Shown here: positions 1 to 32,766 of the stretch, one piece after another | Numbering within the stretch: position 1 is the first letter of the stretch | Layout: every line of letters starts with the position of its first letter | The notes under the pieces: generated by a model | The model's database searches: none | What the model saw: the letters and a program-made list of their open reading frames with translations, nothing else | What the model was told of the DNA's origin: nothing | Source: Chloroflexota bacterium | GTDB taxonomy: Bacteria; Chloroflexota; Anaerolineae; Aggregatilineales; Phototrophicaceae | DNA length: 32,766 nt | Reading direction: 5' to 3' | Assembly (NCBI GenBank): GCA_013388735.1 | Contig: JACAES010000144.1 | Location: 1 to 32,766, forward strand | Program-made: the position numbers and the translations under genes

Positions 1-52
1 ATTAGGGATTACGATTGTTATGAAATGCTCACGTGATTCACGCGCACTTGTG

Positions 53-61
53 TGCTACAAT
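53..61 (+). promoter_or_regulatory. Extended -10 promoter element upstream of the ABC ATPase gene
   Basis: The sequence reads TGC directly followed by TACAAT, which matches an extended -10 (TGnTATAAT-like). No convincing -35 is seen 16-18 bp upstream. The start codon at 95 lies about 27 bp beyond the expected transcription start. The same TGnTAyAmT pattern occurs before the glycosyltransferase at 8197 and the lipoprotein at 21498. Confidence 0.45.
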
Positions 62-94
62 CCAACGCGGGAATGGAAAATACGCTAGAACATC

Positions 95-823
95 ATGGCA
101 GATCAGTCCAACATCATCCTCCATATCCGTGACCTGAGCAAAACCTACCGGGAAGCCGGGCGGTCGCGCAAGGTACTGGATGGCGTGAATCTCGATATTC
201 AATCGGGCGAGTTTTTCGTCCTCCTTGGTAAAAGCGGCAGTGGTAAGAGTACGCTGCTAAACCTCGTCAGCGGTATAGACAAGCCGGATGCAGGGTGCAT
301 TTCCGTCGGCGGCACGGACATTACTGCCCTGGACGAACGCCGGCAGACCCTTTTCCGGCGCGACCACATCGGCATCATTTTTCAGTTCTTTAACCTCATT
401 CCCACTTTGACGGTTCTGGAAAATATCACCCTGCCCGGCGAACTGCGGGGCGAGCGCCGACGCGAGATGCAAAAGCGCGGCCAAACCTTGCTGGATCGGG
501 TGGGGCTGGCCGACCGCGCCGACGATTTTCCCGATCAATTGAGCGGCGGCGAGCAGCAGCGAGTGGCGATCGCGCGGGCGCTGGCGCGCGAGCCGATGCT
601 GGTGCTGGCCGATGAACCGACCGGAAACCTGGACGAAGAAACCGGAACGCGCGTGATGCAGCTGTTGCTGGAGCTGACCCGCGGCGCCGGTAAAACGCTC
701 CTGATGGCAACCCACAACCCGGAGATCGTGCCGCTGGCTGACCGGGTGTGCCGTATTCACGACGGCCAGCTTGTTATCACGCGCGGCACAGCGGTTAGCG
801 CCCTGCAAGGCCGCGCCATCTAA
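95..823 (+). CDS. ABC transporter ATP-binding protein (LolD/MacB type)
   Basis: This 242-residue cytoplasmic ATPase should power an ABC transporter of the MacB/LolD/FtsE class, which handles lipoproteins, peptides or envelope substrates. All nucleotide-binding motifs are visible: Walker [10 protein letters not shown] at residues 45-53, a Q-loop in [10 protein letters not shown], the signature LSGGEQQR, Walker [13 protein letters not shown] and an H-loop in MATHNPE. The [10 protein letters not shown] form is typical of this class. No permease (FtsX/MacB-like) follows; the next gene encodes a HEAT protein. The partner may lie upstream of the window or elsewhere, so the substrate cannot be named. 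Length is normal for the family. Confidence 0.93.
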
Positions 824-887
824 TATTGACTGAAGATTTTGCTGTTCTTTGCTGAGCTAACATTGTAAGTTTGAAAGGTCATCAGCA

Positions 888-1301
888 ATGGCAGACCCTG
901 ACCCCAAAATCATGAAGCAGCTTCTGGCCGATTTGCGCGGTTTTGATAAACAGAAGCGCCGCACGGCTGTGATGAAACTGGGTATGGTGGGCGGCGATGA
1001 GGCCGTTCGCGCCCTCATCATGACGGTCAGGAACGATCATGAGGATTTAATCGCCAGGGGGAGAGCGGCTTTTATGCTGGGGCAGCTTCGTGACCTGCGG
1101 GCTGTTGAACCCCTGATTCAGGCGTTAACAGCGCCAGGCCACCAGACCCCGGTTTTTGCTGCCGAGGCACTGGGTAAAATCGGCGACCGGCGGGCGGTGA
1201 TGCCGCTGATCGCGCTGATGGACTCTGACAACGAAGCTTTCCGCGAAGCGGCGCTGGAGGCGCTGCGGCGTCTGGGGTACAAGCTTCGCCAGCCGGAGTA
1301 A
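888..1301 (+). CDS. Small HEAT-repeat protein
   Basis: A 137-residue soluble protein made almost entirely of HEAT-like (PBS lyase type) helical repeats. Units of about 31 residues recur with a D-x-R/E-A-V-x-x-L pattern, for example GGDEAVRALI, LRDLRAVEPLI and IGDRRAVMPLI. Such proteins are usually scaffolds for protein-protein contacts. No catalytic residues, signal peptide or membrane segment are seen. AAAGG lies 10 nt before the ATG at 888. It follows the ABC ATPase by 64 bp on the same strand, so co-transcription is possible. Partner unknown. A second HEAT protein is encoded at 6128-7054. Confidence 0.85.
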   Translation: MADPDPKIMKQLLADLRGFDKQKRRTAVMKLGMVGGDEAVRALIMTVRNDHEDLIARGRAAFMLGQLRDLRAVEPLIQALTAPGHQTPVFAAEALGKIGDRRAVMPLIALMDSDNEAFREAALEALRRLGYKLRQPE

Positions 1302-1350
1302 ACGTTTCGCGTTTTAATTTAATCCCGGCGCAGGGGGATTGTCACGGCTT

Positions 1351-2517
1351 ATGATTCCGATTGATGTACCCCTGACGACTGCCTACCTGAAGGAAATGGT
1401 TCAGATCAATTCGATCAACCCCGGCCTTTCTCAGGGCGGGGCGGGTGAAGGCGCAGTCGCGGGTTGGCTTTCTCGCACCTGTAAAGAATTGGGATTGGAC
1501 GTTCGGTTGCAGGAAACCGCGCCGGGACGCTCCAACGTGCTGGCGCGCTGGCCGGGCAGCGGCGGCGGTAAAAGCCTGCTGCTGACCGGGCATACCGACG
1601 TTGTTGGCGTCGAAAATATGACCGGCAACCCGTTCGATGCGCGCGTTGAAAACGGACGCCTGTACGGGCGCGGCGCGCTGGACATGAAAGGTGGGCTGGC
1701 GTCCATCCTGGGCGCGGTGGCGGCGCTGCGCGCGATGGCCTTCCAGCCGGCAGGCGATCTGTGGCTGGGTTTTGTCACCGATGAGGAGTACAAGAGCAGC
1801 GGGACGGAAATGATGGTTCAGGAAATCCGCCCGGATGCCGCCATCCTCACCGAACCGACCGGCCTGCAAATCTGCATCGCCCACAAAGGTTTCGCCTGGC
1901 TGTCTTTAAACACGATTGGCAGGTCGGCGCATGGCAGCCTGTATAACGCGGGCGTGGACGCTATTGTCAATATGGGCCGGCTGCTGGCGCGCCTGGAATG
2001 CCTGGAACATGATCGCCTGCCGGGGCGCGAACATCCCCTGCTGGGGCGGTCTTCCGTTCATGCCAGCACCATCACCGGCGGCGTGGGCTGGAGTACCTAC
2101 CCCGACCGCTGCGAACTGCGAATCGAACACCGCCTGCTGCCGGACGAAAAAGCCGAATCTACGCTGGCATGGTGGCGCGAAACGCTGGCGGAACTGGCTG
2201 CCGCCGACCCACAGTTCCGGGCCGAAGTGCAGCTTGATTTTGCCCGCCCCGGTTATGAGATCGCGCCGGACGCGCCCATCGTGCGCGCGCTGGACGGCGC
2301 TTACAGCCGGACGACCGGAGAAGCGCCGATTTATATGGGGATGCCTGCCTGGCTGGATTCGGCTATCCTGGGGCGCGAAGGCATTCCGACCGTGATCTTT
2401 GGACCCGGCGGCGAAGGCGCGCACGCAGCGGTGGAATACGTGAACCTGGACGAAGTGTTCCGCTGCGCGGCAGTGCTGGCGGAAGCAGCGACAGGCTGGA
2501 CGGGCGCTGCTTCCTGA
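1351..2517 (+). CDS. M20-family metallopeptidase / deacylase (ArgE-DapE type)
   Basis: A predicted zinc-dependent amidohydrolase of the M20 family, 388 residues with this start. Metal-site motifs are in order: LTGHTDVV (His-x-Asp), GRGALDMKGG (bridging Asp), TDEEYKSSGTE (catalytic Glu-Glu), TEPTG, and a C-terminal His in GEGAHAAVEYVNLDE. The middle holds the lid/dimerisation domain. Relatives include acetylornithine deacetylase, succinyl-diaminopimelate desuccinylase and carboxypeptidases, and the sequence does not decide between them. A TTG at 1339 is in frame, but AGGGGG (1332-1337) ends one base before it. The same motif is 13 bp before ATG 1351, so the ATG is preferred. No arginine or lysine genes are nearby. 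Confidence 0.9.
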   Translation: MIPIDVPLTTAYLKEMVQINSINPGLSQGGAGEGAVAGWLSRTCKELGLDVRLQETAPGRSNVLARWPGSGGGKSLLLTGHTDVVGVENMTGNPFDARVENGRLYGRGALDMKGGLASILGAVAALRAMAFQPAGDLWLGFVTDEEYKSSGTEMMVQEIRPDAAILTEPTGLQICIAHKGFAWLSLNTIGRSAHGSLYNAGVDAIVNMGRLLARLECLEHDRLPGREHPLLGRSSVHASTITGGVGWSTYPDRCELRIEHRLLPDEKAESTLAWWRETLAELAAADPQFRAEVQLDFARPGYEIAPDAPIVRALDGAYSRTTGEAPIYMGMPAWLDSAILGREGIPTVIFGPGGEGAHAAVEYVNLDEVFRCAAVLAEAATGWTGAAS

Positions 2518-2539
2518 ACGGATTTGAGTTTTTAACGGA

Positions 2540-2561
2540 AAGGGCAGGATGCCCTGCCCTT
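2540..2561. terminator. Hairpin between convergent genes, possible terminator
   Basis: Arms AAGGGCAGG (2540-2548) and CCTGCCCTT (2553-2561) form a perfect 9-bp stem with a 4-nt loop. It sits between the end of the M20 gene and the stop of the convergent Cys-rich gene. Neither side has a clean U-tract, so factor-independent termination is only suggested. Confidence 0.5.
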
Positions 2562-2569
2562 GAAGTGTG

Positions 2570-2857
2570 TCAGACAACCGGTTCTTTGAGCGGCTTGCGG
2601 TAAATCGGCACGGCGAAATCCACGAAATAGGCCCATCCTTCGCCCGCCAGCAGGCGGCGCTGGCTGCTGTCCAGTTTCAGCACCGTATCATTATCGCCGG
2701 AATGCAGTTCAATCGTCAGTATATCGCTGCCGTCGTCTTCCAGTTCCTCAAAACAGCGCCGTTCGTAACCCATCGGATACTGTAGAAAACGGCCCAGGCA
2801 CCGCTCGCAAAAGGCGAGGTGTGCGTCGCACAGATCACGATTAATCTTCACCCGCAT
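2570..2857 (-). CDS. Small Cys-containing protein, possible metal binder
   Basis: A 95-residue protein of unknown function. The N-terminal part reads RVKINRDLC followed by AFCERCLGRF, with cysteines at 10, 17, 20 and 35. The opening resembles the first cysteine segment of ferredoxins, but the spacing is not a standard 4Fe-4S pattern. A zinc or iron-sulfur site is therefore only possible. The C-terminal half is acidic and has no cysteines. There is no signal peptide or membrane segment. GAGGGG lies 8 nt before the ATG, which supports this start. It converges on the M20 gene and is expressed separately from the downstream secreted-protein pair. Confidence 0.7.
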   Translation of the reverse strand: MRVKINRDLCDAHLAFCERCLGRFLQYPMGYERRCFEELEDDGSDILTIELHSGDNDTVLKLDSSQRRLLAGEGWAYFVDFAVPIYRKPLKEPVV

Positions 2858-2991
2858 GATACAATCCCCTCTTTACCTTATTCACATTTACCCTTAAAAC
2901 AAGGCGCAAGGGGAAGTGTTGAATGTCATGCGACAGACGTATATTTTGTACTGGCGTTTAACAGGAATTTAAAAATCTGGCCGGTTTGAGC

Positions 2992-3663
2992 TTAAAAAGG
3001 CGGTTCGTCCTTGTCCAGGTCAGCGGTTAGGGGGCGGGAAGCCGGCAGGTCGCGTGTGCGCCGCAGTTCGCCGGTCTGACGCAACGCCGGTATTGAGCCG
3101 GTTGTGCGGCGCAAATCGGCGGGCAGCGGTCGCCGGGCAAACGCGAATACGTAAATGACGAAACCGAGCAGCGTCATGAAGGCCAGCGCGATCAGCGCCC
3201 CCGCGCCTGAAACCAGCAAGCGCATTACATCCAGCGGCGGCGCGGTTGTGGTTGGGCTGGCGGTTGCGGCTTCCGGGATGGTCGTTACCTGCGCGCCGAA
3301 ATCGACAACGGTCGGCAGGCCGCTTTCGGTGATGCTGGTCGTGATGGTCTCCGGCGTGGTGGCGGTATACGCCGCGCTGGTGATGACGACAGTATACTGG
3401 CCGGTGGGCAAAAACTGGAAACAGATCACGCCCTGTGCCGACGTAGGTGACGACTCCATCAGGGCGCTGGCGATAATCAGGCCGCCGGCATCCAGCAGGT
3501 TAACGCCCACATCGCGCCGAATGAACTGTTCGCCGGCGTCGTAGCGCCCGTTGCCGTCGCTGTCCTCAAACGCGCGCACGCAAAGCTGGCCGCCGCTCTG
3601 GGCGGCAGCGAGGCCGGAAATCGCCGTCAGCGCCAGCATCAAAAGCCCGATACGCTTGAACAT
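2992..3663 (-). CDS. Secreted, membrane-anchored SdrD-like domain protein
   Basis: A 223-residue surface protein. It begins with a signal peptide (MFKRIGLLMLALTAISGLAAAQ). An SdrD/Cna-B-like beta domain follows, opening with CVRAFEDSDGNGRYDAGE, a calcium-loop-like Asp-x-Asp-x-Asn-Gly stretch. Then come a Thr/Pro linker, one membrane helix (about residues 150-175, GALIALAFMTLLGFVIYVF) and a basic cytoplasmic tail. A longer in-frame start at 3714 exists, but AGGAG 8 nt before the ATG at 3663 and the signal peptide favour the shorter form. It lies 65 bp downstream of the LysM gene and shares this domain with it, so the two are probably a duplicated pair in one transcript. Ligand unknown. Confidence 0.8.
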   Translation of the reverse strand: MFKRIGLLMLALTAISGLAAAQSGGQLCVRAFEDSDGNGRYDAGEQFIRRDVGVNLLDAGGLIIASALMESSPTSAQGVICFQFLPTGQYTVVITSAAYTATTPETITTSITESGLPTVVDFGAQVTTIPEAATASPTTTAPPLDVMRLLVSGAGALIALAFMTLLGFVIYVFAFARRPLPADLRRTTGSIPALRQTGELRRTRDLPASRPLTADLDKDEPPF

Positions 3664-3728
3664 CCCGGTGGCTCCTGTCAACAAACCATTCCAGCGCCGG
3701 TAACGGCAAACCACAATTCACCCCGGCA

Positions 3729-5387
3729 TCAGCGGCGGCGCAAGGCAAAGGCGATACCGAGGCCGCCCAGCAGGACGATGCCCGCCAGCCCCAGCACAAT
3801 ATAGCCGCTGATGGAAAGCAGTTGGTCGGTTAACGACTGCGCGGCGGGTTCTTTGGGTGCAGTTTCGTCCACCAGGCCGCCGGCATCGGCGGGTGGCGGG
3901 GCGGCGGGCTGCACGCCCTGGGCTGCGCCGAATGCCAGGTTAACCCGCGCGCCGGGGCCAAGCTGCAAGCGGAACTGGTTGGACGTGGTCAGACCGTACC
4001 CATCCGGCGCCGTCGCCGCCGCGACATAATCCCCGGCGGCCAGGTCGCTGAAGCAGTAAGGTTCGGATATACCGTCGGTCTGGTGGCTGCCGACCGCTGC
4101 CGCGCCCTGATTGAGGACGATGCCGCCGCCGGGCAGCAGGTTTTCCCCGCTTTCCTGGATGCGGTTCTGGTTGCGGTCGTCGAAGATGAACACGCAGACC
4201 GAGCCGCTGGTCGCCGCCGGGTTGACGATATTAGACGCGACTTCCGTCACCGGGGCAGGCGCCGGAGGTTGTGTTGGCTCCGGCGCAGTGGTCGGCGGGG
4301 CAGGCGGCTGTTCTTCTGTGGCAGGCGGCTGTTCCTGGGCGGGCGGCTGCTCGGCAGTGGGCGGGGCGGCCTGGTCTACGACGGCGCTGTCCTGCGTGGG
4401 CGGCACGGCTTCCGGCGTACCTGCCGCATCAGCGCCGCTTCCCGCGCCCGGCTCCGGCGTTTTGATGACGAGCTTCTGGCCGGGGGTGATGTAGCGAGGG
4501 GAAGCCAGGTTGTTCAGTTCCAGGATTTGCGTGCGGGTGACGCCGTAAGCAAAAGCGATGCTATCCACCGTGTCGCCGGCCTGCACGACATGAACAATCG
4601 AGCCGTCATCCTGGGCGGCCTGCGGCACGACGAAGGCGACCACGGGCGGCGGTGTGGGGGTGGGTGTGGCCGCGCTGGGTGCTGCGCCGCCGCCACCACC
4701 GACCGTCAGCGAGGCCGCGTCCCAGTAGGTGATATTAATATCCGAAAAGTTCGTCTGGGTCGAGTACATGAAAAAAGTGACAGCGCTGCCGGTGGCAGTG
4801 GCGTCTACGATCATCTGCTGCCAGCCACCCTGTTCGTGCGGCGAGATGAACGCCGCCCACACGATTTCGGGCGCGTTCGGGTCGGTGCCGCCGTCGGGGT
4901 CAATACCCACGCGGGTGCGCGCGCCGGACTCGACCGATGAGCTACAGTTGCCGGAGGGCTGACCATTCTTGCGTTCCAGGTTGCAGGTTTTAACCTGCCC
5001 CCAGGCGAAAGCGCGCACATTTGTGCCGGGGGTGATGCCGGTAGAAACCGTCTGGAAGATGGCAGAAGTACAGCTTACAAAGCCGCAGTCCACGCTCAGG
5101 GCGCGGATGCCTTCCAACGGTCTGGGGTAGCCGCTTTCCGGGTGCGGGTTGATGGTCACGCGGTCGGAACGGTCGTAAAAATCGCCGCGCGGCGTGCTGG
5201 GCAGCCAGTAGTCCCAACCGCCGTTGGGCATATAAATGGCTTTTTCGCCACCCCGCTTCTGGATGTAAGCGCCAAAACTGCCCTCTTCCATGCTGGGGTT
5301 GTTCAGCAGATTATCTTGCGCCTGCACTCCCGTCAATCCAACGATCAGGCATAAAACCGCTGCCATCCCAAGCCTGAGTACGCGCAT
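3729..5387 (-). CDS. Secreted LysM and SdrD-like domain surface protein
   Basis: A 552-residue exported protein, probably bound to cell-wall or surface glycan. In order it has a signal peptide (1-23); a beta-rich N-terminal region (about 24-235) starting NLLNNPSMEEG, the usual opening of carbohydrate-binding-like modules; a Pro/Thr stretch; one LysM motif (about 263-309, VVQAGDTVDSIAFAYGV); a long Pro/Gln/Thr linker; an SdrD-like domain (about 390-490, CVFIFDDRNQNRIQESGE); and a C-terminal membrane helix ending in RRR. LysM normally binds N-acetylglucosamine polymers. The calcium-like loop is degenerate compared with the downstream paralogue. No peptidase or hydrolase signature is present. 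A consensus promoter lies 60 bp upstream. Confidence 0.85.
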   Translation of the reverse strand: MRVLRLGMAAVLCLIVGLTGVQAQDNLLNNPSMEEGSFGAYIQKRGGEKAIYMPNGGWDYWLPSTPRGDFYDRSDRVTINPHPESGYPRPLEGIRALSVDCGFVSCTSAIFQTVSTGITPGTNVRAFAWGQVKTCNLERKNGQPSGNCSSSVESGARTRVGIDPDGGTDPNAPEIVWAAFISPHEQGGWQQMIVDATATGSAVTFFMYSTQTNFSDINITYWDAASLTVGGGGGAAPSAATPTPTPPPVVAFVVPQAAQDDGSIVHVVQAGDTVDSIAFAYGVTRTQILELNNLASPRYITPGQKLVIKTPEPGAGSGADAAGTPEAVPPTQDSAVVDQAAPPTAEQPPAQEQPPATEEQPPAPPTTAPEPTQPPAPAPVTEVASNIVNPAATSGSVCVFIFDDRNQNRIQESGENLLPGGGIVLNQGAAAVGSHQTDGISEPYCFSDLAAGDYVAAATAPDGYGLTTSNQFRLQLGPGARVNLAFGAAQGVQPAAPPPADAGGLVDETAPKEPAAQSLTDQLLSISGYIVLGLAGIVLLGGLGIAFALRRR

Positions 5388-5444
5388 TTCGGTAAACTCC
5401 GAATCTTAAAACAACAAACTCGCTGGCCTAATCCAGCGGCGCGG

Positions 5445-5472
5445 ATTATAACACGGGGAGGCGGAGTGTCAA
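5445..5472 (-). promoter_or_regulatory. Consensus SigA-type promoter of the LysM gene
   Basis: On the minus strand TTGACA (5472-5467) and TATAAT (5450-5445) are separated by 16 bp, a perfect match to both hexamers. Transcription would start near 5438, giving a leader of about 50 nt. GGAG lies about 11 nt before the LysM-protein ATG at 5387. Confidence 0.8.
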
Positions 5473-5522
5473 CGGTACGGCTTTTTCCGTCCCCTGGCGC
5501 GTAGGTGAAACGGAGGGTGAAG

Positions 5523-6131
5523 ATGCTGGACTTATTGATCGGGACCGGCAATGTCGGAAAAGTGAACGAGTACCGGGCGCTGCTGGCCGGCGTGCCGGTG
5601 AACCTGTTTGATCTGCATGACGTGGGGTTGGCCGACCTGGACGTAGAAGAAGACGGCGGGACGCTGGAGGCCAATGCGCGCCTTAAAGCGCGGGCATACG
5701 CCGATGCCGGCGGGCGGCTGACGCTGGCCGACGATACCGGCCTGATCGTGGATGCCCTGGGCGGCGCGCCCGGTATTTATCCGGCGCGTTACGGCGGCCC
5801 CGGCCTGACGATGGCGCAGCGCCGCGCCCGGCTGCTGGCAGAACTGGCAGGCATCCCGGCGGCGGAGCGAAGCGCCCGTTTCGTGTGCGTGATCGTCGCC
5901 GCGCACCCGCAGGCCGGCGAGATGCTCAGCTTTGAGGGGGTTTGCGAGGGGCAGATCGCGCTGGCGGAAGCCGAAGGCGAACATGGCTTTGGTTATGACG
6001 CGATCTTCATCCCCCAGGGTTCTGACCGGCCCTTGAGCCTGATGCCGATGGCGCAGAAGAATCAAATCAGCCACCGGGGACAGGCCGTCCGGCGGCTGAT
6101 TCCGTATTTGCTGAGTCTGGCGAACGGCTAA
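5523..6131 (+). CDS. rdgB: Non-canonical purine NTP pyrophosphatase (RdgB/HAM1)
   Basis: Hydrolyses dITP, ITP and XTP to the monophosphates, keeping deaminated purines out of DNA and RNA. The 202-residue length fits the family. Diagnostic motifs are the N-terminal GTGNVGKVNEY, the metal site LADDTGLIVDALGGAPG, GFGYDAIFIP, and the substrate-binding KNQISHRGQA near the C-terminus. An in-frame GTG at 5505 would add six residues, but GGAGGG lies 5 nt before the ATG at 5523, so that start is chosen. Its stop codon overlaps the stop of the convergent HEAT gene by two bases. It is divergent from the LysM gene. Confidence 0.95.
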   Translation: MLDLLIGTGNVGKVNEYRALLAGVPVNLFDLHDVGLADLDVEEDGGTLEANARLKARAYADAGGRLTLADDTGLIVDALGGAPGIYPARYGGPGLTMAQRRARLLAELAGIPAAERSARFVCVIVAAHPQAGEMLSFEGVCEGQIALAEAEGEHGFGYDAIFIPQGSDRPLSLMPMAQKNQISHRGQAVRRLIPYLLSLANG

Positions 6132-7054
6132 CCGCGCAGCGGAACGAGCAGGTTGGCCGCCTGTTCAAAAGCCTGGACTACTAAATTGGCGCGCGGCAGC
6201 CAATCCTGCGCCGCGATTCCGGGTGAGCCGGTATTGCAGGCGGTGGTGAACGCATTCACGCCTTCGCGCATTCCCTTCAGCCCGGTATTCACCAGGTCGG
6301 CGGCCAGTTTCAGGTTCGGCAGCGCATCGGCGATGTCCTGCGGCAGCGCATAATCGGCGGCGATGGTCGGCGGGGACTGCCGCCATTCCTGGCAGCCGAC
6401 GGTCGTGCCGCTGGACTGCGCTTCCGTCCAGAACTGAATCAGCAGCGTCGTCGGCCCGCGAAAAGCCGTCATATCATCTATGATGCGCTGCAAGGCGTCT
6501 ACATGCTGGTGGGAGGGCAGCGGCGTGGGCGATGGGCCGGCTTCGGTGGGTATTTCGGTCGGCGCGATGGTTTCCGGCGTGGGTGTGTTTTCGGCAATCG
6601 TCTGGCTAAGATCGGGCGTTTCGGTCGCCGGCGGGGGAGTGTTGGCGTTCGATCTGCCGCCGGGCTGAAGCAGCCCGGACAGCGCCACCCCGGCAACCAC
6701 TGCTGCCGAAAGGAGCAGGCTGATCGCCGCTTTCACCAGGCCGCGCGTCGGGATGCGCGGACGCCGGCCCATCTTCCCCTTGAGCGCCACGTCTTCGAGC
6801 AGCTGCCCGACACGCTCCTGGTCTTCGTTCCAGGCTTCTTCCAGGGCGCGGAACATGCCCAGCGCATAACGGGCGTTTTCGCGCACCTGGCCGTCCTGGT
6901 CATTTTTGTAAGCCTGAACCAGCGCCGTGATAGCGGTCGGGTCGCCGGCCTCACCCAGCCAGGCGGCGGCTTTCCGGCGCGTTCGCGCATCTTTCGATGA
7001 GAGCAGCTTGATATTCTTTTTGACTTCGGCCTCGAAGGTTTCCAGATCGGGCAT
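6128..7054 (-). CDS. Membrane-anchored HEAT-repeat protein with extracytoplasmic domain
   Basis: A 308-residue protein with an unusual layout. Residues 1-75 are HEAT-like repeats (ARTRRKAAAWLGEAGDPTAI, NDQDGQVRENARYALGMF) and should lie in the cytoplasm. A basic stretch and one membrane helix follow (about 110-132, AAISLLLSAAVVAGVALSGLL), then a Thr/Pro/Glu linker of about 45 residues. A helical C-terminal domain (about 185-308) has two cysteines that could pair outside the cell. AAAGGTGG 5 nt before the ATG supports the start. The layout suggests a transmembrane link between a cytoplasmic scaffold and an external module. Function unknown. Confidence 0.8.
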   Translation of the reverse strand: MPDLETFEAEVKKNIKLLSSKDARTRRKAAAWLGEAGDPTAITALVQAYKNDQDGQVRENARYALGMFRALEEAWNEDQERVGQLLEDVALKGKMGRRPRIPTRGLVKAAISLLLSAAVVAGVALSGLLQPGGRSNANTPPPATETPDLSQTIAENTPTPETIAPTEIPTEAGPSPTPLPSHQHVDALQRIIDDMTAFRGPTTLLIQFWTEAQSSGTTVGCQEWRQSPPTIAADYALPQDIADALPNLKLAADLVNTGLKGMREGVNAFTTACNTGSPGIAAQDWLPRANLVVQAFEQAANLLVPLRG

Positions 7055-7130
7055 ACGGCCACCTTTGACGTTCCTGAACAGACGATGCCACTCTTATCAT
7101 ACGGCAAGAACGCGCCGGAGGAAAGTTATG

Positions 7131-7381
7131 CCCTGTGGAAGTGGAAAGGGATGTATTTCACTTCAGTGCGATTTCGCCCTCATCCCCCTGACCCTCTTCT
7201 CCCGACCGCCGCTTCGCGGCTGGGAGACGGGGGAAGCAAAGGCGACGGCGCTGATTTTCGCCCCTCGCCCAGTGCCGAAGGCCCGTTCGGGAGAGGGGAC
7301 GGGGGTGAGGGCCGTCCCCTGAGTGCGAGGAGGTGGGGGCAAAAGCACTCTGCACCAACTTGAAATGCACCCCCTGTGGAA
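7131..7381. mobile_element. MITE-like non-coding element filling the 339-bp gene-free gap
   Basis: The gap 7055-7393 holds no credible gene. Inside it, GGGATGTATTTCA (7148-7160) and TGAAATGCACCCC (7361-7373) are inverted repeats matching at 11 of 13 positions. Within them is a second, GC-rich inverted pair: CCCTCATCCCC... from 7178 and ...GGGGGTGAGGG up to about 7312. The 10-mer CCCTGTGGAA flanks the structure directly at 7131-7140 and 7372-7381, as a target-site duplication would. It has no transposase and is about 230 bp long. This fits a MITE or a similar dispersed repeat. Short reading frames inside it have repeat-derived composition. Confidence 0.55.
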
Positions 7382-7393
7382 ACAGGTGTTGGG

Positions 7394-7942
7394 CTACGAC
7401 CTGAGCAGCCTTGCCAGCGTGGAACTGCGGAACTTGGCGACCTTCGGCGCGATGACAAACCGGCAGTAGCTCTGGTTGGGGTTGTTTTCGTAGTATTCCT
7501 GGTGATAATCCTCTGCCGGGTAAAAAACATCGAGCGGCGTGACTTCTGTCACGATGGGGTCAGGCCAAAGCCGCTGCGCTTCCAGCGCCCTGATCTTCTG
7601 TTGGGCGGCGGCCTGCTGTTCCGGTGAATGATAAAAAATGGCCGAACGATACTGCGGGCCGACATCCGCGCCCTGGCGGTTGAGCGTGGTCGGGTCGTGG
7701 ATGCTGAAAAATACGTCCAGCACGTCGTCGAAGGTGATGACCTGCGGGTTAAAACGAATCTGCACCACCTCGGCATGGCCGGTCGTGCCGTCGCAGACCT
7801 GGTGATAGGTCGGGTTGACGACGTGGCCGCCGGCATATCCCGACACCACATCCTCAACGCCTTTCAGCCGGTCGTAGATGGCTTCCAGACACCAGAAGCA
7901 CCCGCCGCCCAGCGTGGCAGTTTCGGTTATAGGGGTAATCAT
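7394..7942 (-). CDS. msrA: Peptide methionine sulfoxide reductase A
   Basis: Reduces methionine-S-sulfoxide in proteins, repairing oxidative damage with thioredoxin as usual reductant. The 182-residue protein has the catalytic GGCFWCLEA motif with Cys15 as nucleophile, followed by GVEDVVSGYAGG, the conserved YHQVCDGTTGHAE block, and PAEDYHQEYYENNP. A cysteine near residue 163 (QSYCRFV) could act in resolution together with Cys18. AGGAG 8 nt before the ATG supports the start. It is monocistronic here. The MITE-like element ends 13 bp past its stop codon. Confidence 0.97.
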   Translation of the reverse strand: MITPITETATLGGGCFWCLEAIYDRLKGVEDVVSGYAGGHVVNPTYHQVCDGTTGHAEVVQIRFNPQVITFDDVLDVFFSIHDPTTLNRQGADVGPQYRSAIFYHSPEQQAAAQQKIRALEAQRLWPDPIVTEVTPLDVFYPAEDYHQEYYENNPNQSYCRFVIAPKVAKFRSSTLARLLRS

Positions 7943-8165
7943 AAATGCGCTCCTGAAAATAAAACCCGGTGTTTTGGGTGTCTTGGCAGTTCAATGCTGT
8001 TTTTGTGCCTAGTGGTGAGCGTTAGCTCATAGACACGCTTTTCAATGACAGCATATACTATAGAACGTCACCGTCTGCCGGTTATTACGCCAGCATGAGA
8101 ATCCGGTGAGGCTGCCCAGGGTTGGCCGAGCGTTTGTTGACCGTAGTGTTGAGGCTGGGCGTTTG

Positions 8166-8174
8166 TGGTACAAT
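8166..8174 (+). promoter_or_regulatory. Extended -10 promoter element of the glycosyltransferase gene
   Basis: TGG followed by TACAAT fits an extended -10. No good -35 is seen at the right distance. The start codon at 8197 would be about 16 nt after transcription start, leaving room for the GGGAG ribosome site just upstream of it. Confidence 0.5.
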
Positions 8175-8196
8175 CCTGGTGTAACCGGGAGATGTT

Positions 8197-9099
8197 ATGC
8201 GCGACCTGGGCATTGTTATCGTCAACTGGAATACGCGCGATTTTCTCAAACGATGTCTGGAAACCGTCCTGGCGAGTACAGGTGATTTTACCTATCACGT
8301 GATCGTCGTGGATAATGCTTCCACCGACGGCAGCGCCGACATGGTTAGGCAGTCGTTCCCCACTGTACAGGTCATCGAAAGCCCGACCAACGACGGGTAT
8401 TCCTATGCCAATAATCTGGGGCTGCGGGCTTTAGGTTTTCGCGGGGCGGGGGATGTCTCGCCGGATGCGCCGCGTTATGCGCTGCTGCTTAACCCGGATA
8501 CCGAAGTGCCGCCGGATGCCCTGTTCAGGATGGTGCAGTTTATGGACTCGCGCCCGGAAGCAGGAGCCGCCGGGCCGAAGCTGGTGTTAGAGGATGGCAG
8601 TCTTGACCTGGCCTGTCGCCGCAGTTTCCCCACGCCGCTTGTTTCGTTGTATCGCTTTTCGGGTTTGTCCAGACTGTTTCCCCGCAGCCGGCGCTTTGGG
8701 CGGTATAATATGACATTCGTTGATCCCGACCAGGAAATTGAGGTAGACTCGGTCGTTGGCGCGTACATGCAGGTTCGTCGCGAGGCCATCGAGGCAGTGG
8801 GGTTGCTCGACGAAGCCTTTTTCATGTATGGAGAGGATTTAGATTGGGCGTACCGAATAAAGAAGGTAGGGTGGAAGGTCTTCTATCACCCGCTGGTGAC
8901 GGTCAAGCATATCAAACGAGCTGCCAGCCGCAAGAGCCAGAAAGCCCAGTTCGAGTTTCAGCGGGCGATGCTGATCTTTTACCGGAAACATTACCGGCAG
9001 GACACGCCGCTGTGGCTGCACAGCCTGGTGATGATGGGTCTGGCGCTGAAGGGGGGCAGCGGTCTGTGGCGGGAGATGCGCCGGCCATCCAGTACCTGA
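8197..9099 (+). CDS. Glycosyltransferase family 2 (rhamnosyltransferase-like)
   Basis: A 300-residue inverting transferase that should move a sugar from a nucleotide-sugar donor onto a lipid-linked acceptor on the cytoplasmic face. The GT-A fold begins LGIVIVNWNTRDFLKRCLETV, with VIVVDNASTDGS as nucleotide-binding segment, LLNPDTEVPPDAL as metal (DxD-like) site, and FMYGEDLDWAYRIKKVGW as the acceptor/catalytic ED region. This pattern matches the WbbL/RfbF-like group that adds rhamnose or similar sugars. GGGAG before the ATG supports the start. The next gene, a polyprenyl-phosphate sugar transferase, overlaps its 3' end, so both probably act in one exopolysaccharide pathway. Donor and acceptor cannot be read from sequence. 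Confidence 0.92.
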   Translation: MRDLGIVIVNWNTRDFLKRCLETVLASTGDFTYHVIVVDNASTDGSADMVRQSFPTVQVIESPTNDGYSYANNLGLRALGFRGAGDVSPDAPRYALLLNPDTEVPPDALFRMVQFMDSRPEAGAAGPKLVLEDGSLDLACRRSFPTPLVSLYRFSGLSRLFPRSRRFGRYNMTFVDPDQEIEVDSVVGAYMQVRREAIEAVGLLDEAFFMYGEDLDWAYRIKKVGWKVFYHPLVTVKHIKRAASRKSQKAQFEFQRAMLIFYRKHYRQDTPLWLHSLVMMGLALKGGSGLWREMRRPSST

Positions 9100-10535
9100 C
9101 GCCTCTGGCGGCACGCCCCAATCGGACGCGCTCGTATCTGCGTGCGCTGCTGCTGCTGCTGGACTTGCTGGCTCTGACCGGCGCGTTCCTGCTGGGTTAC
9201 GCGGGCCGCATCGCGCTGCCGCTGTTCGGCCAGGTCGAAAAGCTGCCGGCCTTTGAGCGTTACCTGCCCACACTGGCGCTGCATGTCGCCTTCATCATCG
9301 GCATGTTTTATTTCTCGCGGCTGTATCACCCGCCGCGCGCCGCCAGCCGGATTGACCAAGCACGTAAAGTTATCGGCGTGGTTACGGTCGGCTCGCTCAT
9401 CGCCAGCGCCGTGCAGGAATTGATTTTTAAGACGACGATTTTTGAAGTGGATTATTCGCGCGGCATATTCTTTTATGTCTGGGTGTTCAGTGCCGTGCTG
9501 GTCATTGTGGGGCGGGAGCTGCACCGTATCCTGCAAACACACCTGCGCGAGCGTGGTTACGACCGCGATAACCTGCTGATCGTCGGCATGGGGAAAATCG
9601 CCCGCGACATCGCGCGCCGGGTGAATGCCCATCCTGAACTGGGTTATAACATCGTCGGCGTGGTGGTTAACGGCAAGACCAAAACGCGCGGCACGCTGGT
9701 CGGTTATCCGATCATCGGCACCTATCACGACCTGCCGCGTCTGATTGATGCTTATGGAATCGAACAGGTGATTATTGCCCTGCCGGAAGCGCAGCGGGCA
9801 GAAATTGTCGAACTGGTGACGCTGTGCCAGCGTGGCCGGGTGGACATCAAAATTTACCCGGACGTGTTCGCCTATATGGCCGGCGACCTGAGCGTGGACG
9901 ACCTGGGTGGCACGCCGCTGCTTACCGTGCGCGACATCGCCCTGCGCGGCTGGCGGTTAAGCCTCAAACGCAGCATGGATTTGTTCGGGGCATTCTGTGG
10001 ACTGGTGTTCCTGTCGCCGTTTATGCTGGCGACGGCGATTGCTATTCGCCTGGAAGATCATGGCCCGGTCTTTTATACCCAGGAGCGCATGGGGCTGGAT
10101 GGCCGCCCCTTCGCCATGATAAAGTTTCGCACCATGCGGGCGGACGCTGAAGCCGGCGGCCCCGGCTGGACGGTCCAAAATGACCCCCGCGTGACACGCC
10201 TGGGGCGTTTTATGCGCCGTACCAACTGGGACGAAATCACACAGTTGATTAATGTGCTGCTGGGTGAAATGAGCCTGGTCGGGCCGCGCCCGGAGCGCCC
10301 GGTGTATGTCCTGCAGTTCCGCGAACACATCCCGCGTTATATGGAACGCCACCGCGAGAAGGCCGGTATGACCGGCTGGGCGCAGGTCAACGGTCTGCGC
10401 GGCGATACATCCATCGCCGAGCGCACCCAGTATGATCTGTGGTATGTTGAAAACTGGTCGCTGTGGCTGGATATAAAAATCATCATGCGTACCATTTGGC
10501 AGATGGTGACGCGGCGGGATAAAAACGCCTATTAA
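9066..10535 (+). CDS. Polyprenyl-phosphate sugar phosphotransferase (WbaP/WcaJ type)
   Basis: Starts repeat-unit assembly of exopolysaccharide by placing a sugar-1-phosphate on undecaprenyl phosphate. The N-terminal half has several membrane helices (LLLLLDLLALTGAFLLG and others) and a Rossmann-like domain (LLIVGMGKIARDIARRV). The C-terminal catalytic domain contains KRSMDLFGAF, the PVFYTQERMGLDGRPF block, IKFRTM, the SLVGPRPERPVY motif and KAGMTGWAQVNGLRGDTS. A GTG start at 9066 with GGGGGG 9 nt before it gives 489 residues and overlaps the GT2 gene by 34 nt. A longer reading would push further into that gene without support. Preferred sugar unknown. Confidence 0.93.
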   Translation: MAGDAPAIQYLTPLAARPNRTRSYLRALLLLLDLLALTGAFLLGYAGRIALPLFGQVEKLPAFERYLPTLALHVAFIIGMFYFSRLYHPPRAASRIDQARKVIGVVTVGSLIASAVQELIFKTTIFEVDYSRGIFFYVWVFSAVLVIVGRELHRILQTHLRERGYDRDNLLIVGMGKIARDIARRVNAHPELGYNIVGVVVNGKTKTRGTLVGYPIIGTYHDLPRLIDAYGIEQVIIALPEAQRAEIVELVTLCQRGRVDIKIYPDVFAYMAGDLSVDDLGGTPLLTVRDIALRGWRLSLKRSMDLFGAFCGLVFLSPFMLATAIAIRLEDHGPVFYTQERMGLDGRPFAMIKFRTMRADAEAGGPGWTVQNDPRVTRLGRFMRRTNWDEITQLINVLLGEMSLVGPRPERPVYVLQFREHIPRYMERHREKAGMTGWAQVNGLRGDTSIAERTQYDLWYVENWSLWLDIKIIMRTIWQMVTRRDKNAY

Positions 10536-10539
10536 ACGG

Positions 10540-12060
10540 TCAGGAATCGGCAGCGTCTTTCCGGGTTAACTGCCGCCGCCCGCGCACGATGGTACTGAGC
10601 TGCGGTGATGGCAGCCAGACCGTGAAGGTCGCGCCCTGGCCGGCCCCTGCGCTGTCCACCTGAATGCGTCCGCCGTGTGCCGCTACGATTTCCTGCGTTA
10701 TCGCCAGCCCCAGCCCGGTGCCGCGTTTTGGCCCGCGCGTTTTGTCCACCTGGTAAAACCGCTCGAAGATACGCGGCAGATCTTCCAGCGGGATGCCGAT
10801 GCCGGTATCCTGCACAATGACCTCTACACCACCCCGGTTAACCCGCGTTTTCAGCCAGACCTGCCCGCCGGAAGGGGTGTAGTTCACGGCATTGCTGAGC
10901 AGGTTGGTCAGCACCTGCGCCAGCCGGTCGCCATCGCCGGCTATTTCCGGTACAGGTGGCGCTTCGATGTGCAGCGCCACGCCTTTTTTCTGCGCCACCA
11001 CCGCCAATTGCTGCCCAACTGCCGCTGCCAGCGCGCCCACGTCTACCGGATGCGTCTGCATGGAAAGCCGCCCGGCCTGCAAGCGGGCCAGGTCGGTGAG
11101 TTCGATCACCATCCGATTCAGCCGCGCTGCCTCATCATAGATGATACCCGCTGCCAATTTCGAGTCTTTGGCCGTGCCATCCATGATGGCCTGCGAGTAA
11201 CCCTGGATAGATGTCAGCGGCGTTTTAAGATCGTGCGATACGTTGGCGAGAAAGTCCTGCTGGGCCTGCTGTGTGATATGTACCTGATCGGTCATCCGGT
11301 TAAAGGCTTCGGCCACTGCCCTCACTTCCGTCGGCCCGCTGACGGGGACGCGCTCGGTGTAGTCCCCCGCCGCGACCGCCGCCGCTCCCCGTCTCAATTG
11401 TTGAAGCGGGCGCGCGATATTCCGGCTGATGAGCGCCGCCAGCAGCGCCGCCACCACCAGACCCAGCGCCGCCGCTTGCAGCAGCGGCAGCGCCAGATTG
11501 TCCCGAAAAAGCGCCAGCACGGTTTCCCAGCTTTGCGCGGGCTGAGGTTCGGCCAGCAGCAGAGCGCTGCGTTCGGTATCCTGCCGCACCACCAGCAGCC
11601 CGGTAAAAATCCAGACTCCGTTCACATCGCGGAAACTGCCGAAAATCGGCTCCGTCTGGACGGGAAAAACGCGCCGCAGATACAGCGGCAGCGCGTAGGT
11701 CTGCTGGTTCAGCGGAATCGAATCGCCGCGTTGCAGCGTCCCGGTGCTGTCGAATAACACCGTCCGGTCAGGGATGTTCACCGCCAGAATTCGCACATCG
11801 TTGTCGGCGGCGAATCGGCTGAGTTGGGACAGCAGACCGCTCATCAGCGCCCGCGCCAGCGGACGGCCATCCGGACTCAGGTTGACGATACTCAGTTCGC
11901 CGGTCAGTTCCCGCGCAATACTCGCCAGTTTTTCATAGGTTGCGGCGGGGTTCGGCGGCTGTGCATACAGGAACAGCAGCAGCGCCAGTGCGATCACTGC
12001 CAGGGTAAAACTCAGCAGCAGCGCATAAGAAGCCAGTAACCGTCCGCGCAGGGAAAGCAC
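10540..12060 (-). CDS. Membrane sensor histidine kinase with HAMP domain
   Basis: A 506-residue two-component kinase. An N-terminal helix (about 8-32) and a second helix (about 190-212) flank an extracytoplasmic sensor region. A HAMP domain follows (NIARPLQQLRRGAAAVAAGDY...). The H-box is VSHDLKTPLTSIQGYSQ with His276 as phosphorylation site. The ATPase has the N-box NLLSNAVNYTPSGG, G1 DTGIGIPLEDL, F-box FERFYQ and G2 GTGLGLAI, so it looks active. The GTG start at 12060 has AGAGGCG just upstream and lies 9 nt after the VWA gene stop. It is thus probably co-transcribed with the chelatase-like pair. No response regulator is in the window. Confidence 0.93.
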   Translation of the reverse strand: MLSLRGRLLASYALLLSFTLAVIALALLLFLYAQPPNPAATYEKLASIARELTGELSIVNLSPDGRPLARALMSGLLSQLSRFAADNDVRILAVNIPDRTVLFDSTGTLQRGDSIPLNQQTYALPLYLRRVFPVQTEPIFGSFRDVNGVWIFTGLLVVRQDTERSALLLAEPQPAQSWETVLALFRDNLALPLLQAAALGLVVAALLAALISRNIARPLQQLRRGAAAVAAGDYTERVPVSGPTEVRAVAEAFNRMTDQVHITQQAQQDFLANVSHDLKTPLTSIQGYSQAIMDGTAKDSKLAAGIIYDEAARLNRMVIELTDLARLQAGRLSMQTHPVDVGALAAAVGQQLAVVAQKKGVALHIEAPPVPEIAGDGDRLAQVLTNLLSNAVNYTPSGGQVWLKTRVNRGGVEVIVQDTGIGIPLEDLPRIFERFYQVDKTRGPKRGTGLGLAITQEIVAAHGGRIQVDSAGAGQGATFTVWLPSPQLSTIVRGRRQLTRKDAADS

Positions 12061-12069
12061 GATTCGCCT

Positions 12070-13002
12070 CTAGGTCGTCCCCATCTCACGTTTGACCGTT
12101 TGCAGCAGCGTATCGGCGCGGAGCTGCGCCAGCGCGTAACACGGCCCGCCCATGCGTTCGGCCAGCTTGCTTGCCAGTCCCTGGTCGAAGGCCACGTGTT
12201 CCATGTTGATCGTCACCGTTTTGATCTTCTCTTCTTTAATCAGATCGGCGATGCGGTGGGCTTCCTCCTGGGGCGGCAGGCTGCTCATCGAAACGTTGCC
12301 CGCGCCGTCGGTCAGCAAAATCAGCAGCGGCAAGACATCGGGATGCAGCGCCTTCTCCCGCTTGAGGGTATCGTAAGCCAGCAGCAGCCCGGCGGAGAGA
12401 GGCGTTTTGCCGCCGACCGGGATGCTTTGCAGCGCCTTTTTCGCCAGCACGACCGAGTTGGTCGGCGGCAGCACCATGCTGGCGCGGTCTTTCTGGAACA
12501 CGATCAGCCCCACCCGGTCACGGCGTTGGTAGGCGTCCGTCAGCAGGGACATAATCGCGCCTTTGGTAGCCTGCATTCGCTCGCTGACGGCCATGCTCCA
12601 CGAGGCATCCACCACAAACAGGATTAAGTTAGCCGTGCGGCGCACTCGGATTTTGCGCTGGAGGTCATTTTTCTGGATGGCGTAAGCCATGCCGCTTTCC
12701 GCCAGTTGTTTTGTCCGGCGGCGCTGGTAGGGCGCGGCAGCCCGGAGCGTGGCATCGAAGGCGATGTCGTTGGTTTTGCCGTTGGCGGGGCGCGCCTGGA
12801 TATATCGTCCGCGCTTGCGGTCGGTGCGGGTGCGGGAACGCCGACCGGCCTGCTGGCGCGTCAGCCGGTCAAGCGTGGTTTGCAGCTTGCGGGGAGCGAA
12901 CTGTGCGCCGGTTTCGACCTTCTGCCCGCCTTCCCACCAGTAGGCATCATGGTTATCGAACACGTTCTGGGGCGTCGGCGTGGTCTGGCCGAAGTCCGGC
13001 AT
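12070..13002 (-). CDS. VWA-domain protein, chelatase subunit D-like
   Basis: A 310-residue protein with a basic, Arg/Lys-rich N-terminal region (1-125) and a von Willebrand A domain (about 126-305). The metal-ion-dependent adhesion site is complete: VVDASWSM (from Asp132), GGKTPLS and LLTDGAG. The basic linker plus VWA match the C-terminal part of magnesium/cobalt chelatase subunit D and of the single-chain AAA+-VWA chelatase-like proteins of actinobacteria. It starts 20 nt after the stop of the AAA+ gene, but its ribosome site is poor (AGGA only about 2 nt from the ATG). With one extra A, or a -1 slip, in the A9 run at 13035-13043, the upstream frame reads straight into it, so it may also be made as the C-terminal half of a 689-residue fusion. 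Confidence 0.88.
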   Translation of the reverse strand: MPDFGQTTPTPQNVFDNHDAYWWEGGQKVETGAQFAPRKLQTTLDRLTRQQAGRRSRTRTDRKRGRYIQARPANGKTNDIAFDATLRAAAPYQRRRTKQLAESGMAYAIQKNDLQRKIRVRRTANLILFVVDASWSMAVSERMQATKGAIMSLLTDAYQRRDRVGLIVFQKDRASMVLPPTNSVVLAKKALQSIPVGGKTPLSAGLLLAYDTLKREKALHPDVLPLLILLTDGAGNVSMSSLPPQEEAHRIADLIKEEKIKTVTINMEHVAFDQGLASKLAERMGGPCYALAQLRADTLLQTVKREMGTT

Positions 13003-13022
13003 TTCCTGTTCGGTTTCACCGG

Positions 13023-14138
13023 CTAACTGCTGGCTTTTTTTTTAACGGGTGTCTGTTCGTCGCTGGGGGCGGGTTCGTTCACCTCGTCACCTTCGCCCCA
13101 CTCGGAGGCGATCTGCTCCATCTGTTCTTCGATGGCGGTGATGCTCATCTGCGAGTCGGCGAACGGGCCGCGCTTCAGCCGGTGCGGGATCGCCAGTTCG
13201 GCGGCCATCAGAATATCCGCATTGTTAACATGCGTGCGGGCTTCAAAAGCCGCCTGGGCGCGCGCCGTTTTTAAGATCACCAGGTCGGCGCGGTGGCCGT
13301 CTATGTGCAGGTTGCTGGTGATGGCGGCAATCGTAAACAGGTCGCGCCGCGTGTACGTCACCTGGTCTACCAGTTCGCGCGCGGCGGCGATGCGATCAGA
13401 CAACTCCTGTTCCGCCGTTGCCCACTCGTGGCGGAAGCCTTCCGGGTCGGCTTCGTAGGCGATATGCCGCTCCAGAATCTCCATGCGTTCGGCGGCGTCG
13501 GTGATGCCGCGCACTTCCACCGACAGCGCAAAGCGGTCGAGAAGCTGCGGGCGCAGGTCGCCTTCTTCGGGGTTCATCGTGCCGATGAGGATGAAACGCG
13601 CCGGATGCGCGAAGCTGATGCCTTCCCGCTCGACCACGTTGACACCCATCGCCGCCGAGTCCAGCAGCAGGTCTACCACATGGTCATCCAGCAGGTTAAC
13701 TTCATCCACGTACAGGATGCCCCGATTGGCCGCCGCCAGCACGCCGGGGTCGAAGTGACGTTCGCCCCGCTGGATGGCTTTTTCGATGTCCAGCGTACCC
13801 ACCACCCGGTCTTCGGTCGCGCTCACCGGCAGGTCAATAAAGCGGGTCTTCCGGCGGGCAATCGTCAGCGGCTCTCCCCGTTCTTTACGCGCGCGCACCT
13901 CGTCCGACCAGGTTTCGGGGTGGGCAGGGTCGTCACCGAAGGGCGATTCGGCAATCGTGTCAATTTCCGGCAGCAGCGCCGCCAGCGCCCGCGCGGCGGT
14001 GGATTTGCCCGTCCCGCGCTCGCCGCGAATCAGCAAACCGCCGATTCGCATATCAATTGCATTGAGAATCAGCGCACGTTTCATGCGCTCCTGGCCGACA
14101 ATCGCCGTGAAGGGATAAACGGGGGGTCGTCTGCTCAT
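13023..14138 (-). CDS. AAA+ ATPase, magnesium/cobalt chelatase subunit I-like
   Basis: A 371-residue AAA+ ATPase of the chelatase (MoxR/BchI) clade. It has YPFTAIVGQERMKRAL, Walker A GERGTGKST, the chelatase-type insert with LPVSATEDRVVGTLD, Walker B GILYVDEVNLLDDHVVDLLL, sensor 1 in ARFILIGTMNPEEGDLRPQLLDRF and an arginine-finger region. Family members remodel a metal chelatase or activate partners together with a VWA protein. No porphyrin or cobalamin genes, and no large chelatase subunit (BchH/CobN), are in the window, so the biosynthetic role is unproven. The C-terminus is acidic, then TPVKKKASS encoded over an A9 run. The gene has its own consensus promoter. Confidence 0.9.
   Translation of the reverse strand: MSRRPPVYPFTAIVGQERMKRALILNAIDMRIGGLLIRGERGTGKSTAARALAALLPEIDTIAESPFGDDPAHPETWSDEVRARKERGEPLTIARRKTRFIDLPVSATEDRVVGTLDIEKAIQRGERHFDPGVLAAANRGILYVDEVNLLDDHVVDLLLDSAAMGVNVVEREGISFAHPARFILIGTMNPEEGDLRPQLLDRFALSVEVRGITDAAERMEILERHIAYEADPEGFRHEWATAEQELSDRIAAARELVDQVTYTRRDLFTIAAITSNLHIDGHRADLVILKTARAQAAFEARTHVNNADILMAAELAIPHRLKRGPFADSQMSITAIEEQMEQIASEWGEGDEVNEPAPSDEQTPVKKKASS
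13035..13043 (-). other. A9 homopolymer at the AAA+/VWA junction, possible slippage site
   Basis: On the coding (minus) strand the last codons of the ATPase contain nine consecutive A. In frame 0 the gene stops three codons later. Inserting one A, or a ribosomal -1 shift on the run, gives Lys-Lys-Lys-Ser-Gln-Gln-Leu-Ala-Gly-Glu-Thr-Glu-Gln-Glu-Met-Pro and continues without a stop through the VWA gene. This can be translated directly from the sequence. Whether it is used in the cell, or marks a one-base deletion or sequencing error, is not known. Confidence 0.6.
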
Positions 14139-14177
14139 CGCGTCTTTTTCCGATTGTGAACCATAACACCAACCGCG

Positions 14178-14205
14178 ATTATACCCCTATGGAACGGTAG
14201 GTCAA
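14178..14205 (-). promoter_or_regulatory. Consensus SigA-type promoter of the AAA+/VWA/kinase operon
   Basis: On the minus strand TTGACC (14205-14200) and TATAAT (14183-14178) are 16 bp apart, the same architecture as the LysM promoter. Transcription would begin near 14171, about 33 nt before the ATPase ATG at 14138. Confidence 0.75.
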
Positions 14206-14232
14206 TTGCCAGCTTAAGACCGCGTGTCCCCC

Positions 14233-14313
14233 AATTTTTGTGGGGAATTTTTGTCCCATTTCGGTTATATAATGAAAACACGAGTCCTGTCGCGCCGGGT
14301 GCGAAGCGGCGCG
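14233..14313 (+). promoter_or_regulatory. Promoter region and leader hairpin of the Met-rich secreted protein
   Basis: TATAAT at 14268-14273 is a perfect -10, but no good -35 is present at 16-18 bp. Instead, two direct copies of AATTTTTGT (14233-14241 and 14246-14254) occupy that position and could be an activator or repressor site. Downstream, CGCGCCG (14291-14297) and CGGCGCG (14307-14313) make a hairpin in the roughly 100-nt leader. It lacks a U-tract, so it is not a simple terminator. Confidence 0.45.
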
Positions 14314-14382
14314 ATCTTAACGCGGTTGATATGCGCGTGTTAGCCCAGTTTTATCCGGTACTACAACCAGGAGACACAACTC

Positions 14383-15555
14383 ATGCAGAAGAGAGTGACC
14401 ATGATAAGCCTTCTCGTTTTGCTGCTGGCGCTGACTGCCGGCGTGATTCATGCTCAGGACGTGCCGCCGGTATTCTGCGGCAGTCTGGCGGAAGCGGACT
14501 GCGCGATTCTGGAGAACGCTCAAAAAGCGGTTGCCGAACTCACCGGCGCGACTTTTGACCTGAATTTTGATCTGAACCTGGACAACATCCCGGATGCGCC
14601 GTTTGATACGCTGGCTATCAACCTGTCTGGCGCTGGCGCGTATGCCATTGACCCGGCCATCATGGAAAAGCTGGCAGTGTTTGAAGGCGACCCGATGGCT
14701 ATATTCGAGGACATGGAACAGATCGGCCAGTTGGTTGAGGATGCCCTGACCGCCTTCGACGGCCAGCTTAACCTGACGCTGACCCTGCCGCCGGAAGTGC
14801 TGGCGGAAATCGCCAAAGAAGGCATAAAACTGCCGGAGAAACTGTCGGTTGAACTGCGGATGGTGGACGGTGTGGGTTACGTCAACCTCAGCGCGCTGGC
14901 GGAAGCTATCCCGGATGCGGGCATTCCCGGTGGCTGGTATGGCCTGGAAATCGCCAAACTGCTGAACAACGTTTTTGTCATGCTGGCCCCGCAGATGGAA
15001 GGCATGATGGGGATGCTTCCGGGCTTCGACGCCGAAACGATCACCCAATTCAGCGACCCGGCAGTGGTCGGTGATTTTATGAACATCGAACGGGTGGCTG
15101 ACGCGGACGTTAACGGCGAAGCGGTGGCCGTTTTTAAGACCACCCTGGACTATGTAAAGCTGTTTTCCAACCCGGCCCTCACCGATATGATGAAATCGCA
15201 GATGGACGCGGCGGGCGCCGGCATGTCGGAGGCCGATCTTGAGCAGATGATGGAAATGATGCGCGAGATGTATAAAGGCCTCACATTTGATGTGACCGAA
15301 TACGTCGGCCTGGCGGACGGCCTGCCGCGCCAACTGGAAATGCGCTTCTACTGGGACATGACCGGCATGATGAGCGCGATGGGCGAAGTTACGACCCAGG
15401 TGTCGGCCCCGGCTTTCGGCGCGAACTTCACCATCGTCTACGGCAACTTCAACACCCCGCCGGCCATCACCGCGCCGGAAGGCGCTGTGGTGCTGACGGC
15501 TGAAGAGGCTATCCAGATGTTCATGGGTGGCATGGGGGCGATGTCCGGCAGCTAA
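14383..15555 (+). CDS. Secreted Met-rich protein of unknown function
   Basis: A 390-residue exported protein. The signal peptide (MISLLVLLLALTAGVIHAQ) follows a short basic start, and AGGAG about 10 nt before the ATG supports this start. The mature part is acidic, with alternating strand-like segments (FDLNFDLNLDNIP, LNLTLTLPPEVL, VDGVGYVNLSALAE) that recall LppX/LprG-type lipid-binding or similar curved-sheet folds. That resemblance is weak. The C-terminal half is rich in methionine (PQMEGMMGMLPGF, EADLEQMMEMMREMYKGL, MFMGGMGAMSGS). There is no lipobox or membrane anchor. A strong terminator follows, so it is a single-gene transcript. I do not recognise the family. Confidence 0.82.
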   Translation: MQKRVTMISLLVLLLALTAGVIHAQDVPPVFCGSLAEADCAILENAQKAVAELTGATFDLNFDLNLDNIPDAPFDTLAINLSGAGAYAIDPAIMEKLAVFEGDPMAIFEDMEQIGQLVEDALTAFDGQLNLTLTLPPEVLAEIAKEGIKLPEKLSVELRMVDGVGYVNLSALAEAIPDAGIPGGWYGLEIAKLLNNVFVMLAPQMEGMMGMLPGFDAETITQFSDPAVVGDFMNIERVADADVNGEAVAVFKTTLDYVKLFSNPALTDMMKSQMDAAGAGMSEADLEQMMEMMREMYKGLTFDVTEYVGLADGLPRQLEMRFYWDMTGMMSAMGEVTTQVSAPAFGANFTIVYGNFNTPPAITAPEGAVVLTAEEAIQMFMGGMGAMSGS

Positions 15556-15585
15556 ACCCTACTGCCGGTAGGCGGGTCAATATCG

Positions 15586-15618
15586 GAGGGGCGGACGAGG
15601 GTTCGCCCCTCTCTTTTT
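15586..15618 (+). terminator. Rho-independent terminator after the Met-rich protein gene
   Basis: GAGGGGCG (15586-15593) pairs perfectly with CGCCCCTC (15604-15611) around a 10-nt loop and is followed by TCTTTTT. It lies 31 bp past the stop codon on the same strand. Confidence 0.85.
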
Positions 15619-15631
15619 CCCCGTGCGGGGT

Positions 15632-16126
15632 TTACTCGCCGACTTTTGTTCCGTTTGGCAGCATCCCGTTCAGGATGCGTTCCATCGCCATCGTATGGCT
15701 GCATACCGAGCGACTGCGGAAGAAGTCACAGTCGCAGCGCCAATGCCCTTCCTGATTACCGAAGTGATGGTCGTTATTGCTGCCATGAAAAGTAACGTCA
15801 AAGGATTTAAAGCGGATACGGTCGCGTTCGTCGGCGTAACGTTTGGCTTTTTCCACATCGCTGACGACATTCTGGCCGGGAGCATAAGGCAGGGGATCAC
15901 GTTTGAGCATCGGGCGCAGCAGTTTTTCCAGCGCCATCACATGAGGGCAGATATGATGCGCTTTGAAGCCGGGACAGGTGCAGGTCCAGCCGTGACCGTT
16001 CAATGTCGTTTCGTAGGCGTTGTTGTCGCCGCGAAACTCGATGGCGAGCGCGTTGAATGTGATGCGCTGAGGTTCTTCGGCGTAGCGGCGCGCTTTTTCG
16101 ATTTTGCCGATCATGCCGTAATCCAT
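15632..16126 (-). CDS. Protein with two tandem SWIM zinc-finger units
   Basis: A 164-residue protein built from two copies of a unit of about 70 residues. Each has an (I/V)EKA(R/K)RYA helix, a strand segment with (R/H)G(D/S)NN, and a SWIM zinc finger: CTCPGFKAHHICPH in the first and CDCDFFRSRSVCSH in the second, both CxCx8CxH. Each unit ends with a similar helix (ALEKLLRPML, AMERILNGML). SWIM fingers bind DNA or protein. No other domain such as a helicase is attached. AAGGAG 9 nt before the ATG at 16126 supports this start over an in-frame one 12 codons upstream. Role unknown. Confidence 0.85.
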   Translation of the reverse strand: MDYGMIGKIEKARRYAEEPQRITFNALAIEFRGDNNAYETTLNGHGWTCTCPGFKAHHICPHVMALEKLLRPMLKRDPLPYAPGQNVVSDVEKAKRYADERDRIRFKSFDVTFHGSNNDHHFGNQEGHWRCDCDFFRSRSVCSHTMAMERILNGMLPNGTKVGE

Positions 16127-16169
16127 TTGACGAAACTCCTTCTGACTAATCCGGGTAGACAATTAACAA

Positions 16170-16202
16170 ACGCGCGGTTGGGTAGCGACCCAAACCGCGC
16201 GT
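16170..16202. promoter_or_regulatory. Strong hairpin in the leader of the SWIM gene
   Basis: ACGCGCGG-TTGGGT pairs with ACCCAAACCGCGCGT around an AGCG loop, with only one bulged base. It lies 44 bp upstream of the SWIM-protein ATG, between it and the divergent moaB. On the minus strand it is followed by TTTGTTAATTGT, a loose U-rich tail, so an attenuator of the SWIM gene is possible. Confidence 0.5.
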
Positions 16203-16337
16203 CTATGTGTCAGAATATTCAGTTGGCGGTAAGATTTTCATGGCAGCATTTTCTTTCTCCGGCGCCAACATAAAACCAGTTTAAGTGAGTTTTAATGATT
16301 TGTCAAACGATCATGGGTTAATCATAGGGGAAATTTA

Positions 16338-16850
16338 ATGAGCGCACAACAGCACCGCGAAAAGGCCGGTCACGGCCCGGTGACGGTCGCCATCGTGACC
16401 GTCAGCGACACCCGCACCCCGGAAACCGACCAGAATCGGCGGTACATCGAAGGCCGCCTGGCCGACCTCGGCCACGTCGTCGCTGCCTACCGTCTGATTA
16501 AGGACGAACCCGATCAGGTAGCGGCGGTTCTGGACGAGCTGGCCGCCGCGCCCGGCGTGCAGCTCATCCTGTTCAACGGCGGCACCGGCATCAGCCCGCG
16601 CGATACCACCTTTGATGTTATCAGCCGCTATCTCGAAAAAACGCTGCCCGGTTTTGGCGAATTGTTCCGTATGTTTAGTTACCAGGAAGTCGGCGCGGCG
16701 GCCATGTTCAGCCGGGCGACGGCGGGTGTTTACCGGGGGACGCTGGTGTTTTCGATGCCGGGCAGCCCCAACGCCGTCCAGGTCGCGCTGGAAAAGCTGA
16801 TTCTGCCGGAGATCAACCACCTGGCCTGGGAAGTCGCCCGCAAGGGATGA
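16338..16850 (+). CDS. moaB: Molybdenum cofactor biosynthesis protein MoaB
   Basis: A MoaB/MogA-family protein of 170 residues that adenylates molybdopterin before metal insertion. The fold-defining segments are [19 protein letters not shown], the molybdopterin-binding [16 protein letters not shown], and [28 protein letters not shown] 7-8 nt before the ATG fits. No other Moco gene is nearby, so the assignment rests on sequence alone. MoaB rather than MogA is supported by short length and the N-terminal pattern. Confidence 0.93.
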
Positions 16851-16885
16851 GCAAGCGGCTGCGGACTACGGACTAAGGCCCTGCC

Positions 16886-18226
16886 CTACCGCCGCAGCCG
16901 GCCCAGCAGCGCCAGCGCGGCGGGGGCCAGGAACGGCAGCACGCTGTCGCTGGGCGCTAACCGGAAGGGCAGGCTGTTTTCTACCGGCGACAGCGGTGCC
17001 GGCACGAAGATGAACACAAACACCACCAGCGCCAGCACCGCCACCCAGCGCCGCCGGGTGTCCAGCGGCGTTATCATGTCCAGCGGCGTGGCGTACATGC
17101 GCCCGAAGATGAGCAGCAGAATCACCCAGAACAACCATACGTCGGTGAGCAGTACCAGCGCCACCATCACCGCCAGCAGCGGGAAATACAGCTTGCGGGC
17201 GCGGTCGCCGATTAAGGCATACAGCACATGCCCGCCGTCCAACTGGCCGATAGGGATGAGGTTGAGCGCCGTCACCAGCAGCCCCGTCCAGCCGGCCCAG
17301 GCAAGCTGGCTGCAATTGATACATACGTCTACCCGGCCATCCGGCACGAAACGCCCATAAGTGACCGTTTTCGCCAGCGCGTACAGCAGCGAGTCGCCTT
17401 CGTACAGCCCGCCGCCGGTGATCGGCTGGAGCGGCGCGCTGGACAGGCCGATGAACAGAATCGGGATGGCGAACAGCAGGCCGGTCAGCGGGCCGGCTGC
17501 GCCCACGTCCAGCAGCATCTTGCGGTTGCGCATCGGCTGGCGAAGCTGGATGAACGCGCCCATCGTGCCGAACAGGCTGATGAACGGCAGTGGGATGAAA
17601 TACGGCAGCGTCACGGCCAGCCGGTGATGCCGCGCCGCGAAATAATGCCCCAGTTCGTGTGCGCCCAGAATGAGCAGAATGCTGGCGGCGTAGGGCAGGC
17701 CGCGCAGCAGTTCGCCCCAGAAGTTATTGCTCAGGCGCATCGCCAGCAGCGGATTCACGCGCGCGATATTGCCGATGGCGAGGTCGGTGCCGACGATCAG
17801 CACGCTGACCAGCGTCAGCAAAAACAGCACCAGGTTCGGCCACCAGGCGCGCGGCTGCGGGTTGATGCGCCCGCTGATGACCTGGACGATGTGCGGCCCG
17901 GCGGTTTCATCGCGCGCGGGGTCGGCGGGGCGAAAGACCGGCAGATGATTGATGGTCGCTAACTGCTGATCGAGCCTGTCATAGGCTGCTTCGGGCTCGA
18001 TCAGCAGGCGGCCTTCAAAAGTTGCCAGCAGGCGGTTTTCCAGCGGGTTCGACGGCAGGCCGGGCGGCTGCGGGCTGCGTTCGGGAAAGGTTTCCCGTTC
18101 GATCAGCAGGACGCCGGCCACCATCTGGCGAACCTCGTTGACCAGCATCTCTTCGCGGGTCAGCGGCGGCTGTACCACCCGCACGGCGGTCTGGTCGCTG
18201 CGGGACGCGGCAGGTTCATTAAACAT
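16886..18226 (-). CDS. Site-2 protease family (M50) membrane metalloprotease
   Basis: A 446-residue intramembrane zinc protease. A soluble N-terminal region (about 1-135) precedes multiple membrane helices. The zinc motif HELGH is at residues 190-194 in LGAHELGHYFAARHH. The third ligand lies in NLIPIGQLDGGHVLYAL, the characteristic NxxPxxxLDGG motif. A basic stretch and hydrophobic helices end the protein. There is no PDZ domain, so it resembles the cyanobacterial/plant EGY-like group more than RseP. AGGAG 7 nt before the ATG fits. Likely substrates are membrane-bound regulators. No anti-sigma factor is nearby. Confidence 0.92.
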   Translation of the reverse strand: MFNEPAASRSDQTAVRVVQPPLTREEMLVNEVRQMVAGVLLIERETFPERSPQPPGLPSNPLENRLLATFEGRLLIEPEAAYDRLDQQLATINHLPVFRPADPARDETAGPHIVQVISGRINPQPRAWWPNLVLFLLTLVSVLIVGTDLAIGNIARVNPLLAMRLSNNFWGELLRGLPYAASILLILGAHELGHYFAARHHRLAVTLPYFIPLPFISLFGTMGAFIQLRQPMRNRKMLLDVGAAGPLTGLLFAIPILFIGLSSAPLQPITGGGLYEGDSLLYALAKTVTYGRFVPDGRVDVCINCSQLAWAGWTGLLVTALNLIPIGQLDGGHVLYALIGDRARKLYFPLLAVMVALVLLTDVWLFWVILLLIFGRMYATPLDMITPLDTRRRWVAVLALVVFVFIFVPAPLSPVENSLPFRLAPSDSVLPFLAPAALALLGRLRR

Positions 18227-18288
18227 CGTTCGCTCCTGGATATGGCCGACAGAGTGTTAAATGCGGCGCGGTCGCGTGCTGGCTGAAC

Positions 18289-18328
18289 GCCTGTGATGTC
18301 CCATTATACTACCACCATCATCACAGGC
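18289..18328. promoter_or_regulatory. 10-bp inverted repeat bracketing a -10 element before the M50 gene
   Basis: GCCTGTGATG (18289-18298) and CATCACAGGC (18319-18328) are perfect inverted repeats 20 bp apart. Between them, on the minus strand, is TATAAT (18308-18303), about 80 bp upstream of the protease start. No clear -35 is seen. The layout fits a regulator site over the promoter, or a stem-loop with a 20-nt loop. Confidence 0.45.
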
Positions 18329-18418
18329 GGGGGAATGGTTGGCGTGGGGTCAAGCTGAGCGTTTTGCGGACAGGTCATTAGAAAATGCTGAGTGAAAACC
18401 CGTTGATGGTAGTCCAGG

Positions 18419-18450
18419 CGTAGGGGACGTCCCTCAGACCTTCCCCTACG
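18419..18450. repeat. GTAGGGG-type palindromic repeat
   Basis: CGTAGGGGA (18419-18427) and TCCCCTACG (18442-18450) form a 9-bp stem around a 14-nt loop, in the gap between the M50 gene and the DUF6159-like gene. The opening GTAGGGG is shared with the palindrome inside the glycosyltransferase at 26143-26168, suggesting one dispersed repeat family. Confidence 0.5.
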
Positions 18451-18495
18451 GAACACGCTCGACAGATGGGCTGTGGGATATGCTTCGACTGCCGT

Positions 18496-19380
18496 TCAGG
18501 CGGGCAGGAAAGCCTGCCGCGCCAGTTCGGTGTCAATGAACCGTCCGGCGTCGCCGGTCTGCGCGTAGTTGTACAGCGACGCCTGGAAGACACCGTTAAC
18601 CGCGCCTTGCAGCAGCCCCAGGAAGATGAACGCCAGCACCACCAGCGCGACCGCGCCGATGATGAGCGCCGCCGTCCCGGTGGAAACGGCCAGGAAGATC
18701 AACACGCCGCCAATCACGATCACCGCCAGGTAGGCCAGACAGGTGATCCCGCCGATGGCCGTGCTGCCCACAAAACCTTCCCCCCAGGTCTTTTTGAAGA
18801 TTTCCAGGCTGCGTTTGAGCGAATCGATCACACCGATGTTTTCCACCACCAGCACCGGAATGGCGAAAAAGACCAGCAGATTCCAGGTTCCCTGGATCAG
18901 CCCGCCGATTATCCCGGTCAGGATGGCGACCAGCAGGTTATCCGAGCGCCGCCCCGATTCGCGGATGGAGCGGGCGATCATGCCGATAGTGGCGGAAATT
19001 AAAGCATAGACGATGATTTTGCTTATTCGTGACATAGCGATCTGGATGCCGTCGGAGACGGTGGCCGGCTCGCCGCGAACGAGCTTCATGGCCGCGCCGA
19101 CCAGCGCCGTATTGGAGAAGATCGTTACCGTATACGCCACCAGATAGTAGATGAACAGGACGACCGCCGATACAATCGCCGCCATGTTGTCCGCTATGCC
19201 GCCATCATTGACCAGCGCGCTGACGATGCCGGTGGCCGAAATGGGGATGAAAAACAGGATGGTGACGACGATCATGCCGATCATGGAGATAATCGGAAAT
19301 ACGACTAACTGCGGGTTCGACCGCAGCGCCGCCCAGCTTTGTTTGGAAAGTTCCCAACCGTTACGAATTTTGCCGCGCAT
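18496..19380 (-). CDS. Multi-pass membrane protein, DUF6159-like
   Basis: A 294-residue integral membrane protein beginning MRGKIRNGWELSKQSWAALRSNP, a start I associate with DUF6159 proteins. About six hydrophobic helices follow (VVFPIISMIGMIVVTILFF, AAIVSAVVLFIYYLVAYTV and others), with the VENIGVIDSLKRSLEIFKKTWGEGF segment between. No transport or enzyme motif is recognised. A longer in-frame start exists upstream. GGAGG 8 nt before the ATG at 19380 and the start of the hydrophobic pattern support the shorter one. It is divergent from the M23 peptidase gene. Confidence 0.85.
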   Translation of the reverse strand: MRGKIRNGWELSKQSWAALRSNPQLVVFPIISMIGMIVVTILFFIPISATGIVSALVNDGGIADNMAAIVSAVVLFIYYLVAYTVTIFSNTALVGAAMKLVRGEPATVSDGIQIAMSRISKIIVYALISATIGMIARSIRESGRRSDNLLVAILTGIIGGLIQGTWNLLVFFAIPVLVVENIGVIDSLKRSLEIFKKTWGEGFVGSTAIGGITCLAYLAVIVIGGVLIFLAVSTGTAALIIGAVALVVLAFIFLGLLQGAVNGVFQASLYNYAQTGDAGRFIDTELARQAFLPA

Positions 19381-19458
19381 TTCCCTTGCCTCCGATTGTG
19401 CTATCATGTACAGCATACGGCAATTCGAGAAAATCTGGCAACTCACAGGGGGCGATTG
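19381..19458. promoter_or_regulatory. Short divergent promoter region
   Basis: Only 78 bp separate the start codons of the DUF6159-like gene (minus) and the M23 peptidase gene (plus). On the minus strand TTGCCA and TATGCT are 18 bp apart and may be a weak promoter. The plus-strand promoter is not evident. Shared control of both genes is likely from the geometry alone. Confidence 0.35.
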
Positions 19459-21009
19459 ATGCGGGTTTTCCTCCAGCGATTGTTGATCGGTCTGTGGGCG
19501 GCGCTGCTGGCAGCCACGCCGGTGCGGGCGCGGGGCCAGTGCGGCACGGTGACGGACATCAGCCTGCCGGTAGATGTCGCTCAGTTCACGCTGGCGCAGG
19601 ATTACGGCGTACCCAGCCCGCGTCATCAGGGGCGTTATCACACCGGCGAAGATTATTACGGCGGGCGGAACGCCAGCTATTTACAGCCGGTGCGCGCCGC
19701 CGCCGATGGGCGCGTGACCTATTCCGCGCCCTGGGGATGGGGGCGCGACGGCGGCGTGGTCATCATCGAACACACCTTCCCGGATGGTTCGATTGCCTAC
19801 AGCCAGTACGGGCATATGGAGGAAATCCCGGAGCGGCCATTCCCGGCGCGTTACGCCTGTGTGAAAGCCGGGGACATCATCGGCAGCGTGGGCAACGCGC
19901 GTCCCGCGCCGCACCTGCACTTTGAAATCCGCACCAACCAACCGGACATCCCCGGTCCCGGTTATACCTGGGATTTTCCCGATGCGCTGGGCTGGAAGCG
20001 CCCCACGCCGTTCGTAGTGAACTGGAACGCCTGGCTGCATCCGGCGCACCGCTGGCATGTGGAACTCGACGACGAATGGCTGCTGCCGCCGGTGGAACTG
20101 GCCGATCACAGTCTGGTGTATCTGGAAGCGAACCGGCTGCGGCGCATCACGCCGGACGGGCGCGTGTTGTGGCGCGCCAGCCTGGACAAAATCGCGGTCG
20201 GCCTGTTCGCTTATGGCGATGCGGCGGCGGTGGTCTATGACGACGGCGTGATGCAGGCCTTCGGGATGGACGGCGCGCCTGGGCAAGGCTGGGCGACCGG
20301 TCTTCCGCTGGCAGCACAGCTTTTGACCGGGGAACTGCTGGTTTTCCGGTCGGCGGATGGCGCGCTGGTGGCTTTCGGTGATGATCGGACGGCGGCGGCC
20401 TGGCGGCTGGACGGCGTGCCGCTGGTGACGGGGGCGTTTGCCGCGCCGAACGTGCTGGCTTTCCTGACTGATGATAGGCGGATGCTCTCGGTTTCGCCGG
20501 CTGGACGGCTGCTGGACACGGCGGCGCTGGCCGAACCCGGCAGTTTTGCTGCCGCGCCGGATGGGGCGCTGTTGGCCTACACGGTGGGCGGCCTGTGGCG
20601 GGTAGATGGTGCTGGCATATGGGCGCTGGAACGCGAGGATGCGCCGCCCGGCGGCGTGGGCAGCGGCGTGCTGGCGGCGGAAGGCGGGTTGTTATACCTG
20701 TTCAGCGGGGGGGAAACGCCCACCCTGCGCGCCTATGATCGGAGCGGCCAATCGCGCTGGCAGGCCGACCTGCCGCATGTATCCGGCGCGGTGAAGCTGG
20801 AGATGCTGAACGAGGCGCTGCTGCTGGTCAGCGGCGGTGGGGATGTGCTGGCGCTGAACCCGGCCAATGGCGCAATCTGCAACGCCCTGCGGGTGTATTC
20901 CGGCGCGAACGTCTGGCACAGCCTGGGCGCGGATGGGATGCTGCGGGCGGCCATCGGCGCGCAAATCCTGGCGCTGGATTGGGCGGCGTTCGCAGGCGCG
21001 TGCGGCTGA
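19459..21009 (+). CDS. Secreted M23 peptidase fused to a propeller-like region
   Basis: A 516-residue exported protein. The signal peptide (MRVFLQRLLIGLWAALLAATPVRA) precedes an M23/LytM domain at about residues 30-160. Zinc ligands are His and Asp in RYHTGEDYYGG and the HLHF motif near residue 152, with YSQYGHMEE supplying the catalytic His. M23 enzymes cut peptidoglycan cross-links. From about residue 195 to the end the sequence has repeated strand-rich blades (VYLEANRLRRITPDGRVLWRA, LLYLFSGG, RAYDRSGQSRWQADL, LLLVSGGGDVLALNP) like a PQQ-type beta-propeller. AGGGGGCG 5 nt before the ATG at 19459 decides the start. Confidence 0.87.
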   Translation: MRVFLQRLLIGLWAALLAATPVRARGQCGTVTDISLPVDVAQFTLAQDYGVPSPRHQGRYHTGEDYYGGRNASYLQPVRAAADGRVTYSAPWGWGRDGGVVIIEHTFPDGSIAYSQYGHMEEIPERPFPARYACVKAGDIIGSVGNARPAPHLHFEIRTNQPDIPGPGYTWDFPDALGWKRPTPFVVNWNAWLHPAHRWHVELDDEWLLPPVELADHSLVYLEANRLRRITPDGRVLWRASLDKIAVGLFAYGDAAAVVYDDGVMQAFGMDGAPGQGWATGLPLAAQLLTGELLVFRSADGALVAFGDDRTAAAWRLDGVPLVTGAFAAPNVLAFLTDDRRMLSVSPAGRLLDTAALAEPGSFAAAPDGALLAYTVGGLWRVDGAGIWALEREDAPPGGVGSGVLAAEGGLLYLFSGGETPTLRAYDRSGQSRWQADLPHVSGAVKLEMLNEALLLVSGGGDVLALNPANGAICNALRVYSGANVWHSLGADGMLRAAIGAQILALDWAAFAGACG

Positions 21010-21016
21010 AGGCCGG

Positions 21017-21373
21017 CTAAAGGATTTCCAGGATGTTCTGGTTGTAGGTGACATCCGTGCTGTGGCGGGCGAAGTTTCGCACGTCTTCCAGCGCCTGCTC
21101 GTAAAATTCCAGCAGTTCAGTATCGTCGCCCCGGTAGCGGCGCAGGGTTTGCAGGGCGCAGGCGGCGCAGCCGCGCATGGCGCGGTAGCTGTCGGTTTCG
21201 CAGGCCATACAGCCGTTCAGCCGGATCATCATCAGCATAAACGCCAGCGTTTCTTCATGCGTTTCCGGCAGGGATAACACCCGCTCCACCAGCGCGCGCC
21301 ACTGGGGTCCGCGCAGTTTTTTCAACGATGGGATAACATAATATGGGAATAACAACTCGTTCGCTGTATACAT
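21017..21373 (-). CDS. Small Cys-rich protein of unknown function
   Basis: A 118-residue, mostly helical soluble protein. It carries paired cysteines in RLNGCMACETDSYRAMRGCAACALQT, that is CxxC, a gap of 9 residues, then CxxC, which could bind zinc or an iron-sulfur cluster or be redox-active. The rest has acidic helices (DDTELLEFYEQALEDV). GAGG 7 nt before the ATG at 21373 supports this start; a much longer frame reaching 21568 would run into the divergent lipoprotein gene. Minus-strand TATAAT at 21445-21440 is a plausible -10. It converges with the M23 gene, 7 bp apart. Not recognised as a known family. Confidence 0.75.
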   Translation of the reverse strand: MYTANELLFPYYVIPSLKKLRGPQWRALVERVLSLPETHEETLAFMLMMIRLNGCMACETDSYRAMRGCAACALQTLRRYRGDDTELLEFYEQALEDVRNFARHSTDVTYNQNILEIL

Positions 21374-21462
21374 CGTTAACCTCGACTCCCAGACCCGTTT
21401 TGCGAGCGGGATGCGCGGGCATCCCTTCTTACAGCACACATTATAAACCAGATCGGGATTGC

Positions 21463-21471
21463 TGTTATACT
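21463..21471 (+). promoter_or_regulatory. Extended -10 promoter element of the lipoprotein gene
   Basis: TGT followed by TATACT fits an extended -10. It lies 26 bp before the lipoprotein ATG at 21498, which has a strong GAGGAGGA ribosome site. Confidence 0.5.
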
Positions 21472-21497
21472 GTGCAGCGGCTTTGAGGAGGATTTTC

Positions 21498-22661
21498 ATG
21501 CGCGTTGTGCTGCTTGCTGCCGTGCTGCTGGCCGGATGCAGCGGGGGCGCGGTGGTTTTTGCGCCCACCCCGCCGCCGCCGGATACCTCGCCGCTGGTTT
21601 ACCAGCATCCGGGTGGCGCGTTTTCGATCATGATTCCGCGCCGGTGGGCGGTATCCGTCCAGCACACGACGACGCTGGCGGCAGCGGCTTTTTCGCCGCC
21701 GGGCGCGGACGAACCGGCGGTGCGATTGGCGGTCGTCAACCTGGGCAAAACGGTCGAATCGGCGGCGCTGGGCGAATTTATCAACCGTTACCAGACCGAA
21801 CTGCGCCCGCAGGCCGGCGGTTATGTCCAGGCCAGCCGACAGGCGATGGGCGACGGAAGCTGGCGTTTGAGCGGCTTGCAGCATACGCCGGGCGGTCACA
21901 CGCAGCCGGTGAATACCTTTATCCAGGCGTCCGGTTCGTTGGTAGCGGTTATCGAAGTCGCCATCCCTGATGATGCAGCGCGGTTGAAGGAACTGCAACT
22001 GTTGGTCAATACCTTTGAACTGCGGCCTGATGTGGAACTTCAACCGGTCGAACCGTCGGCGGCGCTGTTCGCGTCGGCCTACCGCCTGGACTTTTTGAAC
22101 GTGGCCGCCTGGACGACTCCCGCCGGAGCATTTATCATCAACGGCGAAGTCGCCAATGCCGGCCCGGATGGTCTGGCTGCTGTGCCGCTGCGGGCGGTGC
22201 TGCGTTCGGCGGACGGGCTGGTGGTGGCGGAAACCGCCGATGTCGTGATGGGCTATGGCATCCCGGCGGGCGGGTTCGCGCCCTTCAGCCTGCGCTTCGG
22301 TCAGGGGCAGCCCGCGCTGGCGAAGACGTATGAACTGGTGATCGGCGGCGAAGGCTGGGTGCCGGAAACGCTGGCGACCGTATATGGGCCGGAAACGCTG
22401 GAATGGACGGACGAGTCCAGCCTGGACGCCGCCGGACAGCTTATCATCACCGGGCGCGTGAGCAATTCCGGTGGCGAGGTGGTGCGCGGCCTACGCGCCG
22501 TCGTCACGGTGTTTGCTGCCGACCAGCGCGTGATTGCCGCCGGATACGGGGACATCACGCCGTCGCTCGCGCCGGGCGAGGCGACCGCTTTCCAGATCAC
22601 CCTGCCGGAGCTGGGCGGCGAGCCGCTCAATTACATTCTGAACATCCAGGGTTTGCCATGA
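21498..22661 (+). CDS. Lipoprotein with PsbP-like and immunoglobulin-like parts
   Basis: A 387-residue lipoprotein. The lipobox LLAGC puts the modified cysteine at residue 14. The first part (about 30-185: YQHPGGAFSIMIPRRWAV ... VNTFEL) has the outline of PsbP/DcrB-like domains. Two strand-rich segments follow, each opening with a line about gains and losses of residues typical of FxLYD-like beta sandwiches (FIINGEVANAGPDG; LIITGRVSNSGGEV). GAGGAGGA lies 5 nt before the ATG. Its TGA overlaps the ATG of the next gene in an ATGA, so the two are translationally coupled. Ligand unknown. Confidence 0.82.
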   Translation: MRVVLLAAVLLAGCSGGAVVFAPTPPPPDTSPLVYQHPGGAFSIMIPRRWAVSVQHTTTLAAAAFSPPGADEPAVRLAVVNLGKTVESAALGEFINRYQTELRPQAGGYVQASRQAMGDGSWRLSGLQHTPGGHTQPVNTFIQASGSLVAVIEVAIPDDAARLKELQLLVNTFELRPDVELQPVEPSAALFASAYRLDFLNVAAWTTPAGAFIINGEVANAGPDGLAAVPLRAVLRSADGLVVAETADVVMGYGIPAGGFAPFSLRFGQGQPALAKTYELVIGGEGWVPETLATVYGPETLEWTDESSLDAAGQLIITGRVSNSGGEVVRGLRAVVTVFAADQRVIAAGYGDITPSLAPGEATAFQITLPELGGEPLNYILNIQGLP

Positions 22662-23377
22662 GCATCACGCACATCCTGTTCGATCTTTACGGGACGCTGG
22701 CCGACAGCCGCCTGATGGTTCCGTGTTACGCGCGGCAGCTTGGCCGGGTGATGGCCGAACGCTATGGCGGCAGCGCCGACGAGTGGAGCGGCGCGAACCG
22801 GCGTATCGTGGCCGATTGGGACAGCTATTATGCCGATCTCGACCTCGACGGCGACGACGGTATCAACGCCATGTGGGAAGGCGCATTCCGCACCACGCGG
22901 GCGCTCTTCCGGCTGACCGGCAGACCGGAGCCAGAAGCGTCGGAACTGGCCGCGCTTGCCCGCGAACTGCCCTACCTGGCGACCCGCGAATGTGACACGC
23001 TTTTCCCGGAGGCGCGCGGCGTGATCGAACGCCTGCATGAGGCGGGTTATACGCTGGGTATCGCCAGCCACGCCACCAGCCTCCAGGCGCGCGGCACGCT
23101 GGAAGGCGGCGGTCTGGCCGGGTTTTTCGCGGGGCCGATTCTTGGCCCGGACGTGACCGGGAATTTCGCTAAAAACCGCGCCTACTACCTGTCCGCCGGT
23201 CTGCCGCCGGAACAATGTCTGGTGGTGGATGATTCGCCGGATGGTATTTTCGGCGCGAAGGCCGCCGGGATGCGGGCGGTTCTGCTCAACCGCGAAGGGT
23301 CGCCGCCGGACGCGCCCGCCGACTTCATCCTGACCGGCACGCTGGACGAACTGCCGGCCTATCTCGAACCGGCCTGA
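22658..23377 (+). CDS. HAD-superfamily hydrolase
   Basis: A 239-residue cytoplasmic HAD hydrolase. Motif I is FDLYGTLADS: the nucleophile Asp is present but the usual second Asp is Tyr, the arrangement seen in L-2-haloacid dehalogenases rather than in phosphatases. Motif II is GIASHATS; the motif III Lys is probably in NFAKNRAYY. Motif IV is VVDDSPDGIFGAKAAGM. The start overlaps the lipoprotein stop (ATGA). Chemistry could be C-halogen or phosphate-ester cleavage. The gene converges on the lipoprotein gene at 23384, 6 bp away. Confidence 0.9.
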   Translation: MSITHILFDLYGTLADSRLMVPCYARQLGRVMAERYGGSADEWSGANRRIVADWDSYYADLDLDGDDGINAMWEGAFRTTRALFRLTGRPEPEASELAALARELPYLATRECDTLFPEARGVIERLHEAGYTLGIASHATSLQARGTLEGGGLAGFFAGPILGPDVTGNFAKNRAYYLSAGLPPEQCLVVDDSPDGIFGAKAAGMRAVLLNREGSPPDAPADFILTGTLDELPAYLEPA

Positions 23378-23383
23378 CGCCGA

Positions 23384-23953
23384 TCATCCAGCGCCGATGT
23401 TCGCCAGCACGACGATGAAGGCTTCCAACTGCGGCGGGATTAATCCATCCTGAGCGTCAATCGAACGACTCATGCCCTGGCGATCTACCGTGATGCGATA
23501 CTGATGAATCTCCGCGCGCGTGCCGGGGGCGGTGAAAACGCCCTGCAGGTCGAAAAAGGCCAGCCGGTCAATCATGCCGGTTAATTCCTGCACCTGCGCC
23601 GGCCCGATGCTGCCGGGCGCGCCGTTGCGGGTGAAGCTGCCGTCGCCCAGGATTTCAATCGTCAGCGGTTCGGAATCGCCGCCGGTGCGTTCAAAGAGGA
23701 TGCGCTCGAAGACCATGCCGGCGAAGGGGTCTTCGGTGGCGGCAGCGACTATCGCCGTGCCAGGGATCGGCAGCGCCAGCCCGGCAATCGGTTCGCGCTG
23801 CTGTACCGCCAGGGTTGGCTCGACGGTGGCGAGGGTGGCGGCGGCTTCCGGCGTGGCCTCTGCCGCGCTGGTCGGGGGCGGCGCGGGCGTCTCGGCAGGC
23901 TGGCAGGCGGCCAGCGCCAGTAAAATCAACATCGGCACAATCAGGCGTCGCAT
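23384..23953 (-). CDS. Small lipoprotein with C-terminal globular domain
   Basis: A 189-residue lipoprotein. The lipobox LALAAC places the lipidated cysteine at residue 17. A Pro/Thr/Ala linker of about 60 residues leads to a compact domain (about 85-189) with ERILFERTGGDSEPLTIEILGDG and a conserved-looking acidic end. It vaguely resembles protealysin-inhibitor-like (emfourin) domains, but that is uncertain. Its start and ribosome site (AAAGGATCATT-ATG) are nearly identical to those of the GT39 gene just upstream, and the first residues are alike (MRRLIVPMLILLALAA versus MRRFVVPLLVLLALAA). Confidence 0.8.
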   Translation of the reverse strand: MRRLIVPMLILLALAACQPAETPAPPPTSAAEATPEAAATLATVEPTLAVQQREPIAGLALPIPGTAIVAAATEDPFAGMVFERILFERTGGDSEPLTIEILGDGSFTRNGAPGSIGPAQVQELTGMIDRLAFFDLQGVFTAPGTRAEIHQYRITVDRQGMSRSIDAQDGLIPPQLEAFIVVLANIGAG

Positions 23954-23987
23954 AATGATCCTTTCCGTACAGGCATCCGGCCTAAAT

Positions 23988-25346
23988 CTAAGTTTCGCCC
24001 ACTCTGCGCGATCTGACAAGCGTACTTAAGCCCCGCCAGGCCGCCAGCAGGCCAACGCCTGCCAGCAGCGTAATGACCGGCAGCCAGAGCAGATAATACC
24101 GCTGCCAGGGCAGGGGGTTCGCCAGCAGGCTGATTGCCAGCAGCGCCAGGACGGTCAGCAGCACGACTGACGCGCCTTCGGCGTGCAGAACGCGCCCGGC
24201 CGCCGCCAGCAGGCCAGCGCCCGCCAGCAGCGTTAGCGGCAGGCCGAGCAGCAGGCCGAACTGCAAACCGCTCAGGGGCGAGGCCATGTAGGCGGCGATC
24301 TCCGCCGTGATGGGCGCGGCTTCCGCCCAACTGGCCTGCTCGAAGTGCGCGGGCGCGGTCATAAACGGCTGTGTCAAAAGTGCCTGAATCCGGTAGGCGA
24401 TGCCGGTCGGCGCGTCCGGCAGAATGTCCACCACAATATCAATCTGCTCTTGCAGCGCGGCGGCCAGGTCGCCCAGGCGGGCAGCGGGGTCGTTCCACAG
24501 CGCCGGTGAAAGCGCCAGGAACAGCGCCAGCGCCAGCAGGCCGCAGACCAGCAGCGCCGCGCCCGTCCGCGCCAGAGCAGCCAGCCGCGAACGCCAGGGT
24601 TGCGCCGAACGCAGCACGTTTTGCAGCGCCGCCAGACCGATGCCGCCGTAGACGGCAGCCACCAGCGTCGCCGCGCTGTATTTGCTGGCGAGCGCCAGCG
24701 CCGAGGCTGCCGCCAGCGCCAGCCACAGCAGCACGCCTCGCGTCCCCGGTCGTTCCTGTTTGAGGCGGTGCGCGACCTCGACCCCGACCCACAGCGTCAG
24801 CAGGCCGAAAAACAGCAGCGCGCCTTCCACCAGCGAGCGCCGCCCGTTCAGCAGAAGCACCGGGTTAACGGCATACAGGATGCTGGCGACATAAGCCAGC
24901 GGCAGGCCGCCCAGCCGCCGACCCAGGCCGAACACCACCACCACGCTGAGCGCCAGGAACAGCGTCGAAGCCCGCCGACCGGCCAGCAGCAGCGCCTCGG
25001 ACGGGCGGTGTCCGGTTTCGACGTTGCGCGCGTATTGCAGTCCCCAGTCCCAGCCGGGCGCGGGCGGCAGATCGCCGGTGTTTAACCCGGCCAGATGCCA
25101 GCTTAAGCCGATGCTGTAACGCGCCACCGAGCCGTTGAGCAGGCGCAGCCGGTTGTCGGCATCAATCGGATAGGGCGGGCTGACCGGCAGCGTATCCAGG
25201 CGGCCTTCGAGAAAGACGGTGGCGTAATCGCGGCTGGTGTAGATGTGCATGGCTTCGTCGCCGTGAAAGCTGGCGAGGGGCATCCCGGCGAAGATATAAG
25301 CCGCCAGCGCCAGCAGCACCAGCAGCGGCACAACAAAACGTCGCAT
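23988..25346 (-). CDS. GT39-type membrane glycosyltransferase (paralogue B)
   Basis: A 452-residue polytopic membrane protein of the ArnT/PMT (GT-C, family 39) type, which moves a sugar from a polyprenyl-phosphate carrier onto lipid or protein outside the membrane. The catalytic acidic pair in the first external loop is ASFHGDEAMHIY. Further shared landmarks are LLNGRRSLVEGALLFFGLL, ALASKYSA and LSPALWNDPAARL, followed by many hydrophobic helices. It is a tandem paralogue of the gene at 25399-26772, with stretches of very similar DNA around the first loop. AAAGGATC before the ATG supports the start. Acceptor and donor are unknown. Confidence 0.87.
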   Translation of the reverse strand: MRRFVVPLLVLLALAAYIFAGMPLASFHGDEAMHIYTSRDYATVFLEGRLDTLPVSPPYPIDADNRLRLLNGSVARYSIGLSWHLAGLNTGDLPPAPGWDWGLQYARNVETGHRPSEALLLAGRRASTLFLALSVVVVFGLGRRLGGLPLAYVASILYAVNPVLLLNGRRSLVEGALLFFGLLTLWVGVEVAHRLKQERPGTRGVLLWLALAAASALALASKYSAATLVAAVYGGIGLAALQNVLRSAQPWRSRLAALARTGAALLVCGLLALALFLALSPALWNDPAARLGDLAAALQEQIDIVVDILPDAPTGIAYRIQALLTQPFMTAPAHFEQASWAEAAPITAEIAAYMASPLSGLQFGLLLGLPLTLLAGAGLLAAAGRVLHAEGASVVLLTVLALLAISLLANPLPWQRYYLLWLPVITLLAGVGLLAAWRGLSTLVRSRRVGET

Positions 25347-25398
25347 AACGATCCTTTCCGAACCGAATACAGATGCACACCCCGGCTAACCGGCCTTT

Positions 25399-26772
25399 TC
25401 AACGCCGATCTGTCAATGCCGCCCGCGCCGCCAGCAGGCCAACCCCGGCCAGCCCGGTCACGACCGGCAGCCAGGACAGATAATACCGCTGCCAGGGCAG
25501 GGGGTTTGCCAGCAGACTGCCCACCGTGACCAGCACCCAGGCCAGCAGCCCGAATTGCCATAGGCCGTCCGGGCGCAGGCGCGGCACGAACAGCGCCGCC
25601 AGCCCGAACCCGGCTAGCAGTGTCAGTGGCAGGCCGAGCAGCGGGCCGAACTGCAAGCCGCTCAACGGCGAGGCCGTATAGGTGGCAATTTCGGCGGCGG
25701 CGGCGGGCGATTGGCCCCAGATCAACGATTCGTAGTGCATGGCGGGCGTCATAAACGGCTGCATGAGGATGCCCTCTAGACGCTGGCCGAGCGTGGTCGG
25801 GGCGCGCGGGTCGGCCTTCACCTGGCTTTGCAGCAGATTGTCGCGCTGTTCGATCAGGTCGCGCAGGCGGGCGGCGGGGTCGTTCCACAGCGCCGGCGAA
25901 AGCGCCACAAACAGCGCCAGCGCCAGCAGGCCGGTAAGCGCGAGTTTGAGTAAGGTCGCCGACAGGGATGTGAATGTGATACTGCCCCCCCTCAGCGAGA
26001 GGGAGAGGGTTTTTACGACCGCCGCCGCCAGCACCCAGCCCCACGCGCCGGCGGCAAAAACCACGCCGCTGTGTTTGCTGGTCAGCGTTAACCCTGCCGC
26101 CAGCGCCAGCAGCGCCCACAGCAGCACTTCCCGGCGTCTGCTGTAGGGGCGGGTTTCAAACCCGCCCCAGTTCTGCGTTATCATTTTGCTGATTTGAATC
26201 GCCGCGAAAATCGCCAGCAGGCCGAAAAAAAGCAGCGAACCTTCCATCATGGCGCGGCGGCCATTCAGCAGAATGATCGGGTTAAACGCGTACAGGCCGC
26301 TGATAGCATAGGCGGATAACCGCCCGCCGAAGGCCCGGCCAATTGCGAACATCACCCCGGCGCTGAGGGCCAGGAACACGGTTGAGGGAAAACGGCTGGT
26401 GTTCAGCAGCGCGTCCGAAGGGCGGTAGCCGGCTTCGGCGTTCGCTTCGTTGTTCAAGTCCCAGCGCCAACCGGGGCGCGGTGGCAGGGCTTCCTCGTTG
26501 AACCCGGCCAGATGCCAGCTTAAACCGATGGCATAGCGATTAACCGAACCGTTGAGAATCCGCAGCCAGCCGTCTTCGTCAACGACATACGGCGGCTGTA
26601 CCTGCAGCTGCTCCGGCACGCGGCGGATGAAGGCGGTCGCGTAGTCATGGCTCATGTAAATCTGCATGGCTTCGTCGCCATGAAAGCTGGCGAGGGGCAT
26701 CCCCGCGAAGATGTAAACCGCCAGCGCCAGCAGCCACAGGCCGTCTGAAAGCCGCATCCGATTTTGACTCAT
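25399..26772 (-). CDS. GT39-type membrane glycosyltransferase (paralogue A)
   Basis: A 457-residue polytopic protein closely related to the next gene downstream: ASFHGDEAMQIY in the first external loop, INPIILLNGRRAMMEG-like and LSPALWNDPAARL blocks shared, and the same GLPLTLLAG segment. It differs by an insertion around NWGGFETRPYSRR, which is encoded by a 23-bp GC-rich palindrome (26146-26168), and by KTLSLSLRGGSIT, encoded by another repeat-like tract (25985-26009). Both keep the frame open. The start is uncertain: ATG 26772 is chosen, 26 bp after serA; an in-frame TTG at 26781 is possible. Likely co-transcribed with serA. Confidence 0.84.
   Translation of the reverse strand: MSQNRMRLSDGLWLLALAVYIFAGMPLASFHGDEAMQIYMSHDYATAFIRRVPEQLQVQPPYVVDEDGWLRILNGSVNRYAIGLSWHLAGFNEEALPPRPGWRWDLNNEANAEAGYRPSDALLNTSRFPSTVFLALSAGVMFAIGRAFGGRLSAYAISGLYAFNPIILLNGRRAMMEGSLLFFGLLAIFAAIQISKMITQNWGGFETRPYSRRREVLLWALLALAAGLTLTSKHSGVVFAAGAWGWVLAAAVVKTLSLSLRGGSITFTSLSATLLKLALTGLLALALFVALSPALWNDPAARLRDLIEQRDNLLQSQVKADPRAPTTLGQRLEGILMQPFMTPAMHYESLIWGQSPAAAAEIATYTASPLSGLQFGPLLGLPLTLLAGFGLAALFVPRLRPDGLWQFGLLAWVLVTVGSLLANPLPWQRYYLSWLPVVTGLAGVGLLAARAALTDRR
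25985..26009. repeat. GAGAGGG/CCCTC-type repeat tract inside a GT39 gene
   Basis: The tract starting CCCCCCTCAGCGAGAGGG and ending GAGAGGG resembles the GC-rich arms of the MITE-like element at 7131-7381. It lies within coding sequence and encodes TLSLSLRGGS, a low-complexity stretch next to a membrane helix. The paralogue has an unrelated sequence there of similar length. Confidence 0.4.
26143..26168. repeat. 23-bp palindrome within a GT39 gene
   Basis: GTA is followed by GGGGCGGGTTT, a central C, and AAACCCGCCCC: 11-bp arms that match perfectly (26146-26168). It falls in the coding sequence and adds about nine residues (GGFETRPYSRR region) absent from the neighbouring paralogue. The GTAGGGG opening is shared with the repeat at 18419-18450. 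Confidence 0.7.
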
Positions 26773-26798
26773 AACCGGCAACAGGTACCTGGCAACAA

Positions 26799-28397
26799 TT
26801 ACCCCTTAATCTCGACCGGGCGGGCATGACGCACGAAGTCGAGCTGGCGCAGCTCGTCCAGCACGGCTTCCGGGATGGGCTGATCGAGCGTGAGGACGGT
26901 CAGAGTATGGCCGCCGGGTTCGGCGCGCCCGGTGTACCAACTGGCGATGTTGACCGCGTTATTCGCCATCAGCGTGCCGACGCGCCCGATCACGCCCGGC
27001 TGGTCGTAGCTGCCCAGGATGAGCAGGTGTCCCTCCGGCACGAAGTTCAGGCGATACTGGTTGATCTGGACGATGTGCGGCTGTTTGCGGTCGAGCAGCG
27101 TGCCGGACGTGGTGATCTGCTCACCATCTTCCAGCGTCACCTGGCAGGTGACCATGTTGGCATACTCGCCGGTTTGCAGCCCTTTGGTCTGGGTGATCTG
27201 AATGCCGCGTTCGGCGGCCAGCACCGGCGCGTTGATGGTGTTCACCTTATCACCCAGCACCGGGCGCAGCAGCCCTTTGAGCAGGCCAACAGCCACCGGC
27301 TTCACCACTCCGCTCACTTCATCGCCCCGGTATTCGACCGCTACCCGCCGCACCGCCGCCCGCGCCAGCGAGTGAGTCAGCGTGCCGATGCATTCGGCCA
27401 GCCACATATAAGGGCGAACGGTTTCGTAGTCCAGGCCGGGCATAAAAGGCATGTTCACCACATTGCGGTAGTCGTCGCCGCGCAGTGCGTCCAGAACCTG
27501 CTCGACGATCTGGATGGATAAATCCTGGGTGGCCTCGACTGTGTTATCGCCGATGTGCGGCGTATGCAGCACGTTGTCTAGGCCGATCAGCGGGCTGTTG
27601 TAGGGCGGTTCTTCCGGGTAGACATCCACCGCCACGCCGGCCAGATGGCCGCTTTTGACCGCTTCGGCGACGGCATTTTCGTCCCAGATCGCGCCATGCG
27701 CCGTGTTGATGAGCCGCGCGCCGGGTTTCATCAGCCGGATAGCCTCGGCGTCCAGCAGGCCGCGCGTCTCGGCGGTCAGCGGCACATGCAGCGTGATGAA
27801 GTCGGCGCGTTCCAGCAGTTCCCGCAGGCCGACCAGCACGATGCGTTCGTCGCCAACCTGCTCCTCGCCGATGTAAGGGTCGTTTGCCAGCACCGTCATG
27901 CCGAAGGCCAGGCAGCGCCCGGCTACTACCTGTCCGACTCGCCCCAGGCCGATCACGCCCAGCGTCTTGCCATGAAGCTGAACGCCGGCCTGCCGCTTGC
28001 GGTCGAGCAGCCACCAGCCTTCTTTAAGGCTCTGATGCGCGACGACGATTTTGCGGCTGAGCGCCAGCATCAGGGTGACAGCCAGTTCGCCATGCGCGAC
28101 CGCGCTGGTGCCGGGCGTGTTCATGACGATCACGCCGCGTTGGGTGGCGGCCTCGGTATCCACGCCGTTCAGTCCTGCGCCCACGCGCCCGATCACTTTC
28201 AGGTTGGGCGCGTTTTCCAGCAGGTCACGGTCAATGTGGATGCCGTCGCGGGCAATCAGTGCGTGAGCGGTTTTTAAGCCATCCCGCACCGCCGGGAACG
28301 ACGGCGGCACGACCGTTACCCGCGCGTCGCTAACGGCCCGCAGCCGTTCAACAGCTTCGTCGGTCAGATCGGTCGCCACCAGGATATGAAAGGTCAT
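26799..28397 (-). CDS. serA: D-3-phosphoglycerate dehydrogenase
   Basis: Oxidises 3-phosphoglycerate to 3-phosphohydroxypyruvate with NAD, the first step of serine synthesis. The 532-residue length is that of the long (type 1) enzyme. Visible are IGRVGAGLNGVD, the Rossmann motif LGVIGLGRVGQVVAGR, catalytic Arg in NTAHGAIWDENAV-region, Glu in VDVYPEEPP and His in LHTPHIGDNT. An allosteric substrate-binding domain (about 315-450) and a C-terminal ACT domain (HLLILGSYDQPGVIGRVGTL) follow, so feedback control by serine is plausible. ATG 28397 is preferred to an in-frame upstream TTG at 28412. serB is 2 kb upstream on the same strand. Confidence 0.96.
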   Translation of the reverse strand: MTFHILVATDLTDEAVERLRAVSDARVTVVPPSFPAVRDGLKTAHALIARDGIHIDRDLLENAPNLKVIGRVGAGLNGVDTEAATQRGVIVMNTPGTSAVAHGELAVTLMLALSRKIVVAHQSLKEGWWLLDRKRQAGVQLHGKTLGVIGLGRVGQVVAGRCLAFGMTVLANDPYIGEEQVGDERIVLVGLRELLERADFITLHVPLTAETRGLLDAEAIRLMKPGARLINTAHGAIWDENAVAEAVKSGHLAGVAVDVYPEEPPYNSPLIGLDNVLHTPHIGDNTVEATQDLSIQIVEQVLDALRGDDYRNVVNMPFMPGLDYETVRPYMWLAECIGTLTHSLARAAVRRVAVEYRGDEVSGVVKPVAVGLLKGLLRPVLGDKVNTINAPVLAAERGIQITQTKGLQTGEYANMVTCQVTLEDGEQITTSGTLLDRKQPHIVQINQYRLNFVPEGHLLILGSYDQPGVIGRVGTLMANNAVNIASWYTGRAEPGGHTLTVLTLDQPIPEAVLDELRQLDFVRHARPVEIKG

Positions 28398-28411
28398 AAA
28401 GGTAAGTTCCA

Positions 28412-28439
28412 AGTGCTGAGTGCTGAGTTCCGAGTTGCA
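28412..28439. repeat. Short tandem heptamer repeat upstream of serA
   Basis: AGTGCTG, AGTGCTG, AGTTCCG and AGTTGCA follow one another without gaps, two exact and two degenerate copies of a 7-bp unit starting AGT. It lies 14 bp upstream of the serA start, in the leader. Such heptamer arrays are common as dispersed repeats in some bacteria; a regulatory role is not shown. Confidence 0.55.
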
Positions 28440-28515
28440 GGGCGCGCCACAGCGTGTCCCTGCCTGATGTCACATTAAGTCACAACCGGGTTGGCGCAGG
28501 CCTTCGCGTTGTGCC

Positions 28516-29631
28516 TTAAAACGTTTCAAACGTGTATTGGATCGTCACCGTCTGCCCGGCCTCGACCGTGACCAGCCAGCGCAGGACGTTTCCGGTTTCA
28601 CGGGTCGGTTCTTGCGAAAAGACCAGCTTTTCCGCTTCCGGTCGCTGATAGTCCACGACCTCAATCGTAACCGGCTTCTGGCCGAAGTTGGTCAGTTCCA
28701 GTTTGACGCGGTATTCATAATCATAAGAGCCGCCTTCAATCGCCGTCTGGCTTTCGCTGCGGTTGACGCGCACATCCTGCAAGCTGCCGACGGTGATACT
28801 GCCCTCGCTGCCGACCGGCGTGATCTCCACAAAATCGCTGCCGATGAAGATGCCATCCCGGTAAGAGCGCACGATGCCCTCGGCCAGCGGCAGGTCGGCC
28901 TGGTTGCGAACCTTGTAAATCGCCGTCACCTGCCGGTCGGCCTGGGCGTTCCACAGCAGCACGCGCCGCGCCGGCAAAACTGCCTGGAGCATCTGCTGGT
29001 AGAGTGTTTCGCCGGGCGCACCGGTCAGCACGCCTGGTTCGTAAATGTACTGGATGGTCGCCGCGCCGACTTCGCCGCCGGTAGGGGCGGCTTCATCGTA
29101 TCCGGCGAGATACTGGTTTTCCGTCACCCGCGACAGCGAATCCACCGGCTGCGAGGCATCCACGCGCCCGGCGATCAGGTGCGTTTGCACCGCGTCCAGT
29201 TCCAGCGCCGTGTTCTGCACCTCGGCGTAGAAGTTAAAATCCACCGTTTCCGCCGGGTCGCCGTTCAGTATCATGTCATAACGCGGCGTCCAGCTCAGGC
29301 CGGAGAGCAGGTATTCGAGCGTGATCTCACGCGCGGCTGCGCCGGTCGTCCATTGCAGCAGCAGTTGGCCGTCCACGCGCCGCAGCCGGTAGGCCGGCAC
29401 GCGCTGGCCGTCCTCGCGCACGGTGAGCGTATTGTCGAAGATGGTGAGGGGCAGCGCCACCCGCGCATCCACGCCGCCGGGCAGGGTGATGGTATCCCGC
29501 GCGAAGGCTATGTTGTTCAGAAAGATGTAGATTTCGTCCGGCTGGCTGGTGTAGGTAATCTGGTCGGCGGCCCCGACGGGCGCGGCCAGCGCCATAAGCG
29601 CCACGATCATCAGGAACAGGATTTTTCGCAT
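28516..29631 (-). CDS. Secreted DUF4139-like protein
   Basis: A 371-residue exported protein with signal peptide MRKILFLMIVALMALAAPVGA. The mature part is beta-rich. LEYLLSGLSWTPRYDMIL matches the hallmark of DUF4139 proteins, and the C-terminal block (VEVVDYQRPEAEKL ... LRWLVTVEAGQTVTIQYTF) fits the end of that family. Usual family members carry an N-terminal coiled-coil half, which is missing here. No anchor or lipobox is seen. AAAGGAC 7 nt before the ATG at 29631 decides the start. Situated 75 bp after the HAD phosphatase gene. Biochemical role unknown. Confidence 0.8.
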   Translation of the reverse strand: MRKILFLMIVALMALAAPVGAADQITYTSQPDEIYIFLNNIAFARDTITLPGGVDARVALPLTIFDNTLTVREDGQRVPAYRLRRVDGQLLLQWTTGAAAREITLEYLLSGLSWTPRYDMILNGDPAETVDFNFYAEVQNTALELDAVQTHLIAGRVDASQPVDSLSRVTENQYLAGYDEAAPTGGEVGAATIQYIYEPGVLTGAPGETLYQQMLQAVLPARRVLLWNAQADRQVTAIYKVRNQADLPLAEGIVRSYRDGIFIGSDFVEITPVGSEGSITVGSLQDVRVNRSESQTAIEGGSYDYEYRVKLELTNFGQKPVTIEVVDYQRPEAEKLVFSQEPTRETGNVLRWLVTVEAGQTVTIQYTFETF

Positions 29632-29706
29632 GGTTCGTCCTTTAGCCCACAAAAATACCTGTTTTCAGCATACGCCAGAATGACGGCAGCGAACCGGGTG
29701 TTTTGG

Positions 29707-30381
29707 CTACTTTCCGGTTTGTATTTTGCCATTCAGCCGCTTCAGGACATCGTGCAGGCTGTCGAAGATGTGAGGCGTGATGCCGTCGAAGGAAACCGGC
29801 CAGGGATTAGACGAATCCGGCACGACGAAACAGGTCAGCCCCGCCGCCACTGCCGCCCGCGCCCCGGTGGGCGTGTCTTCCAATCCCAGGCTGCCGGCGG
29901 GCGAAACACCCAACCGGCGAACGGCTTCCAGGTACACGTCCGGCGCGGGTTTGCCGCGCGCCACCGCATCGGCGGAAACACGCACTTTCAGGATATGACT
30001 CCAGCCTTCGCCCTCGACGACCGCCTCGATGACCGACTGCGGCGCGCTGGATGCGATGGCGCAGGGGATACCCTGCCGGTGAACATAATCCAGGAGTTCC
30101 GCCGCGCCGGGTTTTTTCACCACTTTATCGGGGACAAGCGCGGCCATGTAATCGAGCAGTTCTTCGTTCAGCCGGTCGTAGTCTTCCTGAAAACCGAACA
30201 GATCGCACAGTTTCTCGAAAAATTCATCCAGCCGCAGCCCCAGCACCACGCTGCGCGGATGTTCTTCATCATACCGGAAACCGCGTGCCGCCAGCAGCAT
30301 GGACTCAGCTTCCGTCCAGACGACTTCCGTATCCACCAGCAGGCCATCCATATCGAAGATGATGGCTTCCCAGTTATTCAT
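29707..30381 (-). CDS. HAD-superfamily phosphatase (beta-phosphoglucomutase-like)
   Basis: A 224-residue HAD hydrolase of the subclass with a small helical cap. Motif I is IIFDMDGLLVDTE, motif II is IASSAPQS, the Lys motif is in ARGKPAPDVYLEAVRRLG, and motif IV is LGLEDTPTGARAAVAAG. These fit sugar-phosphate phosphatases and phosphoglucomutases; substrate is not predictable. AAGGATA 9 nt before the ATG at 30381 decides the start. The ATG overlaps the end of serB by 8 bp, so the two are coupled. Unlike the HAD protein at 22658, both motif I aspartates are present. Confidence 0.93.
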   Translation of the reverse strand: MNNWEAIIFDMDGLLVDTEVVWTEAESMLLAARGFRYDEEHPRSVVLGLRLDEFFEKLCDLFGFQEDYDRLNEELLDYMAALVPDKVVKKPGAAELLDYVHRQGIPCAIASSAPQSVIEAVVEGEGWSHILKVRVSADAVARGKPAPDVYLEAVRRLGVSPAGSLGLEDTPTGARAAVAAGLTCFVVPDSSNPWPVSFDGITPHIFDSLHDVLKRLNGKIQTGK

Positions 30382-31255
30382 GATGTATATCCTTGAATGT
30401 TCCCTCAAAAGCCTGTCGCAGATCATCCCGTTCAATCGTCATGCCGTCGCCCAGCGCCAGGGCGATGCCCCGGTCGAAGACGGCCTGATGCGGCGTCCCG
30501 ACGATGCGGGCATAACCGCCTGCCCCGACGGCCAGCGGCAGCACCGGCGCAAGCGAGTTAGCCGATATAAACACGTCCGCGCCGCTGCGCACTTTCTCGC
30601 GGGATACCACGCCGCCGAATCCGACGAACAAGTCCACGCAGTCGCGGGCCGCCAGATCAGAAGCGCCGTCGCCGACCATCAGGCGGCGGCCCGGTTTGCC
30701 CGCCGCCAGCGCCCGGATGATGTCCGCTTTGCCGCTGGAGATCGTCAGCGGGCCGTCGTCATAATCCAGGTAGGACTGACGGGCGCGGGTATCCGGCTGG
30801 TAATAACGCCACCAGTCGCCGGAAAGTTCATTGTATTCCAGTTCAACGGCGCGAATATTTTCCGTCGGCACGCCCAGGCGTTTGCCGAAGCCGCGCACCG
30901 CTTCCGCCAATCCGCCGCTGACGATGAACACCTGCCTGCCCAGAAAACGCAGCGCGGCGATGACGGCCTGCGCGTCCGGCACCAGCGTTTCCCAGTAGCG
31001 TTCTTCGATGGCCTTAAGCTGGCCGCGCGTGGGGCGGATGGCGCGCAGTCGCTTGCCGTAGACTTCGGCCAGGTCGAGATCGCCGTTCATGGCCTTTTCG
31101 GTCAGCACGCCGACGCGCCATTCCTTGCCCTTCAGCCGGGCCAGTTCGTCAATGCCCTCGATGGCCGAAAGGGTGCTGTCGCAGTCGAAGAAGATGAGAT
31201 CAAAACTCGTCCAGCGAATGTCGTTAACCAAAGGCGCAGGGACTCCCTCACTCAT
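30374..31255 (-). CDS. serB: Phosphoserine phosphatase-like HAD hydrolase
   Basis: Probably releases serine from phosphoserine, the last step of serine synthesis. The 293-residue protein has IFFDCDSTLSAIEGIDELA (motif I with the DxDST and Glu pattern typical of SerB), VFIVSGGL (motif II), a Lys in SSGKADIIRAL (motif III) and MVGDGASDLAA (motif IV). In motif IV a Ser replaces the usual Asn. No ACT domain is present. serA on the same strand supports the pathway, though serC is not in the window. No ribosome site is seen before the ATG, and the promoter is so close that the mRNA may be nearly leaderless. Confidence 0.88.
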   Translation of the reverse strand: MSEGVPAPLVNDIRWTSFDLIFFDCDSTLSAIEGIDELARLKGKEWRVGVLTEKAMNGDLDLAEVYGKRLRAIRPTRGQLKAIEERYWETLVPDAQAVIAALRFLGRQVFIVSGGLAEAVRGFGKRLGVPTENIRAVELEYNELSGDWWRYYQPDTRARQSYLDYDDGPLTISSGKADIIRALAAGKPGRRLMVGDGASDLAARDCVDLFVGFGGVVSREKVRSGADVFISANSLAPVLPLAVGAGGYARIVGTPHQAVFDRGIALALGDGMTIERDDLRQAFEGTFKDIHHE

Positions 31256-31267
31256 GCAAACGAGGCG

Positions 31268-31296
31268 ATTGTACTCTTTTGAATGGACTTTGTGAA
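31268..31296 (-). promoter_or_regulatory. Promoter of serB and the co-directional genes
   Basis: On the minus strand TTCACA (31296-31291) and TACAAT (31273-31268) are 17 bp apart, each one mismatch from consensus. Transcription would begin near 31261, only about 6 nt before the ATG at 31255, so no ribosome-binding site fits in the message. Confidence 0.65.
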
Positions 31297-31360
31297 CGGA
31301 AAACAGGCGGCCAGGCTCGTGACAAGGGATTCATCGCGCAGCTCTGATGCTCAGTTGGAT

Positions 31361-31418
31361 ATTGACTGAACAGTTGGTCAATGATACAATGCAGTTATTG
31401 ACTGAATAGACAGTCGGT
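31361..31418 (+). promoter_or_regulatory. TetR-gene promoter with two operator-like palindromes
   Basis: TTGACT (31362-31367) and TACAAT (31385-31390) with a 17-bp spacer make a good SigA-type promoter. Operator 1 (31361-31382) has inverted arms ATTGAC/GTCAAT and covers the -35 and spacer. Operator 2 (31397-31418) repeats ATTGACTGAATAG and closes with CAGTC, giving GACTG/CAGTC arms right at the expected transcription start. Both share ATTGACTGAAyAG, the kind of site bound by TetR-family proteins, so autorepression is likely. Confidence 0.72.
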
Positions 31419-31428
31419 GAAAAGGATC

Positions 31429-32046
31429 ATGCCACGAAGTAACACACAGAACAAACAGATGCGGGCTGAAAGCCGCCAGAAAATCCTCGAAACCGCCCGC
31501 CGGTTATTTGCCGAACGCGGCTACGACGGCTGCAACGTGTCCGAAATCGCGCGGGAGGCAGGTATGAGTCAAGGTAACATCTACTGGTACTTCTCCTCGA
31601 AGGAAGAAATCTTCCGGGCGGTTCTGGTGGACGGCTTCGAAGTCCTGGGGACGATGATGGCGGAAGTCGCCGCGCAGCCTGGCTCCGGCCTCGAAAAACT
31701 CGAATATCTCCTGGAGCGTTATATTGCACTGGGGCGGGAACAGGGCGGCGATGAATTCATCGCCATTATGACTGCGCTCCTGGGATTGGGTGGCGTGAGC
31801 CGACTGGCGGCGTTGGGTTTTGATACTGCCCAGATTGGGGCCGACTATCACCAGTCGGTATCGGCCATTCTCGGCCAGGCTCAGGCAGAGGGCGCGGTCG
31901 AGCCGGGAGTCGATGCAAATCTGCTCACCGTCTTTTTCTTCTCCTTCTTCAACGGGTTGATGATGATGTATCCCAGGGAGTGGAAGGATATTCCCGTTGC
32001 GTTCATCCGCGAAGCTGCTGTGCGCCTTCTCGGCGCAAGGAAGTGA
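31429..32046 (+). CDS. TetR-family transcriptional regulator
   Basis: A 205-residue regulator. The N-terminal DNA-binding domain reads RQKILETARRLFAERGYDGCNVSEIAREAGMSQGNIYWYFSSKEEIF, the standard TetR helix-turn-helix with recognition helix at about 47-57. The remaining helical part is the ligand-binding and dimer domain. ATG 31429 is chosen; an in-frame GTG at 31417 is possible. AAAAGG is only 3 nt from the ATG, so initiation may be modest. It probably represses its own promoter and the alpha/beta hydrolase gene 7 nt downstream. Inducer unknown. Confidence 0.92.
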   Translation: MPRSNTQNKQMRAESRQKILETARRLFAERGYDGCNVSEIAREAGMSQGNIYWYFSSKEEIFRAVLVDGFEVLGTMMAEVAAQPGSGLEKLEYLLERYIALGREQGGDEFIAIMTALLGLGGVSRLAALGFDTAQIGADYHQSVSAILGQAQAEGAVEPGVDANLLTVFFFSFFNGLMMMYPREWKDIPVAFIREAAVRLLGARK

Positions 32047-32053
32047 AAACCTC

Positions 32054-32743
32054 ATGACCGCCGCTGCTTATCTGCTCTCGTTTGTCTGTCTGATCCTGAA
32101 CGGCTTACTCTTCGTGCGGCTCAGACCGCCCTATAATTTCATGATTCTGTGGCTGCCACAGTTGGTACATCACACCCTGTCTCCGTTCCTGGTTATCCTG
32201 GGCGGGTTGGGTGCCGTGCTGGGCTGGCTGTACCAGGCACCGGCTGCCGCTGTCGCCGGCGTGTTAGGCGCGGGGCTCTCCGCGTTCTACGTCTGGCGGG
32301 TAACCGTTTCGCAGCCAGGTCTGTCACTCGCCTTTGGCGCGGACTGGCAGCGCAGGATTCTACCGCAGCAGGCGGGACGCCTGCTCCAACGGCGTTGGAA
32401 CCTGGGATTGCCCCGGACCGGCGCGCCGCGTTGGGAGCGAGATATTGCCTTCTGGACGATTCCCGGCACCGATCGCAACCTGCTGTGCGACGTGTGGCAG
32501 CCGCCGGAAGGGGTTACGCCAACGGGCATGGCCGTCATTTACCTGCATGGCAGCGGTTGGTATCTGTCCGACAAGGATTTCGGCACGCGCCCATTCTTCC
32601 GGCAGTTAACCGCTCAGGGACATGTGGTGATGGATGTCGCCTACCGGCTTTGTCCTGAAGTGGACATCTGTCAACGACCAGCCGCTTTAGCGGCTGGCTT
32701 GTCCCTGACGCACTCGCACGAGGTGGAGCATGGCTCACTTTAA
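32054..32743 (+). CDS. Alpha/beta hydrolase, C-terminus replaced by an inserted element
   Basis: The first about 205 residues are a membrane-associated esterase-like protein: two or three hydrophobic helices (AAAYLLSFVCLILNGLLF; FLVILGGLGAVLGWLY; AAAVAGVLGAGLSAFYVW) and the start of an alpha/beta hydrolase fold (AVIYLHGSGWYLSDKDFG with the oxyanion HGSGW motif, then GHVVMDVAYRLCPEVDI). The nucleophile Ser and the catalytic Asp and His that should follow are absent. After VDI the frame reads into a hairpin-bearing sequence and stops at 32743. The gene is thus broken, or its rest lies beyond the inserted element. It follows the TetR gene by 7 nt and is probably controlled by it. Confidence 0.75.
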   Translation: MTAAAYLLSFVCLILNGLLFVRLRPPYNFMILWLPQLVHHTLSPFLVILGGLGAVLGWLYQAPAAAVAGVLGAGLSAFYVWRVTVSQPGLSLAFGADWQRRILPQQAGRLLQRRWNLGLPRTGAPRWERDIAFWTIPGTDRNLLCDVWQPPEGVTPTGMAVIYLHGSGWYLSDKDFGTRPFFRQLTAQGHVVMDVAYRLCPEVDICQRPAALAAGLSLTHSHEVEHGSL

Positions 32744-32766
32744 CCGCATACGCCGTGTCGAGACAA
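32668..32766 (+). mobile_element. Probable left end of an insertion element (IS200/IS605-like), cut by window edge
   Basis: Where hydrolase homology stops, a perfect hairpin appears: CCAGCCGCTT (32678-32687) pairs with its complement ending at 32697. It is followed by a short unstructured stretch and then AGGTGGAG and a new ATG at 32730. A subterminal hairpin without terminal inverted repeats, next to an open frame, is how IS200/IS605-type elements begin. The exact boundary and family cannot be fixed because the element continues outside the window. Confidence 0.5.
32730..32766 (+). CDS. Start of a reading frame in the inserted element, partial
   Basis: AGGTGGAG directly precedes ATG 32730, and 12 codons (MAHFNRIRRVET) are visible before the window ends. 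It overlaps the artificial tail of the hydrolase frame in another phase. Position behind the hairpin suggests a transposase or an accessory protein of the element, but 12 residues are too few to assign a family. Confidence 0.45.
   Translation, partial: MAHFNRIRRVET

Follow-up and report, generated by a model that had tools for sequence, protein, structure and literature searches.

CobNST cobaltochelatase and ChlIDH Mg-chelatase are built on the same architecture, in which an AAA+ I subunit is paired with an AAA+-VWA D subunit, and both also have a large subunit (CobN or ChlH). A recoded gene of this type, fs-chlD (frameshifted chlD, the "magnesium chelatase" recoding cluster), was found by Antonov et al. 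in 2013 (PMC3711429) and is also discussed in PMC5009743. For chelatase cassettes from other species placed in E. coli, shift efficiencies of 63%, 40%, and 10% were measured for runs of 11, 9, and 7 A's, respectively; the 40% value was read out at the protein level and does not tell transcriptional from ribosomal events (PMC3711429). The same study offers a direction rule: shifts that all go one way point to the ribosome, and mixed directions point to transcription (PMC3711429). Kuznetsov et al. (2022) reported fs-chlD in Chloroflexi, including Anaerolineaceae without the large subunit, and a separate ChlI-like ATPase also occurs in some Anaerolineaceae that carry fs-chlD (PMC9227772).

The other close comparison is dnaX, a single gene with two ATPase-containing products that are made by transcriptional slippage at a 9-base run in Thermus thermophilus and by ribosomal frameshifting in E. 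coli. The E. coli frameshift site has a hairpin. Runs of 9 A's or T's slip efficiently in vivo, and Thermus dnaX makes use of one (PMC5009743). We propose below that chlD resembles dnaX in using both mechanisms in different lineages, although the two belong to different protein families and the product that would need the slip in our locus is the long form instead of the short one.

Here, we describe a chelatase-like locus from a member of the Chloroflexota (order Aggregatilineales), contained in a 32,766-nt stretch of DNA that was analyzed as a whole and is called the window. The gene is fs-chlD, an arrangement already published from Chloroflexi, and shares with it a zero-frame ChlI-like AAA+ domain, a VWA domain in the -1 frame, and a poly-A slip site where the two overlap. 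As published, fs-chlD relies on ribosomal frameshifting, usually with a downstream structure, whereas the window's lineage has nine A's and mostly no clear structure. No passage in the literature covered here attributes the fs-chlD shift to slippage in transcription. Unlike CobNST and ChlIDH, the window's genome yielded no CobN/ChlH match. What our analysis adds to the published picture is the relation among run length, codon register, and structure, together with the scarcity of the large subunit across the window's relatives.

The A9 run and its two frames

The locus lies on the minus strand and comprises an ATPase ORF followed by a VWA ORF.

14138 to 13023, minus strand: ChlI-like AAA+ ATPase in the upstream frame, 371 aa, ending in KKKASS-stop (TIGR02442 positions 1 to 343, PDB 6l8d, Walker motifs)
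13043 to 13035, minus strand: predicted A9 slippage run, read in frame as AAA AAA AAA (from the sequence; the genome has two other A9 runs)
13025 to 13023, minus strand: zero-frame TAG stop, three sense codons past the run
13034 to 12070, minus strand: -1-frame continuation past the run, the linker and VWA part of the 689-aa fusion, with MIDAS motif DASWS (from the frame count)
13002 to 12070, minus strand: VWA ORF of 310 aa when counted from the first ATG, with separate initiation improbable (TIGR02442 positions 385 to 640, PDB 2x31)

The two ORFs are halves of one family, as TIGR02442 ("putative cobaltochelatase"; 641 positions) covers them in turn, with E values of 1.6e-145 on the ATPase and 6.1e-78 on the VWA ORF. 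The structural matches agree with the division into I and D parts: 6l8d is the Mg-chelatase subunit ChlI (E = 5.3e-107), and 2x31 is the 60-kDa D subunit of Mg-chelatase (E = 9.4e-21). The ATPase has a Walker A motif (GERGTGKST) and a Walker B motif (ILYVDE). All 180 homologues keep the Walker A pattern in a widened form, a narrower first pattern having matched 45 of them, and the MIDAS pattern D.S.S is kept in all 177 homologues of testable length.

On the plus strand, the run is exactly nine T's. The 3' end of the ATPase ORF reads GTT AAA AAA AAA GCC AGC AGT TAG, and the slippery heptamer A_AAA_AAA is present in frame within the run. Relative to the ATPase, the VWA part is read in the -1 frame, which is open only from the run onward. 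Because the T preceding the run and the first two A's form TAA in the -1 frame, the two frames overlap by just 19 nt. One added A joins the 365 codons upstream of the run to 324 codons from the run on, giving 689 aa. These coordinates confirmed what an earlier note on this DNA had claimed, namely, that the ATPase gene ends in nine A's and that a -1 shift or an extra A opens an uninterrupted frame into the VWA gene, for a protein of 689 residues.

Such a run is rare in this DNA. By count, it is the sole run of 8 to 11 A's or T's in the window, where dinucleotide frequencies predict about 0.12 runs of at least nine. The genome (4,271,592 bases) contains three A9 runs, including the one at the chelatase-like junction. 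Judged by eye, the other two fall outside likely coding sequence; one adjoins a terminator-like inverted repeat, and the other sits in the leader of an ORF resembling an RRM RNA-binding protein.

We hypothesized that this junction is a programmed recoding site. Unslipped expression would give the 371-aa ChlI-like ATPase. A slip inserting a single A, or a -1 slip of the ribosome, would give a 689-aa AAA+-linker-VWA protein resembling a ChlD subunit. Since both products would contain the same ATPase, a mixed motor is possible, and its I:D ratio may be set by the frequency of slippage. Judging from sequence comparison, it is very likely that the locus yields both the short ATPase and the long fusion. 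With good, if somewhat lower, confidence, we hold to the explanation as a whole, in which a single gene of the fs-chlD type would make two proteins through programmed slippage at the A9 run.

Conservation across the Chloroflexota

To characterize the junction in relatives, we compared homologous loci from the order, class, and phylum of the window. The order set consists of 58 loci with both halves of the gene, that is, the 62 fetched (L001 and L004 to L064) minus L061 to L064. The ATPase was matched in 110 of 251 genomes of the phylum sample (at 1e-80) and in 303 of 346 genomes of the class sample (at 1e-100). Loci were not chosen at random: all 62 matches listed for the order were taken, and the phylum and class loci were those returned plus 20 and 60, respectively, spread over families. 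The sampled loci are related and were picked to spread families, so that the counts given below are not independent. Of 192 loci entered, 12 were removed (8 same-place duplicates; L062, L064, and L104, in which the VWA match was absent; and L061, which had the wrong layout), leaving 180 distinct junctions; L002, L003, L114, L115, and L116 to L135 were kept outside this input. Among the matches listed, relatives in named records were mostly Chloroflexota; many carry Anaerolineae in the title, and the nearer ones include Aggregatilineales.

Aligning homologues from related genomes, as the earlier note had proposed, showed that both the run and the layout are conserved. Within the order, 52 of 58 junctions have exactly nine A's, 57 have at least eight, and 53 have the two-frame layout with the VWA part in the -1 frame. 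The exceptions are four loci with A8 (L038, L043, L046, and L059), two fused genes (L040 with A10 and L057 with A9), two +1 splits (L054 and L059), and one locus at a contig end that has no run (L060). Across the phylum, the 180 junctions comprise 142 split in the -1 direction, 4 split in the +1 direction, and 34 fused genes; those with a run of at least seven A's number 141, 2, and 24, respectively. The run lengths of the 142 are A9 (107 loci), A7 (22), A8 (7), A10 (5), and A3 (1). Separate genes lacking a homopolymer at the junction, one of the two outcomes that the note had named as counting against slippage, are not the rule among the homologues, as only 1 of these 142 loci lacks a run of at least seven. 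Elsewhere in the same genes, long runs of A are scarce: the longest never exceeds 6 over the ATPase's first 960 nt (180 homologues) and, over 800 nt of VWA sequence, reaches 7 in 12 of 177 cases. Outside the run, AAG makes up 51% of the lysine codons of these ATPases, yet the junction run stays all A. The conserved A9 run and -1 layout support the note's suggestion that a single locus may produce the ATPase by itself as well as fused to the VWA part.

Two simpler explanations have to be weighed against this evidence. The layout could be a sequencing or assembly error, or a one-base deletion as the note allowed, with the true gene fused across A10; homopolymers are error-prone, and fused members with A10 do exist (7 of 180). 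The same A9 run and -1 layout, however, recur in dozens of separately assembled genomes, including the 107 split loci with A9. Among the 141 split -1 loci whose run has at least seven A's, 63 have a zero-frame stop codon that starts exactly 9 nt past it. Moreover, 57 further loci (the best 80 matches minus 23 already in the set) were all split, 56 in the -1 direction and 1 in the +1 direction; the MAGs named Anaerolinea in this set carry A9. We therefore reject an error, which is scarcely credible given this recurrence. It is also highly improbable that the locus consists of two ordinary genes for I and D subunits, with the VWA protein translated from its own ATG and the run incidental. An ATG is present at 13002, and some start codon occurs in the searched interval of 88 of the 142 split -1 loci (ATG in 52). 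Yet a Shine-Dalgarno-like 5-mer precedes a usable VWA start at only 3 of the 142, which bears out the impression that the VWA ATG has a poor ribosome site and leads us to reject separate initiation of the VWA ORF. By eye, the ATG itself has been replaced in several relatives (e.g., L009 and L013 to L016), and the run is conserved far beyond chance. Reading these loci as one recoded gene would remove a likely misannotation, whether as two genes or as a frameshift error, for a large group of bacteria.

Run length, register, and downstream structure

If the long protein is made by slippage, the sequence around the run may carry the mark of the machinery that slips. We scored structure downstream of the run as the lower of two shuffle z-scores, taken in 40- and 70-nt windows, and called values below -2.5 strong. 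We settled on this score only once a first analysis, made on 96 loci with a single 60-nt window, had been seen; there A7 stood out (mean z, -2.05; 3 of 9 under -2), A8 did not (-0.64; 0 of 6), and the means of the A9 groups were -0.6 to 0.0. With the two-window score, strong structure was found among split -1 loci in 17 of 22 with A7, 4 of 7 with A8, 17 of 107 with A9, and 0 of 5 with A10, compared to 6.1% of control windows. Means over clusters were -2.68, -3.32, -1.14, and -0.71, respectively, against -0.64 for the control. Short-run and long-run clusters differed in structure (10 and 40 entries, a cluster holding two run lengths entering once per run length; P = 1.4e-4), and the long-run cluster means were slightly below the control (P = 0.018). 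In the 57 further loci from the best 80 matches, for which the statistic had been fixed beforehand, strong structure was found in 3 of 3 with A7, 2 of 3 with A8, 3 of 39 with A9, and, for A10, in 2 of 11 split -1 loci and in the single split +1 locus.

Many of the A7 and A8 hairpins are long stems that begin a few nucleotides past the run. RNAalifold placed stems at this distance in three of the four A7/A8 clusters with at least three members. It found no consensus structure in the A9 groups, a weak null since MAFFT aligns the linkers poorly and no structure was returned either for A7 cluster 40, in which two hairpin types are mixed. Some A7 loci are without a hairpin (L193, L197, and L212 score above -1). 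The pseudoknot-free fold downstream of the run in the window itself had z-scores of -0.66 and -0.95 when computed directly, neither of them significant, and -2.28 as the two-window minimum. One locus, L245, combines a +1 split, an A10 run, and strong downstream structure (score, -4.5), its direction being opposite to that of nearly all others.

Codon register varied along with run length. The run was always in phase 2 for A7 (22 loci in 5 clusters) and always in phase 1 for A8 (7 loci in 5 clusters), and it occurred in all three phases for A9 (64, 28, and 15 loci). A short run with a fixed register and a hairpin fits -1 frameshifting by the ribosome, whereas a long run with a free register and mostly no hairpin fits slippage by RNA polymerase. 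From this pattern, we suggest that the A7 and A8 lineages probably slip at the ribosome, where the hairpin would aid the shift. Provided that both products are made, we lean toward RNA polymerase as the machinery that would slip on the A9 run in the window's lineage.

Fused members of the family offer a further view of the site. A run of at least seven A's is retained by 24 of the 34 fused genes, and in 17 of these 24 a stop occurs in the -1 frame within 6 codons, compared to 30% of control positions in linkers and 17.5% in the core. Slippage in such genes would yield the short form. Fused chlD members with early off-frame stops have the same layout as Thermus dnaX, in which the long form is encoded in the genome (PMC5009743). 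Six fused loci (L106, L107, L146, L148, L153, and L155) have A8 or A9 in the linker and early stops in one or both of the other frames.

The main competing reading of the A9 run is that the shift is purely ribosomal, a -1 frameshift at A_AAA_AAA as published for fs-chlD, with nine A's merely offering more positions for it. Several observations speak for it. An in-frame heptamer is found in every run length and phase of the 141 split -1 loci, and A9 always holds A_AAA_AAR, so the same site would be usable there. Published cassette efficiency climbs with run length (PMC3711429), and 17 of the 107 A9 loci do have strong structure. Of the 143 split loci that have a run, 141 shift in the -1 direction, which under the direction rule also leans toward the ribosome unless RNA polymerase slips chiefly by inserting A's, as it does at Thermus dnaX. 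On the other side, A9 loci mostly have none of the downstream structure typical of A7 and A8, their register floats, and fused members, in which the polarity is swapped, often keep early stops in the alternative frame. On balance, we consider a purely ribosomal shift at A9 unlikely, though a serious contender. Far less plausible is phase variation at the DNA level, in which the run would flip between A9 and A10 within a population and so convert a split gene into a fused one and back. Some relatives do differ by one A: L163 is fused with A10 and its relatives L164 and L208 are split with A9, as are L169 and L172 relative to the A10 fusion L170. One-A differences of this kind are what one would expect of a nearly neutral frame polarity, or of mutation or misreading of the run. 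Against phase variation, split A9 loci number 107 and fused A10 loci only 7, the product looks like a cytosolic motor rather than a surface antigen, and the hairpins of the short-run lineages would be left unexplained. We therefore retain polymerase slippage at A9 as the favored reading for the window's lineage. With run length, codon register, and hairpin trading off while the proteins stay similar, these genes are suited to a direct comparative test of whether recoding is transcriptional or ribosomal.

Client and genomic context

Despite its family name, the motor is seldom accompanied by a chelatase large subunit. The ATPase is present in 59 of the 61 genomes in the set of relatives (at an E value of 1e-90; own genome included), and CobN/ChlH in only 2 of the 61. 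A search of the window's own genome for CobN/ChlH (PF02514) returned no matches; this genome is 94% complete, and a control search was positive in 5 of 14 genomes. In the phylum sample, CobN/ChlH was found in 43 of 251 genomes. An AAA+/VWA motor kept by nearly all of these relatives, almost always without the subunit for which it is named, raises a question already posed in PMC9227772. Because the genome gave no CobN/ChlH match, the large subunit of a Co- or Mg-chelatase would not be the motor's client, and it is unlikely that the motor of the window's lineage is the known three-subunit enzyme. The likeliest role, as predicted from the sequences, is that of a client-remodeling motor with one ATPase domain common to its two subunits, the ratio of which would be set by slippage. 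In the two genomes of the order that have the large subunit (G056, locus L063; and G037, locus L064), extra copies of the chelatase ATPase adjoin CobN/ChlH, apart from the gene with the A run.

Taken together, these comparisons suggest a broader proposal, to which we give about even odds. As with dnaX, lineages of a single phylum may have exchanged RNA polymerase slippage at a bare A9 run and ribosomal frameshifting at A7 or A8 with a hairpin, and in the window's lineage the I/D motor may have left tetrapyrrole metal insertion to serve some client kept by nearly every genome.

We compared the window with 20 regions, each 20 kb long, of which 14 come from the order. Among clusters present in at least three regions, none was a neighbor kept directly beside the gene in the order. 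In the window, a HAMP/HisKA sensor histidine kinase (12060 to 10540, minus strand) starts 9 nt past the VWA stop and may be cotranscribed with the chelatase-like gene; a histidine kinase lies directly 3' of the gene in the window only and in 0 of the 20 other regions. A protein that by eye looks like an S1-domain protein adjoins the gene in 5 of the 20 regions, all from distant lineages (L130, L131, and L133 to L135). Elsewhere in the window's genome, there is a solo ChlI-like ATPase with 39% identity (L002, positions 1417 to 2580, minus strand), which by eye adjoins a thioesterase-like ORF.
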